Source of the DNA: a virus
DNA length: 43,624 nucleotides
Strand: one strand, 5' to 3'
IMG/VR virus record: IMGVR_UViG_3300010883_000085
Location: 1 to 43,624 of that record
In this document: positions 1 through 43,624 of the stretch, piece by piece
How the letters are laid out: the number at the start of each line of letters is the position of its first letter
Position numbering within the stretch: the first letter of the stretch is position 1
The notes under the pieces: model-generated
Database searches by the model: none
What the model was told of the DNA's origin: nothing
What the model saw: the letters and a program-made list of their open reading frames with translations, nothing else
Translations under genes and position numbers: made by a program

Positions 1-123
1 ATTTTGATACCCTAACTAGGATACCTATAACCAGCACAAATAACAATACTCCACCAGCTACTATATATAAGCTAGTCATTTATCTCCATTCCTTGTATCC
101 TCCAGGATCACACTCTTTAGGCC
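1..123. repeat. Terminal direct repeat (left copy)
   Basis: These 123 bases are identical to the last 123 bases of the window. Two coding sequences run through the junction without interruption: the SET gene, and the small membrane gene whose start lies here at base 79 and whose body is at the right end. This is what a circularised assembly overlap looks like, from a circularly permuted or truly circular genome. A short physical terminal repeat is possible but less likely because it would cut coding sequence. Confidence 0.9.
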
Positions 124-436
124 CAGCGATGAAATCAGGGGTACTGTTATAGTTAACAGTTATCTCACTGCCGGAGGATATATCTCGTTTAGCTACTAGG
201 TCGTATCTATCTACTCCCTTGGTAGACTGCTCCATTGATCCATTACTGGAATTTCCATGGTTCAGCGTGCCTCCCATTTGAGTAATGACAGGTTCTGATC
301 CATCCCTCCTGGCCACCACAGTACCTATGGCTGACCCCGCAGGGATGTTTTGATTAGCAAATACCCCCCTCCCGTGTATAGTAGAAGGAGATATATACCA
401 CTTCTTGAAATGTTCGTATCCACATGAGTCTGCCAT
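80..436 (-). CDS. SET-domain protein (putative lysine methyltransferase)
   Basis: This 118-residue protein has the outline of a SET domain, the fold that transfers methyl from S-adenosylmethionine to lysine. Residues 21-27 read HGRGVFA, the usual GxG entry motif. Residues 59-60 are Asn-His, matching the NH of the canonical RFINHSCxPN motif. Residues 86-96 (ISSGSEITVNY) match the closing I-x-x-G-E-E-I-T-x-x-Y block with its tyrosine. The Cys of the NHSC motif is absent. I chose the ATG at 436 because AAGGAT lies about 10 nt upstream and the preceding gene stops at 438; in-frame ATGs at 448 and 445 and an upstream start at 472 are alternatives. It sits between a holin-like gene and a lysis-like membrane gene in the late operon. 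The substrate is unknown, and it could be host or virion protein. Confidence 0.75.
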   Translation of the reverse strand: MADSCGYEHFKKWYISPSTIHGRGVFANQNIPAGSAIGTVVARRDGSEPVITQMGGTLNHGNSSNGSMEQSTKGVDRYDLVAKRDISSGSEITVNYNSTPDFIAGPKECDPGGYKEWR

Positions 437-437
437 T

Positions 438-626
438 TTATTCATCATCCTTATTCTTGGCCTTAAGTACATTCAGTCCAAGTAGATTAACGAATCCTAG
501 AAGTTTATTCATGAGATCATTGTCCACCTTGGTGGGAGTAACCGCAGCGAGTGCCGCACATAGGGCAATAACCTTAGCTACGATATCCAAAGCTGCATCT
601 TGATTAGAAGTAAACCATTCAAACAT
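438..626 (-). CDS. Small holin-like membrane protein
   Basis: The 62-residue product has one hydrophobic Ala/Leu-rich segment at about residues 13-29, followed by a TPT motif and a second weakly hydrophobic helix ending in a charged tail (KNKDDE). This pattern, with VTPT after the first helix and LLGLNVLKAK before the tail, recurs in small phage proteins of the late region that are often proposed as holins. Function is inferred from size and topology only. Its ATG overlaps the stop of the large upstream gene by one base (TAATG), and the SET gene begins just after its stop. Confidence 0.5.
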   Translation of the reverse strand: MFEWFTSNQDAALDIVAKVIALCAALAAVTPTKVDNDLMNKLLGFVNLLGLNVLKAKNKDDE

Positions 627-3600
627 TATTCTTCTCCTCCGCCCAATAGTTGTCGGGCACTGTTGTAGACATTACCGGGAATATCTCCCATCCTGTCAGG
701 ATTTTCCATGTAGTACTGGGCTTCTCCGCTTAGAGTTTCCATCACACTTGGCTCCTCCATACTGCCAGACTCCTTAGCTTGTCTTATTATCTCTGAGTAA
801 TTAAATCTAGGATCTATAGACCCCTCAGGCATTCCGGGAGTACGAGATAGAAATAGATTTGCATCGGCTAGATCTTCAAGTTTCTTCTCTGTCTCGATTC
901 CACTATAGTTCACATCCATCTTAGATGCCTTAGGACCCCTACCAAAATTCTTGTCTGCCAGAATTCTCATATAAAGTCCTAGGGTATACTTAACCTTTCC
1001 CGAGGAGGCTTTCCCGTACTTTCCATATCCTGTCCATCCTCCCTGCCACGCATCTAGTATTACCCTAGCATTTAGCCAGTCAATCAATAATGCTCCCCGA
1101 CTCTTCATACTCATAAAGTCGGACATATCAAATATAGATCCGGGGTTAGGAACCGGCATAGTGCCACCGGCCCGCTCCGACCTTGCGATAGCAGTACCTG
1201 CATCAGATCCATCAGGAAGAAACTTAATTGCCGCTAGTACATCATCAAAATTTCCTAGCTGCTCCTTAGTAGCAATATCATCAAATATACCCTGAGCCTT
1301 CATCTTAAGCGCCGTGTTTTTAAGGCCAGCCTTATCTAGTACGGCAACTCCCCCCTGCTCTGATTTCATACTATTCATCATATATGTAATTATAGAGGCG
1401 GTAGCGGCCCTATCCCCCTCTTTATTCCCGTACATAGTCCTAAACTGATTAACTATGGCGTCAAACTTACTCTTATCTGTTGTAAACTGTTCCACCAACA
1501 GTCTGCCAGATTCAGTATCCTCGGATAATATCCGCACAAATTTAGGATTCTTAACTACGTCTTCTACCCTTAAAGCGTACTTCAAGAGATCCTTCTTTAG
1601 TGCGGGGGGTACAACCAGATCCAGAGCCTTCTGACTATCTATATCCTTTGCTCCTGATTGAAAAAGGGTACGTATGGCACTAGGATCTAAAGAAGATATT
1701 CTCTCCGCATAGCTTCCTGCAAGTGCTTCCCACTCAATCTTATTCATCGCACCACTCTTATACAGATCATGGAAAGATTGCACAAGGAGCGGATTATTGA
1801 TAGGATCTACTAACTCTCTGCCTATCTGAGTAGCCGATTTTGATGCGCTTGCTAGACTAGCTGCCTGAAACAGTCTATCCGTGTCCCTGAAACTTTTATA
1901 TCCTTTGTTTACCTCTTTAAGTTGGGAGAGAGTTTCCTTGCTAGCACCTTTTGGGTTAAATAGACTCTCATACAGTCCATGTTGTATTTCCCTAAGCAAC
2001 CTTTTATCTGTATTGGTAGTCAAAGACGTATAGTCTAAATTATCTGCTGTTGTCCTAAGTTGCCGCATAAATCCATAAGCAGTTTCACCAGAGACAGTTT
2101 CGTCTAGTTGGAGAACCTTAAGCATCAAGTTCTCTACGTCACCCCCCTTAGTTATACTATCCGCAGATATTTTTATGGGTCCATTAGGGCCATCGACAGT
2201 CTGATATTTGATGTCTCCTAGTACCCCTGCTATGTTTGCCTTGACTTTAGAAAGGTTCCAAGTAGCCCCTTCACCAGCTAGTTTTGTACCTACCTCGGTA
2301 AAATTGTCTGCCCATACTTTCTGGTTATGCGCCATCCAGCCATAGTAAGAATCAACTGTATTAGCTACCTTACTCTGCCAGCCTTCCTTTAGTCGAGGAA
2401 TTTTTCGTAGGGCCTCTTTTCGCATATTTTTGTTAATATCTTCTACCAACATCATAGCGTCTGCTTTAGGCATAGTTCCAAGACCTGGACCTACTTCAGT
2501 CAGGAAATTATCTGCCATAATCATACCCTGCTGAATTCGTCCCTTTGTATCCCTAGCACCTCTAGTGGTCAAATTCCACATACGAGTTATCTTAGCCTGA
2601 CCATTCTGAGTTACCATAGCGGGAAGAAGACGAGGACCGTTATACCTACTTATAGCCCTCTCCGCTTGCTTCCACATATCCTTGTGGGCTCCTCGAGATA
2701 CGTATACCCAAGTAGCAAATGGTTTAGTTGCTCGTATAAATGATCTTGCCATCACCTCACCGGCGCCATTTGCTATGGCTACATCCCGAGCCTCATTTAT
2801 CCTCTCCTGCAGGGATGGCATAGGTATATCATTGACCTGATTAAGATATTGATTTTCTGCCTCTATTGCTCCAACTCCGCCGAGTATAGACCCTGCTAGA
2901 CGGGCCCCCCCTGATGCAACCCTAGCTGCAGCGGTATTGGTAGTTCCCTTCCCTAAAGCCTTGTCCATGACTCCAGTCTTCCGCACTCCCTTAAATGCCC
3001 TTCCTGCTGCTGAATTCCCTGCCATAGATCCAAGTATCTCACCAGCACCAGCAGCCATTTCATCTAGTGCACCTAGAGTAACAGTCTGAAACGGCTCATT
3101 CTCATTTCTTCTGGCGAACAACATAAGCTCACCATCCCGTATGGGATTGGAGATTATCCTGGTCTCTATTCCAGGTATGGCACTGTCCAGGGCCTTCTGC
3201 TCAGAATCCATACTAGTATCTAGCATACCTCTTCGAGCAAATACAGCCACCATCTCTCCATAGGTTAGGTCAAGATACCCACCCTTAATAGGACCGCCAA
3301 GAATATTCTCCATGTTGGTTACAGCTTCTTTATTGATCCAGTCTACATAATTAGCGTCAGCGGAAGGAAACATATCGGGATGGGTAAAGGGAGTCGCTCC
3401 AAGCATTTCCTGCGCCGCAGCCAGACCTGTCATGCTGTTTCTATTTAATTCCTCTGCGAATCCGGGAGCGCCCAGGGGAGATCCTCCTTCTATCCCCCTA
3501 CGATTATACTCACCTACTATATCTCTCCAATTCAACGGAGTATCTGGCAATGGCCCCTGTACCTCGTTGACTATCTCCGGCGGCTGACTTCCCGTAAGTA

Positions 3601-3880
3601 TGGACTCTAGTCCCTGCTCTAGTCTATTTTGAGGGGTTATATCTGTCGCAGCCTTCTGTCCCCCTACCCCAGGAAACATTTGATCTGCTACCGGTCGAAG
3701 GGTCTCCATGCCAAAACGCGTAGCCATATCCTCAAACCCTATAGACTTTTCTAGCCCTTTCCTCTCTATGAGATGCCGCATGGCTTTATGTACGGCCTGG
3801 TTCCGATCTGGAGCATCCACAGAATACCCAGGAAAGACTTCAAATTCTATATCAACGGGAGCCTTTTTATTATCTGCCAT
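626..3880 (-). CDS. Very large structural protein, probable internal virion/ejection protein
   Basis: This is a 1084-residue protein with no catalytic motif that I recognise. Residues about 270-340 are Gly/Ala-rich and mildly hydrophobic (GAGEILGSMAGNSAAG, SGGARLAGSILGG), and the rest is mainly charged helix. Large helical proteins at the end of the tail block, after the nozzle gene, are typical of podovirus internal virion proteins that are ejected with the DNA, and I infer that role from position, size and composition. There is no transglycosylase signature that I could find. Start ATG at 3880 has AAAGGT upstream. The stop of the preceding gene is 2 nt before it, so the two are probably translationally coupled. 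Confidence 0.6.
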   Translation of the reverse strand: MADNKKAPVDIEFEVFPGYSVDAPDRNQAVHKAMRHLIERKGLEKSIGFEDMATRFGMETLRPVADQMFPGVGGQKAATDITPQNRLEQGLESILTGSQPPEIVNEVQGPLPDTPLNWRDIVGEYNRRGIEGGSPLGAPGFAEELNRNSMTGLAAAQEMLGATPFTHPDMFPSADANYVDWINKEAVTNMENILGGPIKGGYLDLTYGEMVAVFARRGMLDTSMDSEQKALDSAIPGIETRIISNPIRDGELMLFARRNENEPFQTVTLGALDEMAAGAGEILGSMAGNSAAGRAFKGVRKTGVMDKALGKGTTNTAAARVASGGARLAGSILGGVGAIEAENQYLNQVNDIPMPSLQERINEARDVAIANGAGEVMARSFIRATKPFATWVYVSRGAHKDMWKQAERAISRYNGPRLLPAMVTQNGQAKITRMWNLTTRGARDTKGRIQQGMIMADNFLTEVGPGLGTMPKADAMMLVEDINKNMRKEALRKIPRLKEGWQSKVANTVDSYYGWMAHNQKVWADNFTEVGTKLAGEGATWNLSKVKANIAGVLGDIKYQTVDGPNGPIKISADSITKGGDVENLMLKVLQLDETVSGETAYGFMRQLRTTADNLDYTSLTTNTDKRLLREIQHGLYESLFNPKGASKETLSQLKEVNKGYKSFRDTDRLFQAASLASASKSATQIGRELVDPINNPLLVQSFHDLYKSGAMNKIEWEALAGSYAERISSLDPSAIRTLFQSGAKDIDSQKALDLVVPPALKKDLLKYALRVEDVVKNPKFVRILSEDTESGRLLVEQFTTDKSKFDAIVNQFRTMYGNKEGDRAATASIITYMMNSMKSEQGGVAVLDKAGLKNTALKMKAQGIFDDIATKEQLGNFDDVLAAIKFLPDGSDAGTAIARSERAGGTMPVPNPGSIFDMSDFMSMKSRGALLIDWLNARVILDAWQGGWTGYGKYGKASSGKVKYTLGLYMRILADKNFGRGPKASKMDVNYSGIETEKKLEDLADANLFLSRTPGMPEGSIDPRFNYSEIIRQAKESGSMEEPSVMETLSGEAQYYMENPDRMGDIPGNVYNSARQLLGGGEE

Positions 3881-3882
3881 TG

Positions 3883-5727
3883 TTAATTATTACCTTTGTT
3901 CAGTAGTTCTAGTGTCATCTCATCCAGGAATTCATTTAGCTTTGTGTCCAGTTTTATAGCCTCCGAGGTGGATTTATAAAAAGGCGATCCTTGACTACCT
4001 AGTATCTCACGTCTCATTCCCTTTATCTGTGGTCCTCCGTATGGATGTCCTGCATGAAGGGGACGGGCTCCGCCAGTTCTCCCAGTATAAAACTCATAAA
4101 CATTAGACCGCAACACACTACTAGGACTAGGAGGTAACGGCCGCTGCTTCAAAGATTCAGGCCACTGGAATATATCTGCCTTATTCTCTGCGTTTGTCAT
4201 AAGTATTCCTATCTGACCAGTTATATACATTCCTAGATCTTCAGTATTCGAGAACTGATTAAATTCCCTCATAACAGCCTGGATCTCGGCAGCGGCGGGT
4301 GCCCTAGGAGAGGTTGCAGTTTTAGACAATCGCCCAGGGCTCCTAGCCTGTGCTACAAGAATTGCTAATTGCGAAAGTTGACCAGCGACATAGGCACTCT
4401 CTGTAGCGGTACCTCCTATACTCTCGGCCAGATCCCATACCCCCCCGTAGCCTCCATTTTCTAGTTGACTTTTCCAATCTGTCTGGGAGGGGAGGTTCAA
4501 AAATGACATACTCCCGTCATCATTACCTCCTACATTAATCCAACCAGATCCATTTGCATTGGGAATCTTGATAACCGAATAAGGATCTGGATCCCCAGAC
4601 TTTTCCTGGATCTTACTCAATACTCCTAGTTGATTTCGTACACCACTAAATATGCGAACCGCATCTCCGAGAACTCCACGGGCTACTCTTGGATTTTGTC
4701 CAGACTTAAACAAGGTTTGTATGAAGGGCAGCGCGGTCCTGCCAAGAGCAGCAATCTGATTAGTTGTCCCCCGAACATTATGTGCGTCAGTAAGAAATCT
4801 ATCGGCTGACTCATATTCTGCTTTTTGCTGAGGGGTCATATGAGTAGCATCGTATACTCCTTTCTTACCCAAAGATACTGTCCGGGTTTCCCCAGTTAGC
4901 CTATTCCTAAACACTGCCTCTTTTTGTACCTGGGCTATGCCTGCTTCTGACTGGGGAACTTCCTCCTCTGCTACACCAATTTTTTCCCATACTTTAGTCT
5001 CGTTCTCCACAAGCCTATCATACTCAGCTTCCTCATCCGCTACATTGCCTTGCCATGTTTGAACTGCGCCTTGAAAGAGAGATAGATACGCGGCGGGTGT
5101 TATTTCATTAGTAACAAGCTGCCCGCGAGCATTCTCCAGCATCTTCAGTCTTTCCGGAGACATAGAAGCTCCCCGCTCGGGATGGTGAACATCTTCTTGC
5201 AGTTGCGCGAGCAATGTATCGGCCTGTTTTACCCCAGCGATTCCCTGGATAGTAGATATCCTAGCTTGTTGCTCCGCTTTGCTAAGGGTACTATCCCCCA
5301 TAATCTCGGCCACTGCAACATTAGGATCGGTGATGGGTCCAAGTGGAGAACGTCCTCCTCCTCCCCATGACCATGTGTCAGCCCCCGAAGGTTTCTTGCC
5401 TGTGAGTGCCTGGTCCAACCCTTCAGGAAGGAGAAGTCGAAGGAGGTGGGTAGGAGGAAACATATCCATCCCCTTCCCCAATGCGCCCCCTATTCCCGGA
5501 ATGTTTCTTAGGTTAGGTAGTTCTTGATTGGCCTGGAGCTGTTGTGCCTCCTCCTCTCTGGCCTGGATCAATTCAGGAGGAGTACCCCCTCCAGGACCCC
5601 CGGCGACATCACTGTAGAGTCCCGATCCTTCTAGGAAACGAAGATCTGTGAATCGACTTTCCTTTACTACCCCTAGCTGTTTAAGTATATTCGCCTCCGC
5701 AGCACGCTCTATTTCATTGCCAGCCAT
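3883..5727 (-). CDS. Probable internal virion protein
   Basis: The 614-residue product is Gln/Glu/Ala-rich and largely helical, with a Gly/Pro-rich stretch at about residues 40-125 and a mid-protein region rich in charged residues. I recognise no enzyme motif. It lies between two other large late proteins, with a 1 nt TAATG overlap at its start, and the three together look like the internal core or ejection set of a podovirus. The assignment is by context. It could also be another tail-hub component. Confidence 0.5.
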   Translation of the reverse strand: MAGNEIERAAEANILKQLGVVKESRFTDLRFLEGSGLYSDVAGGPGGGTPPELIQAREEEAQQLQANQELPNLRNIPGIGGALGKGMDMFPPTHLLRLLLPEGLDQALTGKKPSGADTWSWGGGGRSPLGPITDPNVAVAEIMGDSTLSKAEQQARISTIQGIAGVKQADTLLAQLQEDVHHPERGASMSPERLKMLENARGQLVTNEITPAAYLSLFQGAVQTWQGNVADEEAEYDRLVENETKVWEKIGVAEEEVPQSEAGIAQVQKEAVFRNRLTGETRTVSLGKKGVYDATHMTPQQKAEYESADRFLTDAHNVRGTTNQIAALGRTALPFIQTLFKSGQNPRVARGVLGDAVRIFSGVRNQLGVLSKIQEKSGDPDPYSVIKIPNANGSGWINVGGNDDGSMSFLNLPSQTDWKSQLENGGYGGVWDLAESIGGTATESAYVAGQLSQLAILVAQARSPGRLSKTATSPRAPAAAEIQAVMREFNQFSNTEDLGMYITGQIGILMTNAENKADIFQWPESLKQRPLPPSPSSVLRSNVYEFYTGRTGGARPLHAGHPYGGPQIKGMRREILGSQGSPFYKSTSEAIKLDTKLNEFLDEMTLELLNKGNN

Positions 5728-6716
5728 TACGCATTCTCCTCTTCCATCTCAGATCCTTTGCGCTCAGCCCATTCAAAGAAGGGTCTCCAGTTCTCCCTGA
5801 TACCATTAGAAGTTCTAATAGCCAAGGCCAGTGCCTCAGAGTGGTGGGTATAAAAATTCTTGAAGTGGAAGCTAGAATATCCAGTCCATCCTTCGGTAAT
5901 CCATGCTCGGGCATTGAACCACTCAGGCGTGAACCACCCAAAGTATTCTGCCGCAGCATGGCATACCCCAAGTCCAGCACTTGTACTCTCGGATTCTCCG
6001 AAACTTCCAATTCCCATACCAACTGAGGTGGAGATCTGTGCGGGGATACCCAGAGATTGAATCATAGCCTGCATTCTCTTATCTCGGGACATCTCATCAA
6101 ACTGAAACTGCGTGAGTTTCTCAGCTTGTTCCTTCTCACGCATTTCCCTGAATATCTGCGGGAGGGCTGACATCAAACTCGGGAGTTGCTGCCCAGCTCG
6201 GTCAGCCCTACCCTGTCGCCCGTATACGTCCTGGGCTGCTATAGGGGCCCTAGCCCTGGCAATATCCCCCAAGGCCCGGCTAATTATATCTGTCTCCCCC
6301 TTGTGCATATCGGAGCTTCTTCTATTCTGATAAGCCCCCATACCACCACCTTCACGTTTAAGGTTACCTGACTGTTGATATGCTTGTTCCATCACAGGGG
6401 CATCTATAGAAGCAGTTAAAGCGTCAAGCATGGTCTGGTTCATCCCTGACTTAGCTTCCTTCTGTATATCCCTATTATACTGGGCCTGATTCAGGAATTC
6501 CTGCTCCATCCCGGTAAGAGATTGCTGCTCTCTTCCACCGATAGCAGTAGTGGGAACCTGTCCAGAAGTCCACCCCTCTATCTCCTCCATGAAGCCTCCC
6601 GGCCCCAGGATCTTACCCATAATAGCCTCTTGCGCTCTTCGCTGATAGTCCTGTAGTAGATCTAAGGGTTTAGACCATTGACTAGATTCAGAATGACTCC
6701 CGGACGCACTTCCCAT
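5727..6716 (-). CDS. Structural protein with aromatic-rich C-terminal domain
   Basis: The 329-residue protein has two parts. Residues 1-240 are a Gln/Arg-rich helical region with coiled-coil character (REMREKEQAEKLTQF). Residues about 250-320 form a distinct Trp/Tyr/Phe/His-rich domain (CHAAAEYFG, FTPEWFNARAW, WRPFFEWAERKG). Aromatic tails with this Cys-Ala-Ala-x-x-x-(F/Y)G start occur at the end of tail or internal virion proteins in several phages, but I cannot name the family. The ATG at 6716 has AGGAG 8 nt upstream, and a copy of the TTCAATAATTGAA motif lies just before that ribosome site. It is probably part of the virion together with its two downstream neighbours. Confidence 0.5.
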   Translation of the reverse strand: MGSASGSHSESSQWSKPLDLLQDYQRRAQEAIMGKILGPGGFMEEIEGWTSGQVPTTAIGGREQQSLTGMEQEFLNQAQYNRDIQKEAKSGMNQTMLDALTASIDAPVMEQAYQQSGNLKREGGGMGAYQNRRSSDMHKGETDIISRALGDIARARAPIAAQDVYGRQGRADRAGQQLPSLMSALPQIFREMREKEQAEKLTQFQFDEMSRDKRMQAMIQSLGIPAQISTSVGMGIGSFGESESTSAGLGVCHAAAEYFGWFTPEWFNARAWITEGWTGYSSFHFKNFYTHHSEALALAIRTSNGIRENWRPFFEWAERKGSEMEEENA

Positions 6717-6731
6717 TTTTCACTCCTAACT

Positions 6732-6744
6732 TTCAATTATTGAA
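6732..6744 (-). promoter_or_regulatory. Oriented 13 bp motif, copy a
   Basis: Read on the minus strand this is TTCAATAATTGAA, exact consensus. It lies between the stop codon of the 89-residue gene and the AGGAG ribosome site of the next gene. A perfect 5 bp hairpin (GCTAT-AAG-ATAGC, 6749-6761) sits immediately upstream in the sense direction. Confidence 0.6.
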
Positions 6745-6749
6745 TATTG

Positions 6750-7019
6750 CTATCTTATAGCTTCAGAAATATATTTTCGAATGAGCTGGGCTAATGCCTT
6801 AGTTTCCCGCTCAATATAATGTCTATCTTCTGTCTCTACGTATCCCTGATTATGTGCTTCTCTTACATAATTTATAATGTCTAAGACTTCCTCATATGCC
6901 TCTATCATCGGGGGCTGTCCTACCCATTCAGGACTTCCCGCCCGTAACTCTGACGCTCCCTTACTCCATCTAAGAGACAGGGCCTCTTCCAAAGGTAGGT
7001 TATATAATTCAGTGGTCAT
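6750..7019 (-). CDS. Small late protein, unknown
   Basis: The 89-residue acidic, helical protein has no recognisable motif. A predicted C-terminal helix (residues about 65-89, rich in Glu, Lys and Ile) may mediate assembly. Its ATG shares an ATGA overlap with the stop of the nozzle-like gene. By position it would be a minor tail or internal-core component or a chaperone. Confidence 0.6.
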   Translation of the reverse strand: MTTELYNLPLEEALSLRWSKGASELRAGSPEWVGQPPMIEAYEEVLDIINYVREAHNQGYVETEDRHYIERETKALAQLIRKYISEAIR

Positions 7020-9256
7020 GTCAATCTATACCTATCTTCCTCTCGATATCGAATGGCCAGTGGACCTAACTCGCCCCCTCCGCCTGTTCCCGCTATACGG
7101 TACCTAAAAGTATCAGATACTCCCTGTGCATGTACCCTAGTCCTACTTTTTATACTACCTGCCGTAATAGTTTTCATGTCAGTAAAATTCTGGCCTCCAT
7201 CTCGACTCACACTAATAGTAACTGATACTCCGTGAAGGGCCATATCTATAAAATCTGTCCTCAATTCTTTTTCAAATCCCGTAAAATCCTTAGTCTCTAT
7301 AGACCAATCTATACCATATCCAGTAAAAAGATTACCCGGATCAATAGCGTCGGCAAAAGACCTATAATCTATATTATAAATTCCAAACCCACCTGCCCGT
7401 GAAAGCCTAGCAATAATAGAAGTGAAACTTATCTTAGTATCCCACGTACTTGAGTCCTCGGGACTGCCTACCTTGAAGGAACCTAATGTAGCGGGAGCAG
7501 TGGGTTGAGTTACAGAAGTTATCGTCTGCTGTGTAGTAGTCCCGTTATTGAGAGTGAGAACTACTTCATCGCCCACTTGAAAATCTATAGTATGATCAAA
7601 ACTACCTAATGTCTGCCTAGGAGATATATTAGCCCCATCCCCGACATAAAGAATTGTCATAACAGGAGTATGCACAGGAGCGAGACTATCAGTACCTAAC
7701 GTAACTGTAGGAGCATCAGAAGCCAACACTTCAGCGTTCCACGGAATGGCCCAATCACTCCAGGGACCATCTGCTGATGCCCATGTACTAGCCTTCTGAC
7801 TGAAAGCTACTCCGCTTCCGCACATAGGGGTTGGAAAAGACCTAGCACTAAAAGTAGCTGATGAAGATCCAGCAGATAAACTTTGTATATCAAGTACTAA
7901 CGCATCATATGAGTATTCTTCCCCTCTGGTAGGTATGAAAAAATACAACTCCCGGAACTCAGATAGGTATGCAGTGAATGTTCTATGCATATTAGAGCTA
8001 TCTATCAATCCACCTACATCAAAATATCGCTGGTTAACAGGCCCTGATATAAGTTTGGCTGAGTAGCCTCCGGTGTACTGGTATATACCGTTAGGGGCCA
8101 TGAATACATGAGAGTCCCCGGTAGAGAATATAGCCTGATTAGACACGCATCCGAAACCCTCACCTATCACCGAGGTACCTATAGACGATCCAGCGACAGC
8201 TCCCATAAAGGCGAATAGATAATTTACTGAGCCGGCGTAACTCATTCTAGTTATAGATCTAGGACCGTATACTATCATATCAGGCCCAAGACTCTTCATA
8301 GCACTTATCTCGGACCCCTCCTCAAGTATATCCTGCTGACCAGCATTATCAGAAGTCCATTCAGTAGGATCACCTATGTCACTCCAGAGAATAGTATTAG
8401 GTTTGGAATCCCCACCTAGGGTGCAATTAGCCAGTATTAAGGTACCCTTGAATGTAGCCACTGTCTGACATTTGACGTTAGTTGCGTAAGGAAGATTAGG
8501 AACCTTATATAGTTTATTTCCCTCGTAATAATACGGAACATCTACTCCATTTGTAAAAACTGTCCACGGTATGCCAGCGGTAGGATCTCCCCAGGGTACA
8601 GAGACTACTGATACATGCTTCTCCCTAGATCCGTCAAGGGTCTTTCCTACGGTGATAGAGTTTCCTGCTGTTACTGTTGCGCCCGCTGGAAGACCAGTAG
8701 TTAGTTGGACAAGAGTCACAGCGCCATCCACAACAGAACTGTTAATAATATCCTGATGTTGAGCTCCAGTATCTAATATGACACCTATCTTCATACCTGC
8801 TGCTGTGGGACTGTCACCATCTACTACAAAATCAGTGCCGACTACGACAAGAGCGGTCCTACTATCTGATGATCCAATAGTGGTGTGGACTACCCCGGAG
8901 TAGATACTTTCTTCAGGGGGGACATACTGCCACTCCCGGAAACTCTCGTCACCTATATCATATGTAGTCAACCTAAGTACCGTCTCATCAGTTATACCTA
9001 AGATAGTCTGCGCGCCTCCATTCTCCCATACAGCGGTGGTCCTGAGATTACCATTCCCGGTGTTATTACCCCCGAATAGGACATACCCAGGATCTACCCT
9101 AACCTTACCCTCCCGGAGAGAGAGATTGGATACATTAGGAGACTGACCTGCGGGGAGTAGTTCCGGGGAAGTAGTAGTATCCAATCCTCCCGCTAAGGAA
9201 GGAATCACGACTACTCTCCACTCACTATCTACCTTGCTAGGTACAACTTCTGCCAT
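7016..9256 (-). CDS. Tail nozzle/tubular protein B-like
   Basis: The 746-residue product is rich in beta-strand, Gly, Ser, Thr and aromatic residues. Its N-terminus (SLAGGLDTTTSPELLPAG, SNLSLREGKVRVDPGY) matches the usual opening of podovirus tail-nozzle or stabilisation proteins, where a strand-rich domain defines the reference frame of the subunit. Central segments such as ILWSDIGDPTEWTSDN, YGPRSITRMSYAG and VFMAPNGIYQYTGGYS are typical beta-propeller blades of this group. It would form the distal tail tube below the adaptor ring. The start ATG at 9256 overlaps the previous stop by 1 nt. Confidence 0.7.
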   Translation of the reverse strand: MAEVVPSKVDSEWRVVVIPSLAGGLDTTTSPELLPAGQSPNVSNLSLREGKVRVDPGYVLFGGNNTGNGNLRTTAVWENGGAQTILGITDETVLRLTTYDIGDESFREWQYVPPEESIYSGVVHTTIGSSDSRTALVVVGTDFVVDGDSPTAAGMKIGVILDTGAQHQDIINSSVVDGAVTLVQLTTGLPAGATVTAGNSITVGKTLDGSREKHVSVVSVPWGDPTAGIPWTVFTNGVDVPYYYEGNKLYKVPNLPYATNVKCQTVATFKGTLILANCTLGGDSKPNTILWSDIGDPTEWTSDNAGQQDILEEGSEISAMKSLGPDMIVYGPRSITRMSYAGSVNYLFAFMGAVAGSSIGTSVIGEGFGCVSNQAIFSTGDSHVFMAPNGIYQYTGGYSAKLISGPVNQRYFDVGGLIDSSNMHRTFTAYLSEFRELYFFIPTRGEEYSYDALVLDIQSLSAGSSSATFSARSFPTPMCGSGVAFSQKASTWASADGPWSDWAIPWNAEVLASDAPTVTLGTDSLAPVHTPVMTILYVGDGANISPRQTLGSFDHTIDFQVGDEVVLTLNNGTTTQQTITSVTQPTAPATLGSFKVGSPEDSSTWDTKISFTSIIARLSRAGGFGIYNIDYRSFADAIDPGNLFTGYGIDWSIETKDFTGFEKELRTDFIDMALHGVSVTISVSRDGGQNFTDMKTITAGSIKSRTRVHAQGVSDTFRYRIAGTGGGGELGPLAIRYREEDRYRLT

Positions 9257-9462
9257 TATCTATTTTTTATCTCTTTCATTATATTAATAAGGAGGGGTAG
9301 TTCTATATCGGCAGATACATTTCCCATCTCCTCTGTCAGAGTGGCTAGCTCGGCTATCATTGTCTTGAGTTCCTCGGGAAGTTCCACGGGGACACCCTGT
9401 AAAGCCGCCACTACTGCATGTGCCCGTTGAATAATTTGAATATCGCTAATAGTTATGTCCAT
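9256..9462 (-). CDS. Small late protein, unknown
   Basis: The 68-residue, mostly helical acidic protein (VELPEELKTMIAELATLTEEMG) has no Cys and no membrane segment. It sits between the giant fibre and the nozzle-like gene. Small genes downstream of a fibre gene are often fibre-assembly chaperones, which is a possible role here but is not shown by the sequence. Confidence 0.55.
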   Translation of the reverse strand: MDITISDIQIIQRAHAVVAALQGVPVELPEELKTMIAELATLTEEMGNVSADIELPLLINIMKEIKNR

Positions 9463-9464
9463 TT

Positions 9465-12400
9465 TTATACATCCACTGGTGTTATTGTTAAAGAAAACCC
9501 ATCCAAAGCAGTAGCATATGCTAGCGCACTGTAATCTACTCCGGTGGTATTGTTATAGAATCCGTACCTCAATCTTACTCCATCCCCTGTTGACAAAGGA
9601 ACTAGACAGGAACCAGATACACTGTGGGTATAGTAGTATGACCCGTAGGTTAGATATGAGCTAAAACCTGACATCCTCTGAGATCCTGCCACCTCGGTCC
9701 AAGTATATATATCATCCCCAGTCTCTTGCCACTCTAGTTTAGAAGCAAGTGCTACATTCAAAGAGCTAGAGGTGTACCATAGATTACCTTGCCACGAAAC
9801 TAGAAACATACGAGAGGTGGTCCCCGCAGCAAAATCACCCGTATATACTACCTTTCCGGTAGCATCGGGAGAAAGTACATCTAGATTCCCTGCAGTAGTT
9901 TTATCATTGTTTGGGTGTACGGAACCTACCCACTCAACCCCTGGCCGACTTAGCCCAGTATAGTTTGCTCCTGGAGCCGCAATAACCATGCCGCCCTGGA
10001 AGTAGGCATTGCCTCCTGAGGGATTAGATGTCCAATCCTCATCGTTATCGAATAAAGATAGCTTCGTATCCTCTACGGCTACTGTCTGCCCGATGCCAAA
10101 TGTGTTTGTCTTACTAATTACCAGCTCATCACTTCCAAGTAATGGAGTAAGGGCAGTGAGTTCAGGTAGTGTCGCTGGGGACCACTGTAGGGTGGTAGTC
10201 CCTGAAAGGGTACTAGAGGACATACCCGTGCCACTATTCCCGGCCACCGCCACTACCTTCGCTGCGGTGTAGTCCGTATTTATAGTACTACCAGTCCAGA
10301 CACCGGTAGTGATAGCTCCTACGGTATCTATATTGGTAGTACCATCCCATGTCGATAGGGCCGTATCCTCCACATTTCCAAGATCAAGATCTAGCTTAAC
10401 TTGTCCAGTAGTCCTACCTTGAATCTGCTGCGTTGCAGTAAACCTTGCATACTCAGTAATCGAAGGACTGCCAGATACAATTACCGTACCAGTATTAGTG
10501 GTATACCCGGCTCCATTTGTAATAGCATTGTTGTTCAAAGATATGTTAGCTGAGCCATTAAAACTTACGCCTGCTATATTTCTTGCAGTTTGTAGTATGG
10601 TCGCACTCCCAGCATTACCTGTAATAGTTGTCTGCACTATATTGGGAGCAGTATTAGTTAAGGTAACAATACCACTTGTGCCCCCACCACTCAATCCTGT
10701 GCCCGCAACTACTTCTGTAATATCTCCCTGGGGCACTCCAGATACGGCAACGTCTACATATAGTTTGCTGGCGGCATCGTAATCATCTACGACAATATCT
10801 ACACCCTGTATACGTCCTGAGACGCCGCTAAGTGTTATATCTCCACCAGAAACAGTTAAGTCACCACCCAGGGAAATATCATTCTCAAAGGTTGAATTGC
10901 CTGCGGGATCATTTATTGTAACTGTATTTCTTCCTGCCCAGCCGCTACTCCAGTTATCAGGCGAGGAATTAATTATTATGCCATTTTCAGCATTTAGATA
11001 CACATACTCAGCAGTCTGCCCCGTGGCATTGAGGCGGGACTCACCGGCATTTAGTACTAGTTGTTGAGAGTTAAGCGTTCCAAGTGTATTTGTCCGCACT
11101 CCCAGGTCAAACTCAGTCTCGCTTGTAAATGTCTTAGCCCCGCCAATATCCTGAGTCGCAGAACTGTTAACAAACTGGCTTATTAGGGTCTTTTTCTCAA
11201 TACCACCCTCTAGAGTGATGAACTTATCATCATCGGCAAGGGTTCCAGAGAGAGGTAACTCAGACAAATCCAACGTTACTAGCGGAGTGGTTGTACCACT
11301 GGTTATATCAAGACCGTCACCTACACTCACAGAGGTTACAGTGCCTAGTTTATCCGTATACCCAGCATCATTATTGAACCCACTTATATCTATATTGCCT
11401 TTTGTAAGTCTTCGCTGAGACGGAGGTCCTTCAGATGTGACTACAAAAAAGTCTCCCTCCGCATTACTAGTGCTGGAAGCGAGATCAGTTAGATCCAGGC
11501 TCAGACTAATATCACCCGAGGTTCCGCCACCTTCTATCCCTGTTCCCGCAGTTACCCCCGTAATAGAGCCCGCTCCGGGCGCAACCTCTGATTGCCACCC
11601 ATTAGCAGTATCATAAGTAAGCACTTCCCCATCGGACGGGGTCATGGATGAGTATACGTCAGAGAGATCTTCTATAGATATAGTGGTAGTATTTCCCAGG
11701 GCAACAGTTTTGCCTGCTACGGTGACCTCATTAGCTATAAGTCCGACCGTATCAGACCCTACGGTTATTCCCAGGCCCGCGCCAACAGCCAGGTTCGCAC
11801 TACCAGAACTGGCTCCGCCTACCAGGCCATTTCCTGCAGTTACCGCAGTTATATCTCCGACATTGGTAGTCCACCCAAGATTGTTAATAAACCCACTTAG
11901 ATTAATGACACTTTTATCTACCTGTTTCTGCGTCCCAGAACCGTTCACGGTAACAAAAAAGTCAGCATCACCATCTGAGAAACTTATAGGCAATTCTTCT
12001 AGTTTTAATGCAATATCTGGAGTTGTCCCGCCCGTTGACGTAATACCAGGTCCCCCGGTAACCGCAGTTACGGTACCTGTATTACTTGTCCATCCCAGAT
12101 CATTGGGGAACATACTGAGATCCATGTCACTTATGGCAACTCTTTTCGGCCCTCCCGATGAATATGATACTACTAAATGCTCGCTTGAGGATACGGTACT
12201 AGTAGTGGGAATAAGTGTGGGAGTCCACTGGACAATAAAATTCCCTGTGGGATATTCAGTTACTTGTAAACCCGTATCCTGGAAATCCGTGACATCCCGC
12301 ACCTTAGCCCAGGTATAATCAGGACCTATTACCTCCCCTTCCCATGTACCGTCTGTGATAGTACCAACTGTCTCTATACTATCCTGCCCAGCATAAAATG

Positions 12401-15400
12401 TAGATATGTTGACAGTATTCAGATTTACGAATATTCTATTTGCCGTACCAACAACATTAAGTGTAGGATTAACAGTGCTAGTTCCAGTCTGGGTCATCCC
12501 ATTTCCAGCGGTAACACTCGTAACTGTGCCCTCGTACTCATCAGCGTCAGTGGCTGAGGCGAGTCCAGTGACATGACCAAATTCATCTAGGGCAATTTGT
12601 TGTATATAGGTCCTACCGCTGTTACTGACTGAAGACGCAGTAGATGTGTCCCCATGAGATAGAGTTACAGCTCCACTACTCCCGCCTCCATATAGCCCCG
12701 TCCCCGCAATAATGTCAGTGATATCTCCGATTGTCGGAGTAATAGCCTCCCATTTACTAGTCCCACTATCATATGTAAGCACCTGATTATCTGAGGGGGT
12801 CATAGAAGCTACATCAGTAAGATCCTCTATAGTAAGATCCTTGTTAAACCCACTTAGATTAATCGCAGATTTTAATGTCCTATCCTGATTATATGGATGC
12901 ACCCCCGAAGTATCCACTGTTACAAAATAATCTGCGCCTCCGTCGGCAAGGTTTATATTCAGCTGCTCTAAGTTCAGTGCCAGATTAGGAACAGTCGCCG
13001 TTCCAGTATCTACTACTCCCGCATACGTAGTAAGTCCTGTGAGGGTTCCTACATTACTCGTCCATCCCGAGTCATTATCAAATCCGCTAAGTTTTATGGA
13101 TGCTTTAGCTAGTTTGCGCTGGGCACCTCCCTCATCTAATACAACAAAGTAATCTCCGACAGCATCAACTGTACTTGGAGTAAGCTGTGACAATTCTACA
13201 TTAAAAGTATATTCTGTAGCGGGCGGCGACCCCGTTGTAACAAGCAGAGCCCCACTATTATAGGTAGTGTCTGTGCTAGCTATGTTAATAGAGGCTGCCC
13301 CATTTGTTATAGCTATGTTTTCCCCTGCGGTAAGATTGGCCAGAACTGCCTCATTACCGGAAGATTTACCTATAAGTACCTGCCCGTTGGTCCAGCTAGT
13401 TTGTCCAGTCCCCCCAAATGCTGTTGTTAGGGTATCCCCCTCCCAAGTTCCATTATATATAGTACCTACGGTAGTGATACTACTCTGTCCTATATACGCA
13501 GCATCTATGTCGATGGAATCAGCTGATACTGATATTCTATTACTTGTTCCCGCAGCATTAAGGGTAACAATAGATGAGGTCCCGCCGCCTGTCAATCCAT
13601 TGCCAGCAACTATAGTTAATATACCATCCGAACTCCAATTCTCATCGTTGTCGAACTGAGACAGGGGAATGTCAGAAATCACCGCCTGCTGGCCATGAGA
13701 ATATATACCTAAGTTTTTATTTATAACTATGGAGTCAGTGTAGTTGATAGGTAAACTGACCTCAGGAAGATCTTTCGGATTCCACTGTATATACGGAGAC
13801 TCAGCTCCCCCTATAACAGTGATCCCCATAGCACCATTTCCGGTGACTGTCTCAACTACACCAGTATTGGTTGTCCAACCTGCGTCATTAATTATACTAT
13901 CACCGGATATATTAGGTTGACTAGCGGTAAGGAGGGTACCTGTTATATTATTAGCAACTACATTCCCTTTGCCATCTACATAAAATTGAACGTCATGTAT
14001 TGAAGTTGAGCTAGATACACACTCAATAAACTTATATGCTAAAGATTCAGCATGAGAGTTTTGTATCTTTATATGAGATCCTGTACCCGTGGAGCTATTA
14101 AAATTCAACGCTCCTGTACTCATCTCTCCGTACATATAGTACTTATTAGCCGGGATATTATCCCCGATGCCACTCACTTTATTAGAGTTATCTATAATGA
14201 GGAGATTTTGACCTTCAGGATCAGTGCCACTAGCAACATTATGGCCTATAAAAATACTGTGGTTAGTTCCCTCTGGTACGGCCATTCCAGCGTTATGTCC
14301 GATAGCGACATTTCCATCCCCATCTACCCCGGAACCTTCCCCTCCCAACGCACCTGAACCTATAGCGATATTCTCTGACCCTGTTCCTTGAACGTAGACC
14401 TTACCATAATAAGCCTGGTCCCCAAAGGCTATATTATCGCTCCCGACCTGGAATCTTCCAGCCTCGGCGCCCACAAAAGTTACATTCGTGGCATCGCGAC
14501 AGTCCCTTCCTGCCCTATAGCCTACAAAGGTATTATTTACTCCCCCAGTGTTTATATATCCTGCATCAGCGCCCACAGCCACAGAACCAACAGGGTTAGG
14601 ATTATAATAAAGGGCCAATTTTCCTATCGCAGTGGCCTCGAGAGCATTCGTAGCCTTCCCCATGGCACCAAAGCCAACTACGGTGTTGGCAGTCCCAGAT
14701 GCAAGCTGCATTGCGTATCCGCCTACCGCTACATTATCACTGCCGTCAGCGATGCCCATAGCCTTATATCCTATGGCTACGTTATATTCATTGTGTGCCG
14801 CATTGAGGTCAGTAAAGATACCCTCCCCGAGAGCCGTATTACGCTGCTTTCCCAGACTTGAACTACCCTCTAGATCTATAGTCCCGCCACTAACATTCAA
14901 TGATTGAATACCACTGAGGTCAGTAATAGTTCCCCCGAGAGATACCTCGGTATCACCTATGGTGATAGAGCTATTCTCCAACCTGGCATTATCCAGAGTA
15001 CCTATAATACCCGTCTTATCCAAATCAATAGCTATCTCATCACTAGCGAAATAACATCCCCCGTCTGACTTCAATCTAACTGCTAGGTCAATAGAACCAT
15101 TACCGCTGGTGACAGTTATCCCCGAATTAGCACCTATAGTACCTGTCGCAGGAATGCCAGTAGTTCCACCTATAACCAACTCTCCGGCGGCAAGACCTAC
15201 CGCCATTATGGTACCTCCCGTAGATACTAGGACAGAGTTAGCGCCAAAGCCTGTAGAACCAGTCCCACCATCGGTGACGGGGAGCACTCCGATTACTTGC
15301 TCATTGAGACTTATACTGTTGTCCTTGATAAAAACCTCACCTGAGGTTACTAAGAAATTGGTGTCGTTGAACTTAGCCACACCCTTATCTGTATCTGATG

Positions 15401-17276
15401 CGTCATCACCAGCTATAGTCACTATGCCTGAATCAGCTATTACACCAACTGACGTAGATATTCCATTATGACCCAGCAGGGCAACACCGCCCTCACTGAG
15501 CACTACACTACATGAGGTGCCGCCATCTGCGACAAGATCCAGATCTACGGCCGCAACCACAGTCGTGGCAAACGCAGTCGTGGCAACCTTAGTAGTGCTA
15601 TCTCCGGCACTTTGAGTAGTAGCAGTAACCCCATTAGCCAAGACACTGGCAGCAGTCACATTCCCGGTGAGATCGCCCGTTACATCTCCGGTGACATCCC
15701 CAGTAACATCTCCTGTCACATCTCCGGTTAGGGGACCTACCAGCAAACTCCCTGTGATAGTACCAGATAGTGCGGTAATGTTAGAACCTGTATCTATAGC
15801 CCCGAATCCAGATGCAATAGACCCAGTACTTAACGCCCCTACAGTAGTTATATGCCCTCCGCCATCATAGAGTGGAGATATACTTACTGCACCAGTAGTC
15901 CCTGAGCCCACGTCAATCTGATCTGTAGTGCCCCTTACCGAAAGGGTAGGATCAGTAGCACTACCGTCGTGGATCAGGCCTCCATCGACAGATACAGAAT
16001 TAACACTACCCGATACAGTACCTATGGTGCCCCAGGCGCTACCCGTAGAAGTCTTAACCTCAATAGCTCCGCCATTTATTCGAAATCCGATGCCACTGGC
16101 CCCTGTAGTAGCCCCGAAATTCAAATAAGCGGCAGTGTCTGACAACTGATTGGTAGCACTATCACTGGTTACCCCTCCAGCGTCCCATGTACCAGTGGTA
16201 ATGGTTCCCAGAGTATCCAGATTAACACTTCCCTCGTATCCGTCTTTCAGCCCCTTAGGAGTAACTGCCAGAGCTTCACTGGTTCCTGTGGTAGTCTCCG
16301 CAACGGTTGCCAGCTCTACAATACCCTTTACAAGATCAGTTGCGTCTTGTACGGATATTGTTAAAATCTGCCCCGATGCCGTAGTAGATACCGCAGTACC
16401 CCCTACCACAGACAAAGTCTGGGTATTTAGATCTACAGATCCACTGCCCGTGGTGCCTGAAAATTCTAGGCTATCCGCCGCGCCGGAGGTATTAGCCCGC
16501 TCCAGGGACAATCCATCTACATAGTAAACAGCCCCCTCATCAGGATCAGCCGGGGTCGCAATAGAAAGGCCCACAATAACATAGGATGTCGCAGCAGGGG
16601 CTACCTTATTGGTTACGGTAAACTTAACCCAGGTATTTGTCGCTATACTATTAAAGGTCTCTGTGGAGGTATGGGTAGCAATGACAGTCCCATCCTTCTT
16701 TCGAAACTCTATGAGGGCAGTAAGAAGGTCATCATCGGCGGGCGCTGATCCATGATATAGTGCTCGAAGAGAAAAGCTATATGCCTCTCCCTCCTGAGCT
16801 TGAACTAGACCCGGACCATAATCAGTGATATTCCCCAGATCCCCGCTGCCCTTCAGGGAAGCATCCGCATCCTGTCCTAGACTGTTATATCTGGCAACAT
16901 ATCTTCCCTGGAATGGGTCTACCGAAGATGGTTCCTTAGTAGGATCTATCCTCTCCCATTGAGGAATCTTAGTGCCTCCCCCTCCACCGGCTGTACGGGC
17001 GTAGGTTTTTGGGATATCTGCACCTTCAAATGTAGGATTATCTATGAGATTAGAGGTGTTAGTTGCCAGAACATGGGTCTTGGTTACTGTATCACTCCGG
17101 ATACTTAGGCTATCCACAGCCTGAGGAGATATATTATCAATAGAAGATAGAGCGATAGCATCAACTAGGCGATCTACATAATTTCCGACTAAGGATATAT
17201 AGTCATGGACATTATCGGGAGTAATAGCATCTTTATTAACGCTCAACTTCCCTAGGCTGTTAATTATATTAGGCAA
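9465..17276 (-). CDS. Giant modular tail fibre with YadA-head-like domain
   Basis: At 2603 residues this gene takes about 18 percent of the genome. The N-terminal part (about 60-270) contains a carbohydrate-binding-type beta region. Residues about 516-539 are tandem DVTG units. Residues about 805-1000 contain repeated NVAIGYKAM, NTVVGFGAM and NVAIGHNAG type motifs like the left-handed YadA head of trimeric adhesins. From about 1100 on, at least nine diverged modules share F-N-N-D-x-G-W-T-S-N-x-G-T-V plus a VTAGNGL strand. The last 130 residues (WQGNLWYTSSS, LEWQETGDD, GDGVRLRYG) look like a globular receptor-binding tip. Start is TTG at 17276, directly after the previous stop, with GGAAG 11 nt upstream. 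It probably trimerises and determines host range. Confidence 0.85.
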   Translation of the reverse strand: MPNIINSLGKLSVNKDAITPDNVHDYISLVGNYVDRLVDAIALSSIDNISPQAVDSLSIRSDTVTKTHVLATNTSNLIDNPTFEGADIPKTYARTAGGGGGTKIPQWERIDPTKEPSSVDPFQGRYVARYNSLGQDADASLKGSGDLGNITDYGPGLVQAQEGEAYSFSLRALYHGSAPADDDLLTALIEFRKKDGTVIATHTSTETFNSIATNTWVKFTVTNKVAPAATSYVIVGLSIATPADPDEGAVYYVDGLSLERANTSGAADSLEFSGTTGSGSVDLNTQTLSVVGGTAVSTTASGQILTISVQDATDLVKGIVELATVAETTTGTSEALAVTPKGLKDGYEGSVNLDTLGTITTGTWDAGGVTSDSATNQLSDTAAYLNFGATTGASGIGFRINGGAIEVKTSTGSAWGTIGTVSGSVNSVSVDGGLIHDGSATDPTLSVRGTTDQIDVGSGTTGAVSISPLYDGGGHITTVGALSTGSIASGFGAIDTGSNITALSGTITGSLLVGPLTGDVTGDVTGDVTGDVTGDLTGNVTAASVLANGVTATTQSAGDSTTKVATTAFATTVVAAVDLDLVADGGTSCSVVLSEGGVALLGHNGISTSVGVIADSGIVTIAGDDASDTDKGVAKFNDTNFLVTSGEVFIKDNSISLNEQVIGVLPVTDGGTGSTGFGANSVLVSTGGTIMAVGLAAGELVIGGTTGIPATGTIGANSGITVTSGNGSIDLAVRLKSDGGCYFASDEIAIDLDKTGIIGTLDNARLENSSITIGDTEVSLGGTITDLSGIQSLNVSGGTIDLEGSSSLGKQRNTALGEGIFTDLNAAHNEYNVAIGYKAMGIADGSDNVAVGGYAMQLASGTANTVVGFGAMGKATNALEATAIGKLALYYNPNPVGSVAVGADAGYINTGGVNNTFVGYRAGRDCRDATNVTFVGAEAGRFQVGSDNIAFGDQAYYGKVYVQGTGSENIAIGSGALGGEGSGVDGDGNVAIGHNAGMAVPEGTNHSIFIGHNVASGTDPEGQNLLIIDNSNKVSGIGDNIPANKYYMYGEMSTGALNFNSSTGTGSHIKIQNSHAESLAYKFIECVSSSTSIHDVQFYVDGKGNVVANNITGTLLTASQPNISGDSIINDAGWTTNTGVVETVTGNGAMGITVIGGAESPYIQWNPKDLPEVSLPINYTDSIVINKNLGIYSHGQQAVISDIPLSQFDNDENWSSDGILTIVAGNGLTGGGTSSIVTLNAAGTSNRISVSADSIDIDAAYIGQSSITTVGTIYNGTWEGDTLTTAFGGTGQTSWTNGQVLIGKSSGNEAVLANLTAGENIAITNGAASINIASTDTTYNSGALLVTTGSPPATEYTFNVELSQLTPSTVDAVGDYFVVLDEGGAQRKLAKASIKLSGFDNDSGWTSNVGTLTGLTTYAGVVDTGTATVPNLALNLEQLNINLADGGADYFVTVDTSGVHPYNQDRTLKSAINLSGFNKDLTIEDLTDVASMTPSDNQVLTYDSGTSKWEAITPTIGDITDIIAGTGLYGGGSSGAVTLSHGDTSTASSVSNSGRTYIQQIALDEFGHVTGLASATDADEYEGTVTSVTAGNGMTQTGTSTVNPTLNVVGTANRIFVNLNTVNISTFYAGQDSIETVGTITDGTWEGEVIGPDYTWAKVRDVTDFQDTGLQVTEYPTGNFIVQWTPTLIPTTSTVSSSEHLVVSYSSGGPKRVAISDMDLSMFPNDLGWTSNTGTVTAVTGGPGITSTGGTTPDIALKLEELPISFSDGDADFFVTVNGSGTQKQVDKSVINLSGFINNLGWTTNVGDITAVTAGNGLVGGASSGSANLAVGAGLGITVGSDTVGLIANEVTVAGKTVALGNTTTISIEDLSDVYSSMTPSDGEVLTYDTANGWQSEVAPGAGSITGVTAGTGIEGGGTSGDISLSLDLTDLASSTSNAEGDFFVVTSEGPPSQRRLTKGNIDISGFNNDAGYTDKLGTVTSVSVGDGLDITSGTTTPLVTLDLSELPLSGTLADDDKFITLEGGIEKKTLISQFVNSSATQDIGGAKTFTSETEFDLGVRTNTLGTLNSQQLVLNAGESRLNATGQTAEYVYLNAENGIIINSSPDNWSSGWAGRNTVTINDPAGNSTFENDISLGGDLTVSGGDITLSGVSGRIQGVDIVVDDYDAASKLYVDVAVSGVPQGDITEVVAGTGLSGGGTSGIVTLTNTAPNIVQTTITGNAGSATILQTARNIAGVSFNGSANISLNNNAITNGAGYTTNTGTVIVSGSPSITEYARFTATQQIQGRTTGQVKLDLDLGNVEDTALSTWDGTTNIDTVGAITTGVWTGSTINTDYTAAKVVAVAGNSGTGMSSSTLSGTTTLQWSPATLPELTALTPLLGSDELVISKTNTFGIGQTVAVEDTKLSLFDNDEDWTSNPSGGNAYFQGGMVIAAPGANYTGLSRPGVEWVGSVHPNNDKTTAGNLDVLSPDATGKVVYTGDFAAGTTSRMFLVSWQGNLWYTSSSLNVALASKLEWQETGDDIYTWTEVAGSQRMSGFSSYLTYGSYYYTHSVSGSCLVPLSTGDGVRLRYGFYNNTTGVDYSALAYATALDGFSLTITPVDV
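15659..15730 (-). repeat. Six tandem 12 bp repeats in the giant fibre gene
   Basis: Six consecutive 12 bp units (plus-strand type catctccggtga) encode the (D/N)(V/L)TG run of the fibre shaft. They differ mainly at third codon positions, so the protein repeat is kept while the DNA drifts. Such arrays can expand or contract by slippage and alter fibre length. Confidence 0.85.
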
Positions 17277-17588
17277 CTATTTCTTACTTCCAATTAATTT
17301 GGGATGTATCGGGTTACCAGACTCTATAGCTTTTTCCACTCCAATAGCCACAGCAGATACAACAGCATTTCGCATCTCACTTAACTCTCCACGAACCCCC
17401 TCAGTTTGTCCATATCCTTGCAATAACCACCGAGGAAGGATTCTAAGAACACAATCAGAAACTATCCTCTCCTCCCCAGTCTGAGAATTGCTCTCTAGTA
17501 CCGCAGGCACCCACGCAGGACATCCTCCGTCCTTATCCGCTTTCTCAGGACACCTCTTCCCTCCGATGATGGGGCATCTATGGGACAT
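17277..17588 (-). CDS. Cys-containing small late protein
   Basis: The 103-residue product has Cys at positions 5, 13 and 23 of its N-terminal third and a fourth in SDC (CPIIGGKRC, GGCPAW, IVSDC), which looks like a small metal-binding or disulphide-stabilised region, then a helical C-terminal half. It lies between the two fibre genes and overlaps the upstream stop by 1 nt. I do not recognise the family. A fibre-attachment or assembly role is possible from position only. Confidence 0.6.
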   Translation of the reverse strand: MSHRCPIIGGKRCPEKADKDGGCPAWVPAVLESNSQTGEERIVSDCVLRILPRWLLQGYGQTEGVRGELSEMRNAVVSAVAIGVEKAIESGNPIHPKLIGSKK

Positions 17589-18694
17589 TATGCGTCTATT
17601 ACCCCGTCACCCTTAATGCATTCCAGTGCAGTAACGTAGTTAGGACGCCATGCCAAGAGAGCTTTCTGGGAATCTCTGTTCTTAATTTCATGAGAATGGT
17701 CTTCGCCATCGTCGCCAGAGTTATAGGTCTTAAAATAGTTACTATCGGTAGTACTAGAAATTCCATTCCCAGATCCAGTACCCGTACCGTCTCCCTGATC
17801 CCCATCACCATTAGTTCCAGTATAACCACCCTCGGGCCGACTCTCGAATATGGTATCCTGAGCAGTGTTATAGCCGCCTTTAGCATCTACCCCGGTAGGC
17901 TTAGTATCTAACTGTTTCGCACCAGGAGTTGTTTGAGTACCTGGGTTATCGGTGTCAGTAGCCCCCCAACTAGCACCCATACCAAATATGTGACCCTTGT
18001 TCGCGCCAGCATTTCCAACTTCCGCGCCATATGTCTGGGTCCATGTGTAGTGAGTATGCCTTGGCATCTGTTCTACATTAAGCCCAGTGGCCTCAGTAGT
18101 ACCATCAGACCCAAACTCGCCCTCAGCAAAACCTAGCCCCTGCATCAGCCAATTTCCCCAGACAGTGCCTCCGGTCTGAGTACCGTGATCTGGATCTACC
18201 CCAGAATCAGTGTTATTAGTGAAAAGCGGGATTCTATCTTTATTAGTCTCATACAGGGTCCATCCCAGCGGGACAGTATCCTGGACAAAAATCATATGAG
18301 ATCCGGTAGGGATATTAGCCAAGTTTCCCTGGCTGGTAAGCTGACTTAGCTTAGACAGACCCCCCGCATCATATCGGTAAAATAACTCAGTCCTCTCAGG
18401 AAGAGCTGAGTGGTCCCCACCAGGATCTACTGCTAGGGAGTATAATCCTCCACAACTATCTGCGGTGTCCTCATCCACTATGAACGTAGGAGCACTCGAA
18501 CTCGCGATAAGTGTAACCTTATCATGCTTACCGTCATCATCCGTAGACGCTTCAGAGGGGTCCAGTTTATGATCGTTCGCCACTACCTGGGTAATGGACT
18601 GTTTAAGTTCCCGAATCCTCTCAGCGCCCTCGGATATATTTGCAGCATCAGCCGGAGTGCCCTCAAAAGTAGTATTCCACTCCTGAGCAGCCAT
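17588..18694 (-). CDS. Tail-collar-type fibre / receptor-binding protein
   Basis: The 368-residue protein carries a phage tail-collar domain. Residues about 131-147 (SHMIFVQDTVPLGWTLY) are the characteristic opening of this domain. His-x-His pairs follow at about residue 213 (MPRHTHYTW) and near residue 333 (DHSHEI), resembling the iron-binding His-x-His pairs of short tail fibre tips such as T4 gp12. Between them is a Gly/Thr/Asn-rich insert that would form the exposed tip. The C-terminus (LLAWRPNYVTALECIK) is also typical. It is probably a trimeric receptor-binding protein working beside the giant fibre. Confidence 0.75.
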   Translation of the reverse strand: MAAQEWNTTFEGTPADAANISEGAERIRELKQSITQVVANDHKLDPSEASTDDDGKHDKVTLIASSSAPTFIVDEDTADSCGGLYSLAVDPGGDHSALPERTELFYRYDAGGLSKLSQLTSQGNLANIPTGSHMIFVQDTVPLGWTLYETNKDRIPLFTNNTDSGVDPDHGTQTGGTVWGNWLMQGLGFAEGEFGSDGTTEATGLNVEQMPRHTHYTWTQTYGAEVGNAGANKGHIFGMGASWGATDTDNPGTQTTPGAKQLDTKPTGVDAKGGYNTAQDTIFESRPEGGYTGTNGDGDQGDGTGTGSGNGISSTTDSNYFKTYNSGDDGEDHSHEIKNRDSQKALLAWRPNYVTALECIKGDGVIDA

Positions 18695-18695
18695 A

Positions 18696-19496
18696 TTAGT
18701 TACCTATCCCCGCAACGAAAGGATCGTTCCAGGGCTCTCCCATAAGGTTTCCGCTGGTAGAGGAAGTTCCCCTACCCGTTATTACATGTGAGGGCTTATC
18801 CCCATCAGAATCAATAGCATCCTGTAGTAGGGCACTTGCCATCGCATAGTACTGAATACCAGATTCTCTCATTCCCAGCTGATGAAATCCCATAGAGCTA
18901 GCAAAGCAGATAAGAATATCATCCTTTCCATCAAAGGCAGAATAAGTACTCGCCGTAGGAGTAGCCATATCTAAGGGCCATGACCAATATCCTATTTCCA
19001 GAAAATACTTCTTATTAGGTATCTTGTACAAATACAGTTGTTCATTTTCCGCTGTAAATGCACTAGGATACCCCTGTCTCGCTAAGCTACTATTGGCAGT
19101 CGGGATAAGTCTATGGAATTGCCGTCTCCCCATGTAAGAAAGCATATACGATCTATCATAGGGGACGGCAGCTCCAAAACTAACCCTGACGGATTCCATA
19201 GCCCTGAGGCCCCCACCTTCGTAGGTTATAGCCTCAGCTTCGTGACCCGTTATCCCAGACGCAGAGCCTGGTTTCTGGTTATATACCTTGTAATCCGTAG
19301 TAGAGGAGGTGAGAGGATCTATGGTGACAGAAACAGTTTTATACATTTCTTGAAAGTTGTGCATTCTGGCAAGCCTAACCTGACTAAGGTTAAGCCATCT
19401 CAGTTTCTGAGTGTCAGTGACATCTGTTCTGTCACCTAGATTCTTCTCTATCTCTTCTATGAGTTTCTTGGTAGTTAAACCACCATCATAGGCCAT
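18696..19496 (-). CDS. Head-tail adaptor / tail tubular protein A-like
   Basis: The 266-residue product begins with a helical segment (TTKKLIEEIEKNLGDRTDVTDTQKLRWLNLSQVRLAR) of the kind that begins podovirus adaptor proteins docking on the portal. A strand-rich middle and a helical C-terminal segment (FASSMGFHQLGMRESGIQYYAMASALLQDAI) follow. The name rests on this pattern and on the gene order capsid, decoration, adaptor, fibres, nozzle. The start ATG at 19496 has a strong AAGGAGGG site 5 nt upstream. Confidence 0.65.
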   Translation of the reverse strand: MAYDGGLTTKKLIEEIEKNLGDRTDVTDTQKLRWLNLSQVRLARMHNFQEMYKTVSVTIDPLTSSTTDYKVYNQKPGSASGITGHEAEAITYEGGGLRAMESVRVSFGAAVPYDRSYMLSYMGRRQFHRLIPTANSSLARQGYPSAFTAENEQLYLYKIPNKKYFLEIGYWSWPLDMATPTASTYSAFDGKDDILICFASSMGFHQLGMRESGIQYYAMASALLQDAIDSDGDKPSHVITGRGTSSTSGNLMGEPWNDPFVAGIGN

Positions 19497-19506
19497 TTAT
19501 CCCTCC

Positions 19507-19986
19507 TTAGAAAGGAAAGTCGCAAACAATTTCCTTGGCGCTCGCATCATCAGCGACGGCGACAGGAACATCTGTGACCGCTGAATTCACTACCAGCGAA
19601 CCATCAGTCACTCCAGTAGCAGTAGGACCGGCAGTCAACGACTGTCCGTCAGCCCCGCTATCAAGAGCGACTGTCAAAGTCGCGGGACCTTTGATCTGAA
19701 TCCATCCATAGTAGGTGTCAGTGATAACAGACTGAGCCACGCCAGCTCCGACTTTTAGAGAAGCACTCCAATCAGCCGTAATCTGAGATGTGTCCGTAGC
19801 CATATCTCCTGCCGAATCGTAGTATACAACCTGACCAGCCGCAGTAGCTACCGCTCCCCGCTGATTGTGCTGTACCCATTTGTAGCACTTATTCCCCTCC
19901 CAGCGAATGGTCCCAACCTCTTCGAGGTCAGAGGACGCATTCACATCCAGGGGAGTCTGAAAAATACGCTTGATTCCTTCAGGCAT
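19507..19986 (-). CDS. Head decoration-like protein
   Basis: The product of about 159 residues is strand-rich, small and Ala/Thr/Val-rich, and contains RWEGNKCYKWVQHNQ, AAGQVVYYDS and YYGWIQIKGPATL, the pattern of capsid decoration proteins coded beside major capsid genes. I use the ATG at 19986 (MPEGIKR). A TTG at 19995 is in frame, but the AAGGA site at 20002-19998 would be too close to it. The position directly downstream of the capsid gene fits a protein that cements capsomers on the head surface. Confidence 0.7.
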   Translation of the reverse strand: MPEGIKRIFQTPLDVNASSDLEEVGTIRWEGNKCYKWVQHNQRGAVATAAGQVVYYDSAGDMATDTSQITADWSASLKVGAGVAQSVITDTYYGWIQIKGPATLTVALDSGADGQSLTAGPTATGVTDGSLVVNSAVTDVPVAVADDASAKEIVCDFPF

Positions 19987-20034
19987 TTTAATCAATAATC
20001 CTTATAGTAAAAGTAGTAAGTTTAGTAAACGGTG

Positions 20035-21015
20035 CTAAGAGTCAATACTGTGAATTACACCGTGAACCTTCCGACGGTTCGTTGTCAGATTGCCAGCAAA
20101 AATAACCTGAGCGGCTCGATCCTGAATCTGGTCCGGGATCGGCTTCCACTCGGTCATATCGAAGTTCATCTGAGGGTCATACTTCAACCGCAAGAAACGG
20201 GTATTGATGAAGTACATTCTCTCAGCACCTGCATTTGCCGCAGCAGGACTCCAGACCATAGGAATTCCCTTGAATACCTGATGAGTGAAACCGGCATCGG
20301 CCAATTCCTTATTCACGATCTGCTGGTAGGCCAACGAGAGCTCTTCATAATTCTCGTAAGGTACCTGACCTGAAAGAATCAGATCCGGCGTATCCTGGCG
20401 AAGATTATTGGAGCAGAGATTAAGCATGTTAGCCATAACCCCTTGCCCATCAGCAACGAATGTAGTGTAACCAGCTGCAAAATCAACTGTCTGATTCCTC
20501 CACCAACTATAGGTAGCACTGTTAATGCCGCCTGTAGTTCCTGTAGTAGGATCATCAGCAATTAGGTCTACAATACCATTCATCTCCATGCCCGTCTGAG
20601 ATGAAAATAGAGTAGTCTCCATAGTATCAACCAGGGAGTCCCGACTATTCTGCATCTTGGCTAGGGCCAGGTCAATGATCTGGTTTCGGCCACGATTCTG
20701 CTGATCGTCCACGCCAAATCTGACGATGGAATCAGCAAGATATCGCCACTCCCAGATAGCTTCAGTCAGAAACTGATTGTCTGACAAAGGCATCGTAGAA
20801 CCCTTTTGCACCCATCGGACATTTTCCGACTTAGCATAGCGAAGAGGTTCCGCAATAAACCTACCACCAGGGATAGGATCCATATTACCCTTATTCTTCA
20901 TCCAGAAATAAAAGGGCGTAGCGTCATAAATCTGATCCGCTACCTCAGCTTTCATATTCTGCCACGTAGTCGTGTACAGATTATCAATGGATTCAGTTCT
21001 AGTCTGAACAGCCAT
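20035..21015 (-). CDS. Major capsid protein (HK97-fold type)
   Basis: The 326-residue product has the organisation of an HK97-like capsid subunit: an N-terminal helical arm (residues 1-50), a strand pair like the E-loop (GGRFIAEPLRYAKSENVRWV), a long central helix (about 100-150, RNQIIDLALAKMQNSRDSLV) and a C-terminal domain ending in strands. The scaffold gene lies just upstream and the decoration gene just downstream. There is no recognisable prohead protease nearby, so cleavage of the arm is doubtful. Codon use is somewhat more GC-rich than in its neighbours, as expected for the most highly expressed protein. Confidence 0.85.
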   Translation of the reverse strand: MAVQTRTESIDNLYTTTWQNMKAEVADQIYDATPFYFWMKNKGNMDPIPGGRFIAEPLRYAKSENVRWVQKGSTMPLSDNQFLTEAIWEWRYLADSIVRFGVDDQQNRGRNQIIDLALAKMQNSRDSLVDTMETTLFSSQTGMEMNGIVDLIADDPTTGTTGGINSATYSWWRNQTVDFAAGYTTFVADGQGVMANMLNLCSNNLRQDTPDLILSGQVPYENYEELSLAYQQIVNKELADAGFTHQVFKGIPMVWSPAAANAGAERMYFINTRFLRLKYDPQMNFDMTEWKPIPDQIQDRAAQVIFAGNLTTNRRKVHGVIHSIDS

Positions 21016-21028
21016 TTAGTCTAACTCC

Positions 21029-21697
21029 TTAATTTGCTATTTCTTTAATAATTGACTCAAGGCCTAGTTCGTCCCAAGCTGCGTTAGCCGCATCTTTAGC
21101 CTCCATCCTTTCATTCCTACTGGACTTTCCAGAGGTAGGAAGGAGACCTACGAACGGGTCAGGCTCTTGGGGAGCCGTCTCCCTCTTTTCGCCGTCAAGC
21201 CGGGTGACCTTCTCAGGATCCTTAGCTTTAGCGAGGACAAGAGCTTCTTCTACTGAGATAGCCCCTCCCTTTTCTTCCATAATATCTCTAACTTCATTAA
21301 CGAAAGAGTCGAAGTATGCCGTATCATCGTTACGAAGTTTAACAACTTGTTCATCAACCGCTGTACGGGCTGAAGTATTATTCAAATGTTGAATGCCTTC
21401 TGCCAAGGGTCTTAGTCTTTCTTGGAGTCTACTTTCCATCAATCCTATCATACCCTTGTTATCTAGCATCTCAACATCCGTATCCTCTGCAACAGGCCCA
21501 TGGGCTGATGCTTCGGCTTGCGGTGCCGGGGCACTTCCCTGAAGAGAGTCTATTTGTCCCTTGGTGGTCTGTAGCTCCTTGTACATATATCGAAGTGCAT
21601 TTACAATTTCCTCGTTTCCGTGTCCAGGAGCCTTCTGAGGAGTGGCCTGGGGTTGCGGAACTTCGGGTGTAGCTTCAGGTGTGGTTTCGTCTGACAT
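21029..21697 (-). CDS. Capsid scaffolding protein
   Basis: The 222-residue acidic protein has a Pro/Thr/Gln-rich disordered N-terminus (ATPEVPQPQATPQKAPG), a helical coiled-coil middle (LMESRLQERLRPLAEGIQ) and a conserved-looking C-terminal helix ending in Asn. Charge, disorder and helix content, together with its place immediately upstream of the major capsid gene, fit a scaffolding protein that shapes the procapsid and leaves before DNA packaging. Confidence 0.75.
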   Translation of the reverse strand: MSDETTPEATPEVPQPQATPQKAPGHGNEEIVNALRYMYKELQTTKGQIDSLQGSAPAPQAEASAHGPVAEDTDVEMLDNKGMIGLMESRLQERLRPLAEGIQHLNNTSARTAVDEQVVKLRNDDTAYFDSFVNEVRDIMEEKGGAISVEEALVLAKAKDPEKVTRLDGEKRETAPQEPDPFVGLLPTSGKSSRNERMEAKDAANAAWDELGLESIIKEIAN

Positions 21698-21704
21698 GAT
21701 CTTA

Positions 21705-22022
21705 CTATCCCTTCTTGGAATTTAGTTTGGAAACTCGTCTAGCTCTATCTCTTATCAAGAACGCTCTTCGGTACTGCATATTATCTCTTATAAGCAGCCC
21801 GAAATGAATGGAATCCGACTCGGTTAGATCGTAAGAGGGAACATTATTCTTATATGTTATCACAATCTTACCATTAGCTCCTCGTTTTTTCTTATCCGCT
21901 AACTTCTTGGGAGCCGGGGTATTCTTTTCTTCTTTCTTCCTGGGCGGAATCGACGTACTCGCCGTGGGCTTTAGTGTCGAAGACGGAGTCTTCAAGGTAG
22001 ATCGATCTGAGTCCTGAGGCAT
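21705..22022 (-). CDS. Small basic protein overlapping the FmdB gene
   Basis: The roughly 105-residue protein has a Lys/Pro/Ser-rich, apparently disordered first half (PPRKKEEKNTPAPKKLADKKK) and a more ordered Arg-rich second half (SIHFGLLIRDNMQYRRAFLIRDRARR). I chose the ATG at 22022 because AAGGA is 9 nt upstream; the ATG at 22031 is also in frame. Its first 131 bases overlap the end of the FmdB gene in another frame, which is unusually long for this compact genome. The basic second half could bind nucleic acid or the scaffold, but no family is recognised. Confidence 0.55.
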   Translation of the reverse strand: MPQDSDRSTLKTPSSTLKPTASTSIPPRKKEEKNTPAPKKLADKKKRGANGKIVITYKNNVPSYDLTESDSIHFGLLIRDNMQYRRAFLIRDRARRVSKLNSKKG

Positions 22023-22245
22023 CACATGCATTCCTTAATTGTTGTGGAGTATCACAATAAACAGGCTTCGTGCCTACGTTATTGTACCATCCAGTCTTAA
22101 AAAGAGCGACTCTGGGCGCGGATAAGAGGATGGATGCCCCCATGCACCCACAGCCAGGACACGATGTGTCATATCTATCGCTGACAGTATTCGCGCCTTC
22201 ATACTCAAGTCCGCACCCAGAGCATTTATAGTCGTATAGAGGCAT
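21892..22245 (-). CDS. FmdB-like zinc-ribbon protein
   Basis: The 117-residue protein starts MPLYDYKCSGCGLEYE, the signature opening of FmdB-type zinc ribbons, with Cys pairs at 8/11 and 29/32 (CSGC, CPGC) to hold one zinc ion. The ATG at 22245 has GGGGG upstream and overlaps nothing essential. In-frame extension to 22329 exists but would precede this conserved start. FmdB-like ribbons occur next to portal genes in several phages. Its role is not established and may be as a regulator or assembly factor. Confidence 0.75.
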   Translation of the reverse strand: MPLYDYKCSGCGLEYEGANTVSDRYDTSCPGCGCMGASILLSAPRVALFKTGWYNNVGTKPVYCDTPQQLRNACDASGLRSIYLEDSVFDTKAHGEYVDSAQEERRKEYPGSQEVSG

Positions 22246-22249
22246 ATAT

Positions 22250-23986
22250 CTATTGACCCCCTGGACCCCTGGGAGTAGCGCCTCCCTGGGCCGCTCCAAC
22301 TTGGTTGGTGAGAAGGGACGCAAACTCACCCACGTTTAGAGCACTACCAGGGGAACCACCTGCACCACTCTCAGGGGCCGGTAATGCTGCCATGAGGTCA
22401 TCAAGTTGAACCCCCTCCACCTCTGTTAGTAGATACTGGGTTAATTTAACAGGATCTATAAGGGGATTATCTTTTAGTATAGTGTATACCTGAACTGCCT
22501 TCTCTTCCCTGACTTCCCTTGTCTGGGGAGCAGATGAATCAGGATCTATTCTAGCAACATACCTACCAAGATTTAGCGCGGCAGGATTAAATTTAACCCA
22601 GAGTTCTCCTCCTCCTGGCCCTACCAACTCCACTACTTGCTCACCCTGCCAGAAATCGAACAAAGTCTCGTTAATCATATTCATAGAATTAACCAACATA
22701 TCTGCTACGTCCTGCCGACGTTCGTCAATCCTAACTTCGGAACCCTGTTGGACAATGGATGCCTCAGTGGCCGAGGTATCACCTCGACGGGACTGAAAGT
22801 CTCCCAACTGGTTCCGAGAAAATCCTAGCGTCTCCCGGATATTAGTCATAACATCATTCTTATTCTGGATAAGCGTAGCTATGATATTAATATCGTGGGA
22901 GAGGTAAGTAACATCGGAGAGTTCTCCGGCTACTTTAATAACTGCCTGTACATCCTCAGATTGAAGTAACTCAATCTTATCATCACTCAGGACACCTTCC
23001 TTAGCAAGTATCTTGGCATACAGGGTCCTGCGATGCTTCATGAGTTGGGTATTGATCTCATTGATCTCCCGCTGCATGGGCTCGAGAATTTTCATGTCTG
23101 AGATACACCAGAAGTATTCATCATCTGGATTAAATTGTACTGGAAAGTAGTTGAATCCTGTATTTAATCCCAGGAAATAATCATCTTCTTGTAGCAGAAC
23201 CGCCCCTCCCATATTGGAGTAGGGGGCAAGAAGGAAAACTTGATTAGTCTTAGCATCTCGAACTTCACATAGGTCTATCATGCTAACAGGGGTATACTCC
23301 CCACTTCCAAAGTCACTAATACCCTCAACTGCAGTACCTACAAGATTACCAGTATTCTTTAGCCGAGGATCATTCTGTACATCATGAAGAGGTCGTCGAC
23401 TCCACTCGGCCACCCACCGGCAGTCCCTCCACGCGCCAGCCCCAGCGGGGACTATCATATCCTTAGGATGGATAGATCTAAACCAAGGCTCTCCAGGATT
23501 TACATTAGGATCATACTCAAATCGCTCAGTGAGGCCCCCAGATATCTTCTCTGGACCATCCGTCCCAGGACCTGAAGTAGATTGTATACTGGAACCATAT
23601 CCAATCTTAGCAAAGCCAGTACCGAACATATATGTATTTTGAACGATCTTCTTAATCTCTCGTTTAATACCCATACGCTTCATTAGCTTATTATCTATAC
23701 GATTAACTATCATGGCAAACGCCACGTTTAGATTGCCCGGTTGTCCTGGACTAACGGAGACAGCAGGGTTATTAAAATACACCCTCGGGATAGTGGCTCG
23801 AAGCATAGAGAAAGATACATTGACCGGGAGAACACCGCTATCCCAGTTTCCTCTATATGCACTACGCCACTTATGCCAATTAGCTTCGTAGGCATACTTC
23901 TTCCTAAACTCTTTCCCGGCACGGACCTGATCCATCCACCAAGAAGGGTCTACTTTACCTCCGGGACTGTATCCCTCAATGGCCAT
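22250..23986 (-). CDS. Portal protein
   Basis: The 578-residue product has the size and layout of a podovirus portal. The N-terminal helical region (WHKWRSAYRGNWDSGVLPVNVSF style) is followed by an alpha/beta wing with KDMIVPAGAGAWRDCRWVAEW. Next comes a long helical stem segment (MKILEPMQREINEINTQLMKHRR), and a helical crown ends in a Gly/Ala/Gln tail. It would form the dodecameric channel at one capsid vertex through which the terminase pumps DNA. The gene order terminase, portal, scaffold and capsid supports this. Its start overlaps the upstream small gene by 11 nt. Confidence 0.85.
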   Translation of the reverse strand: MAIEGYSPGGKVDPSWWMDQVRAGKEFRKKYAYEANWHKWRSAYRGNWDSGVLPVNVSFSMLRATIPRVYFNNPAVSVSPGQPGNLNVAFAMIVNRIDNKLMKRMGIKREIKKIVQNTYMFGTGFAKIGYGSSIQSTSGPGTDGPEKISGGLTERFEYDPNVNPGEPWFRSIHPKDMIVPAGAGAWRDCRWVAEWSRRPLHDVQNDPRLKNTGNLVGTAVEGISDFGSGEYTPVSMIDLCEVRDAKTNQVFLLAPYSNMGGAVLLQEDDYFLGLNTGFNYFPVQFNPDDEYFWCISDMKILEPMQREINEINTQLMKHRRTLYAKILAKEGVLSDDKIELLQSEDVQAVIKVAGELSDVTYLSHDINIIATLIQNKNDVMTNIRETLGFSRNQLGDFQSRRGDTSATEASIVQQGSEVRIDERRQDVADMLVNSMNMINETLFDFWQGEQVVELVGPGGGELWVKFNPAALNLGRYVARIDPDSSAPQTREVREEKAVQVYTILKDNPLIDPVKLTQYLLTEVEGVQLDDLMAALPAPESGAGGSPGSALNVGEFASLLTNQVGAAQGGATPRGPGGQ

Positions 23987-24314
23987 TCCGACTCCACCAC
24001 CGGCGCTTAATTATTTTCTTTTGGAGGATAGATTCAGGTTTAAGACCTGCCCCTATCAGATTAGAGACCACTTGGCTCAAAGACACAGCAGATCCATTAA
24101 ACCTACGCAGGACATCTGAATACTTCTTATGAAGTCTATCATCTAGTATAACCAGATCTGCGTGAGTTATAGCACCTACCCAGTCCCCAAACATACCCTC
24201 TACCTCAGGGGGCATATCACTGGATATGGAATATCTAACCACAGTATGTCCGTTATCAGACATTGTGCTTTCTAAATCCTCCATACCCTCATCAGTCACT
24301 AACAAAACATACAT
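23976..24314 (-). CDS. Small pre-ATP-grasp-like protein, unknown role
   Basis: The 112-residue product begins MYVLLVTDEG with SDNGHTVVRYSIS and later ADLVILDDR. This beta-alpha-beta pattern, ending in a buried Asp pair, resembles the N-terminal domain of PurD-type ATP-grasp enzymes or a Rossmann-like receiver fold. The catalytic ATP-grasp domain is missing, so it is not an enzyme of that type on its own. The C-terminus is basic (KKIIKRRWWSRNG). It lies between the large terminase and portal genes and may bind a nucleotide or another protein. Confidence 0.6.
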   Translation of the reverse strand: MYVLLVTDEGMEDLESTMSDNGHTVVRYSISSDMPPEVEGMFGDWVGAITHADLVILDDRLHKKYSDVLRRFNGSAVSLSQVVSNLIGAGLKPESILQKKIIKRRWWSRNGH

Positions 24315-24333
24315 CCCTTTTTACCCTTGTCCC

Positions 24334-25926
24334 TCAATGAATTAAAGTATCCTTAACAGGAAACCCGTCCCGATTACCTTGCATTTCTTTAAGAATAGTG
24401 TTAAAAGTAAAAGGACCATACTCTCTCTGGGCAGGAGAAGGTTTACCAGCGGCTGCTATCATAGAGGCATTATTTATACCTGTTGCTGCACATGCCAGAG
24501 CCATAACGCAGTCATCATCACAGCCACCTTGGGCCGCCATACGTCCATTGGGATGTTCTATAAACGTAGACAACTGATCCCGAAGAAGAGGACTAAAGAT
24601 AGTAAGTCCACCCAAATCCGGGTCTCGGGCCAATATAGCCCGAAGCCTCCCGATCATTAAAGGCTTACTTCGAACAGTAGTCCTATACCCCAGATTGTGC
24701 AGTCGTCTTTCCTCAACTGAACTACTGGAGGAAGGAGTCCTATGTAATCTATGCGACGGGTATATCTTACTCAACGTAGCCAGGGTTAAGATACCATGAT
24801 TATTGGACTCAACCACAAAATAAGGATTATGAAAATCTTTTAGGATAGAAACACACTTATGGGCGAATGCCTCGGGGTCCAGTGCGTTATTTGTATATTC
24901 GAGAACCTGCTCCATAGTCTCTACACAAATAATAGATATAACACTAGAGTCCTTCTCAACACCACCTGATACATCAGCCCCGGCGGCATATGTAGAAGTT
25001 CTATTAGGATGCCCGTTGAGTACCCGAGTCTTATTATCCACCTCGACCCACTCAGGAGATGTCACATGATTAACCTTGTGAAATACACTCTGAGAAGAGG
25101 CCTGAAAGCACTCATCCAGGGTCATGGGATATTCTTGCATGAATGATCTTAGATCGTAATCCAATTCCTCCAGCTTAATACGTCTCCACGCTAACTGCTC
25201 TGGAGTAAGGATACCAGACAACTTATCCTCTTTCAGATCTATATCCAACCTATCCATGAAATCTGCCTTCTCGGCATCACTCAAGGCATAGGAATATTCA
25301 GGGAAGGTATGCCACGGGAGAAAATGACAGGCCCACTGAGAGGCTCCTTGATACGCCCGGAAGCATCTTCGATGATAATCGTTAAAACCATTCCCCGTGG
25401 ATTCTATGGCTATCTCACCATGTCCCATCGGGACTGCCTGAAAGAGGCCCCGAATCAACTCCTGGGGCTTAGGCCAATAGGCATATTCTGAACAGTGGAG
25501 GTGAGTGATAGTATCCCCTCGTCCAAACTTACGAGAACCTGCAGTCCCGATATAAAACATAGAGTCATTCTTAGGAAAAGTAATAAGATTAGCCGAGCTA
25601 TTATGAATAGCAGGGGCAGGGCCCCTAAAATGGTTAATGTAATACTTTACCTTAGAAAGCATCCGCTGAGTAGATTCCTGATCGTGGGATATAACCACGG
25701 CCTTGGTATTCCTCTTACCTAGACAAGCGATAAGATAACGAGCCAGGAAATAGGAAGAGACTCCTTCCTGACGAGCTTTGGGAACTAAGTCCCGTCCCGT
25801 TAGATTCTTGTCGAGGGTACGCTGAGCATCATTCAGTTCAAAATCTACGTCATCTCCATGCTTGTCAGAGATACGTAGAAGATTCTGAATGGCAAACCCT
25901 TCGGTTGTAAGCCCCTCGTTATCCAA
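24334..25926 (-). CDS. terL: Terminase large subunit
   Basis: The 530-residue motor protein packages DNA through the portal. An ATPase P-loop variant is at residues 49-59 (PKARQEGVSSY), and a Walker B-like acidic pair is in HCSEYAYW near 145-151. The RNase H-like nuclease domain has its acidic residues at D318 (GADVSGG), E373 (VVESNNHG) and D470-472 (GGCDDDC). Start is TTG at 25926, with GAGG 9 nt upstream; this GAGG overlaps copy b of the 13 bp motif. Small terminase lies directly upstream. Termini are not deducible from the sequence, but the seamless overlap of the contig ends suggests headful packaging with circularly permuted ends. Confidence 0.9.
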   Translation of the reverse strand: MDNEGLTTEGFAIQNLLRISDKHGDDVDFELNDAQRTLDKNLTGRDLVPKARQEGVSSYFLARYLIACLGKRNTKAVVISHDQESTQRMLSKVKYYINHFRGPAPAIHNSSANLITFPKNDSMFYIGTAGSRKFGRGDTITHLHCSEYAYWPKPQELIRGLFQAVPMGHGEIAIESTGNGFNDYHRRCFRAYQGASQWACHFLPWHTFPEYSYALSDAEKADFMDRLDIDLKEDKLSGILTPEQLAWRRIKLEELDYDLRSFMQEYPMTLDECFQASSQSVFHKVNHVTSPEWVEVDNKTRVLNGHPNRTSTYAAGADVSGGVEKDSSVISIICVETMEQVLEYTNNALDPEAFAHKCVSILKDFHNPYFVVESNNHGILTLATLSKIYPSHRLHRTPSSSSSVEERRLHNLGYRTTVRSKPLMIGRLRAILARDPDLGGLTIFSPLLRDQLSTFIEHPNGRMAAQGGCDDDCVMALACAATGINNASMIAAAGKPSPAQREYGPFTFNTILKEMQGNRDGFPVKDTLIH

Positions 25927-25936
25927 TTAACTAAAC

Positions 25937-25949
25937 CTCAATTATTGAA
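25937..25949 (-). promoter_or_regulatory. Oriented 13 bp motif, copy b
   Basis: On the minus strand this reads TTCAATAATTGAG, 12 of 13 matches. It spans the stop codon of the small terminase gene and ends in the GAGG that serves as ribosome site of the large terminase gene, so cleavage or initiation here would set the ratio of the two subunits. Confidence 0.55.
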
Positions 25950-26442
25950 CGACGCTAAGTTCCCTATCAGCAATTCTTCGCAACTTCTGCTTACCGATAG
26001 TAATGTTAATCTTACCGTCCCCTTCGATCTTATAAATCTCCTGCACTATATCTTCTGCGGTGCCTTGCATGACTTCCGCAGGCTTATCCATCTTACCCTG
26101 GCTCTTCAGGATAATCTTAGCGGCCTCCAGAGCACACCGCATATCCTCGCCTTCCATAGCATATTTTAAGGTATCAATAGCGGGGCCCTGGAGAGCCTTA
26201 AGCCGAAGATCATAATGGGAGACAGCCTGCTCGATAACTTCCTTGGAACGCGGATTGTTAACTATGGCACTGACAGTGGAAGGGGCACAACCCAGAGCGG
26301 TGGCAATCTGGGTGGGGGAGTGCCCCTGTAGGTATAATGCAAGCATTCTCTTATGTCGAATAGAGTATCTCTTAAGAGGCTTAGCACTAGACTCTTTAAT
26401 AGTTAAGGAGATAGGAAGTAGGGAATCAGTATTAAGGGCCAT
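25942..26442 (-). CDS. terS: Terminase small subunit
   Basis: The 166-residue product has a helix-turn-helix at about residues 30-65 (MLALYLQGHSPTQIATALG, PSTVSAIVNN), then a helical oligomerisation region and a short strand-rich tail. This is the usual architecture of small terminases, which recognise the packaging site and load the large subunit. The adjacent large terminase gene follows after 15 nt. The ATG at 26442 is in a TAATG overlap with the previous gene. Confidence 0.8.
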   Translation of the reverse strand: MALNTDSLLPISLTIKESSAKPLKRYSIRHKRMLALYLQGHSPTQIATALGCAPSTVSAIVNNPRSKEVIEQAVSHYDLRLKALQGPAIDTLKYAMEGEDMRCALEAAKIILKSQGKMDKPAEVMQGTAEDIVQEIYKIEGDGKINITIGKQKLRRIADRELSVVQ

Positions 26443-27119
26443 TACCTGAAGTACCTGTTTCCACTACCAAATAGGATATCGGTAAGCATTTGTGATTGAT
26501 CCTGCGCGTAGCCGGGAGCTTGTCCAGATCCTATCCCAGGTTGCATACCTGTGGGAGGCATCCAACTACCACCCCCTTGCATAGGCTGAGATTGAGCACC
26601 TAGTCCGGTCATAGGAGGAATATTTGCCTGGGCCTCTTTTAACTGACCTGCTAACTCAGGACTTATGCCAAGAGCTTTTCCGAAACTATCTTCGGCACTT
26701 TGAACAGCCCTGGCATATCCCGCAAGGGCACCTGCTATCCCGTCCTCTTCCTCATCCTCATCAAGAGGGAGATTTAGGGCAGGGAAGTTAGAAGGATTTG
26801 AACTATTGGCGGCCCATCCTCCTGAAGTCTCCGGTGAGCCCCCGCCAGGATATGAATTATACATCTGAATGTTAGCGAGATCTTGCAGCATCATGGGAGT
26901 AATCTGATTACCCGAAACAGTGCTTCCCACAGGACCACCTGATCCGCTTATATCGGGAGCATTGGCCCCTTGACCAGACGTAACTCCTTTTTGTCCTTGC
27001 TGTCCCCCAGTAGCGCCACCTAAGGCCTTGCCCAGGGCACTGCCACCTAAGGCCTTACTGGCTCCGGCGACAGCACCGCCCGCGCCTCCTAACGCACTTA
27101 GTATTGCTCCCCAAGCCAT
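26442..27119 (-). CDS. Gly-rich late protein, unknown
   Basis: The 225-residue product is highly Gly/Ala/Ser/Gln/Pro-rich. It has a small hydrophobic N-terminus (AILSALGGAGGAVAGASKALGG), a disordered middle, one acidic helix (DEDEEEDGIAG) and a helix at about 130-170. It has no known domain. Position as second gene of the late operon, before small terminase, suggests a head or internal component. The Gly/Ala N-terminus could insert in membranes. Confidence 0.55.
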   Translation of the reverse strand: MAWGAILSALGGAGGAVAGASKALGGSALGKALGGATGGQQGQKGVTSGQGANAPDISGSGGPVGSTVSGNQITPMMLQDLANIQMYNSYPGGGSPETSGGWAANSSNPSNFPALNLPLDEDEEEDGIAGALAGYARAVQSAEDSFGKALGISPELAGQLKEAQANIPPMTGLGAQSQPMQGGGSWMPPTGMQPGIGSGQAPGYAQDQSQMLTDILFGSGNRYFR

Positions 27120-27122
27120 AAC

Positions 27123-27443
27123 TTACCCCTTTTTATTAGGATTACCAGACATAACGCCTGCTTTACCGGGGCTCTTCAAATTACTTGCAGGAGAGCCATC
27201 CGAGGCATGAGAGAGGGGTCCCGGGTTAGGACCGCTAGTGCTTACTGAGCCCTTGGCATACGTACCCGGCCCGCCTGAGGTATCCAGAGAACCCCTGCCG
27301 CCTCTCATGGTACCGTTCCCCATAGGATCCGAAAACTTCTTCTTACCCATAATAGTATTACCTACCTTAGTGTGATTACCAAAAATCTGTTTCATTCCTA
27401 CTAAGCCAAGAGGCATAGGAGGACGGAGCACTTTAACACTCAT
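27123..27443 (-). CDS. First gene of the late operon, low-complexity basic protein
   Basis: The 106-residue Gly/Ser/Pro/Lys-rich product has short Met-Gly-x spaced units (MGKKKFSDPMGNGTMRGG) and looks disordered. No domain is recognised. Its tail (SGNPNKKG) resembles the M-x-PNNK units that the 30 bp repeats at 27740-27859 would encode on the other strand, which may be coincidence. ATG at 27443 opens the long leftward operon, after a leader of about 140 nt with clear secondary structure. Confidence 0.55.
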   Translation of the reverse strand: MSVKVLRPPMPLGLVGMKQIFGNHTKVGNTIMGKKKFSDPMGNGTMRGGRGSLDTSGGPGTYAKGSVSTSGPNPGPLSHASDGSPASNLKSPGKAGVMSGNPNKKG

Positions 27444-27530
27444 TTACACATGGTACCAGACGTATCCATGCTAAACAATGTTTTAATGCGGTTCTAAGGA
27501 ATAAACGTCGGGATACATAATAATGATGGA

Positions 27531-27609
27531 AGGTCAATCCTCCACGTGCCGCAAAGCGGCTATCCGGGGCTGACCTCCCCATACTAACATTCTCGAAGTA
27601 AACAATCAA
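27531..27609 (-). promoter_or_regulatory. Candidate late promoter and structured leader
   Basis: On the minus strand TTGATT (27609-27604) and TAGTAT (27586-27581) are spaced by 17 nt, a weak sigma70-like pair whose -35 element overlaps motif copy c. The RNA that would start near 27575 begins with nested stems: AGGTCA pairs with TGACCT (27571-27576 with 27531-27536), enclosing a perfect GCCGC-loop-GCGGC hairpin (27548-27560). A GGGG/CCCC hairpin (27566-27580) competes with the outer stem, so the leader could switch between two shapes. Confidence 0.4.
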
Positions 27610-27617
27610 TTATTGAA
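27605..27617 (-). promoter_or_regulatory. Oriented 13 bp motif, copy c
   Basis: On the minus strand it reads TTCAATAATTGAT. Directly upstream is an 11 bp perfect inverted repeat, and the motif shares the GTTC end of that repeat. This copy lies in non-coding sequence at the head of the late operon, so its conservation is not caused by protein coding. Confidence 0.55.
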
Positions 27618-27646
27618 CGTTACTAATCCGTTCTCTAGTAACGTTC
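27615..27646. repeat. Perfect 11 bp inverted repeat
   Basis: GAACGTTACTA (27615-27625) and TAGTAACGTTC (27636-27646) are exact complements with a 10 nt spacer. The arm overlaps the end of motif copy c. It can act as an operator for a dimeric protein or as an RNA hairpin. Confidence 0.75.
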
Positions 27647-27682
27647 GGTAAAATCTAGTCCATTTGAGACATGGGTTAGAAA

Positions 27683-27707
27683 GGGCAGGGGGGTGGGGGA
27701 GGGGGGG
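27683..27707 (+). other. G-quadruplex-forming tract
   Basis: The plus strand has four G runs of 3, 6, 5 and 7 bases with connecting loops of 2, 1 and 1 bases. This fits the standard G-quadruplex rule, and the short loops predict high stability. It lies in the non-coding divide between the two transcription directions, so it can influence replication or leftward transcription, in which the C-rich strand is the coding-sense strand. Confidence 0.75.
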
Positions 27708-27715
27708 TGCGGCGG

Positions 27716-27733
27716 TAGTTAGGTACCTAACTA
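27716..27733. promoter_or_regulatory. 18 bp perfect palindrome (operator-like)
   Basis: TAGTTAGGTACCTAACTA is its own reverse complement over all 18 bases, with no spacer. Perfect palindromes of this length in a non-coding divide are usually binding sites for a homodimeric DNA-binding protein. It sits 8 nt from the G tract and 6 nt before the 30 bp repeats. Confidence 0.65.
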
Positions 27734-27739
27734 AATTAT

Positions 27740-27859
27740 ATGTCTCCTAATGGTAAGGGGCCTAGTAGTATGGCCCCTAATAATAAATTAGTAAATAATA
27801 TGGCACCTAATAATCCATTAGTAAATAGTATGGCCCCTAATAATAAAGGGCGAAAGAAT
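27740..27859. repeat. Four tandem 30 bp repeats
   Basis: Four contiguous 30 bp units start at 27740, 27770, 27800 and 27830, each beginning ATG(G/T)C(C/T)CCTAAT or a close variant. The frame stays open on the plus strand and would give Met-(A/S)-Pro-Asn-x-K type units, but no ribosome site precedes the first ATG and the frame then runs antisense into a better gene. I read it as a DNA repeat (iteron-like or protein-binding), with a repeat peptide as the alternative. Confidence 0.65.
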
Positions 27860-27913
27860 GGGATGGCACAATCTTTGCACCACCCCACTCTTTACGTTGG
27901 CATGCTCTTTGCT

Positions 27914-28318
27914 TTAAGCGTTATCAAGAACCTCCCGAAGTATATCGGCATGCGCATGATTCCCTTCCGCCTCTGCCTTTTGAATTTCTCTTTCAAGTAC
28001 CGTCTCCCGTGCGGAGCGCTTCTCTGCACGTTCGTACAGTGTGACAAAATCAAAAGTCTGATCATCTTCGGGCCACTCTCCGTCACGCTTAAATTCAGGA
28101 CGGAGTACGCTATTCTGAAGTTTGACCCTAAGACTCTGCGATTGGGCACACAGTGTGCTTGCGATTAGCTCAGGTGTCATCGCTCCAAAATCAATTTTCA
28201 GATCGTGATAGGTTACAGTGTCGGTTGAACCCTTGTCCGCCTTAATCTTGAAAGTACCAATTGAGAGAATCATGTGTTTTATGTCCTTTTGTGTGGGGCG
28301 CTGTATTGCGTCCGACAT
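27914..28318 (-). CDS. Leftward gene in the control region, unknown
   Basis: The 134-residue protein is soluble, with a strand-rich first half (MILSIGTFKIKADKGS, VTYHDLKIDFGAM) and a charged helical second half (YERAEKRSARETVLEREIQKAEAE). No DNA-binding motif is visible. Codon use is more balanced than in the ATA/AGA-rich neighbours, which suggests a different history. ATG at 28318 follows a GATAAT element by only 5 nt, so its mRNA may have almost no leader. The gene stands alone, facing away from the right arm and on the same strand as the late operon. Confidence 0.65.
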   Translation of the reverse strand: MSDAIQRPTQKDIKHMILSIGTFKIKADKGSTDTVTYHDLKIDFGAMTPELIASTLCAQSQSLRVKLQNSVLRPEFKRDGEWPEDDQTFDFVTLYERAEKRSARETVLEREIQKAEAEGNHAHADILREVLDNA

Positions 28319-28323
28319 CACCT

Positions 28324-28351
28324 ATTATCCACATTAAAAAGAGTCCGTCAA
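28324..28351 (-). promoter_or_regulatory. Leftward sigma70-type promoter
   Basis: On the minus strand TTGACG (28351-28346) is followed after 16 nt by GATAAT (28329-28324), five of six matches each. The expected start site lies close to 28317, at the ATG of the downstream gene (28318), so the message may be leaderless, as is known for lambda cI from PRM. An AGAGT/ACTCT inverted pair surrounds the -35 element. Confidence 0.55.
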
Positions 28352-28386
28352 GATACTCTGACAAAATAAAAATCTTTTTTTGTCTG

Positions 28387-28445
28387 CAAAGTATGTGCCA
28401 AAGTGTGAGCCTATGCAAAGTGCGTGCCCTTGCAAAGTGTGCGCC
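28387..28445. repeat. Four 13 bp iteron-like direct repeats
   Basis: CAAAGTATGTGCC, CAAAGTGTGAGCC, CAAAGTGCGTGCC and CAAAGTGTGCGCC begin at 28387, 28399, 28416 and 28433. The consensus is CAAAGTrygyGCC, and the last three copies are spaced by 17. They do not fit any reading frame that I believe, and are probably binding sites of a replication initiator or regulator. Confidence 0.7.
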
Positions 28446-28456
28446 AACTCGCAGAG

Positions 28457-28492
28457 TCCCCGAGGGTATCCCCGTGGGAATCCCCGTGGGGA
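28457..28492. repeat. Three tandem 12 bp palindromic repeats
   Basis: Three contiguous units TCCCCG(A/T)GGG(T/A/G)A follow the iterons. Each contains the near-palindrome CCCCGTGGGG, exact in the third copy. Such phased units can bind a protein on successive faces of the helix. Confidence 0.65.
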
Positions 28493-28501
28493 TGGCTCGC
28501 G

Positions 28502-28646
28502 CTCTATATGATAGCGCATAGTATTTAGTTCCAGTAAGACAAATGAAAGCTAAAAGCTAGCAGCTCCTAGGAATCTTCACTCTATGTGGTAACGCATAGT
28601 CTTTTAATACCAGTGGAGGAAGCAAAAGCTAAAAGCTAGTAGTTCT
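28502..28646. repeat. Diverged 66 bp direct duplication
   Basis: Copies at 28502-28567 and 28580-28646 share CTCTAT, CGCATAGT, TTTA, CCAGT and AAAGCTAAAAGCTAG in the same order. Many differences between them are A/G or C/T transitions. The second copy folds into a 7 bp stem with a GTAA tetraloop at its left end (28582-28599), and the first has the same stem with one A-C mismatch. Both keep an AGCT-AAA-AGCT mini-palindrome. They could be a duplicated small RNA or a duplicated protein-binding element. Confidence 0.55.
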
Positions 28647-28666
28647 CCCCCTCGGGTTCATGCAAT

Positions 28667-28682
28667 CATGCAGGCCTGCATG
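28667..28682. repeat. 16 bp perfect palindrome
   Basis: CATGCAGGCCTGCATG is fully self-complementary and lies next to the AT-rich stretch of the putative origin. Confidence 0.6.
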
Positions 28683-28810
28683 GGGTATGGGTATGAGAGT
28701 GCATTATATTGATTTATTATATACTAGCTAATATCACCTTGGGCGTTATGATAGAAAAAAAAATATATCAATAAAGATAAGAGGTACTACCCTACCATGT
28801 AGAAGAGAGA

Positions 28811-28878
28811 ATACATCATGGATGATGGGGTTACACCCGGCTGGCACGCATGCGTGCGTGCGTGCATGAATGATGTAT
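28811..28878. repeat. Long inverted repeat with internal palindrome
   Basis: ATACATCAT (28811-28819) pairs with ATGATGTAT (28870-28878). Inside lies a perfect 14 bp palindrome GCACGCATGCGTGC (28844-28857) running into TGCG tandem units. It precedes the rightward promoter by 14 nt, and could be a cruciform or the end of an upstream transcript, although no T tract follows. Confidence 0.6.
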
Positions 28879-28892
28879 GCCTCTAATAAAGG

Positions 28893-28921
28893 TTGCATCT
28901 AACCTCAAGGTGTGGTATAAT
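28893..28921 (+). promoter_or_regulatory. Rightward sigma70 promoter P1
   Basis: TTGCAT (28893-28898), a 17 nt spacer and a perfect TATAAT (28916-28921) with an upstream TGG extended -10. It drives the right arm from its first gene. The leader carries a GTTAGC/GCTAAC hairpin (28929-28951) directly before motif copy d. Confidence 0.8.
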
Positions 28922-28952
28922 GATTGATGTTAGCGGAGAGCTTTTGCTAACC

Positions 28953-28965
28953 TTCAATAATTGAA
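28953..28965 (+). promoter_or_regulatory. Oriented 13 bp motif, copy d
   Basis: Exact TTCAATAATTGAA on the plus strand, right after a 6 bp leader hairpin and 10 nt before the AAAAGGA ribosome site of the first right-arm gene. Confidence 0.6.
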
Positions 28966-28991
28966 AACCTCTAAAAGGACACAATACTAAC

Positions 28992-29306
28992 ATGGCACAT
29001 TACGAACACCTTGCCAAGGAGATTCCTAATAATTCTTTAACCCGTGGATGTGTGGATTATATTAATAAGAAGATGAAAGATTCTTCCTCGAAGTATAGGT
29101 TGAGGATTCGCTACCGTGTACCCAAGGATGGACAATATGGTATTGGTGGGCACGTAGATAAAGCAAACTCCACTGCCTTTTCACTATATCTGGTTGAGAC
29201 TTCAGCGAGTATAAAGGCCACGGCGGCGGCAAAAGAACGACTTTTGAATAGATTCCGAGAAGAAGATGCTAACACGAACATAGAATGGCTGAGGAGCAGT
29301 GCATAA
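28992..29306 (+). CDS. First early gene, unknown
   Basis: The 104-residue basic protein has an N-terminal helix, a strand-rich middle (KYRLRIRYRVPKDGQYGIGG) and a charged C-terminal helix (AKERLLNRFREEDANTN). No motif is recognised. AAAAGGA lies 13 nt before ATG. As the first gene behind the strongest promoter it is likely to be made early. It overlaps the next small gene by one base (TAATG). Confidence 0.65.
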   Translation: MAHYEHLAKEIPNNSLTRGCVDYINKKMKDSSSKYRLRIRYRVPKDGQYGIGGHVDKANSTAFSLYLVETSASIKATAAAKERLLNRFREEDANTNIEWLRSSA

Positions 29307-29443
29307 TGAAACCTCTAAGAGGCGCTAAAGTACGATGCAAAGTCTGCGGTTTTCGCATCCGTGGAACCAAGCACGAAGAGGGTGACCATCACAAGAATGG
29401 TCGCCAAACTAAGAAACCCACCAAGATAAGGAGGAACAAGTAA
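29306..29443 (+). CDS. 45-residue Cys/His-rich basic miniprotein
   Basis: ATG at 29306 overlaps the previous stop and the frame ends at 29443, two codons after the AAGGAGG ribosome site of the next gene. The product (MKPLRGAKVRCKVCGFRIRG then TKHEEGDHHKN) has a CxxC at residues 11-14 and three His at 23, 28 and 29, enough for one zinc site, and a Lys/Arg-rich tail. It is likely to bind nucleic acid. Spacing and overlaps support its reality even though it is very short. Confidence 0.65.
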   Translation: MKPLRGAKVRCKVCGFRIRGTKHEEGDHHKNGRQTKKPTKIRRNK

Positions 29444-29444
29444 A

Positions 29445-29918
29445 ATGACCAATCCTAAAGACTCAGAGTGGACAGAGGGAGAATCTACCTTGCCGAAGGG
29501 TTCTGAAGGGTTTTCAAGAGTGGCTGGTCGATACACTCCAGACATGACTCAGGGTGAGAAGGGATATCTTGACCTAACTAGTCCTACCTATGACGAGAAG
29601 ATCGTTGAGATAGAACTAGACAACCGGGAGGGCCTCCCTGCTCTGTGGGCGAAAATCCCCCTGAGGCAGATCATACACTGGAAGGCCGCTTGTAAGCTGG
29701 AACTCAAAGGGATGAAGCATAGTAGAGGATCAGTATTCCCCTACGTATTCGGTGCCTTTGAGATCCCTCTGGACCTTCGGAGAAAGAAGGTCATGAAACA
29801 GGAGATGGTGAACATGCTGCAGTTTATTGTAGATGAGTCTCTCTCCCCTGGATCTCGTGGAGATAGAACTTTAATTCTTGACGGGTTCAGTACTAGACTA
29901 GAGAAAGGTAACAAATGA
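29445..29918 (+). CDS. Early protein, unknown
   Basis: The 157-residue product has a polar N-terminal 50 residues followed by an ordered region (EKIVEIELDNREGLPALWAKI, HSRGSVFPYVFGAFEIPLDLR) and a charged C-terminus. A consensus AAGGAGG is 6 nt upstream of the ATG. I recognise no family. Its operon position between two CxxC miniproteins suggests host takeover or nucleic acid metabolism. Confidence 0.6.
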   Translation: MTNPKDSEWTEGESTLPKGSEGFSRVAGRYTPDMTQGEKGYLDLTSPTYDEKIVEIELDNREGLPALWAKIPLRQIIHWKAACKLELKGMKHSRGSVFPYVFGAFEIPLDLRRKKVMKQEMVNMLQFIVDESLSPGSRGDRTLILDGFSTRLEKGNK

Positions 29919-30124
29919 CCAAAGAAGAACGAGAAGAACTAAAACACCATCAATGCTCTATGGACGACAAGTGGCCCCTTCATGACGGTAGAGGGATCTT
30001 CTGCTGTTATGTCTGCGACCTCTGTGAAGAGGTGAAGAGTTCTCAGTATCGTCCTGAGGTTATGAACTCCTGGTATGATGCCGGAGATGTGGATGAGCCC
30101 ATAGAGGCTGATGAGTACTATTAA
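29915..30124 (+). CDS. Small CxxC protein, probable zinc ribbon
   Basis: The 69-residue acidic protein has Cys at 14, then FCCYVCDLCEE (residues 29-39), a dense Cys cluster typical of a zinc ribbon, and a strongly acidic C-terminus (DAGDVDEPIEADEYY). It overlaps the preceding gene by ATGA. Acidic zinc-ribbon miniproteins in phage early regions often bind host enzymes, but no specific target can be inferred. Confidence 0.6.
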   Translation: MTKEEREELKHHQCSMDDKWPLHDGRGIFCCYVCDLCEEVKSSQYRPEVMNSWYDAGDVDEPIEADEYY

Positions 30125-30127
30125 AAG

Positions 30128-30156
30128 TTGCATCTGATTTCCACCTGTGTTATAAT
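30128..30156 (+). promoter_or_regulatory. Rightward sigma70 promoter P2
   Basis: TTGCAT (30128-30133), a 17 nt spacer and TATAAT (30151-30156). The -35 region is nearly the same as in P1 (GTTGCATCT in both), so both may respond to the same regulator. Confidence 0.8.
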
Positions 30157-30186
30157 GTATTTATCAACTAGAAAAGGACCACTATC

Positions 30187-30351
30187 ATGAAAGTCACAGA
30201 TATTCATCAGAAGTATGATGGCGAGCCGCCGGATAGAGTCGTGCTATGGAAGGCTCTTAAGATGGTTCAAAGCATAGAAGCAGATCTTGAAGATGTTAGA
30301 GTTGCACTAGAAAAGATCCTGCAACCGGAGGATTTTAGGCCGGAAAATTAG
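30187..30351 (+). CDS. 54-residue helical early protein
   Basis: ATG at 30187 has AAAGGA 8 nt upstream and lies 31 nt after promoter P2. The product begins MKVTDIHQKYDGEPPDRV and continues as one amphipathic helix (LKMVQSIEADLEDVRVALEKIL) with heptad character, so it may dimerise. Nothing else is known of it. Confidence 0.55.
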   Translation: MKVTDIHQKYDGEPPDRVVLWKALKMVQSIEADLEDVRVALEKILQPEDFRPEN

Positions 30352-30358
30352 ATCCTTT

Positions 30359-30388
30359 ATTCTGTCACTCTATAAAGGGTGGCAGAAT
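30359..30388 (+). terminator. Intergenic hairpin (possible weak terminator or processing site)
   Basis: ATTCTGTCAC pairs with GTGGCAGAAT (one G-U wobble) around a 10 nt loop just after a stop codon. No U tract follows, so it is not a clear rho-independent terminator. It may be an RNase III site or slow the polymerase. Confidence 0.35.
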
Positions 30389-30425
30389 ATCGGACCTAGT
30401 TTCAGGTTCAAACAAGGAGGGACAG

Positions 30426-30608
30426 ATGATCTATCAATTGAATTTAGATTATATTAGCATAGGGCTTCTTATCATCTCATCGGGTTTATTCTGGATGAGT
30501 GGATACATGGTAGGAGCTATTCGTGTCACTAGACAAATAGAGAAAGAACTCCGAGAAGATAAATACATTACTGAATATCCCCAGGATATCAAGGAGGAAG
30601 AATTCTAA
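30426..30608 (+). CDS. Small single-pass membrane protein
   Basis: The 60-residue product has one hydrophobic segment at residues 9-33 (YISIGLLIISSGLFWMSGY) and a charged cytoplasmic tail with Glu, Lys and Asp. AAGGAGGG is 5 nt upstream of ATG 30426. Early single-pass proteins of this kind may be superinfection exclusion or membrane-modifying factors. The role is unproven. Confidence 0.6.
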   Translation: MIYQLNLDYISIGLLIISSGLFWMSGYMVGAIRVTRQIEKELREDKYITEYPQDIKEEEF

Positions 30609-30757
30609 TGCGGTCTTTGGAAAAGGTGATAGCAGAGATTAAAAAAGATATCCTAGATACCTATAGGGCCCAACAAGATTATATGAATAAGTCTGAGTTG
30701 GATACTAGGATTGAAGACCTTAAAAATAAACTGCCAGAAGAGGGGGAAGAGTCATGA
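30608..30757 (+). CDS. 49-residue coiled-coil protein
   Basis: ATG 30608 overlaps the previous stop by one base (TAATG), preceded by AAGGAGGAA. The product is a single charged helix (EKVIAEIKKDILDTYRAQ and LDTRIEDLKNKLPEEGEE). It shares an ATGA overlap with the next gene, which supports translation of this short frame. It may pair with the membrane protein before it. Confidence 0.6.
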   Translation: MRSLEKVIAEIKKDILDTYRAQQDYMNKSELDTRIEDLKNKLPEEGEES

Positions 30758-31194
30758 CTCACTCAGGAGACTGGAAGAGCCACTTTGAGAAGGCGGCTCC
30801 TTGGAATGGTGGGCAAGAACTATGCTCGTATTGTGATTCTACAGGGATTGTCAGCACGGATAAAACCCCTGCAGACTACTGGGAGTCGGGACCAATTACA
30901 GAAGATAAAACCTGTGAGGACTGTCCTGAGTGTGACCAATGTGACGCTACCCTTATCAAGCTCATCCATCCTAGAATGTTCGTGGTGGAGATACCACAAG
31001 GCTATCTTCATCCGTACCCACAACCGGGACCTAGTAGGGAATACATCCCCTTCTACTTCTGCGGTCCTGGGTGCTTCCGGGTCTACATGCACCAGCTATT
31101 CCATCCAGATCACAAGCACTACAACTCAAAGACGCACCAACTATTTAGAGATTTCCTCTATCTAGTTATGTCAGGGCAGGATCTGCCCAACTAA
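30754..31194 (+). CDS. Multi-CxxC zinc-binding early protein
   Basis: The 146-residue product has CSYC (24-27), CEDCPECDQC (residues 54-63) and FCGPGC (103-107) plus several His, so it can hold two or more zinc ions. The CSYCDSTGIV part looks like a DnaJ-type zinc-finger repeat. The remainder is Pro/Tyr/His-rich. No enzyme motif is visible. It may be a regulator or adaptor. Confidence 0.6.
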   Translation: MTHSGDWKSHFEKAAPWNGGQELCSYCDSTGIVSTDKTPADYWESGPITEDKTCEDCPECDQCDATLIKLIHPRMFVVEIPQGYLHPYPQPGPSREYIPFYFCGPGCFRVYMHQLFHPDHKHYNSKTHQLFRDFLYLVMSGQDLPN

Positions 31195-31196
31195 TT

Positions 31197-31209
31197 TTCA
31201 ATAATTGAA
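31197..31209 (+). promoter_or_regulatory. Oriented 13 bp motif, copy e
   Basis: Exact TTCAATAATTGAA on the plus strand, 3 nt after a stop codon and 7 nt before the GGAGG ribosome site of the next gene. Confidence 0.6.
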
Positions 31210-31225
31210 TGGTACTGGAGGTATT

Positions 31226-31414
31226 GTGAGTGGCGGACTTTTCTGGAAAAAGTATATCATGAATAGAGAGCTAGAACTCAAAGGAGAGGGGGAGCTAGAA
31301 CGCTGCCTCATCTGCGGTAATCCCGTAGAACTTACTACCAAGGGGTGCTATATGCACCTAGATATCTACCACCACGCTCCGCTATGGGGAGAGAAAGATG
31401 ATGACGAACTATGA
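31226..31414 (+). CDS. Small Cys/His protein
   Basis: I place the start at GTG 31226, 4 nt after GGAGG; TTG 31205 would lie inside the 13 bp motif and ATG 31259 is an alternative. The roughly 62-residue product has CLICG, a third Cys, and a His-x(4)-HH cluster (CYMHLDIYHHA), resembling a C2H2-type finger, and an acidic tail. It shares ATGA with the next gene. Confidence 0.55.
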   Translation: MSGGLFWKKYIMNRELELKGEGELERCLICGNPVELTTKGCYMHLDIYHHAPLWGEKDDDEL

Positions 31415-31668
31415 AAACTCAACTAGACTACATAACAGAAGGTAGCCGGCTGGCTATGTCCTTCATAGATGGTAACAAAGAATATGTAGTTCAGGTGCTT
31501 CTTGACCTGGACAGCGAGGGACTTGTAAGGACAGAAGCTCTCGCAATTCTAGCCTGTATGGCTATAGAGCTTCCCGCAGACCACTTGGATAAGCTAAGTG
31601 ATCTATTGAATAACGCAGCGGCTGAGTATGACCCTAAGATGAGTCGATTCCTATCCAGAAATGTTTAG
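31411..31668 (+). CDS. Small early protein, unknown
   Basis: The 85-residue helical protein (QLDYITEGSRLAMSFIDG, RTEALAILACMAIELPADH) could adopt a helical-repeat or HTH-like fold, but no motif is definite. It ends just before promoter P3. Confidence 0.55.
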   Translation: MKTQLDYITEGSRLAMSFIDGNKEYVVQVLLDLDSEGLVRTEALAILACMAIELPADHLDKLSDLLNNAAAEYDPKMSRFLSRNV

Positions 31669-31671
31669 GAG

Positions 31672-31700
31672 TTGACAAAATCCAAATTGTGTGGTATAAT
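31672..31700 (+). promoter_or_regulatory. Rightward sigma70 promoter P3
   Basis: Perfect TTGACA (31672-31677), a 17 nt spacer and perfect TATAAT (31695-31700), with a TGG extended -10 as in P1. It is the strongest promoter in the window by consensus. The 60 nt leader has a small CGC-AAA-GCG hairpin and ends with AAGGAGGGAATC before the ATG. Confidence 0.9.
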
Positions 31701-31765
31701 GTATCCATAGTCGCGGACCTTCTACTAATCGCAAAGCGGTAGTTGGTTCTTATAAGGAGGGAATC

Positions 31766-31957
31766 ATGGACACACCTGTCCGTATATTCATAGTTTCAAT
31801 GGCAATAGTATTTGGCGTCTTCTTCTGGACGAACACGGCAACTTGCGTGAATTGTCCTGGGATGGCTTGCCAGACCAATGCAGAGTGCGGGACTTGTTCC
31901 TGTGCTAAGATGGAAGGACAACCCTGGGGCAGCTGCTTCTGGGTGACCGCTAAATGA
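31766..31957 (+). CDS. Cys-rich exported or membrane-anchored miniprotein
   Basis: The 63-residue product has a positively flanked hydrophobic segment at residues 7-22 (IFIVSMAIVFGVFFW), then seven Cys at 27, 30, 35, 41, 44, 46 and 57 in about 30 residues. The order C-x2-C-x4-C-x5-C-x2-C-x-C-x10-C, with Gly and Pro between, resembles disulphide-knotted peptides more than a zinc ribbon, and the leading hydrophobic segment would carry it across the inner membrane, where disulphides form. It stands first behind the perfect-consensus promoter P3 with AAGGAGGG. Zinc binding is the alternative. I recognise no named family. Confidence 0.6.
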   Translation: MDTPVRIFIVSMAIVFGVFFWTNTATCVNCPGMACQTNAECGTCSCAKMEGQPWGSCFWVTAK

Positions 31958-32832
31958 CACAGGATCCTAGAAAACCTCTTCGACGTTCTCCTTCTCCCCT
32001 CGCTCCCGCAGAGCTTGGAATAATCAAGAAGCTCCTCTGGGACGGGATGGCGAACCAAGAAGTAGCAGTGGTGGCTGGCGTTCGCCTAGGTAGGCACGTC
32101 CATCCTTCCACTGTATCTAGGATCAAGACCGGAAAGATTGGGGGATCAGTTCTATGGCCTGATGGTAGCCAGGGAGGTATACCTGAACGGTCAGTTGAGG
32201 ACTGGTCCCCCGATTCTATGTCACTCGCAGAGTGGCCGGATGAGTATCAAGAGACTATTCTAGACACCGTAAACGCTAAGCGAAGAGCGCGAGGGCAGGA
32301 AGAGATTCCTCCGGTGTCACTCGACTATCAGACCTATCTTACTTCACCGATAGAGGAGCGTCAGGTACTTGACCCTCTTACGGTACAGGACCTACTTAAA
32401 TCCGAGGACCGCCGTCGCGCACTCCTTATTAACGAGTTTAAGATCCTCCAAGAGAATGCTCTTGAAGAGAGTTTGCAAGAGTCTATCTTAACCTGCATAG
32501 AAGATACAAAAGAAGAGAGGGAGAAAGACACTCCCGAGATTGATATGCTGGAGTGGATAAGATACGATAAGGCTGATTGGTCTGCTGTGCTAGAAATCAT
32601 CCCCTCTCACCCTCTAGTGATGGAGGCTCTCAGAGAGCAGGATGCTGTCCTAGCTGAGGCTATCGCTATAATCCTACATAATTTCCGAGGTGACCCTAAA
32701 TCTCTTGACATCGAGGATAGAGTAAAAATAATTTGCTCCTTACTCAATGAGAACCCAGCGCAAAGGGCGCATATTCAGGAGAATTCAGCGGTCGCATCTT
32801 TCATGGACGAAGAAGAAAAAGGAGGAGAATGA
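31954..32832 (+). CDS. Large early protein with possible N-terminal HTH
   Basis: In this 292-residue product, residues about 20-60 (LGIIKKLLWDGMANQEVAVVAG and HPSTVSRIKTGKI) look like a helix-turn-helix, with recognition helix in PSTVSRIKTG. The remainder is acidic and helical with a repeated Glu/Leu pattern and no enzyme motif. It may be a DNA-binding regulator of the right arm. The ATGA start overlaps the miniprotein gene, so both come from P3. Confidence 0.6.
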   Translation: MTQDPRKPLRRSPSPLAPAELGIIKKLLWDGMANQEVAVVAGVRLGRHVHPSTVSRIKTGKIGGSVLWPDGSQGGIPERSVEDWSPDSMSLAEWPDEYQETILDTVNAKRRARGQEEIPPVSLDYQTYLTSPIEERQVLDPLTVQDLLKSEDRRRALLINEFKILQENALEESLQESILTCIEDTKEEREKDTPEIDMLEWIRYDKADWSAVLEIIPSHPLVMEALREQDAVLAEAIAIILHNFRGDPKSLDIEDRVKIICSLLNENPAQRAHIQENSAVASFMDEEEKGGE

Positions 32833-32906
32833 TAGCGTTTGCTCAGTTAGGTTTTCCACTACTACTAATAGCCGCCATAGTGGCAGTTATGTACGAGTGT
32901 GCATAG
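32829..32906 (+). CDS. 25-residue membrane microprotein
   Basis: ATG 32829 overlaps the preceding stop (ATGA) and GGAGGAG is 1-7 nt upstream. The product MIAFAQLGFPLLLIAAIVAV plus a short tail is almost wholly a transmembrane helix. The coupling and ribosome site make it credible despite its size. Confidence 0.45.
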   Translation: MIAFAQLGFPLLLIAAIVAVMYECA

Positions 32907-32949
32907 TCTTCACAGGGAAGACAGCACAAAATAAAAAGAAAGAACGAAA
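32906..32949 (+). promoter_or_regulatory. Hairpin plus A-rich leader, type 1
   Basis: GTCTTC (32906-32911) pairs with GAAGAC (32917-32922), then AAAGAAAGAACGAAA runs to ATG 32950 without a Shine-Dalgarno site. Two other genes of the replication module have the same design. Confidence 0.5.
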
Positions 32950-33306
32950 ATGCAAGAACGAACCATCAAAGCTAAAGTAACCACTGGCCCCCGAGCTAAC
33001 GAGCCGTTTGAAGTAACCGTCTCGTGGCCTGAGGCAATTCAGGAAGCAGTAGACTCCTGGGGCGACGACGCAGTTTATAGTCGTGCCACTGCTGCTTTTG
33101 TAATTGATCTGCAAGCATTCATGCGGAGTGAAATCTCTTCTGATGATTTCTCTGCCGATACACTGCAGGAACGATGCGCCTCCTGGAAGCCAGGGACACG
33201 GGCCAAGGGCAAGAGCCGAGCCGAGAAGATCGAGAACATGCTTGGCAAGCTCACTGATGAAGAGCGTAGTGCCCTTCTTGAAAGGTACATCGACTCTGAG
33301 GAGTAG
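32950..33306 (+). CDS. Conserved-looking phage protein, unknown
   Basis: The 118-residue protein uses a more GC-rich codon set than its neighbours. Its first half is strand-rich (TIKAKVTTGPRANEPFEVTVSWPEA) and the second is charged helix (RAEKIENMLGKLTDEERSALLERYI). No enzyme residues are visible. Position just before the recombination genes and the shared A-rich leader suggest co-regulation with replication. Confidence 0.6.
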   Translation: MQERTIKAKVTTGPRANEPFEVTVSWPEAIQEAVDSWGDDAVYSRATAAFVIDLQAFMRSEISSDDFSADTLQERCASWKPGTRAKGKSRAEKIENMLGKLTDEERSALLERYIDSEE

Positions 33307-33455
33307 ATAGCCTATTTGGGTATGATGCTATTAGTGTCCTTTTAGCATCGGGAGCCGTCGACCCCCCTTCCCCTCCTTTGGGGGGAGTAGTACACGGCGT
33401 GCGAGATTGGTGGGGATCTCGTTTATATCACTAACTACCAAGAAAGAACAAAAAA
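33307..33455 (+). promoter_or_regulatory. Structured intergenic leader, type 2
   Basis: There is no gene here. Three hairpins follow each other: GATGCTA/TAGCATC (33324-33349), CTTCCCC/GGGGGAG (about 33368-33387, one G-U pair) and CGAGAT/ATCTCG (33402-33421). An A-rich AGAAAGAACAAAAAA leads to ATG 33456 without a Shine-Dalgarno site. The GC hairpin might end upstream transcription but has no U tract. Confidence 0.5.
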
Positions 33456-34535
33456 ATGACAGCCACCCCGATAGAGCCTGTTTTTCCCGCAGAGGGGAAG
33501 ATACGTCTCTATGACAACTCACGCTTGACACTGTTCGACAGTTGTCACAGAAAATTCTACCTCTCTCACGAACTAGGTTGGAGTCTACAGGGAACCGAGA
33601 TCGCTCCTGGCTTCGGCAACTGCTGGCACACTGCGATGGATGCAGTATGGAAGTTCCTATGCGCGAAAGTTGATAGCGATCCTATGCGTTATTCATCCAC
33701 TGCTCACGACGCAGTACATAGGCAAGCCTTCGCCGCTTTTATGCTTGAGTGGATGGATCAAGAACTAGGTGACCCTCAGAACATATCCCTCATGGATACG
33801 CTTACACCTAGGAACCCAGCCATAGGGCAAGAGATGCTCTGGAATTATATTCAGACAAACTGGGACTTTATAGCTCAGTGTGAATTGATCGGAGTAGAGC
33901 AGCCTTTTATGGTGCTTCTTGACGAGGATGATCCACACCTGCACTATTGCGGCAGGATGGATAAGGTTATCTTCAATAGAAGTACTGGGTTCATAGAGGT
34001 AGTCGATCATAAGAGTACTAAAGCCTACGCCAAGCATGGGTTCTTCCGAGACTACTTTTCTGAATCATTCTCTCCCAACTCTCAGGTAGACGGCTATGCC
34101 TATGCTGCCCATATGTGCTATGGAGATAAATACGGAGGAGATGTCAGGATCGACGCAGCTCTGGTGCATAAGACAGTACATAATGGTTTCCGCTTTTTCA
34201 TAACCAAGCGCCCCGCTGCTCAACTGGACGCATGGAGGTGGGAGACTCTGGATAGAATCCGCTCTGTCGAAGCTAATAGAGATGCCCTGGAGATGCAGAT
34301 AGATAATGACAGAGAAGGTCACGATGTGGGGTATACTCCAGCATTTCGTAAGGATAACGGTGCCTGCTTTGATTACATGAAGGCCTGTGTTTTTATGGAT
34401 ACTTGCAAATACACCGCAGCACCGCATCAGGAAGATCCCCCGCCCGGCTTCTCAGTCAAACGATGGAGTCCATTTAACCAGGTGGACCTCGAAGAACTAG
34501 GACTAACCCCAGACAGAACAACGGAGAAATTGTAA
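33456..34535 (+). CDS. Cas4/RecB-like PD-(D/E)xK nuclease
   Basis: The 359-residue protein has the Cas4/RecB exonuclease layout: an N-terminal motif with Cys30 (SRLTLFDSCHRKFYL), a conserved GFGNCWH (52-58), active-site D169 (GRMDKV) and E181/D184/K186 (GFIEVVDHKST), and Q210 in NSQVDGYAY. Three C-terminal Cys (about 303, 310 and 316 in ACFDYMKACVFMDTC) plus Cys30 could bind an iron-sulphur cluster, as in Cas4 and AddB. There is no other CRISPR gene nearby. It is adjacent to a Sak4-like ATPase and is likely to resect DNA ends for recombination, or degrade host DNA. Confidence 0.85.
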   Translation: MTATPIEPVFPAEGKIRLYDNSRLTLFDSCHRKFYLSHELGWSLQGTEIAPGFGNCWHTAMDAVWKFLCAKVDSDPMRYSSTAHDAVHRQAFAAFMLEWMDQELGDPQNISLMDTLTPRNPAIGQEMLWNYIQTNWDFIAQCELIGVEQPFMVLLDEDDPHLHYCGRMDKVIFNRSTGFIEVVDHKSTKAYAKHGFFRDYFSESFSPNSQVDGYAYAAHMCYGDKYGGDVRIDAALVHKTVHNGFRFFITKRPAAQLDAWRWETLDRIRSVEANRDALEMQIDNDREGHDVGYTPAFRKDNGACFDYMKACVFMDTCKYTAAPHQEDPPPGFSVKRWSPFNQVDLEELGLTPDRTTEKL

Positions 34536-34536
34536 A

Positions 34537-35379
34537 ATGACTAGCCCCATAGTATCTAACAAAGTACCCCCGAGTATGAATGCTGCATCTGCAGACATGA
34601 CCAGTAAGAAGAGAGTCATGCTGATAGGCCCCGCAGGCACGGGGAAGACGCTAGCTGAGTGTACCTTGCCAGGGAGGAAGTTCATCTATGCCTTTGACTC
34701 CACGGTGAGGGAGACTATCATAGGAGAGAAGGACATTGACTTCGTAGAGTTCCTCCCCTCTCATGACGAGGCAGATCTCGCTGTTCAGACTCTGAAGAAG
34801 GGGGTAAGAGATCCCTCTCGCGGTCGGGCAGAGCCTAAGCAGTATGTGGCATGGGAAGAGGATTGGCACGCGAGGTGTGCGGCTAACTTCTTTGCTGATT
34901 ACGACTGGGTTTGCTTCGACTCCATGACCAACTTCTCTGACCTCATCATGTCTAGGGTTATGTTCAAGAACGGACGCTATGGCAAGCAGCCCGAGCAGGC
35001 TGACTATGGTGCAGAGATGACCGTCATGAGAAATGTCATATCCGACCTGACCAATATAGGCACTAATATCCTCGTCACAGCCCATGTGGAGTTGACTAAG
35101 GATGAGTACACTGGAAGAGTCCACGGTCAGATCATGTTCACTGGAAAGAACAGGATCAGAATTCCAACCAAGTTCACAGACATCTTCGCTACCGCAGTAG
35201 AGGAGGACGACAAGATCGGGGCTAGGTTCCTAGTCAGGACAGTACCTGATAGATTGAACCCCGTAGTCCGAGTCTCCAAATCTCTCAAAGCTCAAGGATT
35301 GACGGATGTTGAAGATGTAACAGTGGATCTTAGTCAGCCTTTGCCTGGTCAAGGACTAGGTAAATTTTTTGCCGACTAA
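34537..35379 (+). CDS. Sak4-like RecA-fold ATPase (phage recombinase)
   Basis: The 280-residue ATPase has Walker A at 31-38 (GPAGTGKT) and Walker B at about 122-128 (YDWVCFDS), then a sensor-like segment (NILVTAHVELTK). Size and sequence pattern fit the small Sak4/AAA_24 group that anneals single strands. Known members work with a single-strand binding protein, and here a DUF669-like gene follows. A GGAG lies 11 nt upstream of ATG, right after the nuclease stop. I infer that nuclease, ATPase and the SSB-like protein form one recombination unit. Confidence 0.8.
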   Translation: MTSPIVSNKVPPSMNAASADMTSKKRVMLIGPAGTGKTLAECTLPGRKFIYAFDSTVRETIIGEKDIDFVEFLPSHDEADLAVQTLKKGVRDPSRGRAEPKQYVAWEEDWHARCAANFFADYDWVCFDSMTNFSDLIMSRVMFKNGRYGKQPEQADYGAEMTVMRNVISDLTNIGTNILVTAHVELTKDEYTGRVHGQIMFTGKNRIRIPTKFTDIFATAVEEDDKIGARFLVRTVPDRLNPVVRVSKSLKAQGLTDVEDVTVDLSQPLPGQGLGKFFAD

Positions 35380-35381
35380 TT

Positions 35382-35453
35382 TTCAATAAATGAACGATTC
35401 CCTAACGTGGGCGTAAGCCCGCATAACCAGAAAGAAAGAAAGCAAAGAAACAA
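35382..35453 (+). promoter_or_regulatory. Motif copy f and A-rich leader, type 3
   Basis: TTCAATAAATGAA (35382-35394) is a 12 of 13 copy of the oriented motif, 4 nt after a stop codon. Then comes a GNRA-type hairpin GTGGGC-GTAA-GCCCGC (35407-35422), followed by AGAAAGAAAGAAAGC and an A-rich run to ATG 35454 without a Shine-Dalgarno site. Confidence 0.55.
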
Positions 35454-35864
35454 ATGGCATACGTAGAAGACGCACTTAGTCAAGTACAAGAACGACAAAT
35501 CCATCCTGAGGGAAAGGTAGATCTTCGGATCACCTCATTTACCCCCAAGACCTTTAATTCAGGTCGAACAGGATACCTCTCTGTGATGGAAACAGAGTCT
35601 AATGATGGAGTGGAGTACGAACCCGTATTCCATAACATCATGAATCCTACGGAGGAGGAACTGGACAGTAATCCTGCCCAAGTCAACCGATTCCAACTGG
35701 ACAAGAAGCGATTCCTGACTTCCTTTGGGGTCACTATCGACGACAACGGAGGGTGGGATGATGAGTCTCTCCTCGGAGCAGTCTCGTCTACTTGTTCCTT
35801 GAAGATTAAGGAGTATCAGGGGAGGCAGAGCAGTGAACTCGTCCTGCCCCGTCTGAATCGTTAA
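35454..35864 (+). CDS. DUF669/SSB-like protein
   Basis: The 136-residue acidic product is strand-rich (KVDLRITSFTPKTFNSGRTG, NGGWDDESLLGAVSSTCSLK, KEYQGRQSSELVLP) and resembles the DUF669 group, which commonly sits next to Sak4-type ATPases and is thought to bind single-stranded DNA. The location after the Sak4-like gene supports this. I have only pattern similarity, so naming is tentative. Confidence 0.6.
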   Translation: MAYVEDALSQVQERQIHPEGKVDLRITSFTPKTFNSGRTGYLSVMETESNDGVEYEPVFHNIMNPTEEELDSNPAQVNRFQLDKKRFLTSFGVTIDDNGGWDDESLLGAVSSTCSLKIKEYQGRQSSELVLPRLNR

Positions 35865-35876
35865 TCTGTAAATAAT

Positions 35877-35946
35877 AGAAGGGCACCTTTAGTGGGGTGT
35901 GTCGCTAACAGAGAGAATTGGGGCGACATTCTAAGGGTGCCCTTCT
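35877..35946 (+). ncRNA. Nested inverted-repeat RNA element
   Basis: AGAAGGGCACC (35877-35887) is exactly complementary to GGTGCCCTTCT (35936-35946). Inside, TGTCGC (35900-35905) pairs with GCGACA (35923-35928). The result is a two-level stem of about 70 nt between the SSB-like gene and the next ribosome site. It has no coding frame worth keeping and no U tract. It may be a regulatory RNA, a single-strand origin or a processing site. Confidence 0.5.
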
Positions 35947-35959
35947 TATGGGGGATATA

Positions 35960-36181
35960 ATGAAGGCCGGAGAACCTGTACGAGTTACTTTCGAGCTTGA
36001 TAGAGAGATATCAAATACTATCAATGACCACGTTCCGTGGGGACTGAAAACTAAACTTCTTGTAGCAGTTTGTAAATTACTGGCAGATGCTTTAGATCGA
36101 GATGGTTTAGCTGTAGCCTCCCTACTCATGAACGGAGATATGAAGCTAGTTATGAAAGCTACTAGGAAAAATAATGGATGA
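35960..36181 (+). CDS. Small protein downstream of the RNA element, unknown
   Basis: The 73-residue product (MKAGEPVRVTFELDREISNT) is a mixed alpha/beta protein with a C-terminal basic end. I start at ATG 35960, which has GGGGGAT 8 nt upstream. ATG 35948 and TTG 35918 are also in frame but the first lies at the end of the stem and the second is inside it. It overlaps the next gene by 8 nt. Confidence 0.55.
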   Translation: MKAGEPVRVTFELDREISNTINDHVPWGLKTKLLVAVCKLLADALDRDGLAVASLLMNGDMKLVMKATRKNNG

Positions 36182-36404
36182 TATTAGACTAGAACGGCTT
36201 CTCAAATCTGTTGACACTATGTCATCTCAGGAGCTTAGGGAGGCTATAGGAGAGGTGCGACGGGATAGAGCACAATCTAAGAAGGTTCAGAGAACATCTA
36301 CTAAACAAGGTCGTCAGCGTAAAGTTGACAAGCTAAGTGCCTTGTTGAATAGTATGTCTCCAGAAGAACGTAGAAAGGTATTAGGGGCGAAGAAAAATGG
36401 CTGA
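36174..36404 (+). CDS. Small basic helical protein
   Basis: The 76-residue product is rich in Arg, Lys, Glu and Ser (LREAIGEVRRDRAQSKKVQR, NSMSPEERRKVLG) and is nearly all helix. It overlaps genes on both sides, so it belongs to the ParB-methyltransferase transcript. It could bind DNA as a partner of that protein, but no motif is diagnostic. Confidence 0.6.
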   Translation: MDDIRLERLLKSVDTMSSQELREAIGEVRRDRAQSKKVQRTSTKQGRQRKVDKLSALLNSMSPEERRKVLGAKKNG

Positions 36405-37755
36405 TGATATTTTGGTAGAGATGATAAACGTAGGTGACCGGTATCGGCAGAACTATGGAGACATAGAAGAGCTAAAGGAATCTATTGAGAAGCACGGAGT
36501 GATCCAACCCATTACTATCTGTATCTCATTAGATACCCCCTCTAGCTATGACCTAGTGGCCGGTGGCCGTAGGCTAGAAGCAACCCGCATGGCGGGGTTG
36601 AAAACTATACCGGCAGTAGTTAGAGAGATCGCAGGGGAAGAGGATCTGAGAGAGATTGAACTGGTAGAGAATATCCAGCGAAAAGATCTTGACTGGCCCG
36701 AGCGATGTCTCCTAGAGGAGCGGATCGTCGAGTTGAAGGGGAGCCAGTCTGCTGCTGCTGATACCCTAGACCACTCCGTAGGCCTGACAAACCGCCACGT
36801 GCAGATGGCGCAGGCTATGAAAATGATCCCCGAGCTATCTCAATGTAAGAACATAGCCGAGGCTGAACGACAGCTGAAGAAGTTTGAAGAGTCAGTCTTA
36901 GTAGAGGCACTCAAGAGAAAAGCAGATGATTCTCTCGATCTCCAGCATGATGTCACTATCACCGGCGATGCCCGGAAGGATGCTCGGCTGGCTAAGAGGT
37001 TGGAAGATATCAGCTACTTCTACAACATTGGCGATGCTTTAGAGGGGATGCGGAATATCCCAGAAGGTAGACAGTTCCACTTTGCCGAGGTAGATCCCCC
37101 TTATGGAATTGATCTGGCAGACCAGAAAAGAACTTCTTCTACTACAAATATCAATAGAACTGATGGCTATACCGAAGTTAGTGAGGATACCTACCATGAC
37201 TGGACTGTATCCATAGCCAAGGAAGTGTACCGACACCTAGAACATGGCGCATACTGTGTCTGGTGGTTCGCTCCCACAATGGCCGAGGAAGTTCGGACTG
37301 CTCTTATAGAGGCAGAGTTCGAAGTTGATGGTATCCCGGCTATTTGGGTAAAGCCGAACGGTCAAACACAGCAACCTCATCTTCACCTGGCACGTTGCTA
37401 CGAACCTTTTTATATCGCCAGGAAGGGAAAGGCTACACTGAAGAAAGCTGGTAGAGGAAATGTATTCGCGTTTAATCCTGTGTCTCCTAATAAAAAGGTA
37501 CATCCTACGGAGCGTCCTATCGAGCTGATCCAGGAAATACTTGATACCTTCTCTTACCCAGGGTATAAAGTTCTCTGTCCTTTTCTCGGTTCTGGTAAGA
37601 CTCTAATTAGCGCCCTGTCCAGGGATATGCACGCCTATGGATGGGATCTTAACGAAGAATATAAGGACCAATTCCTAAGAATCTGTGTAGATTACTTCAT
37701 AGAAAACGAGGAAGATGGTGACCTGAAGGGAGAAGAAGGGGATGTACAATACTAA
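36397..37755 (+). CDS. ParB-like domain fused to a DNA methyltransferase
   Basis: The 452-residue fusion has residues 1-115 as a ParB N-terminal-type domain (DIEELKESIEKHGVIQPITI, LVAGGRRLEATRMAG, ELVENIQRKDLDWPERC). Residues about 205-430 are an N4-cytosine/N6-adenine methyltransferase with motif IV DPPYGI at about 231 before motif I FLGSGKT at about 395, so it is beta-class. No restriction enzyme is adjacent, so it is a solitary methyltransferase, perhaps protecting phage DNA from host restriction or marking it for packaging or replication. ParB-methyltransferase fusions are known in phages and mobile elements. Confidence 0.85.
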   Translation: MADDILVEMINVGDRYRQNYGDIEELKESIEKHGVIQPITICISLDTPSSYDLVAGGRRLEATRMAGLKTIPAVVREIAGEEDLREIELVENIQRKDLDWPERCLLEERIVELKGSQSAAADTLDHSVGLTNRHVQMAQAMKMIPELSQCKNIAEAERQLKKFEESVLVEALKRKADDSLDLQHDVTITGDARKDARLAKRLEDISYFYNIGDALEGMRNIPEGRQFHFAEVDPPYGIDLADQKRTSSTTNINRTDGYTEVSEDTYHDWTVSIAKEVYRHLEHGAYCVWWFAPTMAEEVRTALIEAEFEVDGIPAIWVKPNGQTQQPHLHLARCYEPFYIARKGKATLKKAGRGNVFAFNPVSPNKKVHPTERPIELIQEILDTFSYPGYKVLCPFLGSGKTLISALSRDMHAYGWDLNEEYKDQFLRICVDYFIENEEDGDLKGEEGDVQY

Positions 37756-39358
37756 TGCCTATACCGAGGGAGATCCTAACTCGCTAATAGCCTTCGTGGC
37801 AGAGGCTCCGGCTAGGGTGGAGGAAGTAAGAAATCGCCCCCTAGTCGGGGAGAGCGGGATAGTATGGGACACCCTACTGCAAGCCGCAGGAATCTCTCGA
37901 TCAGAAGCATTCACCATAAACTGTGTAAAGCATCGCATATCTAGCCCAGATAAGTATATGACAAAATCTGGTCTTACTACGGAAGGTATGGCGGTTCGAG
38001 ATGATGTTAAGGAAAGGTTAAAGAATTGTAAGGCTAATGTAATAGTGGCCCTAGGGAAACTTTCCACTTGTATCCTAACAGGCGAGACAGAGATAACAAA
38101 ATACAGGGGGTCCATCCTACCCAGCACCCTCCTTCCAGGTAAGAAAGTAATACCTACCTACCACCCCGCATATACCCTACTAAGGCGAGGCCCTGGAAAC
38201 TATCTATTCCGATACGATATAGTTGCAGATCTAAAGCAAGCTAAGAGGCATAAAGAATTCCCTGAGATTCCTGCTCCTACGCTGGAAGCCATTCTAGATC
38301 CTACCTTTAATCAGGTTATTGATTTTATAGATATGGTGAATAGAGATCCTAAGATAAACATCTTCGGGTATGATGTAGAGTGCTATAATAACCAGATCTC
38401 TTGTCTCGCTATAGCACCTCATAAGGATCTATCTTTCTGCGTGCCCTTCGTGAATAGATGGAACGAGGCTCAAGAAACACAGATATGGCTTGCCCTCTGT
38501 AAACTAATGAAGAACACCGAAGTAACCAAGGTGATGCACAACTTTCTATTCGACGTCTCGTACACATGGCATCAATCTAAGATCCTCACCCGAGGGCCTA
38601 TTGAGTGTACTATGACCGCTTATAGAACCATGTACCCAGATATGCGCTCAGGCCTAGACCATCTAGTATCTATCTACACCGAGCATAGATACTATAAAGA
38701 TGATAGAAAGCTATGGAAGACTCCCGCCAGAGATCCTATGGCATTTTGGCTTTATAACTGCAGGGACTCAGCATATACTATAGAAGTCTGGGAGCATGTG
38801 AAGAAGGAACTCGAGGCTGATGAAGATTATAGCAAGATGTACAAAGAGGACATGGAATTAACTGACCCTCTTCTATGGATGATGACAGCGGGTATCCCGA
38901 TAGATGTAGAGCAGCTGAACATAATGAAAGCTGATGTAATTAAGGAACTCGCGGAGACGGTAGAGGAGTTGCATTCAACTGCTAGGGAAGAGTTTAATCC
39001 TGGCTCTGCCGTCCAGGTTATTAAGTATTTCTATGACACCCTAAAATTGAAGCCTTACCTAAATAGGGGCAAACGAACCTGTGATGATAAGGCTCTTTCA
39101 AGAATTGCCCGGAGAGATAATCTCCCCGAAGCAAGAATACTGCAGAAGTGGCGACACCTGGATAAACTGCGTAGCACCTATTTGGAATTGGAGTATGACC
39201 CGGATAAGAAACTAAGATGTTTCTATCAACTGAAGGGTACAAAAAGTGCCCGGCTATCATCAACCAAGACTCTTAAAGGAACTGGTCTGAACATGCAAAA
39301 TTTAGATCCGGCCTTTAAGAGATTTCTATACTGTGAAGGAGAAGAGGATGGGAGCTAG
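37742..39358 (+). CDS. DNA polymerase part 1: UDG-like, 3'-5' exonuclease and thumb
   Basis: The 538-residue product holds three parts. Residues about 15-165 resemble uracil-DNA glycosylase family 4/5 (VAEAPARVEEVRNRPLVGESG near 19-39, TYHPAYTLLR at 139-148), though the usual N-terminal iron-sulphur Cys pair is missing. Residues about 208-345 are a DnaQ-type exonuclease with D211 and E213 (YDVEC), N267 and D271 (HNFLFD) and Y338/D342 (YNCRD). The rest is family A thumb ending with RLSS and NMQNLDPAFKRF. It stops before motif A, so it cannot polymerise alone. It overlaps the methyltransferase stop by 14 nt. Confidence 0.85.
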   Translation: MYNTNAYTEGDPNSLIAFVAEAPARVEEVRNRPLVGESGIVWDTLLQAAGISRSEAFTINCVKHRISSPDKYMTKSGLTTEGMAVRDDVKERLKNCKANVIVALGKLSTCILTGETEITKYRGSILPSTLLPGKKVIPTYHPAYTLLRRGPGNYLFRYDIVADLKQAKRHKEFPEIPAPTLEAILDPTFNQVIDFIDMVNRDPKINIFGYDVECYNNQISCLAIAPHKDLSFCVPFVNRWNEAQETQIWLALCKLMKNTEVTKVMHNFLFDVSYTWHQSKILTRGPIECTMTAYRTMYPDMRSGLDHLVSIYTEHRYYKDDRKLWKTPARDPMAFWLYNCRDSAYTIEVWEHVKKELEADEDYSKMYKEDMELTDPLLWMMTAGIPIDVEQLNIMKADVIKELAETVEELHSTAREEFNPGSAVQVIKYFYDTLKLKPYLNRGKRTCDDKALSRIARRDNLPEARILQKWRHLDKLRSTYLELEYDPDKKLRCFYQLKGTKSARLSSTKTLKGTGLNMQNLDPAFKRFLYCEGEEDGS

Positions 39359-39704
39359 ACTACCGCTAGGACGTAAGCAAGAGATTTTCGCAGAGCATTT
39401 AAGTACACTAATATCCCTGATGTTCGCGTCGGGATATAGGGTTCGTTACGGGGAAGTGGAGAGATCCAAAGCTGAAGCATTCCGTAAAGGATTCCCCAAC
39501 AGCAATCATACCCGACGTCTTGCTGCTGATCTGCATCTATTCAGAGATGGAAAGTATTTAATGCAGACAGAAGATCACGAAACCTTTGGGATCATCTGGG
39601 AATCCTTCTCTCGGAAGATCGACGGAGTTTGGGTTCAGTTCTGCTGGGGTGGTCGCTTCCGAGACGGCAATCACTATTCAATCCAACATGGGAAGGTGAA
39701 GTAA
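39348..39704 (+). CDS. M15-family endolysin (L-alanyl-D-glutamate peptidase-like)
   Basis: The 118-residue product has the M15 metallopeptidase pattern: His54 (NSNHTRRLAADLHLF) and Asp61, with His109 (DGNHYS) as third zinc ligand and the usual CWGG before it. Such enzymes cut the cell-wall stem peptide. ATG at 39348 has AAGGAG 6 nt upstream; GTG 39333 is also in frame but lies inside that site. It overlaps polymerase part 1 by 11 nt and its stop is directly followed by the ATG of part 2. It has no signal peptide, so a holin must release it. Confidence 0.85.
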   Translation: MGARLPLGRKQEIFAEHLSTLISLMFASGYRVRYGEVERSKAEAFRKGFPNSNHTRRLAADLHLFRDGKYLMQTEDHETFGIIWESFSRKIDGVWVQFCWGGRFRDGNHYSIQHGKVK

Positions 39705-40595
39705 ATGAAAAAGGCTTGCTTAGTCGAGCTAGACCTTCGCCAAGCTGAGTGGATCGTCACTGCCTTTGCCGCACAAGAACCTAAGATGATGGAGATTTAC
39801 TGGTCGGGGCAGGATCCACATCTCTCCACTGGTACCCTCATATCAGGGGCTCCTCCAGAGGTGGTACGAGAAGACAGTAAGCTCGTAGGTCACTTAACTG
39901 ATCCTGTGGAGATAGCTAAGAAAAGGAGTAAATTCAAAGTTGAGACGATGGCTAGGTTCTACTTTCCTCGCTCTATGGCTATTCGACAGGCGGGGAAAAA
40001 AAGTAACCACGGATTTAATTATAGGATGGGCTATAAAAGATTTGCTTTAGAGAACGAAATTAAAGAATCAGAATCTAAAACAATCCACGAGAAATACCAC
40101 AAGGCATATCCTAATCTCTACTCATGGTATCAATCAATAGAAGAGGAGATGAGAACTACTAGAACTCTCAACACTTGCTTCGGGGATAAGCGTAGATTTC
40201 TAGGAGCATATACCACCGAGATGGTAAACGAAGCTATCTCATGGATACCCCAGACTACCGTGGCACGGGTCACTAAGTATGGTATGTATGCAGTATATAA
40301 TGACTCTAGGCTAAAAGATAAAATGGATCTACGGGCGAACGTCCACGATTCTATCCTAGTCAGGGCAACCTACTCTTCTATCGCAGAATTAATAGACTTG
40401 CTCAGACTTTCAAAATCTCACATGGGGGAACATCTAGAATATCATCATAGAGAATTCACTCTTCGCGTAGACATTAAGGTGGGGGTAAACTGGGGCTTTA
40501 TGGAAGACATCCCTGAAAAAATAACTGACGAGGGGGTGGTCTCCGAGGCCCTGGAGAAGAGCGTTGTCAAAAGCGAAGAAGCGAAAACTGGATGA
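39705..40595 (+). CDS. DNA polymerase part 2: family A palm and fingers
   Basis: The 296-residue product begins MKKACLVELDLRQAEW, where D10 and E15 form motif A. Motif B is at 94-106 (RQAGKKSNHGFNY) and motif C at 213-216 (VHDS). These are the three catalytic motifs of the family A palm and fingers, so the two parts together (538 plus 296 residues) make one complete UDG-exonuclease-polymerase. The cut falls between the RLSS/NLQN segment and motif A. ATG 39705 has its own AAGG site. Both halves look intact, so assembly in trans is likely. Confidence 0.85.
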   Translation: MKKACLVELDLRQAEWIVTAFAAQEPKMMEIYWSGQDPHLSTGTLISGAPPEVVREDSKLVGHLTDPVEIAKKRSKFKVETMARFYFPRSMAIRQAGKKSNHGFNYRMGYKRFALENEIKESESKTIHEKYHKAYPNLYSWYQSIEEEMRTTRTLNTCFGDKRRFLGAYTTEMVNEAISWIPQTTVARVTKYGMYAVYNDSRLKDKMDLRANVHDSILVRATYSSIAELIDLLRLSKSHMGEHLEYHHREFTLRVDIKVGVNWGFMEDIPEKITDEGVVSEALEKSVVKSEEAKTG

Positions 40596-41769
40596 TCTCC
40601 TAGTATCGTGGCTAGAGTATACTAAGAATACCGAGAGTCCTACTCCGTATCATCTCTGGTCATGTATATCCACTATAGCCGCTACAATGGAACGCAGAGT
40701 ATACCTCGACTGGGGGCATACCAAGATATACTCTAATATGTACATCTGTCTCATCGGACCTTCAGGAGGACGAAAGGGGGAACCTATATCTATTGCTCGG
40801 GATTTCCTCGGCCATGTCAGAGTGAATATAGTATCCCAATCTATTATTCGGGAGGCGCTAATTAGGAGGATGAAGCAGGTAGCCACCACCTACCCCACAG
40901 CAGACAGGACCCTAGAAAATCAGAGTGCTATGGCAGTAGTATCCCCCGAGCTTGCGGTATTCCTCGGGGAGAATAACATAAAACTTCTGGCTGATCTAAC
41001 AGACTGGTATGACTCTCATCCTAAGTGGGTATATGAGACAAAGGGATCGGGCACGGATGAAATCATAGGGGTGTGTTTTAACATGCTAGGAGCTATGGCA
41101 CCTGACTGGATACCCCTAGTCATACCTCACGGAGCTATCGGTGGTGGGTTCACCTCTCGTATTATATTTGTAGTTGAGCATAAAAAGGGAAAGACTATTA
41201 CCAACCCCAACTTGCATGGAGTGGACAGGAGCCTAGGAGCAGATATAAAACATGACCTAGAACTCGTCAAGATGCTATCGGGATCATTTGAGTTTGATCC
41301 TAAAGCACTAAAGCTATACGAGGAATGGTACGCAAATGAAGATGATAAGATAGATTTGGGTATGCCCCCTATCAAAGATCCACGTTTCTCCGGCTATGTC
41401 TCTCGGAGGGCCACTCATATAAAGAAGATAGCGATGGTTGTATCAGTTGCTAGGTCCTCTACATTGATCATCACAGAGAATGACCTGCTCAGAGCTAAGG
41501 GCCTGATGGAAACCGCAGAGGTTAATATGTCTGATGTCTTCGGGAAGGTAGGCAGGACAATCTATACTGCCCAGACCCAGGAGGTAATGGATATAATCAG
41601 GAGTAGGGGGGAGATGAAGAGGTCAGAACTTATGCGTATAATGTATAGAGATGTGGACGACTCTATGATGCGGGGGATAGAAGCAACTCTCACAGCTATG
41701 AGGGTTATATCCTCTACCCCCATCACCGATGGGAGACTTGATTATATGTTCAAGTGGATCGGGAATTAG
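40564..41769 (+). CDS. DUF3987-like P-loop ATPase, possible replicative helicase
   Basis: The 401-residue product has an N-terminal helical segment, then a P-loop variant GPSGGRKG at 65-72 in which the usual Ser/Thr is Gly, and later acidic residues (SPELAVFLGENN, ETKGSGTDEIIG). The pattern fits DUF3987 proteins, thought to be replicative ATPases or helicases of mobile elements. It overlaps polymerase part 2 by 32 nt and starts with TTG at 40564, with GGAG 7 nt upstream. A C-terminal winged-helix-like segment (MDIIRSRGEMKRSELMRIM) may bind DNA. Confidence 0.65.
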   Translation: MSKAKKRKLDDLLVSWLEYTKNTESPTPYHLWSCISTIAATMERRVYLDWGHTKIYSNMYICLIGPSGGRKGEPISIARDFLGHVRVNIVSQSIIREALIRRMKQVATTYPTADRTLENQSAMAVVSPELAVFLGENNIKLLADLTDWYDSHPKWVYETKGSGTDEIIGVCFNMLGAMAPDWIPLVIPHGAIGGGFTSRIIFVVEHKKGKTITNPNLHGVDRSLGADIKHDLELVKMLSGSFEFDPKALKLYEEWYANEDDKIDLGMPPIKDPRFSGYVSRRATHIKKIAMVVSVARSSTLIITENDLLRAKGLMETAEVNMSDVFGKVGRTIYTAQTQEVMDIIRSRGEMKRSELMRIMYRDVDDSMMRGIEATLTAMRVISSTPITDGRLDYMFKWIGN

Positions 41770-41774
41770 TAGCC

Positions 41775-41787
41775 CTCAATAATTGAA
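41775..41787 (+). promoter_or_regulatory. Oriented 13 bp motif, copy g
   Basis: CTCAATAATTGAA on the plus strand (12 of 13), 5 nt after the stop of the ATPase gene and 7 nt before the tRNA. Here it cannot serve translation, so it supports a role in transcription or RNA cleavage. Confidence 0.6.
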
Positions 41788-41794
41788 TACCGCT

Positions 41795-41870
41795 AGGCCC
41801 GTAGCTCAGGGGTTAGAGCATCAGTCTTATAAGCTGAAGGTCCTGGGTTCAATTCCCAGCGGGCCTACCA
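41795..41870 (+). tRNA. tRNA-Ile (anticodon UAU)
   Basis: The 76-base cloverleaf is complete: acceptor AGGCCCG/CGGGCCT, D stem GCTC/GAGC, anticodon stem TCAGT/GCTGA with loop CTTATAA (anticodon TAT), T stem CTGGG/CCCAG, discriminator A and encoded CCA. UAU reads AUA, a frequent Ile codon in the genes here. Most bacteria read AUA with a lysidine-modified CAU anticodon, so this tRNA would make the phage independent of TilS for that codon. Its last 22 bases overlap the end of the opposite-strand GNAT gene. Confidence 0.93.
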
Positions 41871-42418
41871 TTACCGCTCAGATCCTTCAGCCATATAAGC
41901 TGTGCTGTCGGGGGATGGGCGATTAGACTCATACCTACCAGATCGTATCCCCGACTATGTAACATCATAGATGTGTTCACATTATCACTTTGAGTTTGCG
42001 TAACGAACTGAGTTCCCCCGTCATCACGGATACATTTTAGGGCTCTATCAAGAATCTTTATACCCTCTCCGCAGGATCGGTACTTGGGATGCACCCTAAA
42101 GTCATGCCCTAAAGCTCTTCCCCCCGCCATATCTGTCAGGGCAAGACCCCCTACCATTCTTCCCTCGTCCCTAGCTACTATAAATTTCCACTTGGCTACA
42201 TTATACACATACTTCCAATCAGTAGGTTTATTGCCAGGGATAGCATCCAGGTTTTGTTCGTATGGATGGTCTAACTTTTCCTCACGTAACTCAATTCCAA
42301 TGCTCCCACATTTTCTTGGATATGGTTTTAGTATGGACTTTACCGTCCACGATATAGGAATATCCTCGTACTCCTCAATCACTGACATATCACACACCTC
42401 TATTTCCCAAGCCATCAA
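41849..42418 (-). CDS. GNAT-family N-acetyltransferase
   Basis: The 189-residue product carries the acetyl-CoA site motif A at 108-119 (FRVHPKYRSCGEG, pattern R-x-x-G-x-G) and a C-terminal motif B (QSDNVNTSMMLHSRGYDLVGM), so it probably transfers acetyl to a host or phage substrate. It is the last gene of the leftward operon. The stop codon and about the last seven residues (GRPAGN) are encoded on the antisense of the tRNA 3' end, so the C-terminus may have been created by read-through into the tRNA region. ATGA overlap with the preceding gene. Confidence 0.8.
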   Translation of the reverse strand: MMAWEIEVCDMSVIEEYEDIPISWTVKSILKPYPRKCGSIGIELREEKLDHPYEQNLDAIPGNKPTDWKYVYNVAKWKFIVARDEGRMVGGLALTDMAGGRALGHDFRVHPKYRSCGEGIKILDRALKCIRDDGGTQFVTQTQSDNVNTSMMLHSRGYDLVGMSLIAHPPTAQLIWLKDLSGNGRPAGN

Positions 42419-42714
42419 TCTGCCTCCCTTATTGCACGTAGAATAGTCTCCGTGTGCGCTCGTTGCTCCATCCTTAGCTCTCTTATATCCTGCTTTACTT
42501 CCACTAAAACTGTCTTATTACGCCTAACCTCTACTACAACCCCCTCGACTTTAATTTCCACAGTTCTTACATCCCTCTCATGCGCTGCCTCAGGATGTTT
42601 AGGCTCTCCGCTATGACTATATGTTATCATGAATAAAGATCCTACAGCAGTAGATATTAATGCCACAGCACCAAGAAATAGGCTAAAGTTAGTTCCGTTG
42701 CTATTGCGGGTCAC
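42415..42714 (-). CDS. Membrane protein with coiled-coil tail, lysis cassette
   Basis: The 99-residue product has one N-terminal membrane segment (residues 11-31, LFLGAVALISTAVGSLFMI) and a soluble domain with coiled-coil repeats (VKQDIRELRMEQRAHTETIL). This topology suits an i-spanin or a pinholin partner. It overlaps the upstream holin-like gene by 14 nt and the GNAT gene by ATGA. Function from context only. Confidence 0.5.
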   Translation of the reverse strand: MTRNSNGTNFSLFLGAVALISTAVGSLFMITYSHSGEPKHPEAAHERDVRTVEIKVEGVVVEVRRNKTVLVEVKQDIRELRMEQRAHTETILRAIREAD

Positions 42715-43003
42715 GTTTATCTGCTTTTCCTACCCGGTCCCATTCCTGTTTCAGGTCATGGGCAGTGCGAGTTATCATTTCAACTCTTGTTATTCCATCT
42801 TCTAAAAACCGTACTCTATCTATTAGCCTAACAAGTATAGTAAGTTGTTCCTGCTGAGCTGTGCGTATTAGTTCTGCTAGACCATCTATGGAATTCGATA
42901 GAGTATTCATCAACCATCGAACTATTACCCAAAATGCTCCCGCGATAGATAGTGCGGCAAAGATCGGAAACCCTAACTTAGTTACAAGTTCATGGGCATC
43001 CAT
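42701..43003 (-). CDS. Holin-like membrane protein
   Basis: The 100-residue product has one hydrophobic segment (residues 12-32, FPIFAALSIAGAFWVIVRWL) followed by an amphipathic helix (LAELIRTAQQEQLTILVRLIDRV) and a charged tail. This YvrJ/holin-type topology, beside another membrane protein and the possible spanin pair, suggests it times lysis by releasing the endolysin. No pore motif can be proven. Confidence 0.5.
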   Translation of the reverse strand: MDAHELVTKLGFPIFAALSIAGAFWVIVRWLMNTLSNSIDGLAELIRTAQQEQLTILVRLIDRVRFLEDGITRVEMITRTAHDLKQEWDRVGKADKRDPQ

Positions 43004-43022
43004 TTATTTCCTTTACTAGTCC

Positions 43023-43217
43023 CTAAGAATCTGTAATAATAACCACTGCAATCTTCCCTGGCGTTACCTCCGCTGTAGTAATAGTTCGGATAGTCTTAGT
43101 ATTAACTATACCTTGGAGATAGTCATTGACATCTTTCGCTAGGGATGCGGTTGAACTGTCTTGGGTAGCATCTGCGGACCCCACTATTATCTTAGTATCA
43201 GTATCAAAATTAGCCAT
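43023..43217 (-). CDS. Small soluble protein, unknown
   Basis: The 64-residue product (MANFDTDTKIIVGSADATQD) is polar in its first half and strand-rich in its second (IRTITTAEVTPGKIAVVIIT). It lies in the lysis-like cassette with a 1 nt TAATG overlap. No function is recognisable. Confidence 0.55.
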   Translation of the reverse strand: MANFDTDTKIIVGSADATQDSSTASLAKDVNDYLQGIVNTKTIRTITTAEVTPGKIAVVIITDS

Positions 43218-43444
43218 TAGTTTCCTCTCATAGCTTTTATTCCGTCACAGTATCTGTCCACTTCACCTATCCAAATTAACAAGGCTTCATGAGTATCAGA
43301 CACTATCAATTCCTCAACATCATCCACGGCGGGTACTGTTATAGGGGGACAGGCAGGAGGCCTACCGGCCCAAACTCCGGCGCAGCTTACTGACCAACTC
43401 ACGCCCAGAAGCAGCAGGCTTTTCCATAACTTTGTCGAAAGCAT
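43217..43444 (-). CDS. Possible o-spanin-like secreted protein
   Basis: The 75-residue product has a signal-like start (KLWKSLLLLGVSWSVSCAG). The Cys in SVSC could be lipidated, but the lipobox is imperfect (Ser at -3). After it the chain is Pro-rich (RPPACPPITVPAV) as in many o-spanins. Its first 83 nt overlap the end of the upstream membrane gene in another frame, like the Rz/Rz1 arrangement. ATG 43444 has AGGAT 8 nt upstream. Identification is tentative. Confidence 0.5.
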   Translation of the reverse strand: MLSTKLWKSLLLLGVSWSVSCAGVWAGRPPACPPITVPAVDDVEELIVSDTHEALLIWIGEVDRYCDGIKAMRGN

Positions 43445-43580
43445 TTCTTTTATCCTGTCCTTCCTGGAGGGAATCCCTCTCTGCTATAGACTTGCCGCTA
43501 GATTTTGATACCCTAACTAGGATACCTATAACCAGCACAAATAACAATACTCCACCAGCTACTATATATAAGCTAGTCAT
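43362..43580 (-). CDS. Possible i-spanin-like small membrane protein
   Basis: The 72-residue product has one N-terminal membrane segment (residues 5-24, YIVAGGVLLFVLVIGILVRV) and a charged soluble tail (AERDSLQEGQDKRNAFDKV). It is short for an i-spanin but overlaps the o-spanin-like gene. The start at 43580 equals base 79 of the window's left end, so the gene is intact only when the genome is read as a circle. Confidence 0.5.
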   Translation of the reverse strand: MTSLYIVAGGVLLFVLVIGILVRVSKSSGKSIAERDSLQEGQDKRNAFDKVMEKPAASGRELVSKLRRSLGR

Positions 43581-43624
43581 TTATCTCCATTCCTTGTATC
43601 CTCCAGGATCACACTCTTTAGGCC
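43502..43624. repeat. Terminal direct repeat (right copy)
   Basis: This copy matches bases 1-123 exactly and contains the start of the small membrane gene (43580) and the 3' end of the SET gene (from 43581 on, copy truncated). It should be treated as assembly overlap, giving a unit genome of 43501 bases. Confidence 0.9.

Follow-up and report, generated by a model that had tools for sequence, protein, structure and literature searches.

SaPI origins of replication carry iterons around an AT-rich region. In SaPIs (Rep) and SCCmec elements (Cch and Cch2), an AAA+ helicase encoded by the mobile element is proposed to bind repeats of an intergenic origin and to load itself there. One study describes SCCmec Cch as MCM-like, proposes self-loading for Cch2, and reports that Cch2 binds repeats of a putative origin between genes; at that site, binding needs direct, not inverted, repeats (PMC7581432). 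Archaeal origins, by one account, have an AT-rich DNA unwinding element (DUE) flanked by recognition boxes (PMC5333045). The iteron origins of lambda and P22 join short direct repeats to AT-rich DNA, and lambda ori lies inside gene O. A gene plan similar to that of the genome studied here is found in PaMx41 and PaP2 (Fredfastierviridae, Jamesmcgillvirus), which also encode a DUF3987 protein.

We analyzed a viral genome of 43,624 bases, IMGVR_UViG_3300010883_000085 (the window, meaning this whole stretch of DNA), in which the initial annotation had proposed a theta-type origin with an initiator-binding array at 28319-28991. Our main reading, to which we give a probability of about 0.68, is that this region is a theta-type phage replication origin at which the DUF3987 protein acts as a self-loading helicase. 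Comparative evidence makes origin function the most likely role of the region; the part assigned to DUF3987, which draws on a structural model, is more tentative. A literature search returned no description of this origin, and the records of PaMx41, PaP2, Tiera, Kuura, and other phages with this replication module annotate no origin.

The locus resembles the SaPI and SCCmec systems in the predicted fold of its helicase. However, their origins adjoin the helicase gene, whereas the conserved core in the window (28.7 kb) lies about 12 kb from the DUF3987 gene (40.6 kb), and Cch carries DUF927 where the window protein carries DUF3987. With archaeal origins (ORB repeats, Orc1/Cdc6, and MCM) the locus shares a flanked AT-rich candidate DUE and a helicase of predicted MCM fold; unlike archaeal origins, the phage arm sequences are mutually unrelated from phage to phage, and Orc1/Cdc6 gave no Pfam hit among the window proteins scanned (a subset of ORFs). 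Lambda and P22 share the short direct repeats and AT-rich DNA, but the window region is non-coding and neither phage has a strong spaced inverted pair (scores 13.0 and 12.0 in the scan described below); no O-like initiator was recognized among the window proteins scanned, a set that covered part of the small ORFs. PaMx41 and PaP2 have a pair of score 17.0 in an early-arm gap, but their DUF3987 proteins are only about 25% identical to that of the window, and their arms are 60 bp apart and unrelated in sequence.

The window ends in an exact direct repeat of 123 bases, and for this reason the record is probably a circularly closed assembly. Its leftward arm holds packaging and structure genes, with the small and large terminase subunit genes 2-3 kb to the left of 28319-28991. 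Its rightward arm encodes an exonuclease, a Sak4-like protein, a ParB-methyltransferase fusion, pieces of a family A polymerase, and the DUF3987 protein. The region sits where the two arms diverge; no gene was recognized in 28322-28991, which is overlapped by short ORFs only. The closest relative of the window is G001 (IMGVR_UViG_3300032820_000027; 42,278 bases), a collinear but permuted genome. A phage nucleotide search with window positions 28000-29500 and 20000-43624 gave no match. Within the rightward arm, an N6/N4 DNA methylase is fused to a ParB N-terminal domain (36397-37755), and the family A DNA polymerase is split over 37742-40595 into a UDG/exonuclease/polymerase start, a 123-codon ORF, and a polymerase end; for Vibrio phage VS-ABTNL-3 the polymerase is likewise recorded in pieces. 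A tRNA-Ile with anticodon TAT (41795-41870) lies at this arm's right end; a tRNA is the sole Rfam match in the window. The features to which we refer below are as follows.

27914-28321, minus strand: leftward 135-codon ORF (134-residue product) adjoining the region
28324-28351, minus strand: sigma70-like promoter TTGACG-16-GATAAT, facing left toward the 134-residue gene, from a promoter scan (10/12 matches)
28387-28445, plus strand: four exact iterons CAAAGTNYGNGCC, starting at 28387, 28399, 28416, and 28433, from the sequence
28457-28492, no strand: three tandem 12-bp palindrome-like units TCCCCGnGGGnA, starting at 28457, 28469, and 28481, from the sequence
28502-28566, plus strand: copy 1 of a diverged duplication of about 66 bp, by alignment
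28580-28645, plus strand: copy 2 of the same duplication, by alignment
28654-28886, no strand: conserved candidate origin core, the sole part of the region that blastn aligned with G001 (68%)
28657-28682, plus strand: GCATGC-rich left arm TTCATGCAATCATGCAGGCCTGCATG, containing a 16-bp palindrome (28667-28682); putative initiator/helicase array
28683-28844, no strand: AT-rich spacer, candidate DUE, by nearest-neighbor stability
28811-28824 and 28865-28878: inverted repeat of the initial annotation, from the sequence
28845-28870, minus strand: GCATGC-rich right arm, which repeats the left arm in inverted orientation, from the sequence
28893-28921, plus strand: rightward early promoter TTGCAT-17-TATAAT, read by eye and not listed by the promoter scan
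28953-28965, no strand: 13-bp palindrome TTCAATAATTGAA, a putative dispersed regulatory element, here within the 5' leader of the rightward arm's first gene
40564-41769, plus strand: DUF3987 gene, whose product is predicted to be an AAA+ ATPase of MCM-like fold with a winged-helix-like domain at its C-terminus; our proposed initiator, which would load itself as a helicase

All the repeat classes that had been described in 28319-28991 are present at or near their given positions, and their significance is unequal. Allowing at most one mismatch, the iteron occurs six times in the window, a count reached in 0/100 shuffles. The number of 12-bp units is unremarkable by itself (equaled in 30/100 shuffles); their period-12 repetition, at 21/24 positions, is the best in the window, against a maximum of 18 over 50 shuffles. 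CCCCGCGGGG units occur in non-coding DNA of relatives too. The copies of the duplication agree in just 52/71 aligned columns, which is why we call it diverged. Both iterons and duplication are absent from G001, where other repeats (13 bp and 4 x 25 bp) take their place. The proposal of a theta-type origin is the best-supported reading of the region, but its main support comes from the core at 28654-28886 and not from the iterons; what the two genomes conserve is this core of arm, spacer, and arm.

The left palindrome block and a GCGTGC block are the two arms of a single inverted pair, which had been overlooked. The arms match at 20 positions over 26 nt, and an equal or better score arose in 5/2000 shuffles. 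The left-arm sequence TCATGCAATCATGCAGGCCTGC is the same in the window and G001 (22/22 identical), as is GCGTGCGTGCGTGCATGA of the right arm, and G001 is the one other contig in the viral collection that contains the left-arm 18-mer. In G001 this pair (26 nt, 85%) ranks first among all spaced inverted pairs. Genome-wide in the window alone, the core arms, which are imperfect, do not stand out: the top pair of an ungapped scan was 28132-28158/28432-28458, with a score at null level, and a gapped inverted-repeat scan ranked coding DNA at 19276-19482 first and did not single out the core. The core arms rank first and second in a scan for hexamer density, to which we give little weight because the hexamers were chosen once the arms had been seen. 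The 16-bp palindrome is exact, but it is not significant by itself, since the window has two perfect palindromes of this length and 8/50 shuffles hold two or more. Folded as RNA, 28780-28991 scores better than shuffles (z -3.67), which we read as a probable by-product of the DNA inverted repeats.

By nearest-neighbor stability, no 60-bp or 100-bp stretch of the 43.6-kb genome is less stable than those starting at 28714 and 28703, respectively, both in the spacer between the arms. Such a local stability minimum is what we looked for in a DUE, and the flanking repeat arrays are present in the window, in G001, and in the third relative, L041. In G001, a single 60-bp place is less stable than the spacer, and it belongs to the non-coding region that holds the spacer; at 100 bp, the spacer is exceeded in instability by nine places and the whole non-coding region by one. 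In L041 the spacer is the least stable 60 bp of the contig, and in the genome G013 two 100-bp places are less stable than the spacer. Across 20 strong inverted-pair elements from the survey below, a set that excludes G034 (its pair resembles dispersed palindromes) and G046 (its pair wraps the contig end), 17 spacers lie at or above the 99th percentile of instability, compared with 8.3% of random segments of equal length. The other three are those of G029 (30th percentile) and of G028 and G051 (about 97th).

The third relative was found in a genome-contig scan with the DUF3987 pair, which detected a 54% DUF3987 homolog in a metagenome-assembled genome (MAG) whose contigs also encode TerL and a homolog of the helix-turn-helix (HTH) protein at 31954. 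Contigs L031, L041, and L042, binned in MAG PL23a_bin.76, look like parts of a phage related to the window. At the equivalent place upstream of the HTH gene, L041 has arms at 4387-4418/4661-4692 (32 nt, 81%) with an AT tract between them, and its left arm is adjoined by GCATGGGGTATGG, as in the window. A blastn search with the core against more distant terminase relatives gave nothing convincing. The 131-codon ORF on the left in L041 was considered as a homolog of the 134-residue protein, a match that is unsupported (hhalign probability, 0.5%).

That ORF bears on the first alternative, namely that the region is only a divergent promoter/operator region in which the arms are symmetric operators and ordinary promoter DNA makes up the AT-rich spacer. 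The gene arms do diverge here, and outward-facing sigma70-like promoters bound the region in both the window and G001; the window pair had been missed in the initial annotation. In a relative, TTGACC-16-TATTAT (L007:6683-6710) takes the equivalent place of the leftward promoter, and TTGACA-17-TATGAT takes that of the rightward one. The cumulative G-C minimum at 27635 also fits, as gene direction alone could produce it. However, both promoters are outside the arms, with about 300 bp between the arms and the left promoter, and the left ORF of L041 runs in the same direction as the genes that follow it, into the core, so a divergent promoter does not explain the layout there. Moreover, genome-wide instability typically peaks in the spacer. 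A separate feature is the 13-bp palindrome TTCAATnATTGAA, which with at most one mismatch occurs eight times in the window (6732, 14896, 25937, 27605, 28953, 31197, 35382, and 41775) against 0.18 expected, and also eight times in G001, mostly near gene starts. It resembles an operator or promoter element that is dispersed over the genome.

We then asked how often spaced inverted pairs recur in other phages. For each genome, the scan takes the ungapped inverted pair that scores highest among those whose arms are separated by 40-600 bp, and its null is dinucleotide shuffles. The threshold of 17 was fixed after the shuffle scores had been seen; 0/232 shuffled genomes reached it, the highest scoring 16.5. 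In the discovery set, G009 (20.0), G013 (25.5), a Desulfofustis phage (21.0), PaMx41 (17.0), and L041 (17.0) reached the threshold, and G001 (16.0), Tiera (15.5), the window (14.5), and EBPR podovirus 3 (13.0) fell below it. The pairs of Tiera and PaMx41 are at 43613-44085 and 42480-42583, respectively. The scan was kept unchanged after this set and then run on new genomes. All six distinct new phages scored at least 17: ctMlz233 (30.5), ctLwi270 (38.0), Mel-JY34 (20.5), VS-ABTNL-3 (19.5, with low-complexity arms), vir526 (29.0), and Kuura (18.5). PaP2 (17.0) duplicates PaMx41 and was not counted. A scan of viral contigs gave 255 relatives, of which 80 were kept; 34 contigs of 38-51 kb were chosen and 32 were fetched, and at least 17 was reached in 16/26 (with G020 taken minus its last 409 bases) and in 6/6 of these. 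Altogether, 28/38 further genomes selected by DUF3987 have a strong pair, and 22/38 score at least 20. Some of the ten without one may be fragments, but G038 and G043 are probably complete because they have end repeats. The archaeal-virus record L057 (vir526, host given as Methanomicrobiales) has DUF3987 and, at 385-992, long mirrored arms of TGCAT repeats.

Among nine control phages without a DUF3987 hit, six scored below 17 (LUZ24, 15.0; lambda, 13.0; T1, 12.0; phiKMV, 14.5; T7, 12.5; P22, 12.0) and three at or above it (HK97, 18.5; phiC31, 19.5; BPP-1, 22.0), one of the nine reaching 20. The spaced pair is hence enriched in DUF3987 phages and not exclusive to them, and its co-occurrence with DUF3987 is one-sided, as every genome was picked by DUF3987. 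The BPP-1 pair (26607-26710) is strong, lies beside the terminase genes, and has an AT-rich spacer (0.65 versus 0.35 for the genome); it may be the origin of that phage too. Other points also weigh against the main reading: arm sequences differ strongly among phages, 12 kb separate DUF3987 from the core, and PaMx41, Kuura, and others carry the pair within the early arm, away from the divergence.

The neighborhood of these elements returns to the promoter alternative. By a crude ORF call, 18 of the 22 strong elements in viral contigs are at least 75% non-coding, in genomes with a non-coding share of 6-22%, and the same caller places 10 between divergent, 9 between co-directional, and 2 between convergent neighbors, with 1 left unassigned. 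Because neighbor orientations are mixed and the spans so largely non-coding, a pure divergent-promoter reading is insufficient, and we consider it improbable.

A second alternative is that the region is a packaging start (cos or pac). Such sites lie near the terminase genes in many phages, and both terminase genes are 2-3 kb to the left here. Closer to them, however, is a separate G-rich non-coding block (27650-27708) that is 81% conserved in G001 over 59 bp, which is a better packaging candidate than 28319-28991; within 27650-27732, this block is followed by a perfect 16-bp palindrome at 27717. A terminase site also has no need of the least stable DNA. Finally, the inverted pair of Kuura (35206-35344) is far from its direct terminal repeats, given as 606 bp by PhageTerm in one report (PMC9959647). 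We regard a packaging function as very unlikely.

Turning to the protein that would act at this origin, the initial annotation had suggested the 134-residue product, the HTH protein at 31954, and the ParB fusion as candidates. None gained particular support. The 134-residue protein is only 24% identical in G001, and a search for its relatives found none; of 17 records searched for the HTH protein, one (the third relative's MAG) has it and none of the 16 virus records does, with no match in phage records and G001 the only match among viral contigs. We propose the DUF3987 ATPase, which had not been named, as a better candidate. It is 89% identical in G001, and Pfam DUF3987 was found in 13/13 aligned members. 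A 2018 paper lists DUF3987 as a predicted helicase family (PMC5862659). A sequence profile compared with PDB chains gave doubtful matches only (PPR-type designed proteins, a weak P-loop, and a weak winged helix). An AlphaFold2 model built from 39 sequences from the window and fetched loci reached a pLDDT of 93.3 and a pTM of 0.90, against a pLDDT of 36.5 with 3 sequences only. Among the matches listed for this model, MCM or MCM-containing complex (CMG) entries made up 50/50 in Foldseek and 50/50 in VIA. The best structural match listed was the ATPase part of SsoMCM (Z 21.1, rmsd 3.4, 280 residues, 10% identity). The C-terminal part matches less tightly: some of the entries span residues 1-401, with an rmsd of 8-10. 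Residues 1-324 of the 401 align with SsoMCM 275-602, and the MCM N-terminal domain is absent; we therefore label the protein, on its predicted fold, MCM-like and do not file it under MCM. The motif GGGFTSR, invariant in the alignment, resembles the arginine-finger SRF motif of MCM, and the C-terminal helices and strands form what we take to be a winged helix.

It is also conceivable that another protein recognizes the origin (the HTH protein, the protein at 28992, or host DnaA) and that DUF3987 is a fork helicase only. DUF3987 is well conserved and the arms are highly variable, a pattern that could arise if specificity were set by an adaptor that evolves faster. Yet the HTH protein is rare in the records searched, and paired arms occur in phages with no detected homolog of it. 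We judge this alternative somewhat unlikely.

In the mechanism that we favor, with DUF3987 as initiator, this MCM-like ring helicase would bind the arm arrays, either directly or via a small phage protein, melt the AT-rich spacer, and load as two oppositely facing rings. Replication would start here and proceed bidirectionally, with the phage family A polymerase working at both forks, and each gene arm would be expressed from the outward promoter on its side. The repeats to the left of the core (iterons, 12-bp units, and duplication), which vary between relatives, would be accessory control sites.

A broader proposal, which we put forward tentatively and as a conjecture, concerns a large, mostly uncultured group of phages (those examined are mostly 38-51 kb). 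These may carry out archaeal-style replication in bacteria, with DUF3987 as both initiator and fork helicase, self-loading as two opposed rings on mirrored arrays that flank the most meltable DNA of the genome, and with array sequence and helicase specificity diverging together. If so, the origins of many uncultured phages could be located from sequence alone by their mirrored arms and least stable DNA. Bacterial viruses would gain an MCM-like initiator helicase with paired loading sites, and these phages would offer a simple system for how opposed ring helicases load.

Follow-up and report, generated by a model that had tools for sequence, protein, structure and literature searches.

How might a family A DNA polymerase function as two chains, severed next to its catalytic aspartate, and what is a lysis gene doing at the point of the cut? 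Split phage polymerases and phage genes split by homing endonucleases are already known, the insert in such cases being an endonuclease gene, a spacer or a small ORF. In the 43,624-nucleotide stretch of viral DNA analysed here (the window), PolA is encoded by two ORFs on the plus strand, part 1 at 37742..39358 (538 aa) and part 2 at 39705..40595 (296 aa), and the 346-nt gap separating them is almost entirely coding, being filled by a gene for an M15 (LAS-type) endolysin (39348..39704, plus strand, 118 aa). Comparison with relatives turns this single-genome curiosity into a lineage-wide, testable architecture, whose new element is that one old split of a UDG-polymerase gene has persisted while the content of the junction (the slot) turned over many times, a recognisable endolysin taking its place there again and again. 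The locus raises the further questions of how a passenger site is kept up inside an essential gene and whether lysis timing shifts when an endolysin is produced together with the proteins of replication.

The two halves are complementary parts of one enzyme. Pfam, PHROG and PDB matches assign to part 1 a UDG-superfamily domain, a 3'-5' exonuclease and the thumb; its Pfam matches are to UDG (5e-11), to DNA_pol_A_exo1 (1.5e-8) and to positions 2-125 of the 381-position DNA_pol_A profile, that is, to the opening third of the PolA domain, and its C-terminus lies just ahead of motif A. Part 2 supplies palm, fingers and all three of motifs A, B and C; it matches DNA_pol_A over positions 206-380 (3.8e-24), and its motif A stretch gives an adjacent, weaker match. 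Modelled alone with AF2 (pLDDT 96.2), part 2 retrieves Taq and Bst Pol I in Foldseek searches (E about 1e-13). Among the 28 part 2 rows checked, residues D10, K98, Y106, H214 and D215 are invariant and R94 is present in 27; motif C reads HDS, not HDE, as it also does in intact relatives. By its motifs and its predicted palm and fingers fold, part 2 thus belongs with the family A DNA polymerases (PF00476). Since part 1 matches positions 474-985 of PHROG 17 and part 2 positions 1008-1246, leaving only some 22 profile positions in between uncovered, nearly the whole polymerase is present, its thumb, palm and fingers being divided between two complementary chains. The original prediction had placed the split at a loop, and the ORFs, overlaps and domains all lie where it put them. 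It had also started part 2 three residues before the motif A strand; the short lead-in is real, and the predicted model begins the strand at residue 3, but the start codon lies five residues, not three, ahead of LVELD. The surroundings are those of an uninterrupted gene: upstream, a ParB-like and N6/N4 methyltransferase gene (36397..37755, plus strand) overlaps part 1, and downstream a DUF3987 gene (PHROG: DNA primase; 40564..41769, plus strand) overlaps part 2, and both are the same neighbours as in relatives with an intact polA. For example, Desulfofustis phage LS06-2018-MD01, MW202489 and Mel-JY34 share the window's UDG-PolA domains, with the ParB-methyltransferase before and DUF3987 after, but their polymerase gene is unbroken.

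The gene between the halves starts with an ATG at 39348, in the +1 frame, shares 11 nt with part 1 in a different frame and ends in a TAA that directly abuts the ATG of part 2, exactly the spacing first described for it. Sequence profiles identify its product with modest scores: a PHROG endolysin match reaches 3.7e-5, the Pfam M15_4 match (0.013) falls below the cut-off, with 16.5 bits for PF13539 against the required 25, and a sequence-only search of the PDB gave chance matches only. The AlphaFold model (pLDDT 94.9, from 47 sequences) is more telling, its best Foldseek matches in the PDB being LysECD7, Ply500, ChiX and VanX at probabilities of 0.99-1.00 and query TM scores of 0.54-0.60, with E-values of only 0.006-0.02. 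The zinc ligands anticipated in the original prediction are borne out in that H54, D61 and H109 are invariant in 47 of 47 homologues and fit the pattern HxxxxxxD plus a C-terminal His, and homologues of the gene lie beside holins. On predicted fold, ligands and cassette position, and not on Pfam, we assign the slot gene as an M15-type (LAS) hydrolase. It is the only endolysin recognisable in this phage, Pfam finding no further one among the 45 other proteins of the window.

Arrangements of this kind can also arise through error, decay or later removal of the insert. A frameshift, which had been discounted from the start, and a sequencing error are both ruled out by the separate ORF in the gap and by L002, a relative from a separate assembly in which part 1, M15 and part 2 follow in the identical order, with ATGA and TAATG overlaps, at 84%, 76% and 80% identity to the window, respectively. 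Between these two genomes dN/dS is 0.042 for part 1, 0.067 for part 2 and 0.047 for the neighbouring DUF3987 gene, all rough values with synonymous sites near saturation; for the M15 gene dN is 0.23 and dS lies beyond estimation. On these ratios both polymerase halves are under strong purifying selection. Essential genes are often inactivated by insertion, and the polymerase might be a pseudogene of this sort, replaced by a host enzyme or another polymerase; however, such selection on both halves, the catalytic residues kept across divergent rows and the finding by Pfam of no other polymerase among the 45 other window proteins make this extremely unlikely. We regard as very unlikely, too, that the insert is removed as an intron or intein, by programmed bypass or by DNA excision to yield one intact polymerase. 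Phage polymerase genes are well known for introns and inteins, and the authors of the MEP401 study weighed an intron for a similar split (PMC10580990). However, the region 37500-41000 of the window contains no Rfam intron match, and the two halves, compared with relatives, carry no extra (intein) sequence at their junction ends, which argues against both kinds of element; likewise, the passengers include no recombinase and the insert is not bordered by long exact direct repeats, which argues against programmed DNA excision. Against removal in general stand the nearly all-coding nature of the gap, the own stop or start of each half at the same place, and the relatives, in which the halves range from overlapping to lying up to 2.8 kb apart, with unrelated genes in varying frames between them. 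The outcomes that had been named as damaging to a working split, namely decayed halves, a second polymerase or signs of splicing, were thus not encountered.

Searches of viral contigs with alignments of part 1 and part 2 recovered intact relatives and many split ones, nearly all of them uncultured contigs, and from these a tree of 64 polymerases was built over 845 columns. All 37 rows with the window's split (among which L238 is a near-copy of L178) form one clade with support of 100/99, recovered in 200 of 200 bootstrap trees and requiring one change of state. Because they do so, the split is, on this tree, old and of single origin in the lineage, and it now extends to halves only about 35-45% identical to those of the window. 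Throughout the clade, part 1 ends at or shortly past a stretch resembling NLQNLHPEFKxFIVA(D/G), and the start of part 2 precedes the motif A strand by a few residues and typically reads M..(L/I)(V/I)E(F/L)D; since these ends and starts fall at the same residues, the cut can be assigned to the loop preceding that strand. The junction had been proposed as something to look for in related phages with or without the endolysin, and the 37 rows include both states; that all of them share one split point goes far past what chance would yield.

Passengers of the slot, recognised from profile searches and sometimes by visual inspection, are highly varied. The slot is empty in L193 and L295, and holds one small ORF in, for example, L173, L180, L184 and L195, HNH Zn-ribbon remnants in L094 and L096, a subtilase in L181, a gene matching a phage cysteine-dioxygenase family in L236, and ThyX in L230 and, by resemblance, L323 and L324. 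Clear endolysins are present in 13 of the 37 rows, or 16 if the weaker cases L178, L238 and L230 are counted, and are of three kinds: the short M15 of the window and L002; M15_4-type enzymes, mostly with a peptidoglycan-binding domain (L104, L107, L188, L261, L323 and L324); and GH25 enzymes with such a domain (L187, L194, L199, L224 and L228). Parsimony needs four changes on the tree to account for endolysin presence. In the main endolysin subclade, a search covering two families (GH25 and M15_4), in records that may be incomplete, found such a gene in the slot only in eight of ten records; in the other two (L210 and L236) it lies elsewhere only and the slot lacks an endolysin. Judged by this gene content, the junction hosts passenger genes that replace one another, and the recurrence in it of unrelated endolysin families strengthens the association beyond one genome. 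Empty or otherwise filled slots also rule out this endolysin as the cause of the split. The original prediction, in which a lysis gene as the separator couples replication to lysis, is not supported in that form, as the split predates this endolysin and persists in relatives with an empty or different slot.

Precedents exist for several of these features separately. The OM43 (Methylophilales) phages MEP401 and MEP402 encode PolA in two ORFs (PMC10580990), and like the window they have a small ORF between the parts of a family A polymerase; in OP830906, which we checked, the sequence NLQNFDGEIKTLFLSRYGE closes part 1 and MILNADAKALEWV opens part 2, which puts the cut, as in the window, at the same position ahead of motif A. 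Unlike the window's, however, this polymerase has no UDG domain and a 77-aa ORF of unknown function takes the place of the endolysin; it looks different from the window's enzyme and is not among the 64 polymerases of the tree. In the T4-related Aeromonas phages 25 and 44RR the replicative polymerase is likewise split by insertion, and the gp43A and gp43B halves of phage 25 co-purify with polymerase activity, a homing endonuclease being tied to the split; that polymerase is of the unrelated family B, however, and is interrupted at another site by an endonuclease gene or an untranslated spacer (PMC2988022). Homing endonucleases have also split nrdA (mobE, Aeromonas phage Aeh1) and a topoisomerase gene (mobA, T4), with function kept in trans (PMC2988022), although there the enzymes are others and the insert is the endonuclease itself. 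Within the freely accessible literature, we found nothing pertinent to a split PolA with an endolysin beyond the MEP401 and T4-like cases.

Homing endonucleases are known agents of phage gene splits (PMC2988022), and three sets of observations suggest that they opened this one. Zn-ribbon fragments, the traces of an endonuclease in the split clade, persist in two closely related members (L094 and L096); an intact HNH_3 gene lies directly before part 2 in L167, which belongs to another clade and was independently split at nearly the same place; and HNH genes are found at the second type of split, between exonuclease and thumb, which marks neighbouring groups (L201 and L206, with HNH_3 at L201). 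The window's slot contains no endonuclease gene. Because of these remnants and parallels, we consider, with moderate confidence, that the junction was most likely opened when a homing endonuclease inserted there.

The probable source of the M15 gene is the late lysis cassette on the minus strand, in which the window retains a large, probably virion protein gene (626..3880), a putative holin (438..626), an i-spanin-like gene (43362..43580) and, overlapping the latter, an o-spanin-like gene (43217..43444). The holin and spanin roles are assigned from size, position and synteny: the putative holin is 82% identical between the window and L002 and 63-74% between the window and L003-L005, while the i-spanin-like gene shows homology and synteny with L003-L005 and the o-spanin-like gene with L003-L004. 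In L003, L004 and L005, M15 homologues (61-62% identical) follow the very long counterpart of the virion-type gene and precede the small putative holin, with spanin-like genes beyond, and the shared M15 gene of Microcystis phage Mel-JY34, a phage with an unbroken polA, abuts the annotated holin in the late region rather than lying in polA. The cassettes of the window and L002 keep the holin and spanin-like genes but lack M15: the virion-type gene runs directly on into the holin in the window, where stop and start overlap (TAATG), and is followed by a short spacer in L002. No second copy or remnant of M15 was found in the window's cassette. From its presence beside the holin in L003-L005 and Mel-JY34 and its absence from these two cassettes, M15 probably left the lysis cassette and entered polA in the ancestor of the window and L002, the only two genomes with a slot M15 of this type, a polarity read from few genomes. 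The next relatives in the tree, L181 and L193, have another passenger or an empty slot, and no M15 gene that would mark an intermediate state was found in the partial contigs of L181, L193 and L295.

The reading that we favour, and consider quite probable, is that the two polypeptides assemble into one polymerase, that the junction is a passenger site, that M15 was relocated to it and that the holin times lysis. As the tree shows, a UDG-exo-PolA gene was cut once, in an ancestor of the lineage, at the loop before the motif A strand, and ever since, the polymerase has been specified as UDG-exo-thumb and palm-fingers polypeptides by adjacent, mostly overlapping cistrons. The halves would join in trans as a working replicative polymerase, for which gp43A/gp43B offers a precedent. 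The junction would have been opened by a homing endonuclease; its passengers have been swapped since, and in the window lineage the M15 peptidase most probably moved in from the holin-side cassette. Made alongside the replication proteins, it would wait in the cytoplasm and act once the late holin opens the membrane. The timing of lysis is then most likely set by the holin and spanins, in their separate late cassette on the other strand, and not by polymerase synthesis.

Two rival readings differ in the weight that they give to the identity of the passenger. The endolysin could be a neutral passenger in merely permissive DNA, its content meaningless for replication or lysis, and the diversity of passengers, unrelated metabolic genes included, and the empty slots fit that idea; yet several endolysin families recur in 13-16 of the 37 rows, with at least four changes of state, and the slot is the sole GH25 or M15_4 site found in eight of the ten searched records of one subclade, so that we give neutrality somewhat less than an even chance. 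At the other extreme, how much of the catalytic half is made would depend on reading through the endolysin cistron, and the dose of endolysin on the synthesis of polymerase. The tight gene contacts in the window, the ATGA and TAATG overlaps found in many relatives, L002 included, the lack of a plus-strand terminator-like site between the halves and the recurrence of endolysins point that way, but the late cassette still keeps the holin and spanins, endolysin-free slots persist equally, and we hold true coupling of this kind to be unlikely. A scan for promoters and terminators between the halves returned signals at or below chance. Translational coupling of the slot cistrons is in itself plausible from the overlaps, and it is possible that the endolysin couples replication and lysis, but coupling need not be obligatory because part 2 in the window starts behind its own GGAAGG-like ribosome site. 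A still bolder version seems to us similarly doubtful. In it, the junction would serve adaptively as a docking site, the conserved polymerase halves flanking lysis modules that come and go, and translational coupling, here obligatory, would tie endolysin dose to how much of the catalytic half of the replicase is produced; if true, replication and lysis capacity would be built as one operon.

The split point also offers a natural guide for designing two-part polymerases. The annotated phage records that were searched contained no member of the split clade, and a genome scan for hosts yielded only contigs no longer than 49 kb, probably of phage origin, that had been binned with MAGs.

The split PolA published for MEP401 (OP830906; L253, 6111-8221) has the same split point as the window polymerase, although it is without the UDG domain that the window enzyme carries. 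Within the slot between the polymerase halves, a ThyX thymidylate synthase identified by a Pfam match adjoins the endolysin in the relative L230 (2895-3683), and genes resembling ThyX are similarly placed in L323 (4039-4701) and L324 (1341-2003); nucleotide metabolism genes thus also recur in this slot.

Three more splits near the window's split point occur in a different polymerase clade, where the halves are separated by ThyX in L163 (7617-8711), by a DnaQ-like exonuclease and an HNH endonuclease in L167 (7689-9661), and by a short gap in L171 (7644-7724). In other relatives (L137, L186, L190, L197, L200, L201, L206, L277, L281 and L329, among others), polA is cut instead between the exonuclease and thumb regions. 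Passengers at this second site include HNH endonucleases in L201 (4956-5378) and L206 (2089-2559), a helicase-like gene in L186 (3485-4630) and a dCMP deaminase in L281 (4931-5383).

The window's lysis cassette encodes a SET-domain protein (80-472, minus strand) between the putative holin and the i-spanin-like gene, and a SET-domain gene is arranged alike in L004 (6554-6898), a relative whose M15 gene lies beside its putative holin. This cassette continues across the record ends (positions 1 and 43624), with the spanin-like genes at 43.2-43.6 kb and the SET-domain and holin genes at 0.1-0.6 kb; a circular or circularly permuted genome is therefore probable.
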